Positions 1-64,000 of a stretch of 64,000 nucleotides of DNA are shown here, piece by piece. The notes under the pieces were generated by a model. The model did not search any database. It saw only the letters and a program-made list of their open reading frames with translations, and was not told the origin of the DNA. The position numbers and the translations under genes are program-made. Origin of the DNA: Bradyrhizobium arachidis (GTDB taxonomy: Bacteria > Pseudomonadota > Alphaproteobacteria > Rhizobiales > Xanthobacteraceae); assembly GCF_024758505.1 (NCBI RefSeq), contig NZ_CP077970.1, positions 1,798,001 through 1,862,000 of the forward strand. Reading direction: 5' to 3'. Numbering within the stretch: the stretch's first letter is position 1; each line of letters begins with the position of its first letter.

Positions 1-1
1 G

Positions 2-238
2 TTTTCCGGCGGCGGCGCAGTGCGTGTCTCAGATGAGTTGTTCGATCTGCTGATGCGGGTCAAGGGCGAAGCCGTCCTCCGTGACCTCTTCGATTTCATG
101 GTATTGGACCACACGAAGCGTGAGGCTCTCGTCGAAGAGTTGAGGGACCTGTGGGAGCAACGCCGGGTTCGCCTACATCCGCCCTCATGCGCTACTCACT
201 TGAAGAGTGCTTCCCATCAGATGACAGAACTAGCATAA
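2..238 (+). CDS. C-terminal part of an unrecognised protein (cut by window start)
   Basis: A reading frame is open from the first bases of the window to the stop at 236-238. The first 55 or so residues look protein-like: acidic and hydrophobic, with a run reading LFDLLMRVKGEAVLRDLFDF. The tail after about residue 55 is less convincing. A GTG at 20 could be an internal start, but the frame stays open upstream, so this is probably the end of a longer gene. I do not recognise the family. It may equally be the decayed end of a gene. Confidence 0.35.
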   Translation, partial: FSGGGAVRVSDELFDLLMRVKGEAVLRDLFDFMVLDHTKREALVEELRDLWEQRRVRLHPPSCATHLKSASHQMTELA

Positions 239-496
239 GCGTGCTCACCATGGTTGGGTCGAATCTCTCGACACGAGTGCGAGGCACGGGAGGAGAACGT
301 ACTCCGGTGATAGCGCTACTATACAGGGGAGCCGATGAACCTCCTCAATGTTGTGTCGGACACCATCGTTCGAGCGGATAGTCACTCGGCCCAAGCAGCT
401 TATCAGGCGTTGCCGGGCCGTGGAGCATGGCGATGGCTCGGCTAAAGTTTGCGCGCCTGCTGATCGATCCGGTACGTTGCGGCGAGGAAAGTTGAA

Positions 497-1486
497 ATGC
501 TTGATGACGGAGTTAGGAAGGAAAGATTCGTCGTTTCTCGGCGGCGCACTGGTCTCGGTGATTGCCTGTGGTCGCTGGCGGCAGCCTGGCAGTACGCCAA
601 GCGGACAGACCGTACACTAGTCATCGATTGGCGGGGCTCTTGCTATCTCGGTCAACCCTTCGCCAATGCGTTTCGGGTATTCTTCGAACAAATTGATGAG
701 ATCGCCGGCGTACGTGTGATCTGCGATGATCAGGTCAACAATCTCTCACTTCCCGGACCGTTCTTTCCAACGTGGTGGAATCGGCCATCGATCGACTGCG
801 TTTATCGACCAGATGACCAGATCTTCCGGGAACGCGACGAGCTGAGGCAGCTTTTCGAGTCCGGGGACGATACTGAGGCGAATACTGTTGTGTGCGATGC
901 GTGTTTGATGTGGGCTTGTGATCAGGACGCCGAGCGACAAATATTTCGCAGCATCAAACTGCGGTCTGAAATCCAAGCTCGGATCGACGCGATATATCAG
1001 GAATACTTTGAGGGGTGTAGCGTAGTCGGCGTTCATGTTCGACACGGCAATGGCGAAGATATCATGGCGCACAGGCCGTACTGGGCCGATCCGGAAGTTG
1101 CCTTGCGGCAGGTGTGCACCGCCATCCAAAAGGCGAAAGCTCTGCCCCATGCAAAGCCCGTGAAGGTCTTCTTGTGCACGGATAGCCCGAAGGTTCTGGA
1201 TCAGGTCTCGGCCAAGTTTCCCGACCGCTTTACTATCTCGAAGCGCTTTCAAGCGGATCAAGCCGGCCCGTTACACAGTGCCGAGCTGGGAGCGGACGGC
1301 GGATCTTCGGCTCTTATCGAGATGTACCTTCTCGGACGATGCGATACCGTAATTCGGTTTCCCCCGACCAGCGCCTTTACGCGCTTTGCTCGACTTGTCG
1401 CGCCGCGCATTATTGAGTTCGATTTGAATGATCCGACGCGTTTAATCCTGATTGAAGAGCCACCTGAACGTCATGCGATCTCATAA
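497..1486 (+). CDS. nodZ: NodZ, Nod-factor alpha-1,6-fucosyltransferase
   Basis: NodZ transfers L-fucose from GDP-fucose to O-6 of the reducing-end GlcNAc of the lipochitooligosaccharide Nod factor, which helps set host range. The 329-residue protein has the expected family length (GT23 fold). It begins with the conserved run RRRTGLGDCLWSLAAAW and carries the nucleotide-binding HVRHGNGED motif near residue 180, followed by the conserved FLCTDS and RFPPTSAFTRFARL segments. It stands alone: no noeL or nolK follows, which resembles the isolated nodZ of Bradyrhizobium. I see no full nod box in the 490 bases upstream. The ATG at 497 has a GAGGAAAG ribosome-binding stretch just upstream. Confidence 0.95.
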   Translation: MLDDGVRKERFVVSRRRTGLGDCLWSLAAAWQYAKRTDRTLVIDWRGSCYLGQPFANAFRVFFEQIDEIAGVRVICDDQVNNLSLPGPFFPTWWNRPSIDCVYRPDDQIFRERDELRQLFESGDDTEANTVVCDACLMWACDQDAERQIFRSIKLRSEIQARIDAIYQEYFEGCSVVGVHVRHGNGEDIMAHRPYWADPEVALRQVCTAIQKAKALPHAKPVKVFLCTDSPKVLDQVSAKFPDRFTISKRFQADQAGPLHSAELGADGGSSALIEMYLLGRCDTVIRFPPTSAFTRFARLVAPRIIEFDLNDPTRLILIEEPPERHAIS

Positions 1487-2887
1487 ACCGCATAACGCAT
1501 ACTCTCGCTGATCATACGACGACTTCGCGTGTGCTCTGTTGCTTCCTCGGGGCCCAGTGCATTTGCCGAGGCTTAAGCGGCGCGGCGCGCGCGGCAGATT
1601 GCCTGGCTTCGAAATGAGTCCCGCCGATCATACCCCGCTTCGCGGCCCGTAGATGAAGTGCTTTCCGGCAAAGCCGTTGTCGATAGCCGCTGGGCGGACT
1701 TTCGTCTTCGCGCCGACTAACGGCCTTGTTGGAGGTCGAGCGCGTCTCTAGAGCACATCATCGAAATCAAAAAGGCGCCAACCGCTGGAACGACGCGCGT
1801 TCATTGCATGTCGCTCGCGGAGCAGCCTAGCCGACGAATCTGACCTATGAGGCTACTGCGTCTGGTTGGCAATCCCGGCCGGCGTGCGCCAAGGCAATGA
1901 ACACCGCCCCGTTTGATGTGCGTGCCCATAAGTGGACTGCGGTCCTCGCTGTCTATGGCGGCTGTAAGACGTCGGGTGGCCCCATTAGGAGCACGACAGA
2001 GTACATTGAAAGGCACCGACCGGAGTCTCGTTCTCAGAAAGCCACTGCTGAACCGCGCAGCTTCCTTTCCTACGCATCGAAAAGGTCGGTGCCATCAATT
2101 CAAGGAGCGCGCTCGCGGACGTGATGTTCGTCGGTTAGCTCACAAATTGTCCGCCTTCGGATGCATTGAAGGGTTTCGGACAAACAAGGCACCACTGTTG
2201 CGGTTGCAGCAGCGCGAAAAAGACAATGGTGCACATGTCCGCCGGCGCGATTTCGTGAGCTGGAAGAGGAACGAATACACGGCACGTGCTGCTGTCTGAA
2301 AGAACACGCGCCTGATGTCCGGAAGGGGCTAAGCCTGCGCGCGTGACATTGCGTCGCATCGTGCCGGCGTTCTATGTATCCGACTGGTCCAGATCCTGCA
2401 CTCACCTACGCGTGAGTGAATGGACAACGACAGAAGAAGGAAAGATATCGTTCATTTAACGGCGTGTCGGACGAGGGCGCGCTCCGGCGTCACTGTCGGA
2501 AATGGACGTTAACGTCCGTTTCATGTTGCCGAGAGTGTATGCAGAATGCAGCGCGTTTGCACGCATCCGATCGACCGCAGAAATATCACGACCCTCACGG
2601 CAGATGCCGGGTGGCTTAATAAGGGGAAAAAGCGGATCTAGTCCTCGAGTGAGAACCAAGGTCACGCTAGATCACGATACATGACGTCGAACAGATATGA
2701 TCGGATGCGCCCACATAGGAGAAATCGTTGCTCATTCTTGCTAAATGGATGCCGGTTGTGTTCCAAAGAGTTTCCGCGCAATTGTTTGAAGGAACGTGAA
2801 GCGAATGAAAGCTCCTTCTTTATCGTCGTGCCATGAAAAGGTGTTATATCTTAGCGCCATCAGAATGAGCGCGAGATCGAGCGTGAG
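1487..2887. other. gene-poor stretch between nodZ and nifA
   Basis: About 1.4 kb with only short overlapping frames on both strands that lack recognisable motifs. I see no clear gene, nod box, tts box or RpoN -24/-12 element here. It must contain the nifA promoter, which I could not identify by eye. Confidence 0.5.
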
Positions 2888-4705
2888 ATGCAAGACGATG
2901 TTTCGAAGTGTCAACTAACTGCACGTGAAGAGAGCAAGGGCGGCGTCGACGTTGTCGGGGTGCAGATTGATTCCGAATGCGAGTGGCAAGGCCCGGAAGC
3001 CGGATCGAACCTTCCCGTGGTCCTGCCATTGAACGAGATCGCGCTTAGAGGAGTGTTCGAAATATCGAACATGCTCGCCAGCCCGTCGCGGCTCGAAGTC
3101 GCGTTAGCAAGTGTCATCGATTTGCTGCAGTCCTCTTTGCAGATGCGACATGGTGTCGTGTCTCTTTTGGCAGACGATGATGTGCCCGAGATTGCAGTCG
3201 GCGCTGGCTGGAGCGAAGGAAGCGATGAGCGCTACCGTATGCGCCTGCCGCAAAAAGCGATTGAGGAGATCGTGACGACGGGCATGCCGTTCGTCGCTGA
3301 AGACATTGCCAAGCATCCGGCCTTTAGCGCAGCTGACATGGACGTGCTCGGCGTATCCGATCACATGCGATTGTCGTTCATCGGGGTTCCTATTAGCGTC
3401 GATGGAAAGGTAGTTGGCACCCTATCCATTGAGCGTGTGCCAGACCTGGACTCGATGTTCCCACTCGATTCCGATGTCCGGCTACTCACCATGATCGCCA
3501 ATCTGATAGGGCAGGCGGTGAAGCTCCATCGCTTGGTCGCGCGCGACCGCAAACGCCTCATGGCGGAGGGCTATCGATGGCAGAAGGAGCTGCTCGAATT
3601 TAAGCAGCCAGCGCGAGAGCGTAAGAAGGTTCACATCGATGGTATTATCGGTACCAGCCCGGCGTTGCGCGGACTGCTAGACAAGATCGCGGTGGTAGCC
3701 AAGTCGAATGCGACGGTTCTTTTGCGAGGTGAATCAGGCACCGGCAAGGAGCTGGTTGCAAAGGCAATCCACGAGTTATCCCCGCGTGCCAAGCGGCCGT
3801 TCATCAAAATGAACTGCGCAGCGCTGCCTGAGACCGTGCTGGAATCCGAATTGTTCGGGCATGAAAAAGGAGCCTTTACCGGGGCCCTTAATTCGCGCAA
3901 AGGACGCTTCGAGCTTGCCGACAAGGGAACGTTGTTTCTGGACGAGATTGGCGAGATCTCGGGCTCGTTTCAGGCAAAGTTGCTGCGGGTTCTTCAGGAG
4001 CAAGAGTTCGAACGCGTCGGTAGTGGTCACACCATGAAAGTTGACGTTCGAGTGATCGCTGCAACCAACAAGGACCTGGAGGGGGCGGTGTCAAAAAGCG
4101 AGTTTCGCGCCGACCTCTACTATCGTATTAGCGTAGTTCCATTGCTTCTGCCGCCGCTCCGCGAAAGGCGCAGCGACATTCCGCTGCTTGCCACTGAGTT
4201 TCTCAAAAACTTCAACAGCGCGAACAGTCGTACACTAACGTTCGATCCGGGTGCCGTGGACGTGCTGATGAATTGCGGGTTTCCGGGCAATGTTCGTGAA
4301 CTCGAGAATTGCGTTCAGCGGACTGCAACACTGGCGCCGGGGCCATTCATTGTCAGGAACGATTTTGCTTGCTGTCATGGTCAGTGCCTTTCCGCCCTGC
4401 TATGGAAAAGCGGATTGGATGAAGCGAAGCCGCGGTCCCCGCTGATCGGTGAGCTATCGCCCAAGCCAGCTACGCCAATCCCCGACGCAGCCGCATCGGT
4501 CGCGGTTCTGACTCCGCCTGTCCTGGCCGAGCCGGTTGCTGGTACCATCTCGAGCGGTGCGAAGCTGACGGATCGCGAGCGCCTCATTGCTGCCATGGAA
4601 AAGACTGGCTGGGTGCAGGCAAAGGCGGCGCGTCTACTCGGACTAACGCCGCGCCAAATCGGCTACGCGCTGAGGAAATACGGCATCGAAATTAAGCGCC
4701 TGTGA
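2888..4705 (+). CDS. nifA: NifA, RpoN-dependent nitrogen-fixation activator
   Basis: NifA binds TGT-N10-ACA sites and activates RpoN RNA polymerase at nif and fix promoters. The 605 residues show an N-terminal GAF domain (about 60-210) and an AAA+ domain with Walker A GESGTGKE near 281 and the sigma-54-contacting GAFTGA near 328. Walker [12 protein letters not shown] follows, and a C-terminal helix-turn-helix occupies about 562-605. Between the AAA+ and DNA-binding parts lie cysteines at about 463, 475, 495 and 500, giving C-X11-C-X19-C-X4-C. This is the signature of oxygen-sensitive rhizobial NifA proteins. Unlike the classical fixR-nifA operon of Bradyrhizobium, no fixR lies upstream; the fixR homologue sits about 29 kb away. 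No -24/-12 promoter was recognised in front. The exact start is uncertain because the N-terminus is variable in this family. Confidence 0.97.
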
Positions 4706-5154
4706 GTGGCTGCTGAACTTGGTTAGGATATGAGTGTGTCGGCCCGCGCAATCAACGGCAGTGATCGTAGATCTTACCATAGACTAATGGAGATATGGTG
4801 GGCCAAGGATCCAGCTGAGCTATGCGACTCGTTTCGTAGAGCGACCACGTGGCGGCCGCGGAATGAGACGATCAGCCAATTGATCGGACTTCAAACGCGA
4901 CAAGGCAGTCTGCCTACGCGAAACACTCGCGGGTCGGCTGCATGCTAAAGCTCTAGCTGGCCGCGCAAACATTAGACCGACCTGTATGTCTACCTGCTGT
5001 GAGCGGGACGTACGGGTGCGACGAATCATCGGAATCGCAAGCTGCGACCGGCAAGCTGCAGCCAAACGATGACCATTGCCGACCTTCAAGAGCGCCGAAA
5101 TACTATGGCAGTTGGGACTTACGACCGACTTCCCGGGCTTCAGTGAGGGCGACA
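4706..5154. other. intergenic stretch after nifA
   Basis: Short frames only. Nothing recognisable. Confidence 0.4.
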
Positions 5155-5415
5155 CTATACTCCGGGCTGCCGTCCAAGTTCGGTACGCAGATTCCATATA
5201 GCGTGGTTTGCCAGATGAAGTACATTTTTCTCGCCCGTTTCCAACGAACGTTCCAGGTGGACTCGCAGCCGAGTGCGGAGCAATGCCTCCGCATTATGGG
5301 TCAGGAACGGGTCGTTCTCCACAAAACGCCATGACTTCTCAAATGCCACGCTCACCAGAGCGTCAAATGCTTGCTGCTGTTGGGGAGAAGGGTGATCCAT
5401 GAATGGAAACTCCAA
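5155..5415 (-). CDS. small conserved-looking protein of unknown function
   Basis: An 86-residue frame on the minus strand with amphipathic, protein-like composition and no strange residue runs. It starts MEFPFMDHPSPQQQQ and continues with two likely helices. A second ATG at residue 6 (position 5400) is an equally good start. There are no cysteines, signal peptide or membrane segment. The flanking DNA on both sides is gene-poor. Function unknown; it is called a gene mainly because its composition differs from the surrounding spurious frames. Confidence 0.5.
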   Translation of the reverse strand: MEFPFMDHPSPQQQQAFDALVSVAFEKSWRFVENDPFLTHNAEALLRTRLRVHLERSLETGEKNVLHLANHAIWNLRTELGRQPGV

Positions 5416-6122
5416 TAGAATATCCTTTTAGCAACGGCACGCTGCTGGCCAGAAGTGGAACGTTGAGAGCTGGCGCTGGAACGCCTCACGAAGCAGTCGC
5501 AGTCATTCATCCCATTGAATGCATGTCGATGCGTTGATAGCCTATACAGGCGCTTGTTGAAGCCATGATGACTACTGCTGTTTGAAGCCGCTTGTATTTA
5601 ACGAAATTCGATATTTTAGTACACTCCAATAGTAAGATTGACGCGTGAAATCGTGAAATCACGGATCGAATCTATCTGTGCGCGGGACAGCGGTGGCTGT
5701 CGTCCCATTAGCGAGGCGGCGCGGTAGCTCTGTATGGACTGAGCCAACGCATACACGCCTCAAAATGGACAGTTGTTGTGAAAGAGCTTGTTCCAACCCG
5801 ACCGGTGATCTGCCATCGAATGGTGTTACCGGCAAACTCGGAAGGCCTTAAATTGTTGGCTAAGGCGCGGCGACTGTCCACATACTATAAGAGTCAGCAT
5901 AGTTCTTAGATGCGAAGGGGACTGGGTCGCTGCAACATTTCAAACGCGCCGCAGAGATCAGCTGACAGTAAGACAATCGAGGTAGCACAGTACGGCCATC
6001 GGAATGAGCTCTGGTGAGCTTCTTTGTCGACGACGCGAGCTGAACTGGGTCTTGCGAAAACTTCGCGGGCAACGGTGGCGCCCATTTGTAACTGTGCAAG
6101 AAAGCGATTCTGAGCGATAGTT
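5416..6122. other. gene-poor stretch
   Basis: About 700 bases with no convincing coding frame and no recognised regulatory motif. Confidence 0.4.
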
Positions 6123-7043
6123 CTAATTTGGTGGAGTCCCATTACGTCGCACGATCACTTTTGCGGCGTTGTGCCGTGCTCTGATCGTTTGGTCTTCAGT
6201 CATGAATCCGGCTTCGATCAAGTTGTCCAGCACCATGTTGGCGCGAGCATGAGCGGCAGTCAGGTCGATGTGAGGGGCATATCTTATCGGCGCGTTGATC
6301 AGGCCGACCAGCATCGCAGCTTCAGCGAGGGTCACATCGCGAGCAGGCTTATTGAAGTAAAAACGCGCCGCACCATCGACACCGAGGGTATCGCCGCCCA
6401 TATCGACACAGTTGAGATAAAGTCTCAAGATTTCATCTTTGGTCAGATTCCATTCTAGCCAGACTGGGAGCAGTACCTGTTTGATTTTGTGTCCGATGCT
6501 GGGCTCGGTATCAAAAAGCAGTGTCCGTGCGAGTTGCTGGGTGATTGTGGAGCCGACCTGGTGGGTGCCGTTCTGCGCCCCTACTAGCAGCACGTGGAAA
6601 GTGCCAGGGAAATCGATGTCGAGATGGTTGTAAAATTGGCGGTCCTCGGTTGCGAGCGTGGCCTTGATCAGCGCGTCGGGAAAGTCCCCAAGAGGGATCG
6701 GTACGCCATGGCCAATCGGCCCGCCGAGGCGGTCAAGCAAGCACACCGTGACATCGGAAACCTTCAGGCAATCCTCTTGCAAGAGGGTGCGAGTAGTCGA
6801 GATGGCAAACGCCAGCAACAGGAGCAATCCGCACAAAGCGAAGGTCAGGGCTTCGGAAACGGGTTCGAGAAGGAGCCAGCGCTGCCACCGGCCCAGAGAG
6901 ATGCCGTCTAGAAACCTCGAATAACGGTAATATAATTCCCGCAAGTCTCTCGCGTAGGACAGTAAGGCGGGTCCGAAGGACAGCTCGCGAGCCGACAAGC
7001 AGTGCCGGATGGTGGACGTCTTTGGTGGAATAATCTGAATCAC
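6123..7043 (-). CDS. monofunctional peptidoglycan transglycosylase (GT51)
   Basis: This enzyme polymerises lipid II into glycan strands at the outer face of the inner membrane. In 306 residues there is a basic N-terminus, one membrane segment at about 60-82 (ALCGLLLLLAFAIS) and a GT51 domain. The domain carries the motifs ATEDRQFYNH (with the catalytic Glu), GSTITQQLAR and LTKDEILRLYLN. The protein stops right after the GT51 domain. No transpeptidase domain follows, so it is of the MtgA type rather than a class A penicillin-binding protein. It stands alone between gene-poor stretches. Its role in an island could be wall synthesis in bacteroids, but that is a guess. Confidence 0.88.
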   Translation of the reverse strand: MIQIIPPKTSTIRHCLSARELSFGPALLSYARDLRELYYRYSRFLDGISLGRWQRWLLLEPVSEALTFALCGLLLLLAFAISTTRTLLQEDCLKVSDVTVCLLDRLGGPIGHGVPIPLGDFPDALIKATLATEDRQFYNHLDIDFPGTFHVLLVGAQNGTHQVGSTITQQLARTLLFDTEPSIGHKIKQVLLPVWLEWNLTKDEILRLYLNCVDMGGDTLGVDGAARFYFNKPARDVTLAEAAMLVGLINAPIRYAPHIDLTAAHARANMVLDNLIEAGFMTEDQTIRARHNAAKVIVRRNGTPPN

Positions 7044-7861
7044 GTGGATCTTTCAGGTTTATATACACGGGCCTGAGCGGCGGGCGACCAGGCGTCTTTC
7101 GGAAGCGCTGCGGCAAACCTCAGGAGTTGCATACCTCAGCGGGATGCTGTTTCCATTTGGCGCGGGAGGCAGAGGCCAGCCCGAGGTTGAGATACGCGGT
7201 CGGTGATCTGCTGCGTCCAAGGGCGCTTTCGCCCGAATGCGTCCTGGTCGACAAGGCCCGATTCTGTAAATGTCATGCCAGCTATTCCGGCAAAGATAGT
7301 TCGAACGACGGTGACGGAAAGCGGGATTGCACGTCGGTCTTAACTTCAGCTCGCATGTTCGCTAGAACCCCGGAGAGCGGAGCGAAGCGTTCGCGGGAGC
7401 TCATCTTTGGAAATGTCGGGTTGTCGGAATTGATCGATCAAGGTCGCAGCCGTTGGTGCCCACAGTTGCGGAGCGTCTATTTCATTGCTCGCCGTATCTC
7501 GTGAGGCATATCGAAACAGATGATGTTCTGACCAAGCATCGATGCTCCCGCTGTCTGATGTGAACTCTGCTTTCTAGATTGGCAAGCAAGCTCGCCCGTC
7601 AACATAGGGGGCAAGTGTGGCGCCTTCGCGCGGTTGCTGAAGCGACAAATCGGCAACACGTGACATCCATCGCAAAGTGCGTCAACTTTTGTCCCGAAAA
7701 TTCGACGAGCGACGTGTTGCCGACAGCTTCGGCCGATCTGGTCCATGGAAGGGTGCTTCGTTGGAGCGTGCATTCGCCGATGATTCGCATCGGCACGCGC
7801 GGTTGAAGCGCATGAACGCAGCGGCACAGGAAGCATTGCGCGTACCCCCAGATGCCGATCG
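7044..7861. other. gene-poor stretch
   Basis: No recognisable gene. Frames on both strands are short, arginine-rich and lack motifs. Confidence 0.4.
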
Positions 7862-9397
7862 TCAATCGCTGAAGTCTTTCTCGCCTGAGCGGGAATCGAG
7901 TTGTTTGAGCACAGTATGCTGAATCTTACCCAGTGCCGTTCTCGGCAATTCGTCTATAAAAATGATCTCGCGTGGCGCTTTGAAGCGTGCGAGATGCGAT
8001 TGCACATGCGTTACGAGTGTCTCGCCGTCTATGCGGGCTCCGGATCGTTTGATCACATAGGCAACCGGCACCTCATCCCATTGTGGATCCGGCCGGCCGA
8101 TGACCGCGCACTCAGCAACATCGGGATGCTCCAAAAGTACGCGCTCGACCTCTGCCGGATAGATGTTCTCTCCACCGGAAATGATCAGATTCTTCTTACG
8201 GTCATGGACCCAAAAGTATCCGTCGGTATCGCGACGGGCGATGTCGCCAGTACGATACCAGCCGTCATGCATCACCTCGCGCGTGGCCGGATGATTGCCC
8301 CAATATTCCTGCAACACATTGGGCCCACGCACAGCGATCTCACCTGGCGACCCTGCGGGCAACTCGTTACCTGCATCATCCATGACAACCGCTTCGCAGC
8401 ATATTCCGGGCAGGCCGGTCGACCCTTTCCGCGAAAGGTCACCGCCGAGCCTCGTATAGATCGCAATGGGGCTTGTTTCCGTGGAGCCGTAAATGTGGAG
8501 CACCGGAACGCGGCGTGCAACCAAGCGATCAACCAGGTGCTGCGGCACGGTCGCGGAGCCGACGGAAACCGCCTTCAGTGACGACAGATCGGTCCCGGAC
8601 CACGTTAGGTGGTCGGTCAAGGCCTGAATGGTCGCAGGCACCAGGACCGTCAAAGTGGGACGATCATGCTTGAGCGCAGCAAGGGTAGCCTCAGTCGCAA
8701 ACCGTGAATGGATTGTGACCGTCGCGCCGAGATGCAATGCGGGCGTCGTCTGAATGTTGAGCCCGCCGACGTGGAAAAGCGGCAATACGGTCAGCACATG
8801 ATCGTCAGATGTGAGGGCGTGCATATGTTGGCTCATCACGCCGTTCCACAATAACGCCTCCTGGCGAAGCACCGCCCCCTTCGGTCGGCCAGTGGTGCCT
8901 GAAGTGTAGACAATCAGAAGCGGGTCGGCCAGGTCTGCGCGGGGCTCGTAGCTGTCCCCCTGTGTCTGATCCAACAAGCCCTCCCACGTGCACTCGCCCG
9001 GAGAAGCGAAGCCGAAGCCCACAGTTGCAATGTCGGGTCGCGTCTCCAACAATATCGGCAGAACGGCTCCAAAAGCCTGCTCAAGGACCAAAACCTTGGC
9101 ACCAACGTTCGAAAGGATGAAAAGCTGCTCGGCCACCGCCAATCGCCAATTCATCGGCACCAATATCGCCCCGATCCGTGCACAAGCGTAGAGGAGAACT
9201 AGATAATCAGGACGGTTGAAGCTCAGGACGGCAACGCGATCGCCTCTCTTGACGCCGAATGCAGTTTGCAGGGTCCGTGCTGCCCGGCCGATGCGTTGAT
9301 TAAAGTCGGCGTAACTTAAGGTGTCGCCCTCGAAGTTGATCGCAGGTTTGTTAGGAGCGAACGCCGCGTTACGCTCAATCAATGTGGAAAGATTCAC
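7862..9397 (-). CDS. acyl-CoA ligase (AMP-binding, fatty-acid type)
   Basis: ANL-superfamily enzyme that activates a carboxylic acid with ATP to acyl-AMP and then forms the CoA thioester. The 511 residues are the usual length. The P-loop YTSGTTGRPKG lies at about 164-174, followed by the adenine-side motif YGSTE and the GYFWVHDRKKNLIISGGENIYP hinge stretch (A8 region). Near the C-terminus PRTALGKIQ holds the lysine expected to drive adenylation. The substrate cannot be read from sequence. It is the last gene of a minus-strand cluster with an acyl-CoA carboxylase about 2.5 kb upstream, so it may supply that carboxylase with an acyl-CoA. Confidence 0.92.
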   Translation of the reverse strand: MNLSTLIERNAAFAPNKPAINFEGDTLSYADFNQRIGRAARTLQTAFGVKRGDRVAVLSFNRPDYLVLLYACARIGAILVPMNWRLAVAEQLFILSNVGAKVLVLEQAFGAVLPILLETRPDIATVGFGFASPGECTWEGLLDQTQGDSYEPRADLADPLLIVYTSGTTGRPKGAVLRQEALLWNGVMSQHMHALTSDDHVLTVLPLFHVGGLNIQTTPALHLGATVTIHSRFATEATLAALKHDRPTLTVLVPATIQALTDHLTWSGTDLSSLKAVSVGSATVPQHLVDRLVARRVPVLHIYGSTETSPIAIYTRLGGDLSRKGSTGLPGICCEAVVMDDAGNELPAGSPGEIAVRGPNVLQEYWGNHPATREVMHDGWYRTGDIARRDTDGYFWVHDRKKNLIISGGENIYPAEVERVLLEHPDVAECAVIGRPDPQWDEVPVAYVIKRSGARIDGETLVTHVQSHLARFKAPREIIFIDELPRTALGKIQHTVLKQLDSRSGEKDFSD

Positions 9398-9547
9398 TAT
9401 CCTTCATCCTGTGTCGTTGGGTCCTTACTCGCCCCCGAGTTGGCCGAACCATCGCTTGTCAGCGTTCTTTGAAGGCCGTTTGTTACGCTCCTCCGGCAAA
9501 TGCAGCTAAGCTACGATGGACTGCATTGTTTCCCTGTCGGGCCTCAC

Positions 9548-10237
9548 TCAACACGACCATTGGGGGATCACACTCAGCTCGATATCGCGGAAAATAGTGT
9601 AATTCCGCCGAATCCACTGATGAAGTTCCGTCGAAGTGTCCTTCTCATGACGCAGATAGCCGGTGAAAGACAAACCTAGTCGGCAGATGTATTTATTTAG
9701 AAATACTGGTAGTGCCGCGAAACGTACCACGGGCCCGTGGTTCATAGCCTCGAACAGTTCGCCGCGGACAAAGAATTCGTTATGTACGGTGATCAGGATC
9801 TGCTTCGGGACCTGCCGCCGCAGCATCTCATGCGCGCGGGCTGAGACGCGGTCAATGTCTGCTACAAATAGAATGATTGGCACAACGTTGTGCCGTATCG
9901 CCTCGCTCAGGAAGCCGATCTCGCCGCACATCTTGAAAAACTCGTCGAAAGCGTGGAAGCCAAGGTCAATCACCTTGGCCACTCCGTCGTTCAGAATAAG
10001 TCGATCAACGAGCTGCATTTTGCCATAGGTATCGGTGACATCCGCTGTCTCTGTGATGGAGGGGAGATAGTCGAGTAACGACGGCTCCTTCAGGTTGATG
10101 TCGAAGGAGAGCACCGCACCGTTCTTCAGCAGCAAGAACTCGCTCAAGAGCCGAGCAATCAGCGTCTTGCCGACCTGCGGGCTTGCAGAGCAGATGATGT
10201 AGACCGGGGTGGCCAAAATCGCTAATCCAGCGCGCAC
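9548..10237 (-). CDS. ParA/MinD-like P-loop protein, second of a pair
   Basis: A 229-residue protein. It starts with a hydrophobic strand and a P-loop of unusual form (CSASPQVGKT, about residues 17-26) that lacks the lysine-glycine-glycine signature of true ParA proteins. A SFDINLKEPSLLDYL stretch resembles the switch region of the family. It follows the larger ParA-like gene by 14 bases and so is almost certainly co-transcribed with it. No ParB-like gene or centromere-like repeats were seen nearby. It could form a heterodimer with its neighbour or bind nucleotide without the usual ATPase cycle. Function unknown. Confidence 0.7.
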   Translation of the reverse strand: MRAGLAILATPVYIICSASPQVGKTLIARLLSEFLLLKNGAVLSFDINLKEPSLLDYLPSITETADVTDTYGKMQLVDRLILNDGVAKVIDLGFHAFDEFFKMCGEIGFLSEAIRHNVVPIILFVADIDRVSARAHEMLRRQVPKQILITVHNEFFVRGELFEAMNHGPVVRFAALPVFLNKYICRLGLSFTGYLRHEKDTSTELHQWIRRNYTIFRDIELSVIPQWSC

Positions 10238-10251
10238 GGATCCGCAAGCGA

Positions 10252-11001
10252 CTATCTTTCGCCCGCACGGGTCACCGACTTCGCACCGGCGAGATCGGTT
10301 AGGTTGATGCGGTCATACTCGCTCCAGACATTGGCGAGCCAATGCCGTACGTAGCCGCGTAGCACGAAGGAGAAGTTCGCGGCGTCGTCGTGTGGTCCCT
10401 TGTTCGCGACGAAATTGACGAACGGAACGGAGGCGACCTCGACCTGTTCATAGGCCATCTCGTTGAGTTTCGGGATGGTCAGATCGGTGGCGTCTTTGAT
10501 TCGCTTGAAATAGGAATTGTAGGTCGACTGGTCCCACTGAAAGAACTGGGTGTCGTTGATGAAGTTCTTGACCAAATAGTATCTTGCGCCGCCCATGAAA
10601 TCGCTTGTTTCAGCGATCTCGTCTAGCGAGGCGATGGACGATCCCAATACATGGAATACGGCGAAGGTGAGTTGGCCTGACCGGGCGGCGTCCAAAAAGC
10701 CGATGTCGCGCAGGGACGCCAGCGCTGGGGACATCAGTCCGGCACGAACATCAATGACGGTGACGGATAGACCGGAGTTCAACGTATCGAAGATCTTCAT
10801 CTGGTCCGCGGTTCTCGTCATGTCCACGATCTCGGTAATCGCAGGGTGAAAGCGCTTCAGCGTCCCGCGGGGCGACTCGGTATCAAATGCGCGGGTCTGC
10901 ACATTGTTCGCGCTGAAATAATCCAGAAGCGTCCGAGATACGGTCGTTTTGCCGACTCCTCCCTTGTCCGCGCCGACCACAATCACAACTGGCTTTACCA
11001 T
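10252..11001 (-). CDS. ParA/MinD-like ATPase, first of a pair
   Basis: A 249-residue protein with the deviant Walker A motif GADKGGVGKTT at about residues 10-20. It also has the FDTESPRGTLKRF switch-like segment and a VTVIDVRAG Walker B-type strand. These place it among ParA, VirC1 and StbB-like ATPases, which position DNA or protein complexes on the nucleoid or membrane. The paired downstream gene is a divergent relative. Absence of a ParB partner argues against plasmid partition. It lies between the carboxylase genes and the acyl-CoA ligase, all on the same strand. Confidence 0.8.
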   Translation of the reverse strand: MVKPVVIVVGADKGGVGKTTVSRTLLDYFSANNVQTRAFDTESPRGTLKRFHPAITEIVDMTRTADQMKIFDTLNSGLSVTVIDVRAGLMSPALASLRDIGFLDAARSGQLTFAVFHVLGSSIASLDEIAETSDFMGGARYYLVKNFINDTQFFQWDQSTYNSYFKRIKDATDLTIPKLNEMAYEQVEVASVPFVNFVANKGPHDDAANFSFVLRGYVRHWLANVWSEYDRINLTDLAGAKSVTRAGER

Positions 11002-11504
11002 AGAAGTCCTCTCAAGTTATCGCTTCATCCGTGCAGCCGCGAAGCGCGCGGTCTGCGTTTTCCGCTCCTGCTTTCGACGCTATGTTGGCCGAAAGAGACG
11101 ATCGTCCGATTTGTGAAATGTCGATTGCCGTTACTGTTGCGGGTGGCGCTGTGTATTGTCGCCCCGGAATCGACCGCATCCTGTTTCATCTCTGAGCCTG
11201 CACGTCTTGATGACCATCAGCACGTTTTCCTCGGTTGGGGGTTGTATGCGGCCGCCATAGCTGTGGCGGGTCTGATCTGGAATCTCGTTACACTCACCTC
11301 TTGAGCAACATTATCCGACTGAGCAGAGCGCACAGACCGAACGGGTGTGTCGCGATACTTCCATTCGTCGGCAAGATGCCTAAGCGAAAAATGCTGATCG
11401 CGCGGAACGCGAAGAGAAAAACCATCATGGTAGACGACCTCAAGGCCGCGGCTAAAATGATGGAAAAAGTGTTCGACCACGGACGAGCTCCTACAGGTTC
11501 AGGC

Positions 11505-11753
11505 TCAACGGATCGTCAAGCCGGAATTCTCGAGCGCATGGATGATCTCGCTTGCGGCGCGCTTAGCACCACCGTTGTCCCTGCCGATCAAGTTGGATGC
11601 CACGACCTCGGCGATTATGGCGCAAGCTCTTTCGCGATCGGCGAAGCCGTCATCAACATAGTGGCCGCAAGCTTTGCAGGCGATCACCGGGCGGCCGCTC
11701 CAGGGGTCGTGTAATGCGTTTTGATCATTGGCATGACATTTCGGGCATTGCAT
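11505..11753 (-). CDS. small putative zinc-ribbon protein
   Basis: A frame of 82 residues starting MQCPKCHANDQN. It has two CxxC pairs (CPKC and CKAC) about 23 residues apart, as in zinc ribbons, followed by a helical tail. The open frame extends upstream to 11966, but the residues before the chosen ATG look unlike protein and overlap the carboxylase gene. The ribosome-binding site is weak. Function unknown; moderate doubt that it is expressed. The rest of 11002-11949 holds nothing else that I recognise. Confidence 0.45.
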   Translation of the reverse strand: MQCPKCHANDQNALHDPWSGRPVIACKACGHYVDDGFADRERACAIIAEVVASNLIGRDNGGAKRAASEIIHALENSGLTIR

Positions 11754-11949
11754 GGGCGGGCTTTCGGCGTGGTTCAGCTTGTGAGCTATTTCGTGTCGGT
11801 GGAAGCGAGTTCGTTGTGCTGGAAGGGAGTAGGGCGTCGCATTGAGTGAAAAGCCCGTCCCGTTGAATTGGAGCTCTCCTTGCGAAGTGCGTGTCGCGCG
11901 AAAGGCGTACTCGTTGCGTTGCCCATGTCGCTGCGCGTAAACCGCAACG

Positions 11950-13557
11950 CTACATTCTAAAGACACCGTAACGCGGCGCTTCGATTGAAGTATTAAGCGA
12001 AGCGCTCAAGGCGATTGAGAGTGCGTTTCGCGTATCTACGGGATCAAGAATACCGTCATCCCAAAGCTCGGAAGTTGCATAATAGGCGCTCGATCGTGCC
12101 CGATACTCTTTCATAATCGGTTCTCGAATGGCTGCCAGTTCTTGGTCGGACAAACGCCCGCCTTCACGCGCCAATTGCCTTGCCTTGACATGGGTGAGTA
12201 CGCCCGCCGCTTGCTCCGCCCCCATGGCCGAAATCTGCGATTGTGGCCAGGTAAACAAGAAACGTGGATCGAATGCTCGCCCCGCCATCGCATATGTCCC
12301 CGCACCGTGGGAGCCATTGCAGATCACTGTGAGTTTGGGTACCGACGCTGCAGAAACGGCCATAATGAGGTTGGCGCCGTGCTTGGTGATGCCGCCATGT
12401 TCGTATTCTCGTCCAACCATAAAGCCGGTAGTATTCTGCAGGAAGAGCAGGGGCGTCCGGTTCTCATCGCAGAGCTGGATGAAGTGAGCGCCCTTCAGAA
12501 CACTGTGGTTCTGCAACACGCCATTGTTTGCGATAACCCCGATCTGATATCCGTGGAGACGCGCGAAGCCGCATATCAGGGATCGGTCATAGCACGGCTG
12601 GTACTCATGGAATCGGCTGCCATCCACAAGGCGCGCGATGATCTCCAGAATATCGAACTGAACGCGCGGGTCTTTTGGAATGATGCCGTATAGTTCGGAT
12701 GGGTTGTAAACGGGAGGCTCCGGATCGGATTGATCAATCGCTTCTTTCGTTGGATGCTTCATGCGAGCGACGATGTCCCGCGCGATGGCAATCGCATGCA
12801 TTTCGCAAGTCGCGATGTAGTCACTCGTTCCCGAAACGCGCGTATGCATGTCAGCGCCACCAAGCTCTTCGGCAGATACCACCTCCCCGGTGGCGGCTTT
12901 TACGACTGGAGGTCCACCGAGAAAGATAGCCCCCGTTCCCTGCACGATGATGTTGTAATCGCTCAGCGCCGGAACATAGGCCCCTCCCGCGCTACAGTGC
13001 CCCATGACGATGGCGACCTGCGGCACTCCCATCTTAGCGAGGATTGATTGGTTACGCAGGATTCGACCTGCGTGGTAGCGATCAGCGAAGAACTCAGCCT
13101 GCAGAGGCAAGAATCCACCGGCGCAGTCGCAAAGATGGACCACCATGAGGCGGTTCTCAATTGCAATATCCAATGCCCGTACAATCTTCTTCACGGATAG
13201 TGGATACCAAGCTCCGCCCTTCACACTGGCATCATCTGCATGAACAATGACCTCGCGGCCCGCCACGATGCCGACGCCGACGATCTGCCCGGCGCACGGT
13301 ACCTCGCCGTCATAAGCCTTGTTGCCGGCAAGCGTCGAAAGCTCGAGAAACGGAGTTTCGGGATCGAGCAACGCTTCGATCCGATCACGAACAAATAGTT
13401 TGTTTTGCCGCCGCAGGCGCTCAATGTCTCGCGTCGGTCGATCGAAGCGAGCGGAACGCTGGCGCTCCTTCAGCTCGGCCGCAAGCCGTCGGTTGTGGAG
13501 CTCGTTAAGGCGAAATTCTTGCGACGTGGTGTCCACCTGAGAAACAATCCGCTGCAT
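11950..13557 (-). CDS. acyl-CoA carboxylase, carboxyltransferase (beta) subunit
   Basis: Transfers the carboxyl group from carboxybiotin to an acyl-CoA. The 535 residues and the motifs GHCSAGGAYVPALSDYNI (oxyanion hole) and GGPPVVKAATGEVVSAEELGGADMH are typical of the methylcrotonoyl/geranyl-CoA carboxylase branch. The start at 13557 is chosen because it gives the family length and lies one base after the stop of the biotin-carrier gene, suggesting translational coupling. A longer frame begins at 13668 but would overlap the carrier gene. Natural substrate uncertain: methylcrotonoyl-, geranyl- or another branched acyl-CoA. Confidence 0.93.
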   Translation of the reverse strand: MQRIVSQVDTTSQEFRLNELHNRRLAAELKERQRSARFDRPTRDIERLRRQNKLFVRDRIEALLDPETPFLELSTLAGNKAYDGEVPCAGQIVGVGIVAGREVIVHADDASVKGGAWYPLSVKKIVRALDIAIENRLMVVHLCDCAGGFLPLQAEFFADRYHAGRILRNQSILAKMGVPQVAIVMGHCSAGGAYVPALSDYNIIVQGTGAIFLGGPPVVKAATGEVVSAEELGGADMHTRVSGTSDYIATCEMHAIAIARDIVARMKHPTKEAIDQSDPEPPVYNPSELYGIIPKDPRVQFDILEIIARLVDGSRFHEYQPCYDRSLICGFARLHGYQIGVIANNGVLQNHSVLKGAHFIQLCDENRTPLLFLQNTTGFMVGREYEHGGITKHGANLIMAVSAASVPKLTVICNGSHGAGTYAMAGRAFDPRFLFTWPQSQISAMGAEQAAGVLTHVKARQLAREGGRLSDQELAAIREPIMKEYRARSSAYYATSELWDDGILDPVDTRNALSIALSASLNTSIEAPRYGVFRM

Positions 13558-13558
13558 G

Positions 13559-14062
13559 TCAGCGCCCTTCGTCGGAAAACGTAACCAGCGCGGCGCCTTG
13601 TTCGAAGCTTTCGCCCACGTCAAAGTGAATACGATCGACCACACCGCCCCGAGGGGCGCGTACGACAAATTCCAATTTCATACTTTCGACCAACATCAGC
13701 GTTGCGCCGGGGCTGACTACATCGCCCCGCGAAACTCTGACCGCAACCACGACGCCGGGCATCGGCGCCTGGGCAGCATCATGACTTGCCAGCACCTCCG
13801 ATAAATCGAATTCTCGCAATTGATCGCGGTATCGCAGGATGCGCGTCCTGCCGCGAATATGCAGGTGAAGCACGTCGCCGTCGATTGCAAATCTGACCGG
13901 CACGGTCTCGCTCGCAATTTCAAGCATGCCGCTGCCGTCGAGATGATGTGAGAGTGCCACCGGCGCAATGACCTCTCCGGCTAAGTGAAGGCGATAGTCG
14001 CGTTGGCCTGGTGAAAGCCATAATTCATAGCTCTCGGCATTAAGCGCAAAAGAATGCCTCAC
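13559..14062 (-). CDS. biotin-carrier (BT-BCCP) part of an acyl-CoA carboxylase alpha chain
   Basis: A 167-residue protein. The first 90 or so residues match the BT linker domain that normally joins biotin carboxylase to the carrier domain. The last 75 form a biotinyl domain with APMPGVVVAV and VESMKLE, whose lysine (about residue 129) is the biotinylation site. In most methylcrotonoyl- and propionyl-CoA carboxylases this is the C-terminus of one alpha chain of about 650 residues. Here it is a separate gene that begins at a GTG one base after the carboxylase stop (TGACGTG). Confidence 0.9.
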   Translation of the reverse strand: MRHSFALNAESYELWLSPGQRDYRLHLAGEVIAPVALSHHLDGSGMLEIASETVPVRFAIDGDVLHLHIRGRTRILRYRDQLREFDLSEVLASHDAAQAPMPGVVVAVRVSRGDVVSPGATLMLVESMKLEFVVRAPRGGVVDRIHFDVGESFEQGAALVTFSDEGR

Positions 14063-14063
14063 G

Positions 14064-15539
14064 TCAGTTTCTCCACTTGCCTAGCTCTGCATGGAGCTTG
14101 GGCACGGCGTCTGCCGAATCGCGAACGGGCTTGGTCAGGAGCGCCGCGGCTGCCAAGATGGCGGGCAGATCGCTCCCGCATTGGCCAATGGCCAGGTGAG
14201 GATTCTGATCGAGATAACCGGTATGAATCTGTCCGCTTAAAAACGTGTCGTCCATAAGCAGACGAGCGAGAAAATCGGCGTTTGTCTCGCAGCCGAGGAG
14301 CACAAACTGGCGCATCACGTGTGCCGCCTTCAAGGCGGCTTCACCGCGCGTGGCCGAATGTACGACGATTTTTGCGAGCATCGGATCAAACGCTGTCGTG
14401 ATTTTCTGACCCTGGACTATACCGCTGTCGATTCGTACGCCTTCGCACTCTGGGTACTCCAGCATGAGGATCTTTCCGGTCGTAGGAGCGTATTCCCGTT
14501 CAGGAGCTTCGGCGTACAGCCTCGCTTCGATTGCGTGACCGTTGGAGACAATGTCGGATTGTGAGAGAGTAAGTTCGTGACCCGCGGCCACATGGAGTTG
14601 TTGGGCGACAAGATCGATGCCGGTGACCATCTCGGTCACTGGATGCTCAACCTGAAGTCGGGCATTCATCTCAAGAAAATAGAACTCATGTCCATCGAAG
14701 ATGAACTCCACAGTGCCAGCATTTCGATAGTTGGCGCTACGAGCGACACCGATCGCCATTTCACAGACCCGCTTCCGCAATTCCGCGGACAAGGCCGGCG
14801 AGGGCGTCTCCTCGATGATCTTCTGAAAACGCCGCTGGACCGAGCACTCACGTTCGAAGAGGTGGACAACATTTCCGAAGGAATCCCCTAGCACCTGCAC
14901 TTCGATGTGGCGCGGTTTTTCAGCACATCGTTCGACGTAGAGCCGGCCATCGCCAAAGTACCGCAGCCCCTCACGACGAGCTTGAGCAATCGCATCATCG
15001 AGGGTGTCGAAGTCGCGCACAATCTGCATGCCCTTGCCTCCACCACCCGCCGAAGGTTTCACCAGCAAAGGCAAGCCAAGGTCCCGCGCTCGGGATGCGA
15101 AGGTCTCTGGTTCGTCCTCTTCGACAGCTGCAGGTGGGACCGGAAATCCAGCTCGCTGAACAAATCTCCGAGCCCGGATTTTATCACCCATCAATTCGAT
15201 GCTTTCGGGAGTTGGCCCAACGAATGTGATGCCAGCGCTCGCAACGGCCCTCGCGAATTCGGCGCTCTCCGACAGAAATCCATAGCCAGGATGCAACGCG
15301 CCTACACTGGCCCTGCGGGCGGAAGCGATGATTTGCTCGGCATCAAGATAGGCAGCGATCGGGGAACTACCCTCGAGGGCGATCGCTGTGTCCGCCATAG
15401 AAACGGCTAATGTTGCCGCATCCACCTCGTGGTAGACGATTGCCGAGTGCAAGCCCAGCTTACGCAACGTCTTGATGATGCGCACGGCTATCTCGCCTCT
15501 ATTGGCGATCAGAACTGTATCGAATGGTAGTTTCTGCAT
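14064..15539 (-). CDS. biotin carboxylase subunit
   Basis: ATP-dependent carboxylation of biotin. In 491 residues the protein has the N-terminal IANRGEIAVRI motif, LHPGYGFLSE, the glycine-rich ATP loop SAGGGGKGM (about 163-171) and the catalytic MNARLQVEHPVTE. It ends with KLHAELGKWRN where longer alpha chains continue into the BT and carrier domains. First gene of the run BC, BT-BCCP, CT, with one-base gaps between genes. The split may be an old nonsense or frameshift event kept functional by coupling, or an original arrangement. Confidence 0.94.
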   Translation of the reverse strand: MQKLPFDTVLIANRGEIAVRIIKTLRKLGLHSAIVYHEVDAATLAVSMADTAIALEGSSPIAAYLDAEQIIASARRASVGALHPGYGFLSESAEFARAVASAGITFVGPTPESIELMGDKIRARRFVQRAGFPVPPAAVEEDEPETFASRARDLGLPLLVKPSAGGGGKGMQIVRDFDTLDDAIAQARREGLRYFGDGRLYVERCAEKPRHIEVQVLGDSFGNVVHLFERECSVQRRFQKIIEETPSPALSAELRKRVCEMAIGVARSANYRNAGTVEFIFDGHEFYFLEMNARLQVEHPVTEMVTGIDLVAQQLHVAAGHELTLSQSDIVSNGHAIEARLYAEAPEREYAPTTGKILMLEYPECEGVRIDSGIVQGQKITTAFDPMLAKIVVHSATRGEAALKAAHVMRQFVLLGCETNADFLARLLMDDTFLSGQIHTGYLDQNPHLAIGQCGSDLPAILAAAALLTKPVRDSADAVPKLHAELGKWRN

Positions 15540-15690
15540 TCGCCTATTTGCTCAAACACAGGTCGCGAGTGCGACGTTCGGGAGCTGCGGGGTCAAGGGG
15601 GAATTGTTTAGGCTAGTCACGACTACGGCACGCCGGTAAACCGATGGATCAGGGAACCTGACTAGAACTGATCGAACGTTGGTAACGACG

Positions 15691-15987
15691 TCATTTCGAG
15701 CCTGCTTTTGCTTTTGCACTATCATGTGCTGACATCACGTAGCGACACTGGTCACTCAAGCTGTTGAGCTTTGTTCGCAGACAAGCAGTGATAGCGTCGA
15801 CGTTCGGTATGGCACTGCTACACAAGCGAAGCACATCCGGGGTGCAAGCCCGTTGCTCTTCCTCCGTCGCTCGTCGCTCTCGGGCGACGGCGCTGAGAGA
15901 GCTCATTGCCGTAAAAGCAATGAAAGCTGCTACATGCCAACCTGCTCTATAGGTCCGACGAGAAAGGGGGCGCTGGCTTCGATTCAC
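15691..15987 (-). CDS. small secreted cysteine-containing protein
   Basis: A 98-residue protein with a basic N-terminus, a hydrophobic segment (about 17-33) ending SAVARE that fits a signal peptide, and four later cysteines in a pattern CTPDVLRLC...CLRTKLNSLSDQC. This resembles the short cysteine-rich repeat proteins that are frequent in Bradyrhizobium. Probably periplasmic. Function unknown. It lies upstream of the carboxylase genes in the same direction but about 150 bases away. Confidence 0.7.
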   Translation of the reverse strand: MNRSQRPLSRRTYRAGWHVAAFIAFTAMSSLSAVARERRATEEEQRACTPDVLRLCSSAIPNVDAITACLRTKLNSLSDQCRYVMSAHDSAKAKAGSK

Positions 15988-17684
15988 GATATCCTCTTTA
16001 GGGGGCGTCGGGGTACACGACGTTCAACGGTGCCTGTGGAGACAATAGGCCAAAAGGCTCAGATTAGCCGCGCTCCTGGGGAGGGAGCGGTTCTTCGAAA
16101 GTGACTAATGAGAGACAATCGCGACAATCATCTCAGGGGTGGGGGAGCTACACGTCGACGATCAACATCATGCTGGTCCGTGTTGGACAGCTTCGTCGCG
16201 CATTGGACTTGCACTGGATTGTACGTAGGTAATTTGTGACGAAGAGTACGCGGTAGAATGCGACCTGGAGGGGCTGAACGGAACCGAACGCTCTTGCACT
16301 TGGCCAACAGCGACGCGCTCATCTCCGCGGTCGTGCTCAGACTGCTTGCTGTCCAAAAATAATACCAAATTGCATGTACGAAGGAGGTCTGGATCCTCAC
16401 AGCGTGGCGCGGCGTAGGTCCGAACAGGTTGAGACATTGGCGATCCTTGAACTAGTTAGTGGCGTCGGCCTCGCCGGAGACCACCGCTACTTGTTCGAGA
16501 TCCTACAATTTGACGCTACGTACGGTTCAACCCCTCCGAGGGGCTGGTCGGACGAAATATGTTAATTACTATGCCGGCGGCAGACGCGTCATTCGCGAGA
16601 CTAGCGGGTGGGCCGCCAAGGTAGACGAAAAGCCACCTCCACGAAGCACCGGGATTGGGCGGGCTGTTCCCCTGCCGATCCTTGAAATTGCTCGAACTGT
16701 CCCTGTCGCCAGAGAAGCGGCGCTTCCGCGGCGTGCCGACTGCTGTCAGCCAACCTGCGAATTCTGCGATTGCTGCGAGGCGGGAACGCGAGCAAGGTCG
16801 CGGACGGGTACCTATTAGATCTGGTGGGGAGTCAGAGGAATAGCTTGAATCTCACGCAGCGTCACATTGTAGGCGTGGTTCGCGGAACACGAAAGGTACG
16901 CTCCATGCTTCTACTGCACATGCTACCCACTTACTCGCTCGGCATAGACCATCGTATCGAAACGCCGGGAGCCCACTGTGCCCTATCTAATGAATGCGGC
17001 CGGTCTAAGGACGAGGAGGCGCAAGACATATGGGCATACTGCTTCTCGCCTCAGGAGCGGATCATGTACATCCGCAAAAATCGATCGCAGTTTGAATTTT
17101 ACGACTATCGTCAGATGGTCGGCGTCGTTCGGGGCCACTACTTTACCGGCTGCGCATCGGAGCTGGTAAACTGGCGACGTCGATTCAGGGTAAGAGCGTG
17201 GCGCCTCGCTTTATTGTTCTGCGTCGCTACATGGTTAACCATTGTCCTCGCCGTGATTCGAGCAGTCAGCTAACCGTTGGCAAGTTGGGCGGATGCTACG
17301 AGCAAACGGACTCTAGTGAATAAGGTAGGATCGATCGATTGAGCGCGAGAAAGTCCGCGAGCGTCTGCGAATCCGGAACTACCATGCCGACAGGGCGCCA
17401 AGCGATGGTTCCTTCCATGGGGCATCGGGCCGAGGCCAGGTTAGGTGATGCCGCGAACGTCCAGCGACGCCGCGAATCGAGTCCGGTCCGCCATGATTGA
17501 CTAGAAAACAGCAATTTGCTCGAGAGCACTCAGGGCGCTGTCGAGCCGTCCACACGGGAGGCGAATGCAGCTCGACGCCACTCTTTAGTGGCGTCAGTGC
17601 TGTGCCTCCATCGCGTGATGTCGAGTTCTGTGCGTCAAGTTCAGCAAAATTGATCATGGGATCCGGCCAAGCCATCCCCTCGGA
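15988..17684. other. gene-poor accessory stretch, one doubtful frame
   Basis: 1.7 kb without a recognised gene. The frame 16770-17273 on the plus strand (167 residues) ends in a plausible membrane segment (LALLFCVATWLTIVLAVI), but its first half does not look like protein. It is either a decayed gene or chance. The sequence around 16505-16530 recurs with four differences at 33002-33027. Confidence 0.4.
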
Positions 17685-17735
17685 GCCGCCGTCGCTCGCT
17701 TGCCCAAAAGCGTAGCGCTGGCGAGCGACGGCGGC
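17685..17735. repeat. perfect 15-bp inverted repeat (hairpin)
   Basis: GCCGCCGTCGCTCGC at 17685-17699 is followed 21 bases later by its exact reverse complement at 17721-17735. It lies just beyond the stop of the IS256-type transposase relic. It could be a transcription stop or a target hairpin for the element. No T-run follows on the minus strand. Confidence 0.6.
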
Positions 17736-17770
17736 GGAGAGGGGGAGCGTCCATCGGGCCTGAGCATCGA

Positions 17771-18947
17771 TCAGGCCGCCCGGCGCAGCGTCTCCTTCTT
17801 GTGCTCCTTCAGCAGGTCCATGTTGAGGTAGCAGTGATCCTCAAGCCACGCCTCGTAGCGCTCGACGGTCAGCGCCCGCACCAGCCTTAAACAGCTCTCG
17901 GCATTAGGGAAGATTCGCACCACATAGGTGCGCCGCCTGATATCCTCGTTGAGGCGTTCGAGCATGTTGGTCGATTTCATATGCTTGCGGTGCTCCAGCG
18001 GCAGACGGAAGTAGGTGTGCGTCTCCTCGATGTTCTCCTCCACCCTTGGGGTACTTGCCGCCCCATTTGCCGAGCCAGGCCGCCAGATCGCGCCGCACCT
18101 CGCCAAGATCGCACCGGTCGTACATCCAGCGCAGCTCGAGCAGGCAATCGTCGTCAACCTTGCGCGGCACATAGTCGAGCGCGTTGCGCAGGAAGTGCAC
18201 ATAGCAGCGCTTCCAGAACACACCGGCAAGGACTTCGGCGATCGCCTTCTTCAGTCCGGGATGATCGTCGGAGACGACGAACTCGACGCCGTGCAGGCCG
18301 CGGGCTTTCGCTTCCAAAAACTCCTTCCAGCTCGAGCGGCTCTCCCGGTTGGCGAGCTCGACCGCGAGCACCTGACGCCGGCCTTCCCAGTCGACGCCGA
18401 TCGCGATCAGTACCGCCTGGCTCGCAATGATGCCGTCCTCACGCACCCGCTCAAAGCGCGCATCCAGGATCAGATGGGGGAACGGCTCCTCTGCGCTCGC
18501 AAAAGGCCTTCAGCGACCCATCCAGCCGCTTGTTGATCGCGCTGATCGCCGAGGCCGAGAAGGCATGCCCCACCAGTTCCTCGGTGACCTGCTTGACCTT
18601 CCGAGTCGGGACGCCCTGCACGTACATCTCGGCCAAGGCCGCAACCAGCGCCTTCTCCGAGCGCTGGTAGCGCTCGAACAGCTCGGTCGAGAACCGCCCC
18701 TGCCGGTCCTGCGGCACTTTCAGCTCGATCTTGCCGACCCGGGTGATCAGCGAGCGGGGATAGTAGCCGGAGCGATAGCCAAGCCGTCCCTCGCTGCGCT
18801 CTCCTTTCTCCGCACCCAGCGTCTCCGTCATCTCGGCTTCGAGAATTTCCGGCACCGCACCCTGGATCAGCGGCTTCAGGAACTCCTGTCCGACCTGAAC
18901 AACTCTTTGACTGCAGAGACATCCGTCCTAGTCTTCGTCGCGGTCAT
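17771..18947 (-). pseudogene. IS256-family transposase, broken by frameshifts
   Basis: Read on the minus strand from an ATG at 18947, the sequence carries most of an IS256-type transposase, but in several frames. These are a short N-terminus, then 18855-18451 (YRSGYYPRSLITRVGKIEL and QVTEELVGHAFSASAISAI), 18446-17904 (VVSDDHPGLKKAIAEV with a catalytic Asp) and 18229-17771 (STNMLERLNEDIRRRT, the conserved C-terminus). At least three frame changes near 18870, 18460 and 18060 make it non-functional. The length fits one copy. I could not match terminal inverted repeats by eye. Confidence 0.88.
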
Positions 18948-19077
18948 GGCGGGTCCAAGCTCCTCTACGAGCGGTGATCTTCGCAATCACCGGACCATGA
19001 CCGCTTCAGCCCCTCAGCTTTTGCTGAACCTCCCGCACACTACCTGATGTCGCGGCGAAGGAGGCGTATCAGCTATA

Positions 19078-19701
19078 TCAAGCAGCGGCGACAAGGGCAC
19101 TAATCAACTTAATAAGAAGGTCAGGTTCGACTTGATTAATAGATGCGCGTTCTAAAATGAGTTTGGCGATTTCGATCCGGTTAGAAGGAATTCGCATACT
19201 TGGGGGTAATGCCAGGACTGCCTCATCAAGAAGCAGCCCCAGAGTCGAAAGCTGTTCCGGCTCGTACAGTTTGCCGTGCTCCTGTTCGAGACGGTGGGCG
19301 TCACCTCCGATAAACGCATTCCCTGCTTGCTCGTCGAGTTTCGGACACATGCCGAGCTTCGCTGCTACCAGCTCGCTTGTAAGCGCATTGAGGAGACGGG
19401 TCGCTTCGATCGCGCTCTTGTCCTCGCAGATCAACCTCGCAACTTCTTCGATTTGAATCTCAATAGTGAGCTTAAGATATTGAAGACGTTGACGAGTACA
19501 TTCTGCTGAGGGTTGTGCAGTGGGGATATGTGGGTCAGCATCAGCCTTCAGTGGAACGGAAGATGAGTTGGCAAATACGCGGAAAGGGAACGTGAAATAT
19601 CGAAGGAGTTGCGCAAAAAAACTTAACGTCATCACCCGATATACTTGATTCAGACGCTCCACTACCCTCGATTTGCTGGACCCATACACTGTCATAGTCA
19701 T
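19078..19701 (-). CDS. hypothetical protein
   Basis: A 207-residue frame. The C-terminal 140 residues are rich in Leu, Glu and Ala and look helical and protein-like, whereas the first 60 are less so. No signal peptide, cysteine pattern or known motif. It lies next to the IS256 relic and may have been carried or interrupted by it. I do not recognise the family. An internal ATG around residue 24 is another possible start. Confidence 0.5.
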   Translation of the reverse strand: MTMTVYGSSKSRVVERLNQVYRVMTLSFFAQLLRYFTFPFRVFANSSSVPLKADADPHIPTAQPSAECTRQRLQYLKLTIEIQIEEVARLICEDKSAIEATRLLNALTSELVAAKLGMCPKLDEQAGNAFIGGDAHRLEQEHGKLYEPEQLSTLGLLLDEAVLALPPSMRIPSNRIEIAKLILERASINQVEPDLLIKLISALVAAA

Positions 19702-20302
19702 GGCTGCCTCATGTATCCTTCTGGCACACGAATCTTCTGTTACGCCACGGTGGCATCCAGCGCGGCGTGGTTGCGGCCTGACAAAGACACTGCTGGCAAC
19801 CGTTTGAAAGGACTTTCTTCAGCCTTACTGTTGAGCAGGGGGCGAACGTGGCCACCTAGAGCAACCGACCTCAACAGTCGACAGTAAATCCTCACGACCT
19901 GCATCATCCCCCAGCGCAACCTCCGCCTTGCCTAGCAGCCTTCATCGGGGTGGGTAAAATAGATTGTTGTGATGGAGGGCATTCACCTCTTGGATAGAAC
20001 ACAGCGACTATGGCCTTCTCCCGGGTGACGTGCGCGGCGGTCCAACGGGGTTGATCCGTTCGCGCCGCGCGCTGCGGCACGCAATTTGAAGCGCTTCGGT
20101 CGAGCTTGGCGAGAAGATGCTGAACGGTCGGCCCAAAAGGTTTCTCGTGCACGGCGCTGGCACGGTGACGCAGACATAAACGATCGCCCCGCCGCGTCTC
20201 CGGATTCACTGAAAGCTCGGACGCCGAGCGTCGATCTCACTACCTGAGATCGACGGGCTCTTTGACGGAAGTGCGCAGACATTCGATCAAAATCACGCTC
20301 GC
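19702..20302. other. gene-poor stretch
   Basis: No recognisable gene. Confidence 0.4.
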
Positions 20303-20631
20303 TTAGCCGTCTTTGATTCCAGATAACGCCATCCCGGTGCCAGGTCTCGTTGCGTCCGGATCGTTGATGAATCATGCAAGACCCACTCACTCCAAATGAT
20401 GCCAGAGTTTTTCATCCTTAATGAGCAGCTGCAGCCTTTGACCGATCCCGCCTTCCGCCCGAACAGCCCATTCAGTGTCGGGCCGACGGCGCTCCTCGCA
20501 TTCTCGCCGACCTGATGACAAGTCTCGCAGGCAGGGAACACCAATTCTCCGGTGGACCCGCGCTGAGCGCTTGCCAGCCCTACTCCGGCCGCGACGAGTA
20601 TCCGGTTCATCAAGCTATTCTTTCGTCCCAT
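20303..20631 (-). pseudogene. class I cytochrome c, frameshifted
   Basis: The minus strand encodes FPACETCHQVGENARS (CxxCH haem site), VGPTLNGLFGRKAG and then LRMKNSGIIWSE, the usual order in small class I c-type cytochromes. After that the reading frame changes. The expected continuation, DPDATRPGTGMALSGIKDG with the axial Met, is present in another frame and then meets a stop at 20303-20305, before the C-terminal helix. The gene is therefore broken by a frameshift and truncated. A weak N-terminal signal-like segment remains. Confidence 0.75.
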
Positions 20632-20997
20632 CCGACGTCGAGACGGCGCCGCGAGTGTCTTTTGTCATCCTTTGATTGCTACAAGCTAACGCAACGTGCG
20701 ATTCAAGTCGTTTTTTGCCTGTCTCGCGGAATTCATTCCATTCAGACATGAGCGCAGCGCATCTCCGGGCAAGCTGAGCCCGCGTATCGCGGCAGGAGCA
20801 AGCGCGAAACCACGATAGCAGTTGCCGCTGCGCAAACTGAAGGAATAACGCAGACGGCAACCGCACCTAATCTTATCGCGCAGGCTGGATGCGATCGTTA
20901 ACCCAAATCGGTGTCGCACTTCACAACGATGCCGTCGGTGATCACATCCAGTTCACGCATCTATCGTGCGTCAAAGGAACGCGAACCGCCGCAACGT
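20632..20997. other. stretch without recognised genes
   Basis: Only short overlapping frames; nothing identifiable. Confidence 0.35.
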
Positions 20998-21283
20998 CTA
21001 GGCGCCGAAACGCGCGCTTGCGTGTTCACCTATCAGCACTTCAAGATCGAGCCCGTGGTCAAAGCTCGACGCCGCCGCTGACGTAACACTGGCCGGGCAA
21101 TAGGATGAAACAATTGACGTTGCCGAGCGGGTCGACCAGAGCCATGAGTTTGGCAGTCTGGCCACCACGCGAGCACGCCGACAGTGCCAGAGCCGCGAGC
21201 TGAGAGGAAATTCGCTGACGCTTGTATCCTGGGAGCACCGGTTGCGCGCAGCGCCACGAGCAGAGCCAAGCTTCGGCATGCAC
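20998..21283 (-). pseudogene. IS5-family transposase relic
   Basis: A minus-strand fragment matches the middle of IS5/IS1031-type transposases: GGQTAKLMALVDPLGNVNCF, then ILLPGQCYVSGGVEL, then DHGLDLEVLIGE in another frame. Both ends of the gene are missing and the frame is broken. It ends about 75 bases before the nod box. Confidence 0.6.
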
Positions 21284-21357
21284 GTCAGCGGGATGGCTGA
21301 CCGGTCCAGTTTGTGCAGATGTCGTAGGCGAGCGAACTCAAAGCTGAATGCGCGTGA

Positions 21358-21407
21358 CCATCCATAGTGTAGATGGGGCCCATCAACACAATCGATTTTA
21401 CCAATCT
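21358..21407 (+). promoter_or_regulatory. nod box
   Basis: The sequence runs CCATCCATAGTGTAGATG, then a GGGGC spacer, then CCATCAACACAATCGATT and TTACCAATCT. It holds two ATC-N9-GAT half-sites (21360-21374 and 21382-21396) and the strongly conserved 3' block ATCGATTTTACCAATC. This is the binding site of the LysR-type activator NodD. It reads toward the plus strand. The first long frames downstream are the Cys-containing hypothetical at 21979 and the glmS/nodM-type gene at 22459. An intrinsic terminator at 21845 lies between. Confidence 0.93.
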
Positions 21408-21844
21408 TATAGGATCTTGCATAACGACGGCGGTTTAGAGAGAAAGGCTTCGGTCTAGTCGGAATGGTTATCGATCTTTGCCTGCGCGCGAAAGAGCACT
21501 TTCGTTGTACGTCGGACATCCAGCCAAGCGCTGGTATAGGCTGCTGCTCTTGGGTTCTGTCACCTGACGCTGCGAGCGTTCGAAGCGACCGGTCACGGCT
21601 GAAGAACGGAGCCTTGCCGCAGAATCGTGGTATGTCGCGAGCATGAGTTCGGGCTCCTTGAACTCTGGTCTAATGGCACAGAAGAAGGCGATGCCAGATC
21701 ACGTTCGAAACGGACATCGCTCTTCTGTGGCTAAGGTTGGCGGCGAATGCCCTCGCCGCAAATGGACCGCCGGTAGAAGTCCTCCCTCTGCCGACGGAAG
21801 CTGGCGCGATGTGTAGCAGCGTCGCTCCTCCGAGACTGACTTCT

Positions 21845-21876
21845 GCCCGGCCAACGAAAGTGGCCGGGCTTCTTTT
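21845..21876 (+). terminator. strong intrinsic terminator
   Basis: GCCCGGCCA (21845-21853), a 7-base loop, then the perfect complement TGGCCGGGC (21861-21869) and a T-rich run TTCTTTT. This would stop transcription coming from the nod box about 440 bases upstream. No convincing protein gene lies between the two. Confidence 0.85.
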
Positions 21877-21978
21877 GCGGGCCAAACACAAGCGACAGCC
21901 TGGAGGCGGAAGCTTCAGTCCGCCATTCGCTTCATGCTGGCATCAGCGGCACACTTCTTGAGAACTGGCTGGTGCCTC

Positions 21979-22338
21979 ATGAATGATCCTCAGCGTGACC
22001 GACGAGTCATGAAGTTTATACTGGTAAATCACAGGACACCCGACGGCGCGTCGATCTGTATCGGCTGTCGTCAATCGCTTGAGACTGGTTACTTGCGAGA
22101 TATGGCCACGCGGCAGCACTATTGCGACTACGATTGTTATCGTCGTTACCAGGAGAAGAGACTGGGCGTGCATTGGTTCACGATCAAATGGAGCATCGAT
22201 AGGCTAGCGCAAGAATATCTGACCCACCTTGGAACTGTCGTTTCCTTTGCTGCAGTACCGTTCTGGTGTTCGATCGTGCTCGCCAAGGCCGCGATGCGCC
22301 TCGGCGAACCGGAACTGCTGAAGCGACCTCATGCGTGA
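21979..22338 (+). CDS. small protein with a Cys4 zinc-binding pattern
   Basis: About 119 residues from the ATG at 21979; a later ATG at 22009 is also possible. It carries CIGC and, 23 residues on, CDYDC, which together could bind zinc. A hydrophobic segment follows (GTVVSFAAVPFWCSIVLA), probably membrane-associated. I do not recognise a named family. It lies between the terminator downstream of the nod box and the glmS/nodM gene, in the same direction as both. Confidence 0.6.
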   Translation: MNDPQRDRRVMKFILVNHRTPDGASICIGCRQSLETGYLRDMATRQHYCDYDCYRRYQEKRLGVHWFTIKWSIDRLAQEYLTHLGTVVSFAAVPFWCSIVLAKAAMRLGEPELLKRPHA

Positions 22339-22458
22339 GTGCACATCAGTAGGCCGCAGAACGAAACGTCTAACTTACAGCATTAGAGCAGGCGTATTGC
22401 AGAACAGTGGAGCAGATTTGAGAATGATTGTTCAAAGAGTCGGGGGATATTAATCCGC

Positions 22459-24285
22459 ATGTGCGGGATTGTCGGCATTCTCGGGCGCGAACCGGTTGCA
22501 GAGCAACTGGTGGATTCGCTCAAGCGGCTTGAATATCGGGGCTACGATTCCGCCGGTGTTGCCACGCTCGAAGGTGATCACCTGGAGCGCCGCCGTGCGG
22601 AAGGCAAGCTGAAGAACCTCGAAGCGCGGCTGCACGACAGGCCGCTGAAGGGGACGACCGGCATCGGTCACACCCGCTGGGCCACCCACGGCAAGCCGAC
22701 CGAGCAGAATGCCCATCCGCACGCCACCGAGCGCGTCGCGGTGGTCCATAACGGCATCATCGAGAATTTCCGCGAGCTGCGCGAGGAACTCGAAGCGAAG
22801 GGTTCGGTGTTCCGTACCGAAACCGACACCGAGATTGTGCTGCATCTGGTCGACGATCTGCTCACGCGCGGCAACAAGCCGGTCGAGGCGGTGAAGCTCG
22901 CCCTGAGTCAGCTGCGCGGCGCGTTCGCGCTCGGCTTCATCTTCGCTAGCGAGGGCGATCTGATGATCGGCGCTCGCAACGGTCCGCCGCTCGCGGTCGG
23001 CTACGGCGATGGCGAGATGTTCCTGGGCTCGGACGCGATCGCGCTCGGCCCGTTCACCGACACGATCAGCTATCTCGAGGACGGCGACTGGGTCGTGCTG
23101 ACCCGGAGCAGCGTTGCGATCTTCGACAAGGACGGCCGCGCCGTCCAGCGCGACAAGATCAAGCATGCGGCCTCGACCTCGCTGGTCGACAAGGCCAACT
23201 ACCGCCACTTCATGGCGAAGGAAATCCACGAGCAGCCTGAGGTCATCGGTCATACGCTAGCGCGCTATGTCGACATGGCCTCCGAGCGCGTGTCGCTGCC
23301 GGTGAAGTTACCGTTCGACTTCAAGGACATCCAGCGCGTCACCATCACGGCCTGCGGCACCGCGAGCTACGCCGGCTATGTCGCAAAATACTGGTTCGAG
23401 CGCATGGCGCGCCTGCCGGTCGAGGTCGACGTCGCCTCCGAGTTCCGCTACCGCGAGTCTCCCTTGCGCAAGGGCGATTTGGCAATCTTCATTTCGCAAT
23501 CGGGCGAGACCGCCGATACGCTGGCCGCGCTCCGCTATGCAAAGGCCGAAGGCGTGCACACGCTCGCCGTCGTCAATGTGCCGACCTCGACGATCGCGCG
23601 CGAAAGCGAGACGGTGCTCCAGACGCTCGCTGGGCCAGAGATTGGCGTCGCGTCCACAAAAGCCTTCACCTGCCAACTCATGGTGCTCGCCTCGCTCGCG
23701 ATCGCGGCCGGCAAGGCTCGCGGCGAATTGTCCGATGAGGACGAGACCAAGCTCGTGCACGGCCTGGTCGAGATCCCGCGCCTGATGGCGGACGCGCTCA
23801 CCACCGAATTGCAGATCGAGAAGCTTGCGCACAGGATCGCCAAGTCGCGCGACGTGCTCTATCTCGGTCGCGGCACCAGCTTCCCGCTCGCGCTCGAAGG
23901 CGCGCTGAAGCTGAAGGAGATCTCCTACATCCATGCCGAGGGCTATGCTGCCGGCGAGCTCAAGCACGGGCCGATTGCGCTGATCGACGAGACCACGCCG
24001 GTCGTCGTCATTGCGCCCAACGATCGCGTGTTCGAGAAGACCGTCTCCAACATGCAGGAAGTCGCCGCCCGCGGCGGCAACATCATTCTGATGACGGACG
24101 CCAAGGGCGCGGCCGAGGCGACGGTCGATTCTCTCGTCACCATCGTCATGCCCGACATGCCGGCGGCCTTCACGCCGATGGTGTATGCTGTCCCCGTGCA
24201 ACTGTTGGCCTACCACACAGCGGTGGTGATGGGCACCGATGTCGATCAGCCGCGCAACCTCGCCAAGTCGGTGACCGTCGAGTAA
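22459..24285 (+). CDS. glutamine:fructose-6-phosphate amidotransferase (GlmS/NodM type)
   Basis: Makes glucosamine-6-phosphate from fructose-6-phosphate and glutamine, the first step to UDP-GlcNAc. The 608 residues are the normal length. The N-terminal Cys of MCGIVGILG is the glutaminase nucleophile, and the GHTRWATHGKPTEQNAHPH and YRGYDSAGVA motifs are present. Two SIS sugar-isomerase domains follow (SQSGETADTLAALRYAK, GRGTSFPLALEGALKLKEI), and the end LAKSVTVE is canonical. In rhizobia a second copy called nodM supports Nod-factor synthesis. Position in the island about 1.05 kb behind a nod box favours nodM, but sequence alone cannot separate it from housekeeping glmS. Codon third positions are much more G/C-rich than in neighbouring genes, which suggests recent origin from the chromosomal copy. 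A GC-rich inverted repeat at 24418-24425/24443-24450 lies behind it. Confidence 0.93.
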   Translation: MCGIVGILGREPVAEQLVDSLKRLEYRGYDSAGVATLEGDHLERRRAEGKLKNLEARLHDRPLKGTTGIGHTRWATHGKPTEQNAHPHATERVAVVHNGIIENFRELREELEAKGSVFRTETDTEIVLHLVDDLLTRGNKPVEAVKLALSQLRGAFALGFIFASEGDLMIGARNGPPLAVGYGDGEMFLGSDAIALGPFTDTISYLEDGDWVVLTRSSVAIFDKDGRAVQRDKIKHAASTSLVDKANYRHFMAKEIHEQPEVIGHTLARYVDMASERVSLPVKLPFDFKDIQRVTITACGTASYAGYVAKYWFERMARLPVEVDVASEFRYRESPLRKGDLAIFISQSGETADTLAALRYAKAEGVHTLAVVNVPTSTIARESETVLQTLAGPEIGVASTKAFTCQLMVLASLAIAAGKARGELSDEDETKLVHGLVEIPRLMADALTTELQIEKLAHRIAKSRDVLYLGRGTSFPLALEGALKLKEISYIHAEGYAAGELKHGPIALIDETTPVVVIAPNDRVFEKTVSNMQEVAARGGNIILMTDAKGAAEATVDSLVTIVMPDMPAAFTPMVYAVPVQLLAYHTAVVMGTDVDQPRNLAKSVTVE

Positions 24286-24590
24286 GCACGAGGGAACGGG
24301 AGGGATCACTTCTGGACTTCAAGTGCGTGGGCCATCATATGACTTGCGCATTTCACCGTCGATGGAGAGCGACAGAAGTTTAGGTTGGCTGGCGGGCGCC
24401 GCCTGCTGATGTTCGGGCGCGGGCGTGTGTCTTTTGCTTCTGCGCCCGCGTGGACTTACAACACATTCGTAGCTGTGTCCTTCACCATGCTCTTATGGGT
24501 GTCAGGCGGTCCATTCTAGCTCTTCATAGCGAAGGCTACGGCAACTTGGGTTCGGATTTCGTTAATGAGCCGCCAAACTGAGAGTTGTTC
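24286..24590. other. intergenic region between nodM-like gene and polygalacturonase
   Basis: Contains the inverted repeat CGCGGGCG/CGCCCGCG (24418-24450), with no T-run. GTCAG at 24501 begins a very poor tts-box-like stretch that I do not accept as a site. Confidence 0.4.
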
Positions 24591-25901
24591 ATGTTAGTCC
24601 GTTTGCACAATTTGGCTTTGGTGTCGATGCTTGCAACAGTAGGCCTCGCACAAGCCAAGGATCGCCGCGCTGTCGCCGAGCCCGTTGCACCTAGTCATGT
24701 CTGCACTCGGCTGGCGCCGTCTAGTGAGAACGTCACTGATAGGCTGCAAGACGCCATTGCTCACTGTCCCCCTGGCTCGGCGGTCTACTTGGCAAAGGGG
24801 ATCTTCATGTCGGGTCCTCTCGAGATGAAATCCGGAGTAACGCTATGGATCGAGCGCGACGCCACGCTTATCGCTCTCGCTCAGCCGAAGGCATATGACA
24901 AAGGCTTGGGAAATTGTGGTCGCATCGGAGGCAAGGGCGATGGCTGCCGCCCGTTCATTAGCTTCTCCAAAACACGGGGAGGCGGCATCTACGGCGATGG
25001 CATCATCGACGGCCAGGGCGGCGCGCTCATGGTCGGCACCAGTGAGAGTTGGTGGCAATTGGCGCGGCGCGCGCAAACCGAGGGTGGGAACCAGAACGTC
25101 CCTCGCCTCATCCAGATCGACCATGCCCAGGACATTGCCCTCCACGGCATCACACTGCGTAATGCGCCCAACTTCCACGTGGCGATGAACCGGGTCGAAG
25201 GTGCCACCTTTTGGGGGATCACAATCGATACACCGGCCTACGCCCGCAATACAGACGGCATCGATCCTGGCGCCAGCCAAGATGTGACAATTGCTCACTG
25301 TCGGATCCGTACTGGAGACGACAATGTGGCGATCAAAGCCGGAAACAATGGTCCCGCCCGCTACATTTCCATTATTGACAACTACTTCGGGTGGGGGCAC
25401 GGCATGTCGATCGGTAGCGAGGTTAACTCCGGTGTCAGTGACATACTGGTGCATGGCCTGACCCTGGACGGCACGACATCTGGCTTGCGCATTAAGAGCG
25501 ACGTCAGCCGAGGTGGCCTGGTGGAGAGGGTCACCTATGAGAATGTGTGCCTACGCGGCAACCGATGGCCCATCTATTTCGATACACGCTATGATCTCCA
25601 GGCGCACGGCGACGAATTGCCGGTCTACCGACAGATCGTTCTGCGCCACGTGCGTGGCGGTGGTGGTGCGCTGGTGATGCACGGGCTTGATCTAGTCCAT
25701 CCGCTTGAGATTGCGATGGAGGATGTGCTATTCTCCGATAGCGCGACTTGGCAGGTGGAAAATACGAACGTGGTGGTTTCAGCCGTGTGGCCGCCTTTGC
25801 GGGGTGGGCAAGGCCAACTGTCGTCTGGCGCATGGGAAGGCTGTGCAAAGGCATTCCTAAAAGCACCCAGAAGATCTGCGAACGGCATCGCGCCCCGATA
25901 G
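24591..25901 (+). CDS. polygalacturonase (GH28), secreted
   Basis: Hydrolyses alpha-1,4-galacturonan in pectin. From the ATG at 24591 (a TTG at 24585 is in frame) there is a signal peptide-like start (NLALVSMLATVGLAQA) and then a right-handed beta-helix. The GH28 catalytic motifs occur in order: NTDGID, TGDDNVAIKAG (paired Asp), GWGHGMSIGSE and LRIKSD. Total length of about 436 residues is typical. Together with the pectinesterase at 27534 and the endoglucanase at 26510 it makes up a plant cell-wall-degrading set, probably used during infection. Confidence 0.94.
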   Translation: MLVRLHNLALVSMLATVGLAQAKDRRAVAEPVAPSHVCTRLAPSSENVTDRLQDAIAHCPPGSAVYLAKGIFMSGPLEMKSGVTLWIERDATLIALAQPKAYDKGLGNCGRIGGKGDGCRPFISFSKTRGGGIYGDGIIDGQGGALMVGTSESWWQLARRAQTEGGNQNVPRLIQIDHAQDIALHGITLRNAPNFHVAMNRVEGATFWGITIDTPAYARNTDGIDPGASQDVTIAHCRIRTGDDNVAIKAGNNGPARYISIIDNYFGWGHGMSIGSEVNSGVSDILVHGLTLDGTTSGLRIKSDVSRGGLVERVTYENVCLRGNRWPIYFDTRYDLQAHGDELPVYRQIVLRHVRGGGGALVMHGLDLVHPLEIAMEDVLFSDSATWQVENTNVVVSAVWPPLRGGQGQLSSGAWEGCAKAFLKAPRRSANGIAPR

Positions 25902-26360
25902 AATCTAGCGCCTCTTGTTAGCTACGGCACGTGACCGAACAGGTAGCAAGCGTTCTGAGCGCGGCTGTCTTATACGGTGCCATCCGGGCCCGACCGCCCA
26001 GCGGGATATGTTTGGCTGAACGTGAGCGACAAAGAGACAATCAGCTTGCCGCTTATTTTCCAGCTTCGGCTCATTGTTAGATTTTGCGCCCGCAGGTGCC
26101 CCCTCGATCACCGTTTCAGTCGAATGAAGAGGCTCGGGCCGATGATGATAGGGTTGTCGCCGACCTTTTGAAACTAGAAGCAGCCACCAAATTTGCAAGC
26201 CCCGGCAAATGAAATGAGAGCACCACACTCATTGTTGGACGTTCGCTCCAAGTATGTTCGAACCAGGCTCGTCATCAAATGAATCGTTGCCTCTGTCTCA
26301 GCCAGGCTGCTGTCATGCGAGACGGCGAACCCGGGCGGGGTTCACTTTTCTCCTCGATCT
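25902..26360. other. intergenic stretch
   Basis: No recognisable gene between the polygalacturonase gene and the tts box. Confidence 0.4.
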
Positions 26361-26390
26361 CGTCAGCTTCTCGAAAGCCAACCTTCCTAG
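26361..26390 (+). promoter_or_regulatory. tts box (TtsI binding site)
   Basis: CGTCAGCTTCTCGAAAGCC followed by AACCTTCCTAG matches the rhizobial tts-box consensus (GTCAGNTTNTCGAAAGCTAA and following bases) nearly perfectly. It lies about 120 bases before the start of the GH12 endoglucanase gene, so that gene is expected in the TtsI/type III secretion regulon induced by flavonoids through NodD and TtsI. Confidence 0.9.
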
Positions 26391-26509
26391 CATTCGAACC
26401 TGGTCTCTCGATATCGATGCCGTCTATGAAGGAACTGGCCACGAGCCTAGGATACCCGCTGGGTGGATCTGCAAGAGACACTGTTCTCAGAACCGAAAGG
26501 AGAGCTTTT

Positions 26510-27313
26510 ATGGATTCCAATCGGATAAACGGTGCCGGCTCGCCAGAGTCCCTAACGGGGTACGCCTGGACACAGGAGAATCATGATCTATTTAGGCAGG
26601 CCGTGAATGATGCCAAGTCACCATCATCTGCCGCATCTGCATCGGCAAAGGCTCCGGTTTGGCGCTCGAGCGATCCATACGGGAGCTATTCACGCGATGG
26701 CTACTCTTGGAATAACGACGTATGGGGCGCGGGCGCTGGGCCTCAGACGATTTCGGTGGGTGCAGTCAACGAGTGGGGCGTGTGGTCGAACCAGCCTAAT
26801 ACTGGTGGCATCAAGAGCTATCCACACGAAGCTTTTGATATCGGCAAACCGCTCAGTTCAATCAACACTTTGAGCTCGAGCTTCAATCAGGCTGTTCCTG
26901 CTGGAGGCGCCTGGGATGTCGCTTATGATATCTGGGACAGCTCAAAGCAGTATGAGATAATGCTCTGGACAAACTACACCGGAAACCCGGACGGTAGCGG
27001 CAACGTTAAGCCCATTTCATATCATTACGACGCCTCATCCGGAGCCGCGATCCCGGTCCGCAGCAATGTCAACATAGGCGGAGCGACTTGGAACGTGTTT
27101 GAAGGCTACAATGGTCACAAGGTCATCTCACTGCTACGCACGTCGAAAGCCAACAGCGGCACGGTGGACATCAAGAGTGCCCTGGAGTGGATCAAATCGA
27201 CGGGTTACTTTGGCGACATAAAGGTTGGTAGCGTCCAATACGGCGTCGAGATCACCTCGTCCCCGGGGGGAATGCACTTCAACTTCAACAACTGGAACGT
27301 GACCTCGAAGTGA
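26510..27313 (+). CDS. GH12 endo-beta-1,4-glucanase, probable type III-secreted protein
   Basis: Hydrolyses beta-1,4-glucan. The start ATG at 26510 is preceded by GAAAGGAGAG and lies behind the tts box; the longer frame from 26279 would run through the box and is rejected. The 267 residues begin with a Ser/Ala-rich, unstructured N-terminus and no Sec signal peptide, as expected for a type III substrate. A GH12 domain follows with YSWNNDVWGAG, AYDIWDSSKQYEIMLWTNY (nucleophile Glu) and QYGVEITSSPG (acid/base Glu). Type III-exported endoglucanases of this kind are known from Bradyrhizobium (GunA2). Confidence 0.92.
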   Translation: MDSNRINGAGSPESLTGYAWTQENHDLFRQAVNDAKSPSSAASASAKAPVWRSSDPYGSYSRDGYSWNNDVWGAGAGPQTISVGAVNEWGVWSNQPNTGGIKSYPHEAFDIGKPLSSINTLSSSFNQAVPAGGAWDVAYDIWDSSKQYEIMLWTNYTGNPDGSGNVKPISYHYDASSGAAIPVRSNVNIGGATWNVFEGYNGHKVISLLRTSKANSGTVDIKSALEWIKSTGYFGDIKVGSVQYGVEITSSPGGMHFNFNNWNVTSK

Positions 27314-27533
27314 AGATCCGCGGGCGGTGAGCTGATCTGCGCTTATGCCATTGGGCCACGCCGACTCACGGCCTCAGCTTGCCGCCTACGGCTGAACGAG
27401 AAGCTGACGAAGTTCGCGAGCCGGTTCGCAAACCCTAACGAGCTGATAGTAAGGCGGTGCACAGCTGTGCGTGGCAGATCCAGAACGGCGCAGCGGTGGA
27501 CGTACCAGAATTCCACGACCGCCTCATAGTTTC
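27314..27533. other. short intergenic region between convergent genes
   Basis: Lies between the 3' ends of the endoglucanase and pectinesterase genes. A 72-residue minus-strand frame (27343-27561) overlaps the start of this region but has no support. Confidence 0.35.
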
Positions 27534-28520
27534 CTATCTTGATGGTGAGCTCGGCAGCCAATTCGTGTCATCAGCGAAGAACGCTTTGAGTGACCATTGT
27601 TTGGCTTCGCTGTCGGTTAGCTGATGAGAGTAAGACTCCCGTCCTCTGGGATCGGCGCCGATACCGGTGGATTGGTATTCGGCATAATAGGCGGTCTTCA
27701 GTCTATTGGTCTTGCCGCGATCCCACTCGCTCCAGCCTTCCGGGACCACCGGCGCATTTATCCGGGTGAATAAGAAGATCACTGTAGCATAAGAGCGCCA
27801 AGGGCGGCCAAGGGCGATGCCATGTGCGCTCGGATCGGCGGTCAGGGTGCAATGATCGAAAACATAGGCGCTGTCTTCGTCCGGCGAGTCTTTGCTTTGT
27901 GCGGTATACACCACCGCCTGGTTGGCGATGCCGTGCAACTCACAATGTTGGAAATAGGCCTTCGCGTTGCCAAATATATAATCGACATGGCCCTCGATGT
28001 AGCAGTCCGAAAAGTATTGCCGTGCTGTTCGGCCGTTCGGGCCTTTGTTGGCGAATAGTGTGTCCTGTGCGCCGAGGAGCCGGACGCGGGTAATAATGTC
28101 TTTGTCTCCGGTAATAGACAGCGCCACCGCCTGCGACGGCGGATTGTCTGGATCCAAGGAATAGTCGTTTTGTATCGTCAGATTATCGAGCCAGAAGTCA
28201 TCGCCAGATGCGTCCATGGTGGCAGAATGAACGGTTCCACCAACTTTGACCGCGCCGTCGCCGTAGACGACAACTGTGTCCTCCGGTTTCTCGCCGGTGC
28301 CTTTGATGTGAACGCCAGGTTTGCCGACCTTGATCTTTTCGCGATAGATGCCCGGTGCGATCAGAATGTCGCCGCCTCGAGCCGGCAGTGCGTCTACCGC
28401 CTCCTGGACGGAGCGATAGGCCATGTGCCCGAATTGCGAGACCAAGAGCTGCTCAGCATGTGCTTCCGATGGCTGCAAGCATTTGGCCAGAACGGCGGCG
28501 GAAATCAGGAGAATTCGCAT
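27534..28520 (-). CDS. pectinesterase (CE8), secreted
   Basis: De-esterifies methylated pectin and so prepares it for the polygalacturonase. From ATG 28520 (MRILLISAAVLAKCLQPSEAHA, a signal peptide) the 328 residues carry the CE8 motifs in order: LLGAQDTLF (Gln and Asp), YIEGHVDYIFGNAKAYF (second catalytic Asp), then LGRPWR (Arg) near the C-terminus. A longer frame from 28553 adds 11 residues before the signal peptide. It is transcribed toward the endoglucanase gene. I see no tts box in front. Confidence 0.94.
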   Translation of the reverse strand: MRILLISAAVLAKCLQPSEAHAEQLLVSQFGHMAYRSVQEAVDALPARGGDILIAPGIYREKIKVGKPGVHIKGTGEKPEDTVVVYGDGAVKVGGTVHSATMDASGDDFWLDNLTIQNDYSLDPDNPPSQAVALSITGDKDIITRVRLLGAQDTLFANKGPNGRTARQYFSDCYIEGHVDYIFGNAKAYFQHCELHGIANQAVVYTAQSKDSPDEDSAYVFDHCTLTADPSAHGIALGRPWRSYATVIFLFTRINAPVVPEGWSEWDRGKTNRLKTAYYAEYQSTGIGADPRGRESYSHQLTDSEAKQWSLKAFFADDTNWLPSSPSR

Positions 28521-29182
28521 AATGGTCCCCACTCTTTGTCGAGCGAATTGCAAGCTTGATACAAGGATTGCGCGTTAGGGACGCGATGCTTGGCCAAACG
28601 CCCTGTGTAGCTGCGTCCTACATTTTCTCATAAAGGCAGCTCTGCCCCCTTCCCATCTTGATAGCACCATCCGGCAAATTTAGTTGTGAACGCCGCATCT
28701 AGCTCGGCCTAAGGGCGGGCGACTTGCAAAATCGTCTAACTTCGACGCTGGCATTGTCATATTTGGATGTGTCTTGTTTGAAGATGTTTATGTCGGAAAC
28801 ACGACATTAGGGTGAGGCTGATTCGTCGGTCGACGCCAAAATCGTTGCTTTTCATTTTCTTCAATCGGGGCTTTCGGCATTTGGCACGCCCATTGCTCGT
28901 AATGCAGTGCAGAGCCGTCACGACAATAGCCATGTTGCAGTCGCTGGTGGCGCAGTTCAGATAAAAATCTCATTGGTTGGTCCGTATGCCTTGCTCCACT
29001 TTGGCTTCCCGCCAGCTTGAATAGTGGCAGTGAAGACCAGCTCGGGGAGATGAGAGCGGCGCCAGCCAGTGTAAAGCGCCTGGGTTGCATGATGGGTTCA
29101 GCTCGGCGATCAACGGCGCGACAATGCATGTGGCGTCCCCGGAATATGAATCGATTGCGCGTTTCGCCACAGAGGAAAACAG
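28521..29182. other. intergenic stretch
   Basis: About 660 bases upstream of both the pectinesterase gene and the broken monooxygenase gene. No recognised gene or regulatory site. A long minus-strand frame here (28788-29759) is the antisense of the pseudogene and is not believed. Confidence 0.4.
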
Positions 29183-30357
29183 ATGAAGCTGGGAGTGTTC
29201 TATGAGCACCAACTGCCGCAGCCATGGGAAAATGGCGGCGAAGAAAAATTGTTTGGAAATGCGCTGGAGCAGATCGAGCTCGCCGATTGGCTCGGATTCG
29301 ATTACATGTGGCAGGTCGAGCATCACTTCCTGGAGGAATACTCCCACTCGTCCGCACCCGAAGTCTTTCTAGGTGCCGTTTCGCAGCGTACAAGGAATAT
29401 CCGTATTGGCCACGGCATTTGTCTTGCCTCGCCGCACTACAATCATCCAGTGCGGGTCGCTGAGCGCCTCGCAACGCTCGATCTGATTTCTGGAGGACGC
29501 GTTGACTGGGGGACTGGGGAATCTGCCTCGCTAATTGAGATGCATGGTTTGGAATAGAGCCAGACCAGAAGTTGCGATGTGGCGGGAAGGCGTTGAACAG
29601 GCCGCCAATATGATGACGATGCGGCCGTATCCGGGATACAATGGACGGTTCTTCAAAATGCCACCCCGCAACATCGTCCCAAAGCCGGTACAGAAGCCGC
29701 ACCCACCGCTTTGGATGGCCTGCTCGCGGCGCGAGAGCATTTTGCGGGCCGCGCGTCACGGGATGGGAGGCGCTGGTCTTTGGGTTCGTCGATGCCTCCC
29801 AAGCGAAAGTCTGGCGCGACGAGTACTATGAGACGATCAAGGACGACGTGAAAGAGACACCAGGCTCAGGAAGCATCGGCCGGCCTCAGAGCGTTCGTGA
29901 CCATCTCATGGGCTATGCCGATGTCGGTATCGACCAGATGATTTGCGGACTGAATAAGCACGAGCATATCTGCGAGGCACTCGAGCTGTTCGCCAAAGAG
30001 GTTATGCCCTCACTGAAGGAACGGGAAGACGAACGCGTTCGACATAAAGAAGAGGAGCTGGCGCCCTACATAGAGGCGGCACTAGCCCGCAAACCCTTAA
30101 TGCCTGAGCTGCAAGAGAAGGGCATTCCGAACATTGAGGGCATGGGGATCGTGCTCGAGCGTCGCACGGGTAAGGATTACGCTTCGGCGGGTGGTACCTT
30201 TGCGGATCCGACTCGCGGAGGCGCGCCATCCCGATGGTTTCTCGCGAAATGTTTGCCAAAGCAGCCAAGGTTGACTGATGGAAGTTCGCCGCAGAACGTG
30301 CCTGAGTTCATGGTGGTGTTGCATGCACAACGGCTGAGGCATACTGCAAGCATCTGA
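29183..30357 (+). pseudogene. luciferase-like flavin monooxygenase, frameshifted
   Basis: The N-terminus is intact (MKLGVFYEHQLPQPW, QVEHHFLEEYSHSSAPEVFL, IRIGHGICLASPHYNHP, LDLISGGRVDWGTGES), as in LLM-class FMN-dependent oxidoreductases. The frame then ends at 29557. The continuation is in a second frame (MMTMRPYPGYNGRFFKMPPRNI, PKPVQKPHPPLWMACS) and, after a further shift near 29760, in a third (GFVDASQAKVWRDEYYE, GYADVGIDQMICGL, EALELFAKEVMPSL). Two frameshifts therefore break an otherwise well conserved gene, which points to recent inactivation. A GAGGAAAAC ribosome-binding stretch precedes the ATG. Confidence 0.85.
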
Positions 30358-30363
30358 GGACCG

Positions 30364-30720
30364 ATGAGGATATCACAAGCGTTCAGGTTCGAGGCAGCCC
30401 ACTGCCTCCCCAACGTGCCGGCCACACACAAGTGCAGCCGCATACACGGGCACTCCTATCGAATCGAGGTGCAGCTTGATGGGCCTGTGGACCCGGTCAC
30501 CGGATTCGTCATCGATTTTTCTGACCTGGAGGAATCGCTTGTCGAAATAGTGAATGCGCTTGATCATCGATATCTGAATGAAGTCGAAGGATTATATAAT
30601 CCTACGGCAGAAAACATTGCTGTTTGGATCTGGGAAAGATTGCATCGCAAAGTTCCGCAAATCTCGTGCGTTCGAGTCTATGAAACGTCTGATGCCTGGG
30701 CTGAATATGACGGACGATGA
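30364..30720 (+). CDS. queD: 6-carboxytetrahydropterin synthase-like (QueD/PTPS family)
   Basis: Family enzymes convert dihydroneopterin triphosphate to a tetrahydropterin, the second step to queuosine and other deazapurines. The 118 residues contain the zinc histidines (FEAAHCLP and HGHSYRIEV), the catalytic Cys just before them (CSRIHGHSY), FVIDFSDL, LDHRYLN, NPTAENIAVW and RVYETSDAWAEY, all canonical. It starts 6 bases after the broken monooxygenase frame. No other queuosine genes are nearby, so its local role is unclear. It could act in a specialised pterin or deazapurine pathway. Confidence 0.93.
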   Translation: MRISQAFRFEAAHCLPNVPATHKCSRIHGHSYRIEVQLDGPVDPVTGFVIDFSDLEESLVEIVNALDHRYLNEVEGLYNPTAENIAVWIWERLHRKVPQISCVRVYETSDAWAEYDGR

Positions 30721-31250
30721 GATAAATAAGTCTCTTTTGAGCTTTTCTCCTCCCCGACAACGGCGATAGGCGAGCGGTCGTACCGCGCTGGCGCTGATCC
30801 AAATCGACCGCGGATTACCAAGCGCCTGGGAACCGCGAGCTTCTACGCCCGGGCGAGATCATCCGATGGTTGGCGAGCGCATTCCGGAATCCAGCGGCAT
30901 CACCTCAGTATATTCTGGAAAGATTGCCGGAATCCGCGCTTCAGACAGCTTCTTCAATATTATGCCGACCATCAGGCTATGCGGTCTTGGATCACCGACT
31001 AACGCTTGCATCGCAAGGCGCTGGGCTGACCGAGCAGCAAATAAACTTTCATATTCGGTTCTTGGCACAACAGATAAAATTCACGAAACACGGTCGGTGG
31101 TTCGCACTAACGACTCGCCAAGGGCAAACGTGTGGAATGGGAGAGGAGCGCGCGCGGCGCCCGCTCCTGTTAATGGCTTTACCCTTTCACCGGTGGGGGC
31201 AACGACGATAAACCAAATCACTCTCGAATCCGGTCTCGTCATTGCAACTG
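30721..31250. other. gene-poor stretch
   Basis: No recognisable gene between queD and the 3' end of nopP. Confidence 0.4.
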
Positions 31251-32108
31251 TTACCCCATAGCCAATCGTCTCATGGCGCGCTCGAGGTGCCAAGAAGGGT
31301 CGTCGTCAGAAGAATCTGCTTCACTCGAGTATGTTTCGCTACCTGCTTCGGTATCGGTATCATTGCTCTCTTCTTTCGAAAGATACAGTGGAGGTTTATC
31401 GGCGCGCTGCCATTTTCCGTCGGCGTTCCTCGTCCACTTCTCGGGATGTTGGGTGGGATCGAGGCCCCAGCAGTTATTACCCCAATCGCCCATATCACCC
31501 ATATGAACAAAGCCCATCTCCGCTAGACGGGGTTCAATCCCGTCTAAGGCAGGACGCGACATGACCAATGGCCGCTCGCCGTCAAGCCGAAGCTGATGCT
31601 CCAGCAGAATATCGCCTGCGTTCTCGACCAGCGGATGAGTAATCCTAAGGTCCAGAACGGATGTGACCTCGCTATGCTCAGGAAATTGTCGCTGCGCCTC
31701 TTCCGTTTCGAGGGGAAAGCCGGCTCCTGACCTTAGAAGACCGACAGTTTTGTCGCCCAATTGATAGCGGAAGAAACGCGCCCTCTTGCTCGGATTATCG
31801 TAGGTGCTGGTATAGCCCCCAGCAACCCATGCTGAACGCTCAGCTTTTTCGGCTACGAAAGCCGAGTACTCTTGTGAACTATCGGCGATGTGTCTGATGT
31901 CACGGCCCAAGAACTCCCTCACTTCTGTCATGAAGGAAGACCTGTCGATCTCATCGATTGGTGGCTTGGAAGCGAGGAAGTAGGGCCTAGACCCCGACGC
32001 GCCTGCAACCGTCTCCGCAAAGCGGTAGGTGTCTTCTGACTGTCTCGATTCATCAGCGTGGCTGGCGCTTGTGGACTGGCTGGATGAGCCAGTGATTCGG
32101 CTATACAT
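31251..32108 (-). CDS. nopP: NopP-type type III effector
   Basis: A 285-residue protein with a Ser/Thr/Gln-rich N-terminus (MYSRITGSSSQSTSASH) typical of type III secretion signals. The NopP-like core follows: SEDTYRFAETVAGASGSRPYF, YTSTYDNPSKRARFFRYQLG, LLRSGAGFPLE and GDWGNNCWGLDP. NopP proteins of rhizobia are injected into host cells, are phosphorylated by plant kinases, and in Bradyrhizobium can trigger host restriction. The acidic Ser/Asp-rich stretch near the C-terminus (SSEADSSDDDPS) offers kinase sites. A degenerate tts box lies about 70 bases upstream. Assignment rests on resemblance recalled from the family. Confidence 0.85.
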   Translation of the reverse strand: MYSRITGSSSQSTSASHADESRQSEDTYRFAETVAGASGSRPYFLASKPPIDEIDRSSFMTEVREFLGRDIRHIADSSQEYSAFVAEKAERSAWVAGGYTSTYDNPSKRARFFRYQLGDKTVGLLRSGAGFPLETEEAQRQFPEHSEVTSVLDLRITHPLVENAGDILLEHQLRLDGERPLVMSRPALDGIEPRLAEMGFVHMGDMGDWGNNCWGLDPTQHPEKWTRNADGKWQRADKPPLYLSKEESNDTDTEAGSETYSSEADSSDDDPSWHLERAMRRLAMG

Positions 32109-32177
32109 TAGATCGCCCTCCTATCGGCAAAGTTGCTTGCTACGGGCTTGTGCCGCTCAAGCGTTGGGTACAATGAT

Positions 32178-32207
32178 ACGCAGCCTAACTGACCACAAGC
32201 TGACACG
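32178..32207 (-). promoter_or_regulatory. degenerate tts box upstream of nopP
   Basis: Read on the minus strand: TGTCAGCTTGTGGTCAGTTA, then GGCTGCG. It keeps GTCAGCTT, the central T.G and AG.TA of the tts-box consensus but departs from it in the TCGAAAG centre. Its distance of about 70 bases to the nopP start fits. Confidence 0.55.
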
Positions 32208-32259
32208 CCGGCGCAGAGCGTCTGCTGCAGACCGCGACTAGCGTAGGTTCTGTCGGGAT

Positions 32260-32950
32260 TCATCGGGAGCTTATCACGGCCGCGGCTAATGGATCATAGC
32301 AGCGAAGCTTTGATCGGCTTGTCTGCGCGCAGCGGGATGCGTTTGAATTGCTTGAGCCTGCAGAAGAGGGTTTCGATCGGATGATTTGTACTTTTTCTTG
32401 TCGATGGCGTGCGGCTGTGCGTGGCGCGGGTGCTGGGAGATGACTACCTTGGCGCCGCTGCTCGCCGAGATCGACGCTGATGGCATTGCTGTTAAACTGT
32501 CGGTGATCAGTGCTTCGAAGGCCACCTTTTCGATGAGTGGCGGAACACCGACGATGTCGAAGCTCTATCCGAGCAGCAGCACGAAACACACGAGGGCAAA
32601 GAGCGCATCGGTGAGGGTCAGGATTTTTGGTGCTCATGCCACTCTTAACGGCGACAGCCTGACTTTGAGTCCTCCTTTTGCACCTTGTCCGTGGCGGTGC
32701 ACCTTGACGACCGTGGCGTTGACGATGGCGTACTCCATATCCGGCTCGTCCGGCGCCGAACAGGCTCTTCCACACATCCGCCTTCTCCTAATGCGCGAGC
32801 ACACGGCGGTTCGACGTGGGCGACACTTTGCTGACTCATGAAGAATTTGCGAATGTCTATGAGATCGTCCGCAAACTGATCGACGAAAATCCGAACCTCA
32901 GGGGGATCTTCGTTAATCATGGCGGCGGTTCTGCGTCTTGCGTGCAATGC
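32260..32950 (-). pseudogene. IS5-family transposase remnant
   Basis: Several minus-strand frames together recall an IS5/IS1031 transposase. These are VWKSLFGAG (upstream part), GAKVVISQHPRHAQPHAIDK near the catalytic end, and DQSFAAMIH followed by PLAAAVISSR at the C-terminus. The frames change repeatedly, so the gene is dead. It is less decayed than the fragment at 20998-21283 and comes from a different part of the protein. Confidence 0.75.
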
Positions 32951-33462
32951 GTGAGCTGTCTAGCCGGTGTTGTTGGGTTCAAAAGCAGAATCAGAGATCG
33001 TACAAATAGACGCTACGTACGATTCAATCTCTTTCGAACTATTTGCGTAAATGATGTCTCGGCGATGCGGAGGCGGTCTAGCGGCCTAAGTTTCGCCACG
33101 CTGCTCGCGTCAGTCAGAGCAGCATCATCACGGATGTACTGATGGTGCAGAGGCGGGACCCGGCGCATTTTACAACTGGCAAAAGTGCGCCGGGCGCCTC
33201 GGTTTGCTTCGCGAGCCGCAATGCGTGTAAGACCTATCAAGTGTATAGGGTGGTTGGTGGGCTTTGACGTGCGGCCTCTAGCAGCACGCTATGAATCTAG
33301 GCAGCTCCGGTGCAAACACGGCCTTTGTCAGCCGCTTCGCCAAATGATGCCGAGCTCAACACCGAATTTGGTTCGAAAGCGACGGGCACCTGCTTCAAAC
33401 CGGGGAAGATGTGGCTGAGGCGACATCCGAGCGAGAGAATCGCTTCGTGCGTTGACCTGCCA
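32951..33462. other. stretch upstream of fixR
   Basis: No gene recognised. ACAAATAGACGCTACGTACG at 33002-33021 plus ATTCAA resembles a sequence at 16505-16530, perhaps the end of a lost mobile element. Confidence 0.4.
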
Positions 33463-33478
33463 TGGCCCAATTATTGCA
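33463..33478 (+). promoter_or_regulatory. RpoN -24/-12 promoter of fixR
   Basis: TGGCCCAATTATTGCA has GG and GC exactly ten bases apart with the TTGCA -12 block. It lies about 50 bases before the fixR start and matches the known RpoN control of fixR-nifA in Bradyrhizobium. Confidence 0.85.
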
Positions 33479-33529
33479 AACTTTCCTGCCAACGATGCCG
33501 ACTTATCTCTTCACTCTTAAGGAGCTCGC

Positions 33530-34369
33530 TTGCCCCTTCATCGATTAGATGAAGACAGTGTTGCTGGTCAGACCTCTGATCCAGATCTGGCGCACTGTCC
33601 GTTTCACGACGATAAGTCCCACGCGCGACTTGGCGAAAAGAAGACGCTTGTACTAACCGGCGCCTCGCGCGGCATCGGTCACGCTACGGGTAAATTGTTC
33701 TCCGAAGCTGGTTGGCGAATCATCTCCTGCTCTCGACAGCCCTTCGATGACCGTCGATGTCCATGGGATTCGGGAATCAACAACCACGTGCAGGTGGAGC
33801 TAAGCGATCACAGCGCGTTGCCGCGCGCGATTGCCGAGATCAAGGAGCGGCTCAACGGAGAGCCGCTTCACGCCCTTGTCAACAATGCCGGTATTTCCCC
33901 AAAGGCACCAGATGGCGGTCGGCTGAATTCGTTGACAACATCCATCGGAACCTGGATGAGCGTGTTTCACGTCAATTTGGTCGCGCCGATTCTACTTGCG
34001 CAAGGTCTATTCGACGAATTGAAAGTGGCATCCGGCTCGATCGTCAATGTCACCTCAATCGTTGGCACTCGTGTGCATCCTTTCGCAGGTACTGCCTATG
34101 CGACCTCTAAGGCGGCGCTCGCCTGCCTTACGCGCGAGATGGCGCATGACTACGCGCCGTTCGGCATTCGGGTCAACGCGATCGCGCCGGGCGAAATCAA
34201 GACCGACATTCTGTCACCGGAAACTGAAGCGAGGTTGGCGCCGATTATACCGCTACACCGTGTCGGCACGCCGGACGAGGTCGCGAAAGTTATTTTCTTC
34301 CTCTGCTCAAGCGCCGCGAGCTACGTCACAGGTGCGGAAGTGCCAATCAATGGCGGACAACACGTGTGA
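33530..34369 (+). CDS. fixR: FixR, short-chain dehydrogenase-like protein
   Basis: Short-chain dehydrogenase/reductase of 279 residues. After an extra N-terminus of about 38 residues come the NAD(P)-binding TGASRGIG, NNAG, the catalytic Ser in VNVTSIVG and YATSK (Tyr and Lys). The C-terminal segment is YVTGAEVPINGG. In Bradyrhizobium fixR is the first gene of the fixR-nifA operon and is not itself essential for fixation. Here nifA does not follow: 479 bases of non-coding DNA and then a ferredoxin gene lie downstream. The TTG start at 33530 sits behind AAGGAGCTCGC. The retained RpoN promoter suggests it is still expressed with the nif genes. Confidence 0.9.
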   Translation: MPLHRLDEDSVAGQTSDPDLAHCPFHDDKSHARLGEKKTLVLTGASRGIGHATGKLFSEAGWRIISCSRQPFDDRRCPWDSGINNHVQVELSDHSALPRAIAEIKERLNGEPLHALVNNAGISPKAPDGGRLNSLTTSIGTWMSVFHVNLVAPILLAQGLFDELKVASGSIVNVTSIVGTRVHPFAGTAYATSKAALACLTREMAHDYAPFGIRVNAIAPGEIKTDILSPETEARLAPIIPLHRVGTPDEVAKVIFFLCSSAASYVTGAEVPINGGQHV

Positions 34370-34787
34370 CAGTGCCGGCGTGGTTCATCGCGGATTTGAT
34401 GCGCTCATCAAGACGAGATCTCGGTTGTCCCGGGTGCAATGTCAATTCTAGTGTCGCAAACTGGCCAAGTCGTCGAGACGACAACAGGGTGCGGATAAGC
34501 CGACAATGTAAAGTTGAGTACCCGCGTAACTCGGCACGAAGCGGGGAAAGTCTAAGTCTTCTCGGATTTTCCTGGCCCAAGGCGGCAGCTGTCGCTGCGG
34601 GCAGATCCGCCGAGCCAAAGTCGGCGCGCGCGCATGCCCGCTCGCAGATCGACGACACGCTCAAGATAGCCCCCTCCAATTCAAACGATTCTGATGAGAC
34701 GATTGCCGATTACAAGGTGGTGTTATTGTATTGCTAGCGACGGCAGACTTGCGAAAGTCGGTGTCGGGAGCTCCCGTCTCTCACATG
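34370..34787. other. stretch after fixR, at the place where nifA would be expected
   Basis: No NifA-like residues were found in any frame. It appears to be replacement or decayed DNA. Confidence 0.4.
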
Positions 34788-34803
34788 TGGCACGAGGCTT
34801 GAA
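34788..34803 (+). promoter_or_regulatory. probable RpoN -24/-12 promoter
   Basis: TGGCACGAGGCTTGAA matches the consensus TGGCACG-N4-TTGCA except for A in place of C in the -12 element. It lies about 45 bases before the ferredoxin start at 34848. Confidence 0.7.
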
Positions 34804-34847
34804 AGGCAGGTGTCGAGCGCACCGCTTAATCCTAGGAGTCGCAATCC

Positions 34848-35042
34848 ATGGCCTACAAGATCGTCGCTTCGCAATGCTCGGTTTGCGGTGCATGTGAGTT
34901 CGAGTGTCCGAACGGCGCGATCAGCCTCAAGCGCGACATCTATGTAATCGATCCGGAAAAGTGCACTGAGTGCGAGGGGCATTCCGATACACCGCAATGC
35001 GCGATGGTCTGTCCCGTCGAAGACACATGCGTTCCCGCCTGA
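34848..35042 (+). CDS. 2[4Fe-4S] ferredoxin (FdxN/FrxA type)
   Basis: A 64-residue bacterial-type ferredoxin with cluster motifs [11 protein letters not shown] and [17 protein letters not shown]. The long CTEC-X8-C spacing is seen in nif-linked ferredoxins. It probably passes electrons to nitrogenase reductase or to NifB-related steps. A ribosome-binding AGGAG precedes the ATG. It is a relative of the ferredoxin at 52082. A near-consensus RpoN promoter precedes it. Confidence 0.93.
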
Positions 35043-35762
35043 CAATGTTGATCGAGATATCGTCGCCGATAAGAAGAGTGTCGGCGCATCCCCGCCGAGT
35101 CGTCGAGCGGCGTGGCCAGCTTGCGGCAACCTTGAAAGAGCGTTCGTCAGCGGCGTTATGGCCGGCGGCCAATAGGGCGCACACTCTCGAAGGCAGACCG
35201 AGGCGATACATCGGTTCACAGGCGAAGTAGTGGATGGTAGCAGCTCACAAACAGTCGAGCGGGTAGGCGGCATTGACGTGGACCAATCGCAACCGTGAGG
35301 CCCTGATAGCTCCCAATAAGGCCTTGAAGAACTAAGAGGTTGCCAGAGAAAAAGAAGGCTCGCTTGGATGCGTCCCGTGGTACCTGGAGGGCTATTACCG
35401 CTCGCTGATCATGACCGAGCTGGTCCGGCGCGCGTTGACTATCCGACAATCGAGTTTCCGGCATCCATTGCTACGCGGGGCCGAGGTCGAAGAAGCGGTC
35501 GTCTGGCCAGGCAAGGCCGATTATTCAGATCCCGGAAGACCCACGAGCTTGCTGTTCCCCGTCGCCAGGTCGCGATGCTGGAGATCTGCTTCCACGAACT
35601 GCGCCCGCAAAGGTCTTCACGCCGATATCTATGGTCCGGACCTTCAAGGCGGAGCCGATGAAGAGGGCGTCATTTTCATGTCGATTGCGAAGCCGTCCAC
35701 GAGCATCGGGAGCTGGTGCAGGTCGACTGCAACTAGGCCATCCGATGTCGCGTAAGAAGCGT
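35043..35762. other. gene-poor stretch
   Basis: About 700 bases with short frames on both strands and no recognised gene. Some of it may be decayed mobile DNA, but I could not identify a family. Confidence 0.4.
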
Positions 35763-36200
35763 CTAATCGAACGTGACAGGAATGAGACGCGATGGTCCAT
35801 CGTGAAAGACCGGTTCACCCAACGCTATTCTAACGGCCTCGCAGACAGAACTGAAGGAGATTGGATTGGTGATGACCCCGTGTGCGCCCCGCTCAAGTCC
35901 AGTCTGCACCAGGGGATCGGAGTTCCGCTCCGCTACGAGCAGGACCTTGGTACTCGCGAACACCTTGATGAGTTCGTCCAGGACTGCCTCTCCTCGATCC
36001 CGCAGGATGGCAATGCCGACCAGAACGAGGTCGGGAGTTTTCATTGGCGACGTCATGGCGTCATCCAGAGAGGCAAAAGCATGTGTCTGGTAGCGCTCAC
36101 GTAAGATGTAGTCGAGCGCGGAACGGACGACCTGCTCAGGTTCGATCAGGAGGATGCGCGGACAGCCGCTACTTGTATAGGTCTCGGTATCGAATCGCAT
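35763..36200 (-). CDS. receiver-domain protein lacking the phosphorylation residues
   Basis: A stand-alone response-regulator receiver fold of 145 residues (RILLIEPEQVVRSALDYIL, PDLVLVGIAIL, VLLVAERNSDP, GAHGVITNPISF). The residues needed for phosphotransfer are altered. The acidic pair is Glu-Pro-Glu, the usual phospho-aspartate position in LVLVG is Gly, and the conserved Lys of the last loop is Asn. It is thus a pseudo-receiver, perhaps acting by protein contact. The start at 36200 is favoured because a -24/-12 promoter at 36249-36234 would put transcription start near 36222, excluding the longer frame. It is divergent from nifH and shares its upstream NifA site. Confidence 0.8.
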   Translation of the reverse strand: MRFDTETYTSSGCPRILLIEPEQVVRSALDYILRERYQTHAFASLDDAMTSPMKTPDLVLVGIAILRDRGEAVLDELIKVFASTKVLLVAERNSDPLVQTGLERGAHGVITNPISFSSVCEAVRIALGEPVFHDGPSRLIPVTFD

Positions 36201-36233
36201 GATACCCTCTGTGCATTGATCAATACACATCAA

Positions 36234-36249
36234 AGCAAGCTCCGTACCG
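36234..36249 (-). promoter_or_regulatory. RpoN -24/-12 promoter of the pseudo-receiver gene
   Basis: On the minus strand CGGTACGGAGCTTGCT, with GG and GC ten bases apart and a full TTGCT -12 block; the first base of the -24 box is C rather than T. Between it and the start codon lies a near-perfect palindrome, TGTGCATTGATCAATACACA (36210-36229 on the plus strand). Confidence 0.75.
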
Positions 36250-36366
36250 TAGCTGTCCAGCCGCGTGTGAACGAAAACTGTCGATTTCGTCCGTCGGGTA
36301 AAGCAAAGCAAAGCATTGCCTTGCTTCAGACAAGTTAGTGCGACCGCTCATGTCGAAAATTGCCGA

Positions 36367-36382
36367 TGTCGGACTTGCGACA
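36367..36382. promoter_or_regulatory. NifA upstream activator site
   Basis: TGTCGGACTTGCGACA, an exact TGT-N10-ACA, 76 bases before the nifH -24/-12 promoter and about 120 bases from the divergent one. It may serve both. Confidence 0.8.
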
Positions 36383-36442
36383 ATGGTCCCCTACAACCGG
36401 TATCTATCTCCACTTGCACTGTTATTTGTTTCGAGCGAGCGC

Positions 36443-36458
36443 TGGCACGCTCGTTGCA
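36443..36458 (+). promoter_or_regulatory. RpoN -24/-12 promoter of nifHDKENX
   Basis: TGGCACGCTCGTTGCA is a perfect consensus element. Transcription would start near 36470, about 115 bases before nifH. Confidence 0.95.
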
Positions 36459-36570
36459 AAAGTCGTTGTGCAAAGGCGCGGCTGTCGGCCTTTGTATCTC
36501 ACCGAGCTGCGAATGCGGCGAGCCGAGTGATGGGATTACGAGAGAGCGCATTACGCAGATCATCAATTGA

Positions 36571-37476
<906 letters not shown>

Positions 37477-37552
37477 ACTCAAACCTCACATTCGGTGCGA
37501 TTCGACAAAGCGTCGGCCCGAAGCCATAGAGAGCAATCAGAAGGATATTCGC

Positions 37553-39055
37553 ATGAGCCTGGCGTCCACCCAGAGCGTCGCAGAGATCAAGGCCCGCAAT
37601 AAGCAATTGATTGACGAAGTCTTGAAGGTCTATCCCGAGAAGACCGCCAAACGGCGTGCCAAGCACCTTAACGTGCACGAGGTCGGTAAGTCCGACTGCG
37701 GTGTTAAGTCGAATCTCAAATCGATCCCCGGCGTAATGACCATTCGAGGCTGCGCCTATGCTGGCTCGAAGGGTGTGGTGTGGGGTCCGATCAAGGACAT
37801 GATCCACATTAGCCATGGCCCCGTCGGTTGCGGCCAGTATTCCTGGGGATCGCGACGCAACTATTATGTTGGCACTACCGGTATCGATACCTTTGGAACT
37901 ATGCAGTTCACTTCCGACTTCCAGGAAAAGGACATTGTCTTCGGGGGCGACAAGAAGCTCGTCAAGGTGATCGACGAGATCCAAGATCTGTTCCCGCTCA
38001 GCCGCGGAATCACCATCCAGTCGGAATGTCCGATCGGCCTGATAGGGGATGACATAGAGGCAGTTTCGAGGGCAAAGTCGAAGGAATACGGCGGCAAGAC
38101 TATCGTGCCCGTACGCTGCGAAGGATTCCGCGGCGTATCGCAGTCGCTGGGTCACCACATCGCTAACGATGCCGTGCGCGACTGGGTGTTCGACAAGATC
38201 ACCCCGGAGGCAGAGCGACGATTTGAATCCACGCCCTATGACGTTGCCATCATCGGCGACTACAACATCGGCGGCGATGCCTGGTCGTCTCGCATCCTCC
38301 TTGAGGAAATGGGCTTGCGTGTGATTGCGCAGTGGTCGGGCGACGGTAGCCTCGCCGAACTTGAAGCGACGCCAAAGGCGAAGCTTAACATCCTGCATTG
38401 CTATCGCTCGATGAATTATATCTCTCGCCACATGGAGGAGAAGTTCGGCATTCCCTGGTGCGAGTACAACTTCTTTGGCCCATCCAAAATCGCGGACTCG
38501 CTGCGTAAGATCGCTAGCTTCTTCGACGACAAGATTAAGGAGGGAGCCGAGCGCGTGATCGCTAAATACCAGCCACTCATGGATGCTGTCATCGCCAAGT
38601 ACCGGCCGCGGCTAGAAGGCAAATCCGTGATGCTCTTTGTTGGCGGCCTGCGACCTCGGCACGTGATTGGCGCCTATGAAGACCTCGGTATGGAGGTTGT
38701 CGGGACCGGCTACGAGTTTGGTCACAACGACGATTATCAGCGCACCGCCCAGCATTACGTCAAGGACGGTACATTGATTTACGACGACGTCACTGGTTAC
38801 GAGTTCGAGCGCTTCGTCGAGAAGATCCAGCCCGACCTCGTTGGTTCGGGCATCAAGGAGAAGTACGTTTTCCAGAAGATGGGCGTGCCGTTCCGACAGA
38901 TGCACTCTTGGGACTATTCGGGTCCTTATCATGGCTATGATGGGTTCGCGATCTTCGCCCGCGACATGGATATGGCAATCAATTCCCCGATTTGGAAGAA
39001 GACCAGGGCGCCTTGGAAGGATGCCCCGCGTCCGAGCCTAATGGCGGCGGAATAA
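37553..39055 (+). CDS. nifD: NifD, MoFe protein alpha chain
   Basis: Catalytic subunit that carries FeMo-cofactor. The 500 residues show the P-cluster cysteines in [16 protein letters not shown] and [11 protein letters not shown]. The FeMo-co cysteine is in [14 protein letters not shown], and the cofactor histidine lies in the [18 protein letters not shown] segment. The gene follows nifH by 76 bases with a GAAGGATATTCGC ribosome-binding stretch. Length and N-terminus match rhizobial NifD. Complete and apparently intact. Confidence 0.98.
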
Positions 39056-39102
39056 GTGCGCCGGTTCAGACGATCGAACACGAATCCAACAAGGACGCCA
39101 CG

Positions 39103-40662
39103 ATGACACAGAATGCCGAAAACGTGCTCGATCATTTCGAGCTGTTCCGAGGGCCCGAATACCAGCAAATGCTGGCGAACAAAAGAGCGCTCTTCGAGAA
39201 TGCGCATGATCCCGCGGAGGTCGAACGTATCCGCGAATGGGCCAAAACTCCCGAATATCGTGAAAAGAACTTCGCGCGCGAGGAACTGACTATCAATCCG
39301 GCCAAGGCGTGCCAACCGTTGGGGGCCGTGTTTGCCTCGGTCGGATTCGAGAGCACGTTACCTTTCGTCCACGGCTCACAGGGCTGCGTCGCCTACTATC
39401 GAAGCCACCTGTCGCGGCACTTCAAGGAACCAACCTCCTGTGTTTCCTCGTCGATGACCGAAGATGCAGCTGTATTCGGCGGTCTCAAGAACATGATCGA
39501 TGGGCTGGCCAACAGCTACAACATGTACAAACCGAAGATGATCGCGGTCTCGACCACGTGCATGGCGGAAGTGATCGGAGACGATCTCAACGCCTTTATC
39601 AAGACGTCGAAAGAAGAAGGCTCGGTTCCGGCCAAGTTCGACGTTCCCTTCGCTCATACACCCGCTTTCGTCGGTAGCCATGTCACCGGTTATGACAACG
39701 CCCTAAAAGGCATCATCGAGCATTTCTGGGACGGCAAAGCCGGTTCTGAGCCAAAGCTCGAGCGCCAGCCGAACAAGAAGATCAACTTCATCGGCGGCTT
39801 CGACGGCTACACCGTGGGCAATATCCGCGAGATAAAGCGCATTTTTGAGTTGATGGGCATCGAGTACACGATCCTCGCTGATAACAGCGACGTGTTCGAC
39901 ACGCCGACTGACGGTGAGTTCCGCATGTATGACGGCGGGACTACGCTGAAGGACGCCGCAAATGCCATCAATGCCAAGGCGACCGTCTCCATGCAGCAAT
40001 ATTGTACGGAGAAAACGCTGCCCTTCATCGAGAGCCATGGCCAGCAAGTGGTTGCGTTCAACCATCCGGTCGGCGTCAGCGCGACCGACGACTTCCTGAT
40101 GACGTTATCGCGCATTACGGGAAAATCAATCCCGAAGGGCCTAGAACAGGAGCGCGGTCGTCTGGTCGACGCCATGGCGGACTCCAGCGCACACATTCAC
40201 GGTAAGAAGTTCGCAATCTATGGCGATCCTGACCTTTGCTATGGCTTAGCAGGCTTCCTGCTCGAGCTCGGTGCCGAACCCACCCACGTCCTATCAACCA
40301 ACGGAACTAAGGCCTGGGAAGAGAAGATGCAGGCGCTATTTGCCAGTTCGCAGTTCGGCAAGGACTGTCATGCCTATCCTGGTAGGGACCTTTGGCACAT
40401 GCGTTCGCTGCTGTTCACCGAGCCGGTCGATTTTCTGATCGGTAACACCTACGGCAAGTACCTGGAGCGCGACACCGGCACGCCGCTGATCCGAATCGGC
40501 TTCCCCGTGTTCGATCGTCACCATCATCACCGCTATCCGGTGTGGGGCTATCAGGGCGGCATGAATGTGCTGGTGAAGATACTCGACAAGATATTTGAGG
40601 AGATCGACAAGAACACCAACGTAGTGGGTAAAACCGACTACAGCTTCGACATCATCCGCTGA
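39103..40662 (+). CDS. nifK: NifK, MoFe protein beta chain
   Basis: Forms the alpha2-beta2 MoFe protein with NifD and shares the P-cluster. The 519 residues start [24 protein letters not shown], the usual N-terminus; the longer frame from 38992 overlaps nifD and is rejected. P-cluster cysteine regions are [27 protein letters not shown] and [12 protein letters not shown]. The C-terminal [10 protein letters not shown] is typical. It lies 47 bases after nifD. Confidence 0.98.
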
Positions 40663-40764
40663 TGCGAGCGTGTCTCCGCCTCATCGCCGCGTGCCGCGGC
40701 CGTGAGGTGGGGATCTACACTCGTCCGTGCTAGGACCACAAACCATCCGCGGAAGGAGACTACC

Positions 40765-42423
40765 GTGACTTCGCTCTCGGCCACGATCCAGGACGTCTTT
40801 AATGAGGCGGACTGCGCCAAGAACGCCAACAAGTCGGAGGCTGCGCGCAAAAAGGGCTGCACCAAGCAACTGCAGCCGGGCGGGGCCGCCGGAGGTTGCG
40901 CCTTTGATGGCGCCAAGATTGCGCTACAGCCATTTACCGATGTCGCTCATCTCGTTCACGGCCCCATCGCATGCGAAGGCAATTCCTGGGACAATCGCGG
41001 CTCTGCCTCCTCAGGGCCCGATCTCTGGCGCAGGAGCTTTACGACCGACATGCATGAGATCGATGTCGTGTTCGGCGGCGAGAAGCGACTGTACAAAGCC
41101 ATAAAGGAAATCATCGAGAAGTATGATCCGCCGGCGATCTTCGTCTACCAGACCTGCGTGCCGGCCATGATCGGTGACGACATCAATGCGGTCTGCAAGA
41201 TCGCGGCGGCAAAATTCGGCAAGTCCGTCATTCCCGTCAATTCGCCGGGATTTGTCGGTTCGAAGAACCTCGGAAACAAGCTCGCCGGTGAAGCGCTGCT
41301 GGAATACGTGATTGGCACGCAGGAGCCAGATCGCACAACGCCCTACGATATCAATCTCATCGGGGAATACAATTTGTCCGGCGAGCTCTGGCAGATCAAG
41401 CCACTGCTGGACGAAATCGGCATTCGCATCCTGTCGTGCATCTCCGGTGATGGCAAATATCGCGAGGTCGCCTGCTCACATCGGGCGCGCGCCGCTATGA
41501 TGGTGTGCTCCAAGGCCATGATCAACGTCGCGAGCAAGATGAGGGAGCGCTACGGCATTCCATTCTTCGAAGGGTCATTCTACGGCATCCAGGATACCAG
41601 CGAGGCTTTACGAAAGATCGCGCGCATGCTGATCGAGCGCGGCGCTCCACCCCAACTGATGGAGCGCACCGAGGCTGCAGTCGCACGCGAGGAAGCAAAG
41701 GCCTGGGCTGCAATCGAGCGCTTCAAGACGCGCTTTGTCGGCAAGAAGGTTTTGCTCGTCACTGGCGGCGTGAAGTCATGGTCGGTGGTCGCGGCTCTGC
41801 AGGAGGCAGGGCTCGAGATCGTTGGCACTTCGGTCAAGAAATCGACCAGCGAGGACAGGGAGCGCATTCAAAAATTGATGGGTCATGATGCCCACATGAT
41901 CGAGGATCTTACGCCGCGTGAAATGTACAAGATGCTCAAGGAGGCGGAGGCGGATATCATGCTGTCGGGCGGCAAGTCGCAGTTTGTCGCCCTGAAGGCG
42001 GCTATGCCGTGGCTCGACATCAATCAGGAACGCTGCCACGCCTATATGGGCTATGTCGGCATCGTGAAGCTAATGGAAGAGATCGATAAGGCGCTCAACA
42101 ATCCGATATGGGATCAGCTCCGTATGCCCGCGCCATGGGATAACGCGGAGGGAAACTGGCAAGCAAAGGCGCTTGCGCAAGTGGATGTGTCGGCGCCCGG
42201 GGGCGCGCCGAACTCGGTCGGTGCCGAGAAGGCCCCGCACGCCAAGAGAACCCGTTCGTGCAAGACGGTCGAGCTCAGCATCATCGAGGATCGCGTTTCC
42301 GCTCACGGCTCAACCGCTGTCGGTACTATGGCGCAGGACACCGACGCTTCCGCCGCTTCTAAGCGAGCGAGCGAGAATAAGATGCCGGCCCAGCCTGTGT
42401 CCGCGCTGCAGGCGGCAGAGTAG
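40765..42423 (+). CDS. nifE: NifE, FeMo-cofactor assembly scaffold alpha chain
   Basis: With NifN it forms the scaffold on which the NifB product is matured to FeMo-cofactor before transfer to NifDK. It starts at GTG 40765 with GGAAGGAGAC upstream; the frame opens earlier but lacks family residues. Motifs: GCAFDGAKIAL, HGPIACEGNSWDNRGS, YQTCVPAMIGDDI and FFEGSFYGIQDTSEALR. The 552 residues exceed the core family by a polar C-terminal tail of about 75 residues, as in Bradyrhizobium NifE. Twenty bases separate it from nifN. Confidence 0.97.
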   Translation: MTSLSATIQDVFNEADCAKNANKSEAARKKGCTKQLQPGGAAGGCAFDGAKIALQPFTDVAHLVHGPIACEGNSWDNRGSASSGPDLWRRSFTTDMHEIDVVFGGEKRLYKAIKEIIEKYDPPAIFVYQTCVPAMIGDDINAVCKIAAAKFGKSVIPVNSPGFVGSKNLGNKLAGEALLEYVIGTQEPDRTTPYDINLIGEYNLSGELWQIKPLLDEIGIRILSCISGDGKYREVACSHRARAAMMVCSKAMINVASKMRERYGIPFFEGSFYGIQDTSEALRKIARMLIERGAPPQLMERTEAAVAREEAKAWAAIERFKTRFVGKKVLLVTGGVKSWSVVAALQEAGLEIVGTSVKKSTSEDRERIQKLMGHDAHMIEDLTPREMYKMLKEAEADIMLSGGKSQFVALKAAMPWLDINQERCHAYMGYVGIVKLMEEIDKALNNPIWDQLRMPAPWDNAEGNWQAKALAQVDVSAPGGAPNSVGAEKAPHAKRTRSCKTVELSIIEDRVSAHGSTAVGTMAQDTDASAASKRASENKMPAQPVSALQAAE

Positions 42424-42443
42424 GCGTAAGCAGGGGGCAAGCT

Positions 42444-43826
42444 ATGGCGATCGTTACCTGTTCGAAGAAGGCCTGCACGATCAATCCGCTGAAGATGAGC
42501 CAACCGATCGGCGGCTCTTTCGCCTTTTTGGGACTTCGTGGTGCGATGCCACTCTTACACGGTTCTCAGGGCTGCACGTCTTTCGGCTTGACCCTCTTTG
42601 TCCGCCATTTCAAGGAGGCCGTGCCCTTGCAGACCACCGCAATGAGCGAGGTTTCGACCGTGCTCGGTGGCTATGAGAATGTCGAGCAGGCGATCCTCAA
42701 TATCTACAAACGCGTCAAGCCCGAAATTATCGGCATCAATTCGACCGGCGTCACCGAGACCAAGGGCGACGACGTCGAGGCGTTCATCCGCCTTATTCGG
42801 CAAAATCATCCGCATCTCGAAAATGTCCCGTTCGTCTACGTTTCGACGCCGGATTTCAAGGATGCGTTTCAGGATGGCTGGGAAAAGACCGTGGCGCGAC
42901 TGGTTGAGGTGCTCGTCGATCCCGTGGATCCGGCCGCACCGCGCGATTGCTCGCGCGTTAACGTCCTGCCTGGTTGCCACCTCACCCCTGGCGATCTTGA
43001 CGAGCTACGGACGATCTTTGAGGACTTTGGGCTGAGGCCGTCGTTCTTGCCGGATATCGCCGGGTCGCTCGACGGTCACATTCCCGAAGAATTCACGCCG
43101 ACTACGATCGGTGGGATTGGGGTCGACGAGATCGCGAGCATGGGGCAGGCGGTCTGGACGATCGCCATCGGAACGCAGATGAGGCGCGCGGCTGAGGCGA
43201 TGCAGGCGAAGACCGGCACGCCGTTCCGGCTATTCGAGCGGCTCTGTGGCCTCGTCCCCAATGATGAATTCATGACTTTTTTGAGCGAGATCAGCGGCGA
43301 GCCGGTGCCGACAAAATATCGCCGGCAGCGTGGCCAACTCGCGGACGCGATGCTGGATGCGCATTTCCATATCGGAGGTCGAAAGCTCGCGATTGGGGCC
43401 GAGCCGGACCTCTTGTTCGACATCTCCAGCATGCTGTACGAGATGGGCGCGCAGGTGACCGCGGCAGTGACGACAACGGCATCTCCGGTGCTCGAACGCG
43501 TCAAGGCCCAAGAGGTCGTCATTGGTGACCTCGAAGATCTAGAGGAGCTTGCCAAGGCGCGAGACTGCAATCTCCTGATTTCTCACTCGCACGGCCGCCA
43601 GGCGGCAGCACGATTGGACATCCCGTTCTATCGAGCCGGCTTTCCGATGTTCGATCGCCTCGGCGCAGGTCACCAGATGAGCGTCAGCTATCGCGGAACG
43701 CGCGAGCTGATCTTTGACCTCGCCAACCTCATCATTGCGGACCGCGAGGCCAACCACCAACCGACACCAGCGACTTGGCAAATCACCGGCGCCGGTCTGC
43801 ATGTCGTTCCGCCGCAGCTGAACTGA
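42444..43826 (+). CDS. nifN: NifN, FeMo-cofactor assembly scaffold beta chain
   Basis: Partner of NifE. The 460 residues begin with the conserved CSKKACTINPLKMSQPIGG and HGSQGCTSFGLTLFVRHF. These are followed by NSTGVTETKGDDVEAFI, the LPGCHLTPGDLDELR region and DFLSEISGEPVP-like residues. The last Cys ligand of NifK (as in [12 protein letters not shown]) is replaced by Gly in NSTGVTETKGDD, as usual in NifN. It follows nifE directly with an AGCAGGGGGCAAGCT leader. Confidence 0.97.
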   Translation: MAIVTCSKKACTINPLKMSQPIGGSFAFLGLRGAMPLLHGSQGCTSFGLTLFVRHFKEAVPLQTTAMSEVSTVLGGYENVEQAILNIYKRVKPEIIGINSTGVTETKGDDVEAFIRLIRQNHPHLENVPFVYVSTPDFKDAFQDGWEKTVARLVEVLVDPVDPAAPRDCSRVNVLPGCHLTPGDLDELRTIFEDFGLRPSFLPDIAGSLDGHIPEEFTPTTIGGIGVDEIASMGQAVWTIAIGTQMRRAAEAMQAKTGTPFRLFERLCGLVPNDEFMTFLSEISGEPVPTKYRRQRGQLADAMLDAHFHIGGRKLAIGAEPDLLFDISSMLYEMGAQVTAAVTTTASPVLERVKAQEVVIGDLEDLEELAKARDCNLLISHSHGRQAAARLDIPFYRAGFPMFDRLGAGHQMSVSYRGTRELIFDLANLIIADREANHQPTPATWQITGAGLHVVPPQLN

Positions 43827-43849
43827 TGCGAAAATAGGAATCAGAGCCC

Positions 43850-44245
43850 ATGAAAGTCGCATTCGCAACCCAGGATTTAAAGCGCGTCGATGCACATTTT
43901 GGCTGGGCCAAAAACATCGCCATCTATGAGGTTAGGCCCGAAGGGCACCACTTGATCGAGGCCATCCAGTTCGACGGCGATCTACAGGAGGACGGCAATG
44001 AGGACAAGCTCGCGCCGAAGATCGATGCCATCAAAGACTGCGCCATCCTCTACGTTGCTGCGATCGGCGGCTCTGGTGCAGCGCGTGTCGTGGCAAACAA
44101 TATCCATCCGATGAAGGTGAGCCAGCCCGAAGCAATCGACGATCTCTGTATCAAGCTCGAAGGTGTGTTGAAGGGCTCCCCGCCACCCTGGTTGCGCAAG
44201 GTGCTTGCCAAAGGCCACAAACGCTCGTTCGATTTCGAGGACTGA
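43850..44245 (+). CDS. nifX: NifX, FeMo-cofactor precursor carrier
   Basis: Small protein that binds NifB-co or the VK-cluster between NifB and NifEN. The 131 residues start [28 protein letters not shown], the standard NifX/NifY fold with the conserved [28 protein letters not shown] and the C-terminal PPPWLRKVL segment follow. It lies 23 bases after nifN and 11 bases before the next gene. Confidence 0.96.
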
Positions 44246-44256
44246 AGGAAACGACT

Positions 44257-44727
44257 ATGAACGAGACGGCTGAATTGATCCAAACCAGCCTCGCTGGGGA
44301 GGCACCCTTTGTGAGGGAGCTTGTCAAGATCTGGCGCGCCGAGGATGGCCACGGCGCCTGGGATGGCAGAGGGGATCTCGAGCTGCTCGAGCCCTATATT
44401 CTCGACAGGGAAAAGCGCCGCGCCTTGCCGATCGTCGGCGATCCCGATCCGGACACGATCTGGCGATTGGAATTGTTCTTCAACGCCGTTGCGGTGTCTA
44501 TCGAGAAGGCCACCGGGGTGATGATCTCGCCGATGCTGAAAATGCACCATGAAGGCTTTGGCCGCATAGTGCTCATAGGCGGCCGGCTGATTGTCGTAAA
44601 CAAGCAACTGCGCGACGTGCATCGTTTCGGTTTTGACAATCTCGCAAAGCTGGTTGCGGAAGGTGACAAATATGTCGACAAGGGCATCGAGATGATCCGA
44701 AGATTCCCGGAAGTTGCGAACTACTGA
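44257..44727 (+). CDS. NifX-associated protein (DUF269 family)
   Basis: A 156-residue protein conserved directly behind nifX in many diazotrophs. Recognised by [64 protein letters not shown] and [19 protein letters not shown]. The biochemical role is not settled in the literature I know; position suggests cofactor assembly. Part of the nifENX run with 8- to 12-base gaps. Confidence 0.93.
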
Positions 44728-44735
44728 GGTGATAG

Positions 44736-44945
44736 ATGAGCAATCTTGAAGCACTGAAAGCCGATATCAAGAAGCTCTCGGTCAAGGCTACTCAAGCAAA
44801 GATGGATCTCCACGATCTAGCCGAGGGGCTGCCGGCGAATTGGACCTCGATCCTTAGCGTTGCCCAACAGGTCCACGACGCCTTCGACGAGCTAGAGCGC
44901 AAGCGCGAGGATCTCAAGGCGCAGGAAGAAGTAGACGGTTGGTGA
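44736..44945 (+). CDS. small nif-linked helical protein (DUF683/CCE_0567 type)
   Basis: A 69-residue, highly charged helical protein (LEALKADIKKLSVKATQAKMDLHDLAEGLPANW) found between the DUF269 gene and the FdxB gene in many nif clusters. Structures in the family form helical hairpins that bind metal. The 1-base gap to the ferredoxin gene implies coupling. Confidence 0.88.
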   Translation: MSNLEALKADIKKLSVKATQAKMDLHDLAEGLPANWTSILSVAQQVHDAFDELERKREDLKAQEEVDGW

Positions 44946-44946
44946 C

Positions 44947-45231
44947 ATGTCATTTGCAACGCGCGACGGCCGCAATTGGAAGCCCGACTATCTGATTTCT
45001 ATCGATCCCAAGAAATGCATCGGCTGCGGCCGCTGCTACAAGGTGTGCGGGCGCCAGGTCATGATTCTGAAAGGCATTAACGAGGCCGGCGAGATGATCG
45101 ATCTCGAAGACGATGATGACGAGATCGAGAAGAAGGTCATGGTGCTGAATGATGACGGAGCGTGCATCGGCTGTGGTGCCTGCGCACGGGTGTGCCCGGC
45201 CAACTGCCAGAGCCACGCTCCAGCCGCTTGA
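44947..45231 (+). CDS. fdxB: FdxB-type ferredoxin III, nif-specific
   Basis: A 94-residue ferredoxin with CIGCGRCYKVC and CIGCGACARVCPANC, each a [4Fe-4S] motif, separated by an acidic insertion (DLEDDDDEIEKK) typical of the nif-specific ferredoxin III group. It probably donates electrons in nitrogenase function or cofactor synthesis. Last gene of the nifHDKENX transcription unit as far as can be seen. Confidence 0.95.
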   Translation: MSFATRDGRNWKPDYLISIDPKKCIGCGRCYKVCGRQVMILKGINEAGEMIDLEDDDDEIEKKVMVLNDDGACIGCGACARVCPANCQSHAPAA

Positions 45232-45499
45232 ATGTAGCCACCGCTTGAGGCGGAGCGATAATGTCCTTAGGGGTCTTCCGCAGTGGCCCGAGCGTGTGTG
45301 CGCCTGGTAACCTCTTAGTGAGAGTACGAGCGACATTGCTCCGCCTCTGCCGCCGGCGCGGCTTGGTTCAAATTCGACGAGGGTGGCGAGTCATTTTGCG
45401 CCGTCATCGCGAGGCTTATCCGCGGCGATTCAGTATGCAGGCGGGGAACTCGATGCTTGGCATGCTTGATGTCAGCGTCCGGAGCCAGCTCAACTCTTG
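45232..45499. other. intergenic region between convergent units
   Basis: No recognised gene. A weak CCGCTT/GGCGG dyad shortly after the FdxB gene is not a convincing terminator. Confidence 0.35.
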
Positions 45500-45814
45500 C
45501 TACTCGATCCCCTGTTCACGTGCCTTCCTCATCGCAGCAATGCGAAACCGCTCGTGGATAGCGACGGGATTGCCGAGCATATCGGCCTCGGCCCTATTTA
45601 AAGCCGCGAGAACGAGCGTCGCTTCCTCGCGTGTCAGCGGGACGCGGCCAGCCATGTGAGTGGCCTCGGGCACTGTGGCCAAAATTGCTCGGCGATATGG
45701 ATGATCCTTGACTTCGATGAGCTCGTCAGTTTCGAGCCTGCCCCCAAGCATGATTGCGAGCCCAACTACCTCAAGCTTGCGGCCGTCCTGAGTGGTCTTG
45801 ATCAGAGTTGCCAT
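45500..45814 (-). CDS. conserved-looking protein of unknown function in the nif region
   Basis: A 104-residue protein from the ATG at 45814 (MATLIKTTQDGRKLEVVGLAIMLGG). It is compact and mixed alpha/beta in composition, with no cysteines, signal peptide or membrane segment. The open frame extends to 45874, but upstream residues are not protein-like. I know of similar small genes in Bradyrhizobium nif regions but no assigned role. No RpoN promoter was seen in front. Confidence 0.65.
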   Translation of the reverse strand: MATLIKTTQDGRKLEVVGLAIMLGGRLETDELIEVKDHPYRRAILATVPEATHMAGRVPLTREEATLVLAALNRAEADMLGNPVAIHERFRIAAMRKAREQGIE

Positions 45815-46328
45815 TTCATTCAGTCTCCTACGCGGCAAACCAGTATAGCGAGCATGATCACGGAGTCGCGTCACGGCTCGGTCGGAGTTTTAGGTGGGGA
45901 GTCCTCTTTTCAGACCGCGCAATAATCCGCCCCGAAGCGTGACGCGCCTGTGGCGCAGATCCGCTTTTGAAAACTGCCTGGGACCACAGCACCAAGTCGG
46001 ACGGTTTGCTTAAGGCCAGCAACGCGAATCTAGTCGTGTCAAACAGAAGGCGCACCGGCGCTTCACACATTTAAGCACTCGCTCTTTCGACGCGACAAAA
46101 ATATCGGCATCGCGAAACCTGGACACGGACGGGCATTTTCGTCATCAGGCCGCTCCAGCCAGCCGTCTTCAGTGACGAACTTGAAATGGCAAGTTGCACC
46201 AGGGCAGCTTGCGCGCTTGGAGATTTTACAGTTTCGATCTCGTGCTTGTTCCAGCCCAGCGGAAAATTGCAATGTCACGCCCACGAGCTTGGCAGCACGA
46301 GAGCAGCGGAGAAATCTGACCCGATACC
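45815..46328. other. stretch with one doubtful small frame
   Basis: A 73-residue minus-strand frame (46063-46284) contains five cysteines (CKISKRASCPGATCHFKFV and others) and ends in a plausible tail. It could be a small metal-binding protein, but support is weak. Otherwise nothing recognised. Confidence 0.35.
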
Positions 46329-46919
46329 TTAGACAGGGCGGTTCTCGTTGCGGTTCTTCACTGGCTTCATCTTAGCGAGACCTTCCTCGTAGGAGAGTTC
46401 GGCATAAGATGCGTCGACGTTCTTGGCAGCGTCGAGCAGATAGTCGAGCTTGCCGGCAGTATTTAGCTTCTTGATGTCGTTCTTGTCGACTCCAGCAAGA
46501 TCCATCATCTCCTTCCACACAGTCGACTCGTCACATGGCAGCACGCGGAACGTGATGTCACCGATCTTGGTACGGTATTTTGCCGATAGATCGATGTTGT
46601 TGCAGAACATGAAGTATCTGCCCTTCTGGCTCAATGCGCCGTCCAACACTCTTGCGACATCGGCAAGATAGGCAAAAGAATGCAGGTAGCCGGCCAGTAC
46701 CGGGATCGCTGTCTCTCCCTCGTCTGCGACAGTCAATACCTGCTCGACCGAATAGTCGGGCGGACGCTTCTCGTCGGCAACCTGAGTCTGGAACTTTAGC
46801 GCGATATCGCCGCGGAAGCCGAAGCGGCCGGGCTTCGTGGTCTCGCCCTTAAGCACTGCATTTAGCAAGCGGCCCTCCTTGTCCAGCCGGCCAAGAACGG
46901 TGTTGTCGATGGACGTCAT
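46329..46919 (-). CDS. unrecognised NifA/RpoN-controlled protein
   Basis: A 196-residue cytoplasmic-looking protein that starts MTSIDNTVLGRLDKEGRL behind GAGGAGGACTTC. The composition is ordinary, with conserved-looking runs GRFGFRGDIALKF, VLAGYLHSFAYLADVARVL, FMFCNNIDLSAKYRTKIG and FRVLPCDESTVWKEMMDLAGVD. It has two cysteines and no signal peptide or membrane segment. A -24/-12 promoter lies at 47001-46985 and a NifA site farther upstream, so it is almost certainly made with nitrogenase. I do not recognise the family. The longer open frame to 47435 crosses the promoter and is rejected. Confidence 0.8.
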   Translation of the reverse strand: MTSIDNTVLGRLDKEGRLLNAVLKGETTKPGRFGFRGDIALKFQTQVADEKRPPDYSVEQVLTVADEGETAIPVLAGYLHSFAYLADVARVLDGALSQKGRYFMFCNNIDLSAKYRTKIGDITFRVLPCDESTVWKEMMDLAGVDKNDIKKLNTAGKLDYLLDAAKNVDASYAELSYEEGLAKMKPVKNRNENRPV

Positions 46920-46984
46920 GAAGTCCTCCTCGTTTGATGGGGCCGGCGCAGATGTCGCACCGCGTGAACTCACCTTGCCATCTA

Positions 46985-47001
46985 TGCAAATTGTTTGCCG
47001 G
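46985..47001 (-). promoter_or_regulatory. RpoN -24/-12 promoter (minus strand)
   Basis: Minus-strand CCGGCAAACAATTTGCA: GG and GC ten bases apart, with TTTGCA at -12. It lies about 65 bases before the start of the gene at 46919. Confidence 0.75.
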
Positions 47002-47113
47002 CTTCCCACGCCCGCAGCACAGTCAGCGGCAATCCTTCGTCTGTGCTTAAGTAGACAAGCGTGTCCGGCAGCGCGAAGATCACGACAATCTCTTCCCAAG
47101 CAGCAAACCCCTG

Positions 47114-47129
47114 TGTCGCAATCCCGACA
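47114..47129. promoter_or_regulatory. NifA upstream activator site shared by divergent units
   Basis: TGTCGCAATCCCGACA, an exact TGT-N10-ACA. It stands 113 bases from the minus-strand promoter and 61 bases from the plus-strand promoter and so can serve both. Confidence 0.8.
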
Positions 47130-47189
47130 GCTTCGCAACGCTAACAGGCGAGATCGGCAAAAGCCCAGCTCTGTCAGGAGCACGATTGT

Positions 47190-47205
47190 TGGCATGGGAC
47201 TTGCC
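47190..47205 (+). promoter_or_regulatory. RpoN -24/-12 promoter of the iscA-nfu-nifS unit
   Basis: TGGCATGGGACTTGCC: GG and GC ten bases apart, 48 bases before the iscA start. A 15-base direct repeat GACTTGCCAAACCCA (47198-47212 and 47218-47232) overlaps it and probably arose by local duplication. Confidence 0.8.
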
Positions 47206-47253
47206 AAACCCATGGGAGACTTGCCAAACCCAAGTTGGCGCAGAGGGAAAGCG

Positions 47254-47574
47254 ATGATTAATCTGACAGAGAGCGCGGAAAACGCGGTGAAGAGCGCGAT
47301 TTCAACGGCAGCGCAGCCTGCGAGCGGCTTGCGGATAATGGTCGAAGGTGGCGGCTGCGCCGGGTTCAAGTACACGATGGGACTTGCCGATGCGCCGAAG
47401 CCCAACGATACCGTGATCGAGCGGGGGGGCATCAAGCTGTTTATCGACTACAACAGTCACGAGCATCTTGCCGGAACCACGATCGATTTCGTGGTGGCGC
47501 TCGAGGGCTCTGGTTTCACCTTTGACAATCCCAACGCAAAGTCGAGCTGCTCATGTGGCAAGTCATTTAGCTAA
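47254..47574 (+). CDS. IscA/HesB-type Fe-S assembly protein, nif-linked
   Basis: A-type carrier for Fe-S clusters, 106 residues. It has the conserved GLRIMVEGGGCAGFKYTMGL (first Cys) and the C-terminal SSCSCGKSF (last two Cys) that bind iron or clusters. The start at 47254 follows GAGGGAAAGC; the longer frame from 46837 runs through the promoter. It is the first gene of a unit devoted to Fe-S supply for nitrogenase, followed by nfu-like and nifS. Confidence 0.95.
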   Translation: MINLTESAENAVKSAISTAAQPASGLRIMVEGGGCAGFKYTMGLADAPKPNDTVIERGGIKLFIDYNSHEHLAGTTIDFVVALEGSGFTFDNPNAKSSCSCGKSFS

Positions 47575-47610
47575 GGCCGACTTGCGAAGATAATTATAGA
47601 GAACCGGACA

Positions 47611-47904
47611 ATGCTCGTCGAGACTCAACAATCAAGACAATTGGCCACCAAAGAGTCTTCCGGACGGGAGCGGATCGTCCGCGCCGTGCTCGACGAAATC
47701 CGGCCCAATCTGAAGCGTGACGGCGGGGATTGCGAGCTTATCGGCATCGATGGCAACAAGATCATGGTCAAGCTCACAGGCGCCTGCCTCTTCTGCAAGC
47801 TCGCAAGTGTGACCCTGGAAGGCATCCAGGCGCGGTTGATCGAAAGGCTAGGCGAGTTTGTCCGCCTGATCCCGGTTGCGGGATCTGCCAGAGCCGAACA
47901 CTAA
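47611..47904 (+). CDS. NifU C-terminal-domain (Nfu-type) Fe-S scaffold
   Basis: A 97-residue protein corresponding only to the C-terminal Nfu domain of NifU (VLDEIRPNLKRDGGDCELIGI and CLFCKLASVTLEGIQ with the CxxC that holds a [4Fe-4S] cluster). The N-terminal IscU-like and central ferredoxin-like domains of full NifU are absent. Fe-S scaffolding therefore seems shared between this protein and the IscA-like neighbour. It ends 12 bases before nifS. Confidence 0.93.
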   Translation: MLVETQQSRQLATKESSGRERIVRAVLDEIRPNLKRDGGDCELIGIDGNKIMVKLTGACLFCKLASVTLEGIQARLIERLGEFVRLIPVAGSARAEH

Positions 47905-47916
47905 GGAAGACGCACC

Positions 47917-49113
47917 GTGCGGCCGGTTTACCTGGACAATAACGCGACCACACGCGCGGATCCGTCCGTCGTCGCGGCGATGTTGCCATTTTTCTCCGAG
48001 CAGTACGGCAATGCCTCCTCCGCGCATGCGGTGGGCAGGCAGGTCGCGGAAAGCATAAGAGGCGCGCGCAGGGGCGTGCAGGCGCTGATCGGTGCGGCCT
48101 TTGATCACGAGGTCGTCTTTACCTCAGGCGGCACCGAATCGGACAATACCGCGATTCTCTCGGCGCTTGCTGTGCAGGAGCAGCGCGACGAGATCGTCAC
48201 CACAGCTGTGGAACATCCCGCCGTGCTGTCCCTTACAGACGAGCTCGGCCGACGCGGCACCAAATGCCATCTGATACCTGTCGATTGTGCCGGCCGACTC
48301 GACATTGACGCCTATCGCCGCGCGTTGTCCCCACGTACCGCGGTTGCCTCCGTCATGTGGGCCAATAATGAGACCGGCACGATCTTTCCGGTCGAGGTCC
48401 TCGCCAAGATGGCGCGCTCCGTCGGCGCACTCTTCCACACTGATGCGGTGCAGGCTGTGGGGCGAATTCCGATCGACGTAAAGACGACAGAGATCGACAT
48501 GCTGTCGCTTTCTGGCCACAAGCTGCATGGTCCAAAAGGCATTGGCGCGCTCTATGTACGCAAAGACACCAAGTTCAGGCGGCTGATCTTCGGCGGCCCG
48601 CAGGAGCGCCGTCGGCGTTCCGGCACCGAGAACGTGCCCGGCATCATTGGGCTGGGTAGGGCTGCAGAGCTTGTTGCTGCAGAGCTCGGACGGGGGCGGA
48701 TGAAAATCGCCGCCCTGCGCAATCGGTTGGAGCAAGGCGTCCTGGAGCTCGGCAATTGCGTGGTGCTCGGCGACCAAGAGGACCGCCTGCCAAACACATC
48801 AAACATCGCCTTTGAACATCTGGAAGGTGAAGCAATCACTCATCATTTGAATCGCGCCGGCGTTGCAGCGTCCCTGGGATCTGCCTGTAGGTCTGGCTCT
48901 ATGGAGCCGTCGCACGTGCTGCGCGCAATGAACGTACCCTCGGCCTGGTTGCGCGGCGCGGTCCGCTTCTCATTGTCTCGCGAGACCACGAGCGAGGAGA
49001 TCGATCGTGTCCTTGTTGTGCTCCGGAAGATCATTACGAAACTGAGAGGGGCATCATCTGGGGGGCTAGAGCGCGCAAGGTCTATTTCTCGATTCAATGA
49101 GTCTGTCCGATGA
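47917..49113 (+). CDS. nifS: NifS, cysteine desulfurase
   Basis: PLP enzyme that takes sulfur from cysteine for Fe-S clusters of nitrogenase. The 398 residues include VYLDNNATTR at the N-terminus, GGTESDN, the PLP lysine in LSLSGHKLHGPKG, RSGTEN and the active cysteine loop SACRSGSMEPSHVL. It starts at GTG 47917 with AAGGAAGACGC upstream. The stop overlaps the nifT start (ATGA at 49110-49113), indicating coupling. Confidence 0.97.
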   Translation: MRPVYLDNNATTRADPSVVAAMLPFFSEQYGNASSAHAVGRQVAESIRGARRGVQALIGAAFDHEVVFTSGGTESDNTAILSALAVQEQRDEIVTTAVEHPAVLSLTDELGRRGTKCHLIPVDCAGRLDIDAYRRALSPRTAVASVMWANNETGTIFPVEVLAKMARSVGALFHTDAVQAVGRIPIDVKTTEIDMLSLSGHKLHGPKGIGALYVRKDTKFRRLIFGGPQERRRRSGTENVPGIIGLGRAAELVAAELGRGRMKIAALRNRLEQGVLELGNCVVLGDQEDRLPNTSNIAFEHLEGEAITHHLNRAGVAASLGSACRSGSMEPSHVLRAMNVPSAWLRGAVRFSLSRETTSEEIDRVLVVLRKIITKLRGASSGGLERARSISRFNESVR

Positions 49114-49334
49114 AGGTCATTATTCGTCGTTCACCTGAAGTCGGTCTCTCGATTTACGTGCCCAAGAAGGATCTTGAAGAGCCGATCGTTGAATCCGAGT
49201 ACGAGACGCTGTGGGGCGGCTGGATCAGAATCGCCAATGGCTGGGTGCTCGATCTCCCGCCGATGACGAGCGACACAACCTTGCCAATTACAGTCAACGC
49301 AAGGAAGCGTGGCGGCGACCGCGAAGAGGCATGA
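49110..49334 (+). CDS. nifT: NifT/FixU
   Basis: A 74-residue protein of the NifT/FixU family (MKVIIRRSPEVGLSIYVPKKDLEE, ETLWGGWIRIANGWVLDLPP). Exact role unknown; mutants in other diazotrophs show little phenotype. It overlaps nifS upstream and the SIR2-like gene downstream by four bases each. Confidence 0.94.
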   Translation: MKVIIRRSPEVGLSIYVPKKDLEEPIVESEYETLWGGWIRIANGWVLDLPPMTSDTTLPITVNARKRGGDREEA

Positions 49335-50197
49335 ACGCGCTCAATCCAGGAATCGAGTTCATTAATGGGCAGGCGGCCGAAGCCATCCTCCGCAAGGTTG
49401 CCGAGGAGCTTCGTCGCGGCCATGTTGTTCCCTATCTCGGACCCGGCTTAGCGGAGTTGTCGAAGGCGAGTGTACCGAGAAGTCCCGAGGACCTAGCGGC
49501 ATTCTTCGGCAGCAAGCTGGCCTTGCCAAGACGCACGAGAGGGAACGCCTGGGCCTCCGCACAGCACATTGAGACCACGAGGCACCGCACCACCCTGACA
49601 GCGATGATGGCGGACGCCTTTAGCACACCGGTCGAGCCGGCGCTGCTACAGCGGCATCTCGCAGGGCTGCCGCTGCCGTTGATCGTCGATAGCTGGTACG
49701 ATGACGCGATGAGAAACGCGCTGACGAGACGCAGCAATTGGGGCGAGGTCCAAGGAATCAACCGCGCTGGTCTCAGCGAGCATCGTTGGTACCGCTTCTA
49801 TGATGCCGCAGGCACTGAAGTCGACTGCTCTTCGGCAAGAAGGTGGCAAACTATCCTTTACAAACCGCACGGCAGCGTCGCCCCGGCCAAGAATTTCCTT
49901 GTCTCCGATGCCGATTATGTTGAGGTGCTAACCGAAATCGACATACAGACGCCAATTCCGGACGACGTCATGGATCGCCGCACCGGCCGCAGCTTCCTAT
50001 TTCTTGGCTGCCGCTTCAATGACCAGCTTCTGCGTACCTATGCGCGACAGGTGCTAAAGCGCTCTGCAGATGTACACTACGCGGTGATCGAGCCCGAAAC
50101 GCTCTCCAAGAATGAGCGCCGCTTTCTGCTCGAGCAGGGCGTGAGGCCACTCGCAATTCCGCTCGCCCATGCCGTCGAGATCCTCCGGACCAATTAG
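49331..50197 (+). CDS. SIR2-like domain protein in the nif operon
   Basis: A 288-residue protein starting at the ATG that overlaps the nifT stop. The N-terminus ILRKVAEELRRGHVVPYLGPGLAEL resembles the NAD-binding start of SIR2-like (SIR2_2) proteins, where a GAGxS loop is usual; here it reads YLGPGLAE. Further SIR2-like segments are LPLPLIVDSWYDDAMRNAL, ILYKPHGSV (the expected catalytic-His region) and RSFLFLGCRFNDQLLRTYARQVL. These proteins bind or split NAD in other settings, including phage defence. Its role beside nifS-nifT is not known to me. The four-base overlap implies co-translation with Fe-S assembly genes. Confidence 0.82.
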   Translation: MNALNPGIEFINGQAAEAILRKVAEELRRGHVVPYLGPGLAELSKASVPRSPEDLAAFFGSKLALPRRTRGNAWASAQHIETTRHRTTLTAMMADAFSTPVEPALLQRHLAGLPLPLIVDSWYDDAMRNALTRRSNWGEVQGINRAGLSEHRWYRFYDAAGTEVDCSSARRWQTILYKPHGSVAPAKNFLVSDADYVEVLTEIDIQTPIPDDVMDRRTGRSFLFLGCRFNDQLLRTYARQVLKRSADVHYAVIEPETLSKNERRFLLEQGVRPLAIPLAHAVEILRTN

Positions 50198-50355
50198 CGG
50201 AAGCAGTCAATTGTTCGGCAGTCGGAAAGGGAACTCTCCACCCCGCATCGCCTCCACCCGGTGAGCGATCCTTCCAGCAAATCAGAGGGAAATGAGACTG
50301 ATAGAGTCAACATCTCTGCTCACGCGCTGCTGCGTGGCGTCTTAGCAACAAGGCA

Positions 50356-50371
50356 TGTCGACTTTCCAACA
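50356..50371. promoter_or_regulatory. NifA upstream activator site of nifB
   Basis: TGTCGACTTTCCAACA within the larger dyad AGGCATGT...ACATGCCT. It lies 88 bases before the nifB -24/-12 promoter. Confidence 0.82.
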
Positions 50372-50443
50372 TGCCTCGGCAACAAAACATCCGTGCCCTT
50401 TGTAAGTCATTGACACGACCATGAAAGTCGCGTGCCCTGGCTA

Positions 50444-50459
50444 TGGCACGCCGGTTGCT
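50444..50459 (+). promoter_or_regulatory. RpoN -24/-12 promoter of nifB
   Basis: TGGCACGCCGGTTGCT, full consensus. It lies inside the longest open frame (from 50421), proving that the first ATG of that frame is not the nifB start. Confidence 0.93.
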
Positions 50460-50507
50460 AAGACCTGGATACACAAGCTTGTTTGGTCTGAAGGGAGAAC
50501 TGGGCAA

Positions 50508-52070
50508 ATGGATGCTCCAACGCAACAGGAAGCATCGAGCAGCGCCATTGAGATCGGCGAAATCACGCGGGTGCTTGCCAAGCAAAAGGGCTGCGGCACG
50601 AGCAGCGGCAGCGGCAGCGGCTGGGCTGGCTGCGGCTCGCAGGCGAACCGCGGCGATCTGCCAGCCGAGACATGGGAGAAGGTGAAAAACCACCCCTGCT
50701 ATAGTGAGGAAGCGCATCATCACTATGCGCGCATGCATGTCGCGGTCGCGCCGGCCTGCAATATCAAGTGCAACTACTGCAACCGAAAATATGACTGTGC
50801 CAATGAATCGCGCCCCGGCGTGGTCAGCGAGAGGCTGACGCCCGAACAGGCCGCTAAGAAGGTCGCGGCGGTCGCTTCTACCATTCCACAGATGACCGTG
50901 CTCGGCATCGCCGGTCCTGGCGACCCCCTAGCCAACCCCGAAAAGACCTTCAAGACGTTCGAGCTCGTCCGCGAGGCCGCACCCGATCTCAAGCTGTGCC
51001 TGTCAACGAACGGTCTGGCACTACCCGATTACGTCGACACCATCACAAAATTCAATGTCGACCACGTCACGATCACGATCAATATGATCGACCCCGTAAT
51101 CGGCGCAAAGATCTGTCCCTGGATCTTCTACAAGCACAAACGCTACGCCGGCATCCAAGCTGCAAAGATCCTCACCGATCGCCAGCTCCAGGGGTTGGAA
51201 ATGCTCACTGCGCGGGGAATCCTCTGCAAGATCAACTCGGTCATGATCCCCGGGATAAACGATCGGCACCTCCTCGAGGTCAACAAAGCTGTGAAACGGC
51301 GCGGTGCCTTCCTGCACAATATCATGCCGTTGATTTCCTCGCCCGAACACGGCACCGTGTTTGGTTTGAATGGCCAGCGCGGCCCGACGGCGCGGGAATT
51401 GAAGGCGTTGCAGGATGGCTGCGAGGGTGAGATGCGCATGATGCGCCACTGCCGTCAGTGTCGGGCCGACGCGGTCGGCCTCCTCGGCGAAGACCGTCGC
51501 GCGGAGTTCACCACCGAAAAACTCATGGACATCGATGTCAAATACGATGTCGAGAGCCGCAAAGTCTATCAGGCCAAGATCGAGGAAGAGCGCGCCGCCA
51601 AGTCTACTGCCGAGCGCGCGGACCTTACGAAACGCGCAGATAGCGTTAGCGACATTAAGCTTCTGGTGGCGGTCGCGACCAAGGGGGCAGGCCTGATCAA
51701 CGAACACTTTGGTCATGCCAAGGAGTTCCAGGTCTATGAGCTCTCCAGCGACGGTGCCAAATTCGTTGGCCATCGCCGCATCGATCCGTACTGCCAGGGA
51801 GGCTATGCGGAGGAAGGAAGCCTCGCGACTGTCATCGAAGCTGTTAGCGATTGCCATGCGGTGTTCATCGCCAAGATTGGCAGTCGCCCCAGGACGGAAT
51901 TGATCAAAGCTGGCGTCGAGCCGGTCGATGAGTACGCTCATGAACCAATCGATACATCAACGGTTGCCTGGTTCGAGGCCTATCTCGACAGGGTCAGCAG
52001 CGGCGCGATCGAACATGAGGAACGTGGTGATGCCGCGATCCGCCCGCGCCCGCTGACTTCCGCGGCATGA
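50508..52070 (+). CDS. nifB: NifB, radical-SAM FeMo-cofactor precursor synthase
   Basis: Builds NifB-co, the 8Fe-9S-C core of FeMo-cofactor, from two [4Fe-4S] clusters with SAM. The 520 residues have a Ser/Gly/Cys-rich N-terminus ([17 protein letters not shown]) and the radical-SAM motif CNIKCNYC ([15 protein letters not shown]). [15 protein letters not shown] and the cluster-binding [15 protein letters not shown] follow. A C-terminal NifX-like domain ([24 protein letters not shown] onwards) makes it the fused NifB type. The start at 50508 is set by the promoter at 50444 and the AAGGGAGAACTGGGC leader. It is followed 11 bases later by a ferredoxin gene. Confidence 0.97.
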
Positions 52071-52081
52071 GATAGAAAAAA

Positions 52082-52324
52082 ATGCCGTTCAAGATCATCG
52101 CCTCTCAGTGCACGGGCTGTTCGGCCTGCGAGCCAGAATGCCCAAACGTCGCGATCGCGGAGAAGGCCGGAACGTTCGTGATTGATCCTAAAAAATGTAC
52201 CGAATGCATCGGCCATTTTGACGAACCGCAATGTGTGGCGGTCTGCCCAGTCGACAACACCTGTGTCATCGACACCTCGCTTGCGCGCTACCGGGAGCCC
52301 GCTCGAGCGGAGGACAGGACATGA
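52082..52324 (+). CDS. 2[4Fe-4S] ferredoxin behind nifB (FrxA/FdxN type)
   Basis: An 80-residue ferredoxin with [11 protein letters not shown] and [17 protein letters not shown], closely similar to the one at 34848. It probably reduces NifB or nitrogenase reductase. The stop overlaps the next start by four bases (ATGA, 52321-52324). Confidence 0.95.
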
Positions 52325-52623
52325 ACGTTATGAATATGCGAGCGGTGCGACGAATCGCCCGCTTGATGCTCCAAGCCGACAGATTCTCCGGCTGCTACCT
52401 TTGCCTTGCGATTAGCCCAGGCGGATGTTCGGGGCTTGGCTGTGGAGGGAGCCTGATAGAAGAGCCGTGGGTCCTTGATGCTAGAGTAGAGAACGATCAC
52501 GTCGAGCCGCTCCGGGAGAGCCCGCAGCTGCACGAGGGTGCGACGATTGACTTGCCAAATGATCCGAAGTGGACTGGGTTCGTATCGCCAGATCACAAGC
52601 AAGTCTCCAGCGCGCATTGCTGA
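52321..52623 (+). CDS. short IscA-like protein, possibly degenerate
   Basis: A 100-residue frame that begins at the ATG overlapping the ferredoxin stop. [19 protein letters not shown] resembles the first half of A-type Fe-S carriers (LRLAVxxGGCSGxxY). The rest, including the expected C-terminal CxC, cannot be matched and reads SSAHC at the end. It may be a shortened, diverged IscA-like protein or a decaying gene still in an intact frame. Confidence 0.5.
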
Positions 52624-52642
52624 TTGTAAGGGGCTGCCAACG

Positions 52643-53173
52643 ATGCCAGAAGCTCTGTTCAGCCCGCAATCCGAAATCAACGAGGCGCTCCTCACCAGCA
52701 CCTTGCTCGGACATGGGCTGCCCAGCGAGGCCGAGCATCATCTGTGGGAGGCGAGCCTCTTCTATCATCTCGATGAGATCGCCGAAAGCCACTTGCGCCA
52801 GGCCGAGGCGCTCGCACCAGAGCATGCAGCAGTGCTGATTGGCCTCTTTCGCTTCTATTTCTACAAGGCGCGTCTCGCTGAGGCGTTGCAGGTCGCTCAG
52901 CGTTGCATAAACAAGGCGGCCGAGGTGAACAATCTTTCGTCGGACTGGCGCCTGGTCCGTGCCGGTGACGCGGAGTTCGGCCGTTATGAAAACATTCTGC
53001 CACGCTTCTTTCTATTCTCGCTGAAAGGATATGCCTATTTGCAAATGCGCCTTGGTCGTACCGAGGAAGGGCGTATAGCGGTTCAAAAGCTGCTGGAGCT
53101 CGATCCCACTGATAAGATCGGTGCCAAGGTTCTCCTAAGTGTGCTTGTACACATGGGTCAAGACGATGACTGA
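52643..53173 (+). CDS. TPR-like protein of the nifB operon
   Basis: A 176-residue protein from the ATG at 52643 (MPEALFSPQSEINEALL). It is made of helical pairs with TPR-like residues (EHHLWEASLFYHLDEIAESHLRQAEALAPEHAAVLIGLFRFYFYKARLAEALQ, given here as extent, and GYAYLQMRLGRTEEGRIA). It is predicted to mediate protein contacts. Similar genes occur in nifB-nifZ operons of other alphaproteobacterial diazotrophs. Its end overlaps the next, broken gene by eight bases. Confidence 0.78.
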   Translation: MPEALFSPQSEINEALLTSTLLGHGLPSEAEHHLWEASLFYHLDEIAESHLRQAEALAPEHAAVLIGLFRFYFYKARLAEALQVAQRCINKAAEVNNLSSDWRLVRAGDAEFGRYENILPRFFLFSLKGYAYLQMRLGRTEEGRIAVQKLLELDPTDKIGAKVLLSVLVHMGQDDD

Positions 53174-53468
53174 TGACATCGATGAGGCCCGAGACTGGCT
53201 GGGCAGTCAGGTCCATTGCGCCCGCTCCGTGCATGTTGGTCTGAAGCACGTTAGCCGCTGTCAGCCCAAGCACGCTTGCGTCAACGAGCGCTGTGCCCGA
53301 CGCATCGATCGTTTCTTCGCGCCGCGACAAAGACTGGCGTATCCGGCACAAGGTTGCGAGCCGGATCGCGCCCTCCGACCTTATAGGCCTTGTCGATGAC
53401 CCATACCAGCCTAGCGCGCGAGGTCGCGCGTTCGCGACTTGCCATCGAGCCAGAACGAGGAGCCCGGC
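53166..53468 (+). pseudogene. 4Fe4S-binding leucine-rich-repeat-variant protein, truncated and frameshifted
   Basis: The N-terminus MTDDIDEARDWLGSQVHCA and RCQPKHACVNERCARRIDRFF match the cysteine-rich start of the nif-linked 4Fe4S leucine-rich-repeat proteins. The usual long series of repeats is then missing. A short remnant in another frame (RRDKDWRIRHKVASRIAPSDL, LIGLVDDPYQP) corresponds to the C-terminal repeats. A large internal deletion plus a frameshift therefore destroyed the gene. nifZ follows immediately. Confidence 0.8.
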
Positions 53469-53789
53469 ATGCGCACTAATGTTCCTGATGATGATGTCGT
53501 CGAGCTGATGGCAGGACCCGTCTTCGACTTCGGGGAGAAGGTGCGGGCCAATCGCACCATCCGCAATGACGGCACCTATGCCGGCAAAGACATCGGCGAC
53601 ATCCTGGCCAAGAAGGGCGAGGTCGGCTACGTCGTGTCGATCGGCACTTTCCTGCAGCGGTTTTACATCTACGGCGTCCAATTCATCGAAAGCGGCAACA
53701 GGGTCGGCATGAAGGGCAAGGAACTCGATCCGATCGTGCCTCGCGACACGGTCGAAGACCTGCTCTTGCCGGGAGCTAAAGCACGATGA
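53469..53789 (+). CDS. nifZ: NifZ
   Basis: Supports maturation of the second P-cluster of the MoFe protein. The 106 residues show the NifZ pattern GPVFDFGEKVRANRTIRNDGTYAGKDIGDIL, KKGEVGYVVSIGTFLQ and IYGVQFIESGNRVGMK. It starts at ATG 53469 behind GAGGAGCCCGGC. The stop overlaps the following NifZ-like gene (ATGA at 53786-53789). Confidence 0.94.
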   Translation: MRTNVPDDDVVELMAGPVFDFGEKVRANRTIRNDGTYAGKDIGDILAKKGEVGYVVSIGTFLQRFYIYGVQFIESGNRVGMKGKELDPIVPRDTVEDLLLPGAKAR

Positions 53790-54025
53790 TCGAAGCCAAG
53801 CGGCCAAAATTTCAGCGGGGCCAGCGCGTGAAGGCGATGTTCGACCTGATCAATGACGGGTCCTTCCCCGATGCTCCAGCGGAAGGCCTCCTAGTTAACC
53901 TCGGTGACATCGGCGAGATCGTCCAGGTCGGCCGGCATACAGAAGCGAACCTGCCGATCTATCTGGTCGAGTTCGGTGAAAAATTGGTCGTCGGCTGCCT
54001 CGAAAGAGAAATTGGCCCGGTTTAG
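53786..54025 (+). CDS. second, short NifZ-like protein
   Basis: 79 residues with the same core as NifZ: FQRGQRVKAMFDLINDGSFPDAP, LVNLGDIGEIVQVGRHTEAN and PIYLVEFGEKLVVGCLEREIGP. It is probably a tandem duplicate specialised for a related maturation step. It overlaps nifZ by four bases and so is co-translated. Confidence 0.85.
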   Translation: MIEAKRPKFQRGQRVKAMFDLINDGSFPDAPAEGLLVNLGDIGEIVQVGRHTEANLPIYLVEFGEKLVVGCLEREIGPV

Positions 54026-54036
54026 GAAGTGGACGC

Positions 54037-54390
54037 ATGATCGCCGGCTTAGGCAGAAATCCGGGACGACCCGCGCACCCTAACGACATCGATCGCATGC
54101 GAATCGAGCGCGCGCTAAGATCGAGAGAACGCTACCGTTATGTCTCAGCGAGCATCACCGCTGTTGCCGGCGGCTACTTGATCGAAAGTCCATGCTGCTC
54201 GCGCAACATCGATATCGACGGCGGGATTATTGACGTGGCCCTGCTGCATCACAACAGCGCAAGCGCCTGCTGGCAGGTCTTCCGAAAGGATCACAAGCAA
54301 TGCGTCTGGAAGCTGCACTCGACGCACCGGCGCTTGGCAGCGGTTACCGATCTCTTGAACGCCGATCCGGAACGCGTGTTCTGGCAATAA
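54037..54390 (+). CDS. small nif-operon protein (DUF3024-like)
   Basis: 117 residues. The C-terminal half, YLIESPCCSRNIDIDGGIIDVALL and WQVFRKDHKQCVWKLHSTHRRLAAVTDLLN, resembles small proteins of the DUF3024 type found near nif genes. There is a CC pair in the middle and no membrane segment. It lies 11 bases after the NifZ-like gene and 11 bases before the next, so it belongs to the same transcript. Function unknown. Confidence 0.7.
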   Translation: MIAGLGRNPGRPAHPNDIDRMRIERALRSRERYRYVSASITAVAGGYLIESPCCSRNIDIDGGIIDVALLHHNSASACWQVFRKDHKQCVWKLHSTHRRLAAVTDLLNADPERVFWQ

Positions 54391-54401
54391 GGAGCCGTTG
54401 G

Positions 54402-54671
54402 ATGGCTTTGGGAGCAGACGAAATCGCGGATATCGAGCAGGAGCTCGGGTCATTCGATGATGTATCTCAAGCTTATGCGGCTTTGCGACAAAGATACCCG
54501 CATCTATCCTGGATTCGCTGCGACGCCTCCGATCTCACCGAAATACCCTTTTGCAGCATCAGGCAATTCGACCTGCATTTGCTCGATAGCGCTGATCATT
54601 GTGCGCGGATCACGGACGATCCAACGCGGGCGACCGGCATTGTGTTGGCCAAGCGGGCGGCCGAGTTGTGA
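54402..54671 (+). CDS. small nif-operon protein of unknown function
   Basis: An 89-residue acidic protein from the ATG at 54402 (MALGADEIADIEQELGS) behind AAGGAGCCGTTGG. It ends GIVLAKRAAEL. Two cysteines. Similar short genes accompany nifZ in other rhizobial clusters, but I cannot name a reliable family. Its stop (TGA) overlaps the GTG start of the following gene. Confidence 0.65.
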   Translation: MALGADEIADIEQELGSFDDVSQAYAALRQRYPHLSWIRCDASDLTEIPFCSIRQFDLHLLDSADHCARITDDPTRATGIVLAKRAAEL

Positions 54672-55879
54672 CCGGACCAAATCTAACCTATGGCTGCGTT
54701 GCAGAGGCCGACGAAGAGCCGGGTCAAACGGGACATAGCTCATTGATTCCATTGTCGGATCCCGACATTACCCAGGTCGAAATCGCGGCAGTCGATCGCG
54801 TGTTGCGCTCGCAACGGCTCTCAAATGGCGCGGTCACCGAACAATTCGAGGCGGCATTTGCTGCCTATCTCGGGCGGAACTATGCCGTTGCAGTACCGAG
54901 CGGCACCATCGGCCTTCTGCTTTGCCTGAAGGCTTGCGGCATTGCTGCGGGCGACGAAGTGATCGCCTCGTCCTATTCATATCGCGAAACTGCGCACGCA
55001 ATTAGCCTCGCGGGTGCACTGCCGGTGTTTGCGGACATTGACTATTGGTCCGGGACACTCGCGCCGCAGAAAGTCGAGGAGCGCATCACGCCAAAGAGCC
55101 GCGCCATTTTCGCCGCCAACATTAATGGGCATCCCGCAGCTTGGTCGGAGCTGCGGGATATCGCCAGTAGGCACAATCTGCTGCTGCTGGAAGATTCCAC
55201 TGAGGCCATCGCCTCGCGTTACAAGGGCCAACTGGTCGGCACCTTCGGCGATGTCGCCGTGTTTGACTTGGCCCAGCCCTCGCTTCTGACCTGCGGCGAA
55301 GGCGCGATAGTGGTTACCGATGATATCGAGCGAGCAGTGGCGCTACGTCGCCACCGCTCGCATCGGCTGGACGACCGTTCTTCCATTGCCGTCGGTTCGG
55401 TTGCGCCATATCAGGCCGGGATGAGCGATCTTTCCGCTGCGCTGGGACTTGCGCAGCTAAGGCGTATCGACGAGATCTTGGAGCGGCGCCGGCTGATCGG
55501 GCAGCTTTACGCGACGCATATGCAGTCGTTCGAAGGTATCAAACCTCCCTATGTCGAGTCTGACGCGACTGAAGTCAACTGGTTCCTCTATGTTGTCCAT
55601 CTCGGGACGCGTTTCATGCGCTCCAGCCGCGACGCGGTCGTCGAGGACCTCCGCGTCCAGCAAATCGAGGCTGCCGCCTACAGCCGTCCCCTGCACCTGC
55701 AGCGGCACTATTTCGATCTCGGCTACCGCCGTGGCGATCTGCCGGTGATCGAAAAGATCTCCGATCGCGCCGTCGCACTGCCGTTTCATACGCATCTCAC
55801 CGACAGCCAAATCGAGTTCATCGTTGAGACTATGAAAGACGCCTCGATCAATGTGGGCGCAGGGGCGGCGATCTACTGA
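54668..55879 (+). CDS. DegT/DnrJ/EryC1-type aminotransferase homologue lacking the PLP lysine
   Basis: A 403-residue protein with the fold-type I sugar-aminotransferase pattern. It has IPLSDPDITQVEIAAVDRVL, an FEAAFAAYLGRNYAVAVPSG segment, GDEVIASSYSY, FADIDYWSGTL and GTFGDVAVFDLAQPSLLTCG. In the last motif active family members have a lysine two residues after the Pro (as in PTKNLG); here the aligned residue is Ser (QPSLLTCGEGA). The protein may bind PLP without transamination or use another chemistry. It starts at GTG 54668, overlapping the previous stop, and ends the nifB-nifZ run. Its role in fixation is unknown. Confidence 0.85.
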   Translation: MTGPNLTYGCVAEADEEPGQTGHSSLIPLSDPDITQVEIAAVDRVLRSQRLSNGAVTEQFEAAFAAYLGRNYAVAVPSGTIGLLLCLKACGIAAGDEVIASSYSYRETAHAISLAGALPVFADIDYWSGTLAPQKVEERITPKSRAIFAANINGHPAAWSELRDIASRHNLLLLEDSTEAIASRYKGQLVGTFGDVAVFDLAQPSLLTCGEGAIVVTDDIERAVALRRHRSHRLDDRSSIAVGSVAPYQAGMSDLSAALGLAQLRRIDEILERRRLIGQLYATHMQSFEGIKPPYVESDATEVNWFLYVVHLGTRFMRSSRDAVVEDLRVQQIEAAAYSRPLHLQRHYFDLGYRRGDLPVIEKISDRAVALPFHTHLTDSQIEFIVETMKDASINVGAGAAIY

Positions 55880-56537
55880 ATGGCCGATAGATGGAGCACA
55901 AAGGACGATTAAGTTGACCGTGGTGGCCGACATTCGCGAACCCAAGACCATCTCAGAATTCATGAAGACAAGCATGTTTCGTAGGCCAATATGCCGAAGC
56001 TTGACCCAGCGGCAACTTCTTCATGTCGGACCAAGCGTTTCCTCAAGTGTGACCGCGATAAGTAGATCTTCGAGATCGACGCTGGGCTCTGCCTGGAGAG
56101 GCTCTGCAAAGGCAAAAGTTCTGTCGATCATGCTAATGTCCTCGAGGGCGAGGTCTTTCTTTGTGCGGCCAGCGATTGATGGTCGAGAACAACCGGTTGC
56201 TTGATGTGTTCGACGATGGCGAGGAGATCATAGTGATCACGATCCATCCAGACTACCGGTCTCGAGTCACCAATGCTCAAAGATTTGAGAACGCTGCTCA
56301 AGGATGAACTCGTACTGAGCGGTCACAGGTTCTCCCGAATCGAATTCATGGCAGACCGACGCTCACCGCTGTAATGCGGCAGTGTCGCCAATCGATACGA
56401 ATTCTTGTTGTCTCTGCGGCAGTCCGCCGGCTGGATCGTCGATTAGCATCTGCGTCGCGGACCCTCTCGTCGGATGGCCGTCGCTACAGTTGGTTTGGAG
56501 CTTGCATGAAGCTGTGCCAGAGCAGGAGTGAGCGACC
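55880..56537. other. stretch with a possible decayed small gene
   Basis: About 56170-56305 on the plus strand reads VENNRLLDVFDDGEEIIVITIHPDY, which resembles the middle of small DUF4258-like proteins, but stops and frame changes surround it. It is probably a relic. Nothing else recognised. Confidence 0.4.
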
Positions 56538-56771
56538 ATGGTGATGGCTGGACCGACAATTGAGGCCTTGATCCGCGAGGCGTTTCCCGACGCGGATGTG
56601 GTCGTGACCGAGCTCGGAGGCACCGGGCGCTACTGTGGGACACGAATCGTGTCGCAGGCCTTTGCCGGCAAGAGTCGTATCGAGCAGCATCGGATGATCT
56701 ATGAGGCGCTAAAGGGCAAGATAACCGACACGTTCCAGGCGCTCGTGCTCGAAACAACCGTTCCAAAATGA
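56538..56771 (+). CDS. BolA-family protein
   Basis: A 77-residue BolA fold (IEALIREAFPDADVVVTELGG, YCGTRIVSQAFAGKSRIEQHRMIYEAL and ALVLETTVP). BolA proteins work with monothiol glutaredoxins in iron handling and Fe-S transfer. Here the gene lies in the nif region together with a 2Fe-2S ferredoxin, which suggests a role in Fe-S supply. AGGAGTGAGCGACC precedes the ATG. Confidence 0.88.
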   Translation: MVMAGPTIEALIREAFPDADVVVTELGGTGRYCGTRIVSQAFAGKSRIEQHRMIYEALKGKITDTFQALVLETTVPK

Positions 56772-56919
56772 GCCGCTTGCAAGGAAAGACTCAATGAGTG
56801 TCCTAACCGGACAATGTATTAAGCGCTCCAGTGCTGGAGGTGACATCCAACCCGTTCGAACCGGCTGATCATCCTACAGCTCTATATTTGTGACGATAGC
56901 AAGTTGGGGTAACAGACGC

Positions 56920-57270
56920 ATGGACAACAATATGAACGAGTTTGAACTTCCGCAGCTCTACCGGCATCACGTGTTTTCCTGTCACACTCAGCGCCCGCCC
57001 GACCATCCGCACGGCAGCTGTGGGACGGCAGGCGGTGGACCTTTGTGGGAACGGCTCGGCAAAGCGATCGAGGCGAGAGGTCTCACAGATGTCGGATTCA
57101 CAGCAGCCGGCTGTCTCGGCTTCTGCAGCTCCGGTCCCCTGATGGTCGTCTATCCTGACGGTGTCTGGTATCGTCCGCGTAGCTCGGAAGACATTGACGA
57201 GATTGTTGACTCCCATTTGAAGAATGGCCGCCGTGTCGACCGCCTCGTCATCGTGCTCACGCGGAGTTAG
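56920..57270 (+). CDS. thioredoxin-like [2Fe-2S] ferredoxin
   Basis: About 116 residues from ATG 56920 (MDNNMNEF; an ATG at 56932 is also possible). Cysteines occur as FSCHTQRPPDHPHGSCG and, 39 residues later, AAGCLGFCSSGPLMVVYPDGVWY, the pattern of the thioredoxin-like Shethna-type 2Fe-2S ferredoxins found near nif genes. Such proteins may protect nitrogenase or shuttle electrons. It lies about 150 bases after the BolA gene in the same direction. Confidence 0.92.
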   Translation: MDNNMNEFELPQLYRHHVFSCHTQRPPDHPHGSCGTAGGGPLWERLGKAIEARGLTDVGFTAAGCLGFCSSGPLMVVYPDGVWYRPRSSEDIDEIVDSHLKNGRRVDRLVIVLTRS

Positions 57271-57390
57271 CGGCTCCGCCGCTTGTGGTATGAAGATAGA
57301 CGTCGCAGCGATGCATCGGCGTTGGCGCGGAGGGGGGATCCTTCTCCTCGCACTTGAGCGGGAACGTCTCGCTGAAAGGATGCCTCGCGT

Positions 57391-57822
57391 CTATCCGCGT
57401 CGCAGAAAAGGCCCGACAGTGGTACAAGGCAGTGCGTAGGTGTGCGTGCAGTTCTGAAGCTCGCGCCTCGGACTTGCGCCCAGCAGCGACAGTACGGGTT
57501 CCCGGTCAAATCCGGCACATTTCATATTTACGGCTTCGATCAGTGGACGCCGGATCAGCAGAGGACTTTCGAGCAACAAGGCGATCGCGTCGATTGCATT
57601 GATCGCCGTCGGGTCAATCGCGCCCGATTTCACCTGCCGCGCGGCGGGGTTGAACCAGGATCGAACCGGCGTGTCACCAAAGAAAGTAAGCAGATTTGGC
57701 GCTGTCCAGAGCTCGGTCAGCAGGTTCTTTGCAACGACGCGATGTCCCGCCGCCTCCAGGGCGCGAATCTGGCGCGCGTTCGTGCTGCAGCCGGGCTTCT
57801 GCCAAAGCAGAACAGTAGCCAT
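57391..57822 (-). CDS. ArsC/Spx-like nitrogenase-associated protein
   Basis: A 143-residue protein of the arsenate-reductase-like fold: VLLWQKPGCSTNARQIRALEAAGHRVVAKNLL at the N-terminus (Cys in the GC-X-T-N loop), WTAPNLLTFFG, SWFNPAARQVKSG and LLIRRPLIEA (the cis-Pro region). Proteins of this group, sometimes called NifO-like, lie near nifQ and nifH in many diazotrophs. NifO in Azotobacter affects nitrate and molybdenum use. On the minus strand, opposite to its neighbours; no RpoN promoter was seen. Confidence 0.85.
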   Translation of the reverse strand: MATVLLWQKPGCSTNARQIRALEAAGHRVVAKNLLTELWTAPNLLTFFGDTPVRSWFNPAARQVKSGAIDPTAINAIDAIALLLESPLLIRRPLIEAVNMKCAGFDREPVLSLLGASPRRELQNCTHTYALPCTTVGPFLRRG

Positions 57823-59451
<1,629 letters not shown>

Positions 59452-59503
59452 CCCAGCGCGTCGGCCTCCCGAAAAGGCGGCCATCACAATTGAAGGCCTA
59501 ACG

Positions 59504-60238
59504 ATGGAGTTGTCCGTGATTGTAGCGGAGGAGGAGCCAATCGATGCGATGTCAATTCCGTCGGGCGGCCTCCCCGCTGACAGACGGCAGGCCGGAATTG
59601 AACTCTACCGTCTTCTAACTGGCTGCGATCCGGCAGATGCCGACGTAAGCGATAATGGAGACTTTGATCGGCATGTGCTCGCCTCAGTTCTTTGTGCCGC
59701 TGTGATGGATGGGGGGCCGCTTCCCGAGCGCGCGGGCCTGACTACGGAGGACCTCAATGAACTGCTGGCGCAGTGTTTCTCATTAGCGCCCGTACACACT
59801 CTCGTCTCGATCGAAAACGTCGTTTCGACCAGCGACGAGGAGGTCATGGTGCGTGACCTTCTGCTTGAACAGCGATCGACGGAGGGCGAGGTCAGCCGCT
59901 GGTTGGCGGCCATGATCGCGCGGCGAGCGATGGAGCCGAACCATTTGTGGGAAGATCTCGGATTGCGCGCGCGGCCTGAGTTGTCGCGCCTATTGGCGCG
60001 CCATTTTGCGCCCCTGGCAGCGCAAAATACCAAGAATATGCGCTGGAAGCGCTTCTTCTATCGCAGATTGTGTGAGGACGAAGGTATGGCCATGTGCACG
60101 ACGCCTGTGTGTACACAATGCAACGACTTCGATCACTGTTTCGGCGAAGAGACCGGCGAAAGCAGGATGGCGGGGCGCCACCGCGACTATCTGCGCGGAG
60201 TGGAGGTCATGTCGGAGCCACCAGGCAGGCGCGAGTGA
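59504..60238 (+). CDS. nifQ: NifQ, molybdenum-donating protein
   Basis: Supplies Mo, bound with an Fe-S cluster, to NifEN/NifH for FeMo-cofactor. The 244 residues end with the NifQ signature MCTTPVCTQCNDFDHCFGEE, i.e. C-X4-C-X2-C-X5-C. The central helical part is typical (NHLWEDLGLRARPELSRLL, NMRWKRFFYRRLC). It lies 52 bases after nifH copy 2 and is presumably on the same transcript. It is separated by only 7 bases from the irr-like gene. Confidence 0.96.
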   Translation: MELSVIVAEEEPIDAMSIPSGGLPADRRQAGIELYRLLTGCDPADADVSDNGDFDRHVLASVLCAAVMDGGPLPERAGLTTEDLNELLAQCFSLAPVHTLVSIENVVSTSDEEVMVRDLLLEQRSTEGEVSRWLAAMIARRAMEPNHLWEDLGLRARPELSRLLARHFAPLAAQNTKNMRWKRFFYRRLCEDEGMAMCTTPVCTQCNDFDHCFGEETGESRMAGRHRDYLRGVEVMSEPPGRRE

Positions 60239-60245
60239 ATCGATT

Positions 60246-60740
60246 ATGTACGGGATCTCCGCTGACCGCCTCGCAGGAGCGTCGGAAGCTGCGCAGCCTG
60301 AACTCGCGCAACGGCTTTGCACCGGAAGTTCCGCGACAGGGTGCATGCGGCGACTGCGTGAGGCGGGCATGAGGCCGACGCGCCGGCGCGTACGGCTGGC
60401 TCAGTTACTCTTCGCAAGGGGCGATCGCCATGTTACCGCCGAAATGCTCTTCAACGAGGCGATCGAAGCCAACATCGAACTCTCAAGTGCGACGATCTAC
60501 AACACGCTAAACCAGTTCACAAAAGCTGGCTTGTTGCACCGAATCATGCCCAACCGCTCAAAACTATTCTTTGATACCGATACAAGCATACATCCGCATT
60601 TCTATCTCGTCGACGAAGACATTTTGATCAATATCCCCGAAAAGCTCCTGTTTGCGCAGATGCCGAAGGCCCTACCGGGCCACGAGATTTCTCGGCTCGA
60701 CGTCATCGTCCACATTCGCCGTAGGGCAGCCGACATCTGA
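60246..60740 (+). CDS. Irr-like Fur-family regulator
   Basis: A 164-residue Fur-superfamily protein: winged-helix region GMRPTRRRVRLAQLLFARGDRHVTAEMLFNEA (as extent), SSATIYNTLNQFTKAGLLHRI and the metal- or haem-binding IHPHFYLVDE. It resembles rhizobial Irr, which responds to haem and represses iron-using genes. The HPH motif replaces the HHH of typical Irr, and no N-terminal haem-regulatory GCPW was found; a Cys-containing extension (LCTGSSATGCMRRL) is present instead. It lies in the nifH-nifQ unit, so iron sensing may be tied to nitrogenase expression. The start follows the nifQ stop. Confidence 0.88.
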   Translation: MYGISADRLAGASEAAQPELAQRLCTGSSATGCMRRLREAGMRPTRRRVRLAQLLFARGDRHVTAEMLFNEAIEANIELSSATIYNTLNQFTKAGLLHRIMPNRSKLFFDTDTSIHPHFYLVDEDILINIPEKLLFAQMPKALPGHEISRLDVIVHIRRRAADI

Positions 60741-60832
60741 TGCGTCAGATCTCCTACATTGTTGTATTTATGACCAACCCAGTTACTGCCTATTATTAAT
60801 TTAATCTCAGAAGTCTGCCTCACCGATCGCTC

Positions 60833-60848
60833 TGGCACAGCCGTTGCT
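60833..60848 (+). promoter_or_regulatory. RpoN -24/-12 promoter of nifV
   Basis: TGGCACAGCCGTTGCT with GG and GC ten bases apart. It overlaps the first codons of the long open frame from 60844, fixing the nifV start downstream at 60880. An imperfect activator site TGT-N10-ACC lies at 60760-60775. Confidence 0.9.
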
Positions 60849-60879
60849 CACGATTCAGCGGGGAAGGCGGAATCCGCCC

Positions 60880-62055
60880 ATGGCCTTTGGAGTGACCGTG
60901 TCTAGCAAGTTGCAGACAAGACAGATAGTCCTGAATGATACCACGTTACGCGACGGCGAGCAGGCTCCCGGCGTGGCCTTCGCAACAGCGGAAAAGGTAT
61001 CGATTGCACGTGTGCTAGCAAGCGTCGGGATTACCGAGATCGAGGCCGGCACGCCGGCGATGGGCCATGAAGAAGCCAGCGCGATCCGCGCAATTGTCGA
61101 AGCTAGCTTGGAAGCGACAATCATCGCCTGGTGCCGGATGAAACGTTCTGATGTCGATGCGGCAATCGAATCTGGCGTTTCAATGGTTAATGTTTCGGTC
61201 CCATCCTCCGACCTGCAAATAGCCGCCAAGCTCGGCACCGGTCGGATCGCCGCGCTCGAGCAGCTGAAGCGGATTGTGGGCTACGCTCGCGACAAGGGGC
61301 TCGATGTCGCAGTCGGAGGCGAAGACTCTTCGCGCGCCGACGTCAACTTCCTGGTCGAGCTGGTCGCCGCGGCAAAGAACGCCGGTGCCCGGCGCTTTCG
61401 TGTCGCAGATACACTCAGCGTGCTCGATCCCGATTCGGCCTTTGCGCTGGTGGCGGCGCTGCGTGCCACCACCGATCTCGAGATTGAATTCCACGGCCAC
61501 GACGACCTGGGCCTTGCAACCGCAAACACGCTCGCCGCAATCAAGGCCGGTGCAACGCACGCCTCAGTCACTGTGATCGGCCTCGGCGAGCGCGCTGGCA
61601 ACGCGCCGCTTGAAGAGGTCGCTGTCGCGCTCAAACAGCTGTATGGATGCGATACGGGCATCGTGCTGTCGGAACTCGAGAATGTCGCTGCCCTCGTCGC
61701 GGCCGCCGCCGTCCGCACCATCCCACTCAACAAGGCGATTGTGGGCGAGCATGTCTTTACGCACGAATCCGGTATCCATATCGATGGTCTCCTGAAGGAT
61801 CAGCGCAGCTATCAGGCGCTCGATCCAGAACTGCTCGGTCGCTCCAATCGCTTTGTGATCGGCAAACATTCGGGGATCGCCGCGATCACCGCGCTGCTGT
61901 CCGAATTGCAGCTTTCCGTCAGCGCCGAGGAAAGCAGGGCGATTCTTGCGCGCGTCCGCAAGCATGCCGTTGAGCACAAGGGTGGGGTGGGGCGTGAGAC
62001 TGTGATGACGATCTGGCGCGAGGTCCGCGAGCGCTCCCTGCCCAAGGCGACGTAA
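60880..62055 (+). CDS. nifV: NifV, homocitrate synthase
   Basis: Condenses acetyl-CoA and 2-oxoglutarate to homocitrate, the organic ligand of FeMo-cofactor. The 391 residues contain NDTTLRDGEQAPGVAF (substrate and metal site), EFHGHDDLGLATANTLAA (metal-binding His-x-His), GLGERAGNAPLEEVA, and FTHESGIHIDGLLKD of the homocitrate/isopropylmalate synthase family. The length fits NifV, which lacks the LeuA regulatory domain. Own RpoN promoter. Most rhizobia lack nifV and receive homocitrate from the plant, so its presence is notable. Confidence 0.95.
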   Translation: MAFGVTVSSKLQTRQIVLNDTTLRDGEQAPGVAFATAEKVSIARVLASVGITEIEAGTPAMGHEEASAIRAIVEASLEATIIAWCRMKRSDVDAAIESGVSMVNVSVPSSDLQIAAKLGTGRIAALEQLKRIVGYARDKGLDVAVGGEDSSRADVNFLVELVAAAKNAGARRFRVADTLSVLDPDSAFALVAALRATTDLEIEFHGHDDLGLATANTLAAIKAGATHASVTVIGLGERAGNAPLEEVAVALKQLYGCDTGIVLSELENVAALVAAAAVRTIPLNKAIVGEHVFTHESGIHIDGLLKDQRSYQALDPELLGRSNRFVIGKHSGIAAITALLSELQLSVSAEESRAILARVRKHAVEHKGGVGRETVMTIWREVRERSLPKAT

Positions 62056-62183
62056 GGCCGCCATGTCCAAAATAGCCGCCCTCTCTGTTCTCGAACGGGT
62101 AGTTAGGCCAGCACGCCAGCGTGTTGCACCCCGATGACGAGCAAGCGGGCCGTACTCGGCATAGCGCAATGGTAGAAATACGG

Positions 62184-62522
62184 ATGGAAACGATGGTAAA
62201 CGGAATCCTTTTTCAATTGAGCAAGGCTGGTGCGGCCGAGGAGTTTTTTGAGCTGCTCGGCGTCAAGTACGATCCTAAAATCGTCAATGTGGCGCGTCTC
62301 CACATCTTGCGACGCATGGGGCAGTATCTCGCGGCCGAAGACTTGACTGCTGCAACCGATGCGGAGGTCGCTAAACGGTGTAAAGCCGTGCTGGAGCGGG
62401 CATACGCCGACTTCGTGACCTCCTCTCCAATCGATCAACGCGTTTTCAAGGTTCTGAAGGAAGCCGTCGCGCCACGGCCGAAGAAAGCGCCACCCTTCGT
62501 GCAACTCGACAGGTTGAAGTGA
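62184..62522 (+). CDS. nifW: NifW, nitrogenase-protective protein
   Basis: Associates with the MoFe protein during maturation and helps against oxygen damage. About 112 residues: AEEFFELLGVKYDPKIVNVARLHIL, RRMGQYLAAEDL, VLERAYADFVTSSPIDQRVFKVLKE, and a proline-rich end. Starts at 62169, 62184 or 62193 are all possible; 62184 keeps closest to the family. It follows nifV by about 130 bases and precedes the fixA relic, as in nifW-fixABC arrangements. Confidence 0.94.
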   Translation: METMVNGILFQLSKAGAAEEFFELLGVKYDPKIVNVARLHILRRMGQYLAAEDLTAATDAEVAKRCKAVLERAYADFVTSSPIDQRVFKVLKEAVAPRPKKAPPFVQLDRLK

Positions 62523-62844
62523 CAGCGCTTGTCCTCACCTCGCTTTCGTTCGCTGCACTTCCCGGCCTTCCCGCAACAACGAGGCCGCTGCTGAGCGTGG
62601 GCGCCCCGATTTGCTCGAAGGGCTGTCGAGATGCGAACATTCCGAATTGCAACGTCGCGCTAACCCTCCTTGTCGTGGCTAAGTTCGCCTGTGACGATCA
62701 TAAGCGTGGATCTGGTGCCGCTGTTCGGTTTGCGACGCGTGGTCGCCGCATTCTCTTGTCGGGTCGGGCCTCTGTCGGCCAAGGGGCATGCCGCTGATTT
62801 TGTAAGCCTCTGTATTAGCACCGAAATTCGAATGCGCGCCCAGT
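62523..62844. other. intergenic region upstream of the fixA relic
   Basis: No gene recognised; no exact NifA activator site found. Confidence 0.35.
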
Positions 62845-62860
62845 TGGTACGACACTTGCT
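62845..62860 (+). promoter_or_regulatory. RpoN -24/-12 promoter before the fixA relic
   Basis: TGGTACGACACTTGCT: GG and GC ten bases apart, TTGCT at -12. It lies 33 bases before the ATG of the broken fixA and is the only RpoN element found before fixB, so it probably drives fixB and whatever follows. Confidence 0.85.
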
Positions 62861-62893
62861 GTCTGTATTGGCAGCAAAGCCTTGGAGAAGCGC

Positions 62894-63060
62894 ATGCACA
62901 TCGTCGTCTGCATTAAGCAAGTCCCGGTTTCCGCGCAGATGAGAGTGCAGCTGTGAGCAAGACCATCATGCCTCAAACGGGAAGGTCCGACCTCCAAGCC
63001 CTGTTTGCACTCGTACAATGCGACCTCCGCGGCTCGCCCTCTGTACCGAACGCCAATTGG
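62894..63060 (+). pseudogene. fixA: fixA remnant (electron-transfer flavoprotein beta-like)
   Basis: The frame starts MHIVVCIKQVPVSAQMRVQL and stops at 62954-62956, after 20 codons that match the N-terminus of FixA (MHIVVCIKQVPDSAQIRVH). In another frame the next bases still recall the following FixA residues (NTIMRQG... YDLFALEEALRLR) as KTIMPQTG and QALFALVQCDLR. The remaining more than 200 residues of FixA are absent. The gene is therefore deleted except for its 5' end. In Bradyrhizobium japonicum a functional fixA lies apart from fixBCX, so a complete copy may exist elsewhere. Confidence 0.85.
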
Positions 63061-63213
63061 GGCCGGGGTCACGCAGCAAGACTGATCTAATCGAAGTTCG
63101 GCGAGCAACTCGGCCCCGCCCTTAGAGGGGGTGACCCGCGAGCGCCAGACGAACTCGAAAAGCCGGCCTCGCGACGTTGGCGCACGGCTAGTATAGCAAG
63201 GAAAACCAATATC

Positions 63214-64000
63214 ATGAGCAGTACCCCCAAAAGCCGCGCTCCGGCCGCCGCCTCTGGCCGTGCCGCGACCAAGAAGGAGTTGCCCGAGCGCTTTAAGGCC
63301 TACAAGCACGTTTGGGTTTTCGTCGAGCAGGAACGCGGGGTTGTGCACCCCGTGTCCTGGGAACTCATGGGTGCCGGCCGTAAGCTTGCCGACAAGCTCA
63401 AGGTTGATCTTGCCGCGGTCATCATCGGCCCAGAAGGTGAGGCGACACAACAAGCGGCTGCGCAATCGTTCTGCTATGGCGCCGACCTCGTGTACATGGT
63501 TGCCGACAATCTCTTGGCCGACTATCGCAACGAGTCCTACACGAAGGCTCTGACCGATCTTGTCAACCTCTACAAGCCGGAAATCCTGCTCTTGGGGGCA
63601 ACTACGCTCGGCCGCGATCTCGCGGGCTCGGTCGCAACTACGTTGCTTACGGGACTGACTGCCGATTGCACAGAGCTCGATGTCGATGCCGACGGTTCGC
63701 TCGCTGCGACGCGCCCGACCTTCGGAGGCTCGTTACTCTGCACGATCTATACGCTGAACTTTCGTCCGCAAATGGCAACCGTCCGCCCACGTGTGATGCC
63801 GATGCCAAAGCGCGTCGCGCGCCCAGTCGGTCGGATTATCACCCAGTTACTCGGACTCGTCGAACACGACATCGTCACAAAAGTTCTCTCTTTCCTGCCT
63901 GACCGCAACTCAGCAAAATCCAACCTCGCTTATGCCGATGCCGTCGTCGCGGGCGGCCTTGGGCTCGGATCACCGGAGAATTTCCAGCTGGTGCACCAGC
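63214..64000 (+). CDS. fixB: FixB, electron-transfer flavoprotein alpha-like (cut by window end)
   Basis: The FixABCX complex splits electrons from NADH between quinone and ferredoxin or flavodoxin, supplying low-potential electrons to nitrogenase. The 262 residues present include [27 protein letters not shown], a [23 protein letters not shown] segment, [34 protein letters not shown] and, at the edge, [17 protein letters not shown] of the FAD-binding C-terminal domain. The ATG at 63214 has CAAGGAAAACC upstream. An N-terminal extension rich in Ala and Ser precedes the family start. Only about 155 bases separate it from the fixA relic. Confidence 0.96.

Follow-up and report, generated by a model that had tools for sequence, protein, structure and literature searches.

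Conformational protection of nitrogenase in Azotobacter is attributed to FeSII (Shethna protein II), a nif-linked protein for O2 tolerance (PMC11301756). We compare FeSII with the protein described here as a candidate that may work in a similar way only: it is itself an adrenodoxin-type ferredoxin, whereas our target family has no conserved cysteines, and no ferredoxin was among the solved chains matched by target-family profiles. The Rieske partner described below is likewise a [2Fe-2S] protein. DraT and DraG share operons with the target in some loci of the order of genome G437, which we take to be the Burkholderiales; a Pfam scan of the target family matched neither the DRAT (PF07357) nor the ADP_ribosyl_GH (PF03747) domain. 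In Azoarcus BH72, azo0536 is placed downstream of draT (PMC8467165) and is credited with RpoN and NifA sites (PMC3916325); from gene order we guess that it may belong to the target family.

The closest described relatives are two proteins of the same family, both of which are NifA dependent in published tables. Bphy_7752 of P. phymatum (BPHY_RS38250; 51% identical to the target, with family membership verified by sequence) has a log2 fold change of −11.54 in nifA-mutant nodules. This is the lowest number, and the final one, in the table passage concerned, and the gene is one of those whose expression falls furthest when nodules lack NifA (PMC8305402). Another table gives B. diazoefficiens bll1754 a log2 value of −4.8 in a nifA mutant and lists none for nifH (PMC4926349). 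We equated bll1754 with the target by position and strand, because it is the divergent neighbor of blr1755/iscN. Its protein rises under microoxia (log2 fold change of +6.2), and columns that we read as transcript data give 5.5-fold for microoxia and 120.9-fold for bacteroids; in the same table it is unmarked as a NifA+RpoN1 target, as are nifS, nifT, and nifW (PMC6515984). Together with the adjoining blr1753 (Rieske-type annotation), bll1754 is also listed among nodule genes with altered expression (PMC8632152). The NifA dependence of these relatives is thus already present in published tables, uncommented in the passages concerned, and it runs counter to the outcome that a preliminary description of this DNA had named as fatal to its proposal, an absence of NifA-dependent expression (PMC8305402, PMC4926349). 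We found no published function for the family and no biochemical, mutant, or interaction data on it in the open-licence literature searched.

The target gene lies in a Bradyrhizobium-type nif cluster within the window, by which we mean the whole 64,000-nucleotide stretch of Bradyrhizobium arachidis DNA that was analyzed (Table 1). Its reading frame in the mechanical list extends further upstream, to a TTG at 47435, and the preliminary description had read it as a well-formed gene of 196 residues. That reading holds: AGGAGG stands at a 5-nt distance from the ATG, and the coding sequence (588 nt) is intact in 81 of 81 sequences, namely the window and the best 80 of 460 relatives. These relatives come from a scan of genome contigs that returned Bradyrhizobium/Bradyrhizobiaceae loci only, and the 80 loci fetched hold 76 distinct target sequences. 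Comparison of the window with 10 relatives gave dN/dS values of 0.06 to 0.18, and the target is under purifying selection. The window's genome has one match to the target at an E value of ≤0.001. Some Bradyrhizobium genomes carry two copies: in G105 both are on contig C125, one at 7017 and the other at 34980, and in CCBAU 51765 they occupy two chromosomal places.

TABLE 1 Features of the target gene and its surroundings (positions in the window)
Feature	Position	Strand	Basis or remark
Likely remnant of the 153-aa gene found beyond the Rieske gene in relatives (L116:10580-11041)	46063..46284	-	no Rieske gene found at this locus
Target CDS, 196 aa	complement(46329..46919)	-	family without Pfam or NCBIfam name
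Shine-Dalgarno sequence AGGAGG	46925-46930	-	5 nt ahead of target ATG
Sigma54 -24/-12 site of target	46985-47000	-	CGGCAAACAATTTGCA, 2 mismatches
Second TGT-N10-ACA	47042-47057	.	motif scan
NifA-type UAS TGT-N10-ACA, conserved copy	47114-47129	.	motif scan and spacing in relatives
Sigma54 -24/-12 site of iscA-nfu-nifS	47190-47205	+	TGGCATGGGACTTGCC, 1 mismatch
IscA/HesB-type gene, divergent from target	47254..47574	+	PF01521, TIGR00049
NifU C-terminal (Nfu) domain gene	47611..47904	+	PF01106
nifS cysteine desulfurase	47917..49113	+	TIGR03402 above cut-off

Sigma54 sites with up to 2 mismatches show no excess over chance in the window alone (32 versus 29.4 expected), and TGT-N10-ACA occurs 17 times against 8.1 expected. 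Because such single-sequence promoter statistics are indecisive, we used conservation across the best 80 of 460 loci (Bradyrhizobium/Bradyrhizobiaceae; 75 distinct upstream sequences). The target-side −24/−12 site keeps at least 10 of 12 consensus bases in 79 of the 80 loci and at least 9 in all 80; 3.0% of random 220-bp stretches score at least 10. An iscA gene stands divergently upstream of the target in 77 loci, and two of the three without an iscA call have too little upstream DNA. The iscA-side sigma54 site, on the other strand, scores at least 10 of 12 in 76 of the 80 loci, and a UAS lies 67 to 80 bp from its −24 site in 67 of the 80; a UAS at the place of the second copy was seen only in L010 and L011. 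The target therefore has its own −24/−12 promoter, as had been proposed, along with TGT-N10-ACA, the two marks of the NifA and sigma54 regulon. The further proposal, that one NifA site is common to the target and iscA-nfu-nifS, gains support from the conservation and spacing of the predicted UAS, which probably serves both sides.

We extended the scan to 25 further loci, with 250 bp taken from each. Of these, L159 to L161 come from the same genus as the window, and two members of the 80-locus set, L021 and L060, overlap with L116, L160, and L161. Sixteen of the 25 have a same-strand sigma54 site of at least 10/12, the distant relatives L103 to L107 among them, and L103 to L106 have two UAS each. 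Six more loci score 9, while L098, L099, and L101 have no site at that level, L098 and L101 lying inside operons.

Searches with the target recovered homologs in 2030 of 2430 candidates at an E value of ≤0.01; a Methylococcus member as query gave 1835 of 2061, and a search from a distant clade that includes Mariprofundus gave 437 of 586. Alignment of the target clade with the distant clade by hhalign gave a probability of 100 over 183 columns, and on this profile comparison the two are judged to be one family. It occurs in the alpha-, beta-, and gammaproteobacteria named here, and its distant clade in Zetaproteobacteria, without a Pfam or NCBIfam entry. The window protein has no match past an E value of 0.1 in Pfam, NCBIfam, or PADLOC; 33 family members matched no Pfam family (best E value, 0.11), and the Methylococcus member, a distant member, and the paralog described below came nowhere near an NCBIfam cut-off. 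We took PF13653 (E value, 0.23) and the other subthreshold Pfam and NCBIfam matches as chance.

The preliminary description could name no family for the protein, and these profile searches agree. It had also called for structure prediction, and AlphaFold2 gave confident models for one member of each clade (pLDDT 90.5 and pTM 0.87; pLDDT 92.4 and pTM 0.88). With both models, Foldseek found no match in the PDB at an E value of ≤0.001, and a viral structure library likewise gave none at that level; VIA reached a Z score of at most 3.5 with either model in structure comparison. Neither profile nor structure searches of solved chains gave the family a convincing relative, and the sequence matches to 5af2 VP3 (E value, 0.015) and 6r5g (E value, 1.7) were taken as chance. 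A match to a characterized nif protein, which the preliminary description had said would undo its case, did not emerge from these searches; no nif protein was noticed among the structural matches listed, an absence that excludes nothing. Residues R36, P54, G77, E137, and K150 are invariant in 80 combined sequences, and D49 and K157 each recur in 79. The columns conserved at ≥95% in alignments A1, A2, or A3 include neither Cys nor His, and no Cys or His column reaches 60%, which speaks against a metal-cluster scaffold or a ferredoxin; the conserved Cys ligands of Fe-S scaffolds and carriers (NifU, IscA, ferredoxin, FeSII) are missing from the target family.

Occurrence of the family follows nifH. 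In a sample of the phylum, it was present in 13 of 398 genomes, and all 13 fall among the 40 with nifH at an E value of ≤1e-70 (hypergeometric P value, 1.5e-14, for genomes that are not independent). In the window's family, Xanthobacteraceae (GTDB), the target was found in 30 of 198 genomes; nifH passes the cut-off in 24 of these, and the other 6 show just truncated nifH matches. In the order of G437, it was found in 36 of 300 genomes, 33 of them with nifH; the other three are the fragmentary assemblies G606 and G726, and G652, which has only a 44-residue partial family match. The reverse does not hold: 27 of 40 nifH-positive genomes in the phylum sample, 22 of 52 in the window's family, and 12 of 45 in the order of G437 have no target match, so the target is dispensable for fixation as such. 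The target thus follows nifH, yet nifH does not require the target. Together with the conserved promoter and the NifA dependence of relatives, this tie supports the earlier placement of the gene in the fixation programme by its regulation, and there is good support for its belonging to the nif programme. The target protein is real and strongly conserved in nitrogen-fixing bacteria, and it has never been named.

In the window's family, 21 of the 22 nifH-positive, target-negative genomes have a further near-full-length match to the nifH model of about 190 to 233 bits, presumably BchL/BchX, and the 22nd is 58% complete; among the matches listed, target-positive genomes of this family have no such extra match. 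This pattern suggested a tie to nonphototrophic, oxygen-exposed life that is not general. Of the 40 nifH-bearing genomes in the phylum sample, G437 alone is Photo_RC positive, and it carries the target; none of the 27 target-negative nifH-positive genomes is Photo_RC positive. We therefore lowered the oxygen-exposure reading.

A Rieske [2Fe-2S] gene (PF00355) lies tail-to-tail with the target in 59 of the best 80 of 460 loci, in 56 of them 13 to 53 bp from the match end. No sigma54 site of at least 10/12 was found for any of the 59 Bradyrhizobium Rieske genes examined. A paralog, 34 to 39% identical, is separated from the nif copy by 367 kb or more, or sits on a different contig. In 11 of its 12 loci (L147 to L158) a Rieske gene stands directly upstream on the same strand, and in 9 of the 11, several of which are near-identical, the 300 bp upstream of this Rieske gene's match include a sigma54 site of at least 10/12. 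In the remaining paralog locus, L149, a flavin amine-oxidase-like gene adjoins the paralog instead. A Rieske gene is also beside the target in L129.

The best 80 of 460 relatives from the contig scan were all Bradyrhizobium/Bradyrhizobiaceae, and the named distant contexts were therefore taken from plasmids (10 records matched, 5 examined). On the Methylococcus and P. phymatum plasmids, the target lies close to nifH, with or without intervening genes. The Methylococcus order is response regulator, truncated hemoglobin, target, and Rieske, divergent from nifHDK; in P. phymatum, too, the gene that diverges from the target is nifHDK, not iscA as in the window. In Paraburkholderia aromaticivorans, the order is truncated hemoglobin, target, and ankyrin, divergent from nifH, with the target adjoining the hemoglobin gene beside nifH. 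The target is divergent from iscA on the plasmid of Bradyrhizobium sp. 187; on that of Cupriavidus taiwanensis it lies between transposases, with no nif gene within 6 kb. From the 36 matching genomes in the order of G437 we examined 30 loci, most covering about 1.5 kb per side: trHb2 was found in 8, draT in 8, draG in 7, and any of these three in 14. In 11 loci nifH is divergent from the target, 1 locus has a Rieske gene, and 5 have no recognized neighbor. A distant family member in L101 adjoins an LRV_FeS protein, with mod-type transporter genes nearby.

The window's genome differs from this picture. No match to the Rieske protein was found in the whole genome, whereas six of six comparison genomes have one, and DRAT was not found there either, so neither partner is obligatory. 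The gene of which Table 1 lists a likely remnant encodes, in L116, a conserved 153-aa protein without a Pfam or NCBIfam match. At 45500-45814 (minus strand) lies a conserved gene of about 104 aa with no Pfam or NCBIfam match over the cut-off, present in 28 of 101 sequences (the window, 80 Bradyrhizobium-type loci, and 20 others).

We infer a mechanism from gene neighborhood. RNA polymerase with sigma54 and NifA would transcribe the target from a promoter region common with iscA-nfu-nifS. The product is an alpha/beta domain that, having no conserved Cys/His metal-ligand set, probably acts through binding of partners. These would be nitrogenase or proteins that regulate it and, in genomes that encode one, the small Rieske [2Fe-2S] protein. 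Such a module would most likely protect or tune nitrogenase as oxygen, NO, or redox conditions change. The Rieske, globin, and ADP-ribosylation neighbors, the coexpression with nitrogenase, and the lack of metal ligands point to a protein-binding component of protection or redox regulation, and we tentatively favor the reading of the target as a nif-specific, cofactor-free protein that is accessory to a module for redox/O2 protection or regulation of nitrogenase. A bolder form, doubtful as a whole, takes the Rieske and target proteins as a pair, joined according to lineage by trHb or DraT/DraG: the Rieske protein would sense O2 or redox state and its cofactor-free partner, possibly a new fold, would signal to nitrogenase, as a third post-translational guard beside FeSII and DraTG, while the pair outside the nif cluster, under sigma54-type promoters, would serve another enzyme.

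Other roles fit parts of the evidence. The divergent regulatory region held in common with iscA in 77 of the best 80 of 460 loci would suit an Fe-S cluster assembly factor that works with IscA, Nfu, and NifS in nitrogenase cluster supply. The iscA-nfu-nifS genes are divergent from the target in L110, L111, L113, L115, L116, and L117 of the window's family and in L100 of its class, and a nifS-like gene (about 41% identical) is so placed in 2 of the 30 loci from the order of G437. In none of these 30, however, was iscA or nfu recognized, and nifH, trHb2, or draT is nearby instead; the family conserves no Cys or His, and away from the nif cluster the partner of the paralog is a Rieske gene. The missing ligands and, in the order of G437, the missing iscA/nfu make an assembly role quite improbable. 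A PD-(D/E)XK nuclease-like domain in degenerate form (McrC/Can2-like) is far less probable still. McrC and other such nucleases recur near the top of the structural matches, but at levels that unrelated folds also reach, within the range of a merely common arrangement; unrelated rows equal their Z scores in the second model's list, and we recognized no ExK signature by eye among the invariant residues.

Gene order brings the target closer to the DraT/DraG switch-off of dinitrogenase reductase, of which it could be an accessory component: draT, target, and draG follow one another in L131, L137, L139, L140, and L142, and trHb2, target, draT, and draG in L098 and L123. Yet although draT is beside the target in 8 of the 30 loci from the order of G437, the two seldom occur together in the window's family, where DRAT was found in 3 of 30 target-positive genomes (and not in the other 27, the window's included) versus 19 of 22 target-negative, nifH-positive ones (Fisher P value, 4.5e-8, uncorrected for relatedness, with genera clustered). 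We consider such a role unlikely. Equally unlikely, in our estimate, is that the target works with a Rieske-type electron donor in a reaction that consumes O2 or NO, such as trHb reduction, instead of acting on nitrogenase. The pairing with Rieske genes, both in the nif cluster and away from it, speaks for this, as does trHb2 near the target in the 8 loci noted above and adjoining it on the Methylococcus and P. aromaticivorans plasmids; against it, trHb2 matched just 2 of the 101 sequences, and the window's genome keeps the target without such a Rieske gene. An accessory role in a protection or regulation module for nitrogenase remains the reading we prefer. New here are the description of the family, of its conserved control, and of its module, and we infer a new nif-associated function for the target, as the preliminary description had supposed. 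If the family does protect or tune nitrogenase against oxygen or redox stress, it would supply a part still lacking for the transfer of nitrogen fixation to other hosts; its candidate partners are named well enough for direct testing.

The nif cluster of the window holds a further gene of note. Between nifT and nifB, at 49334-50197 (plus strand), it encodes a SIR2_2-domain protein (PF13289) with weak similarity to ThsA defence profiles. SIR2 relatives lie likewise between nifT and nifB in L110, L111, L113, L115, L116, and L117, and this nif-embedded SIR2 protein may deserve a look of its own.
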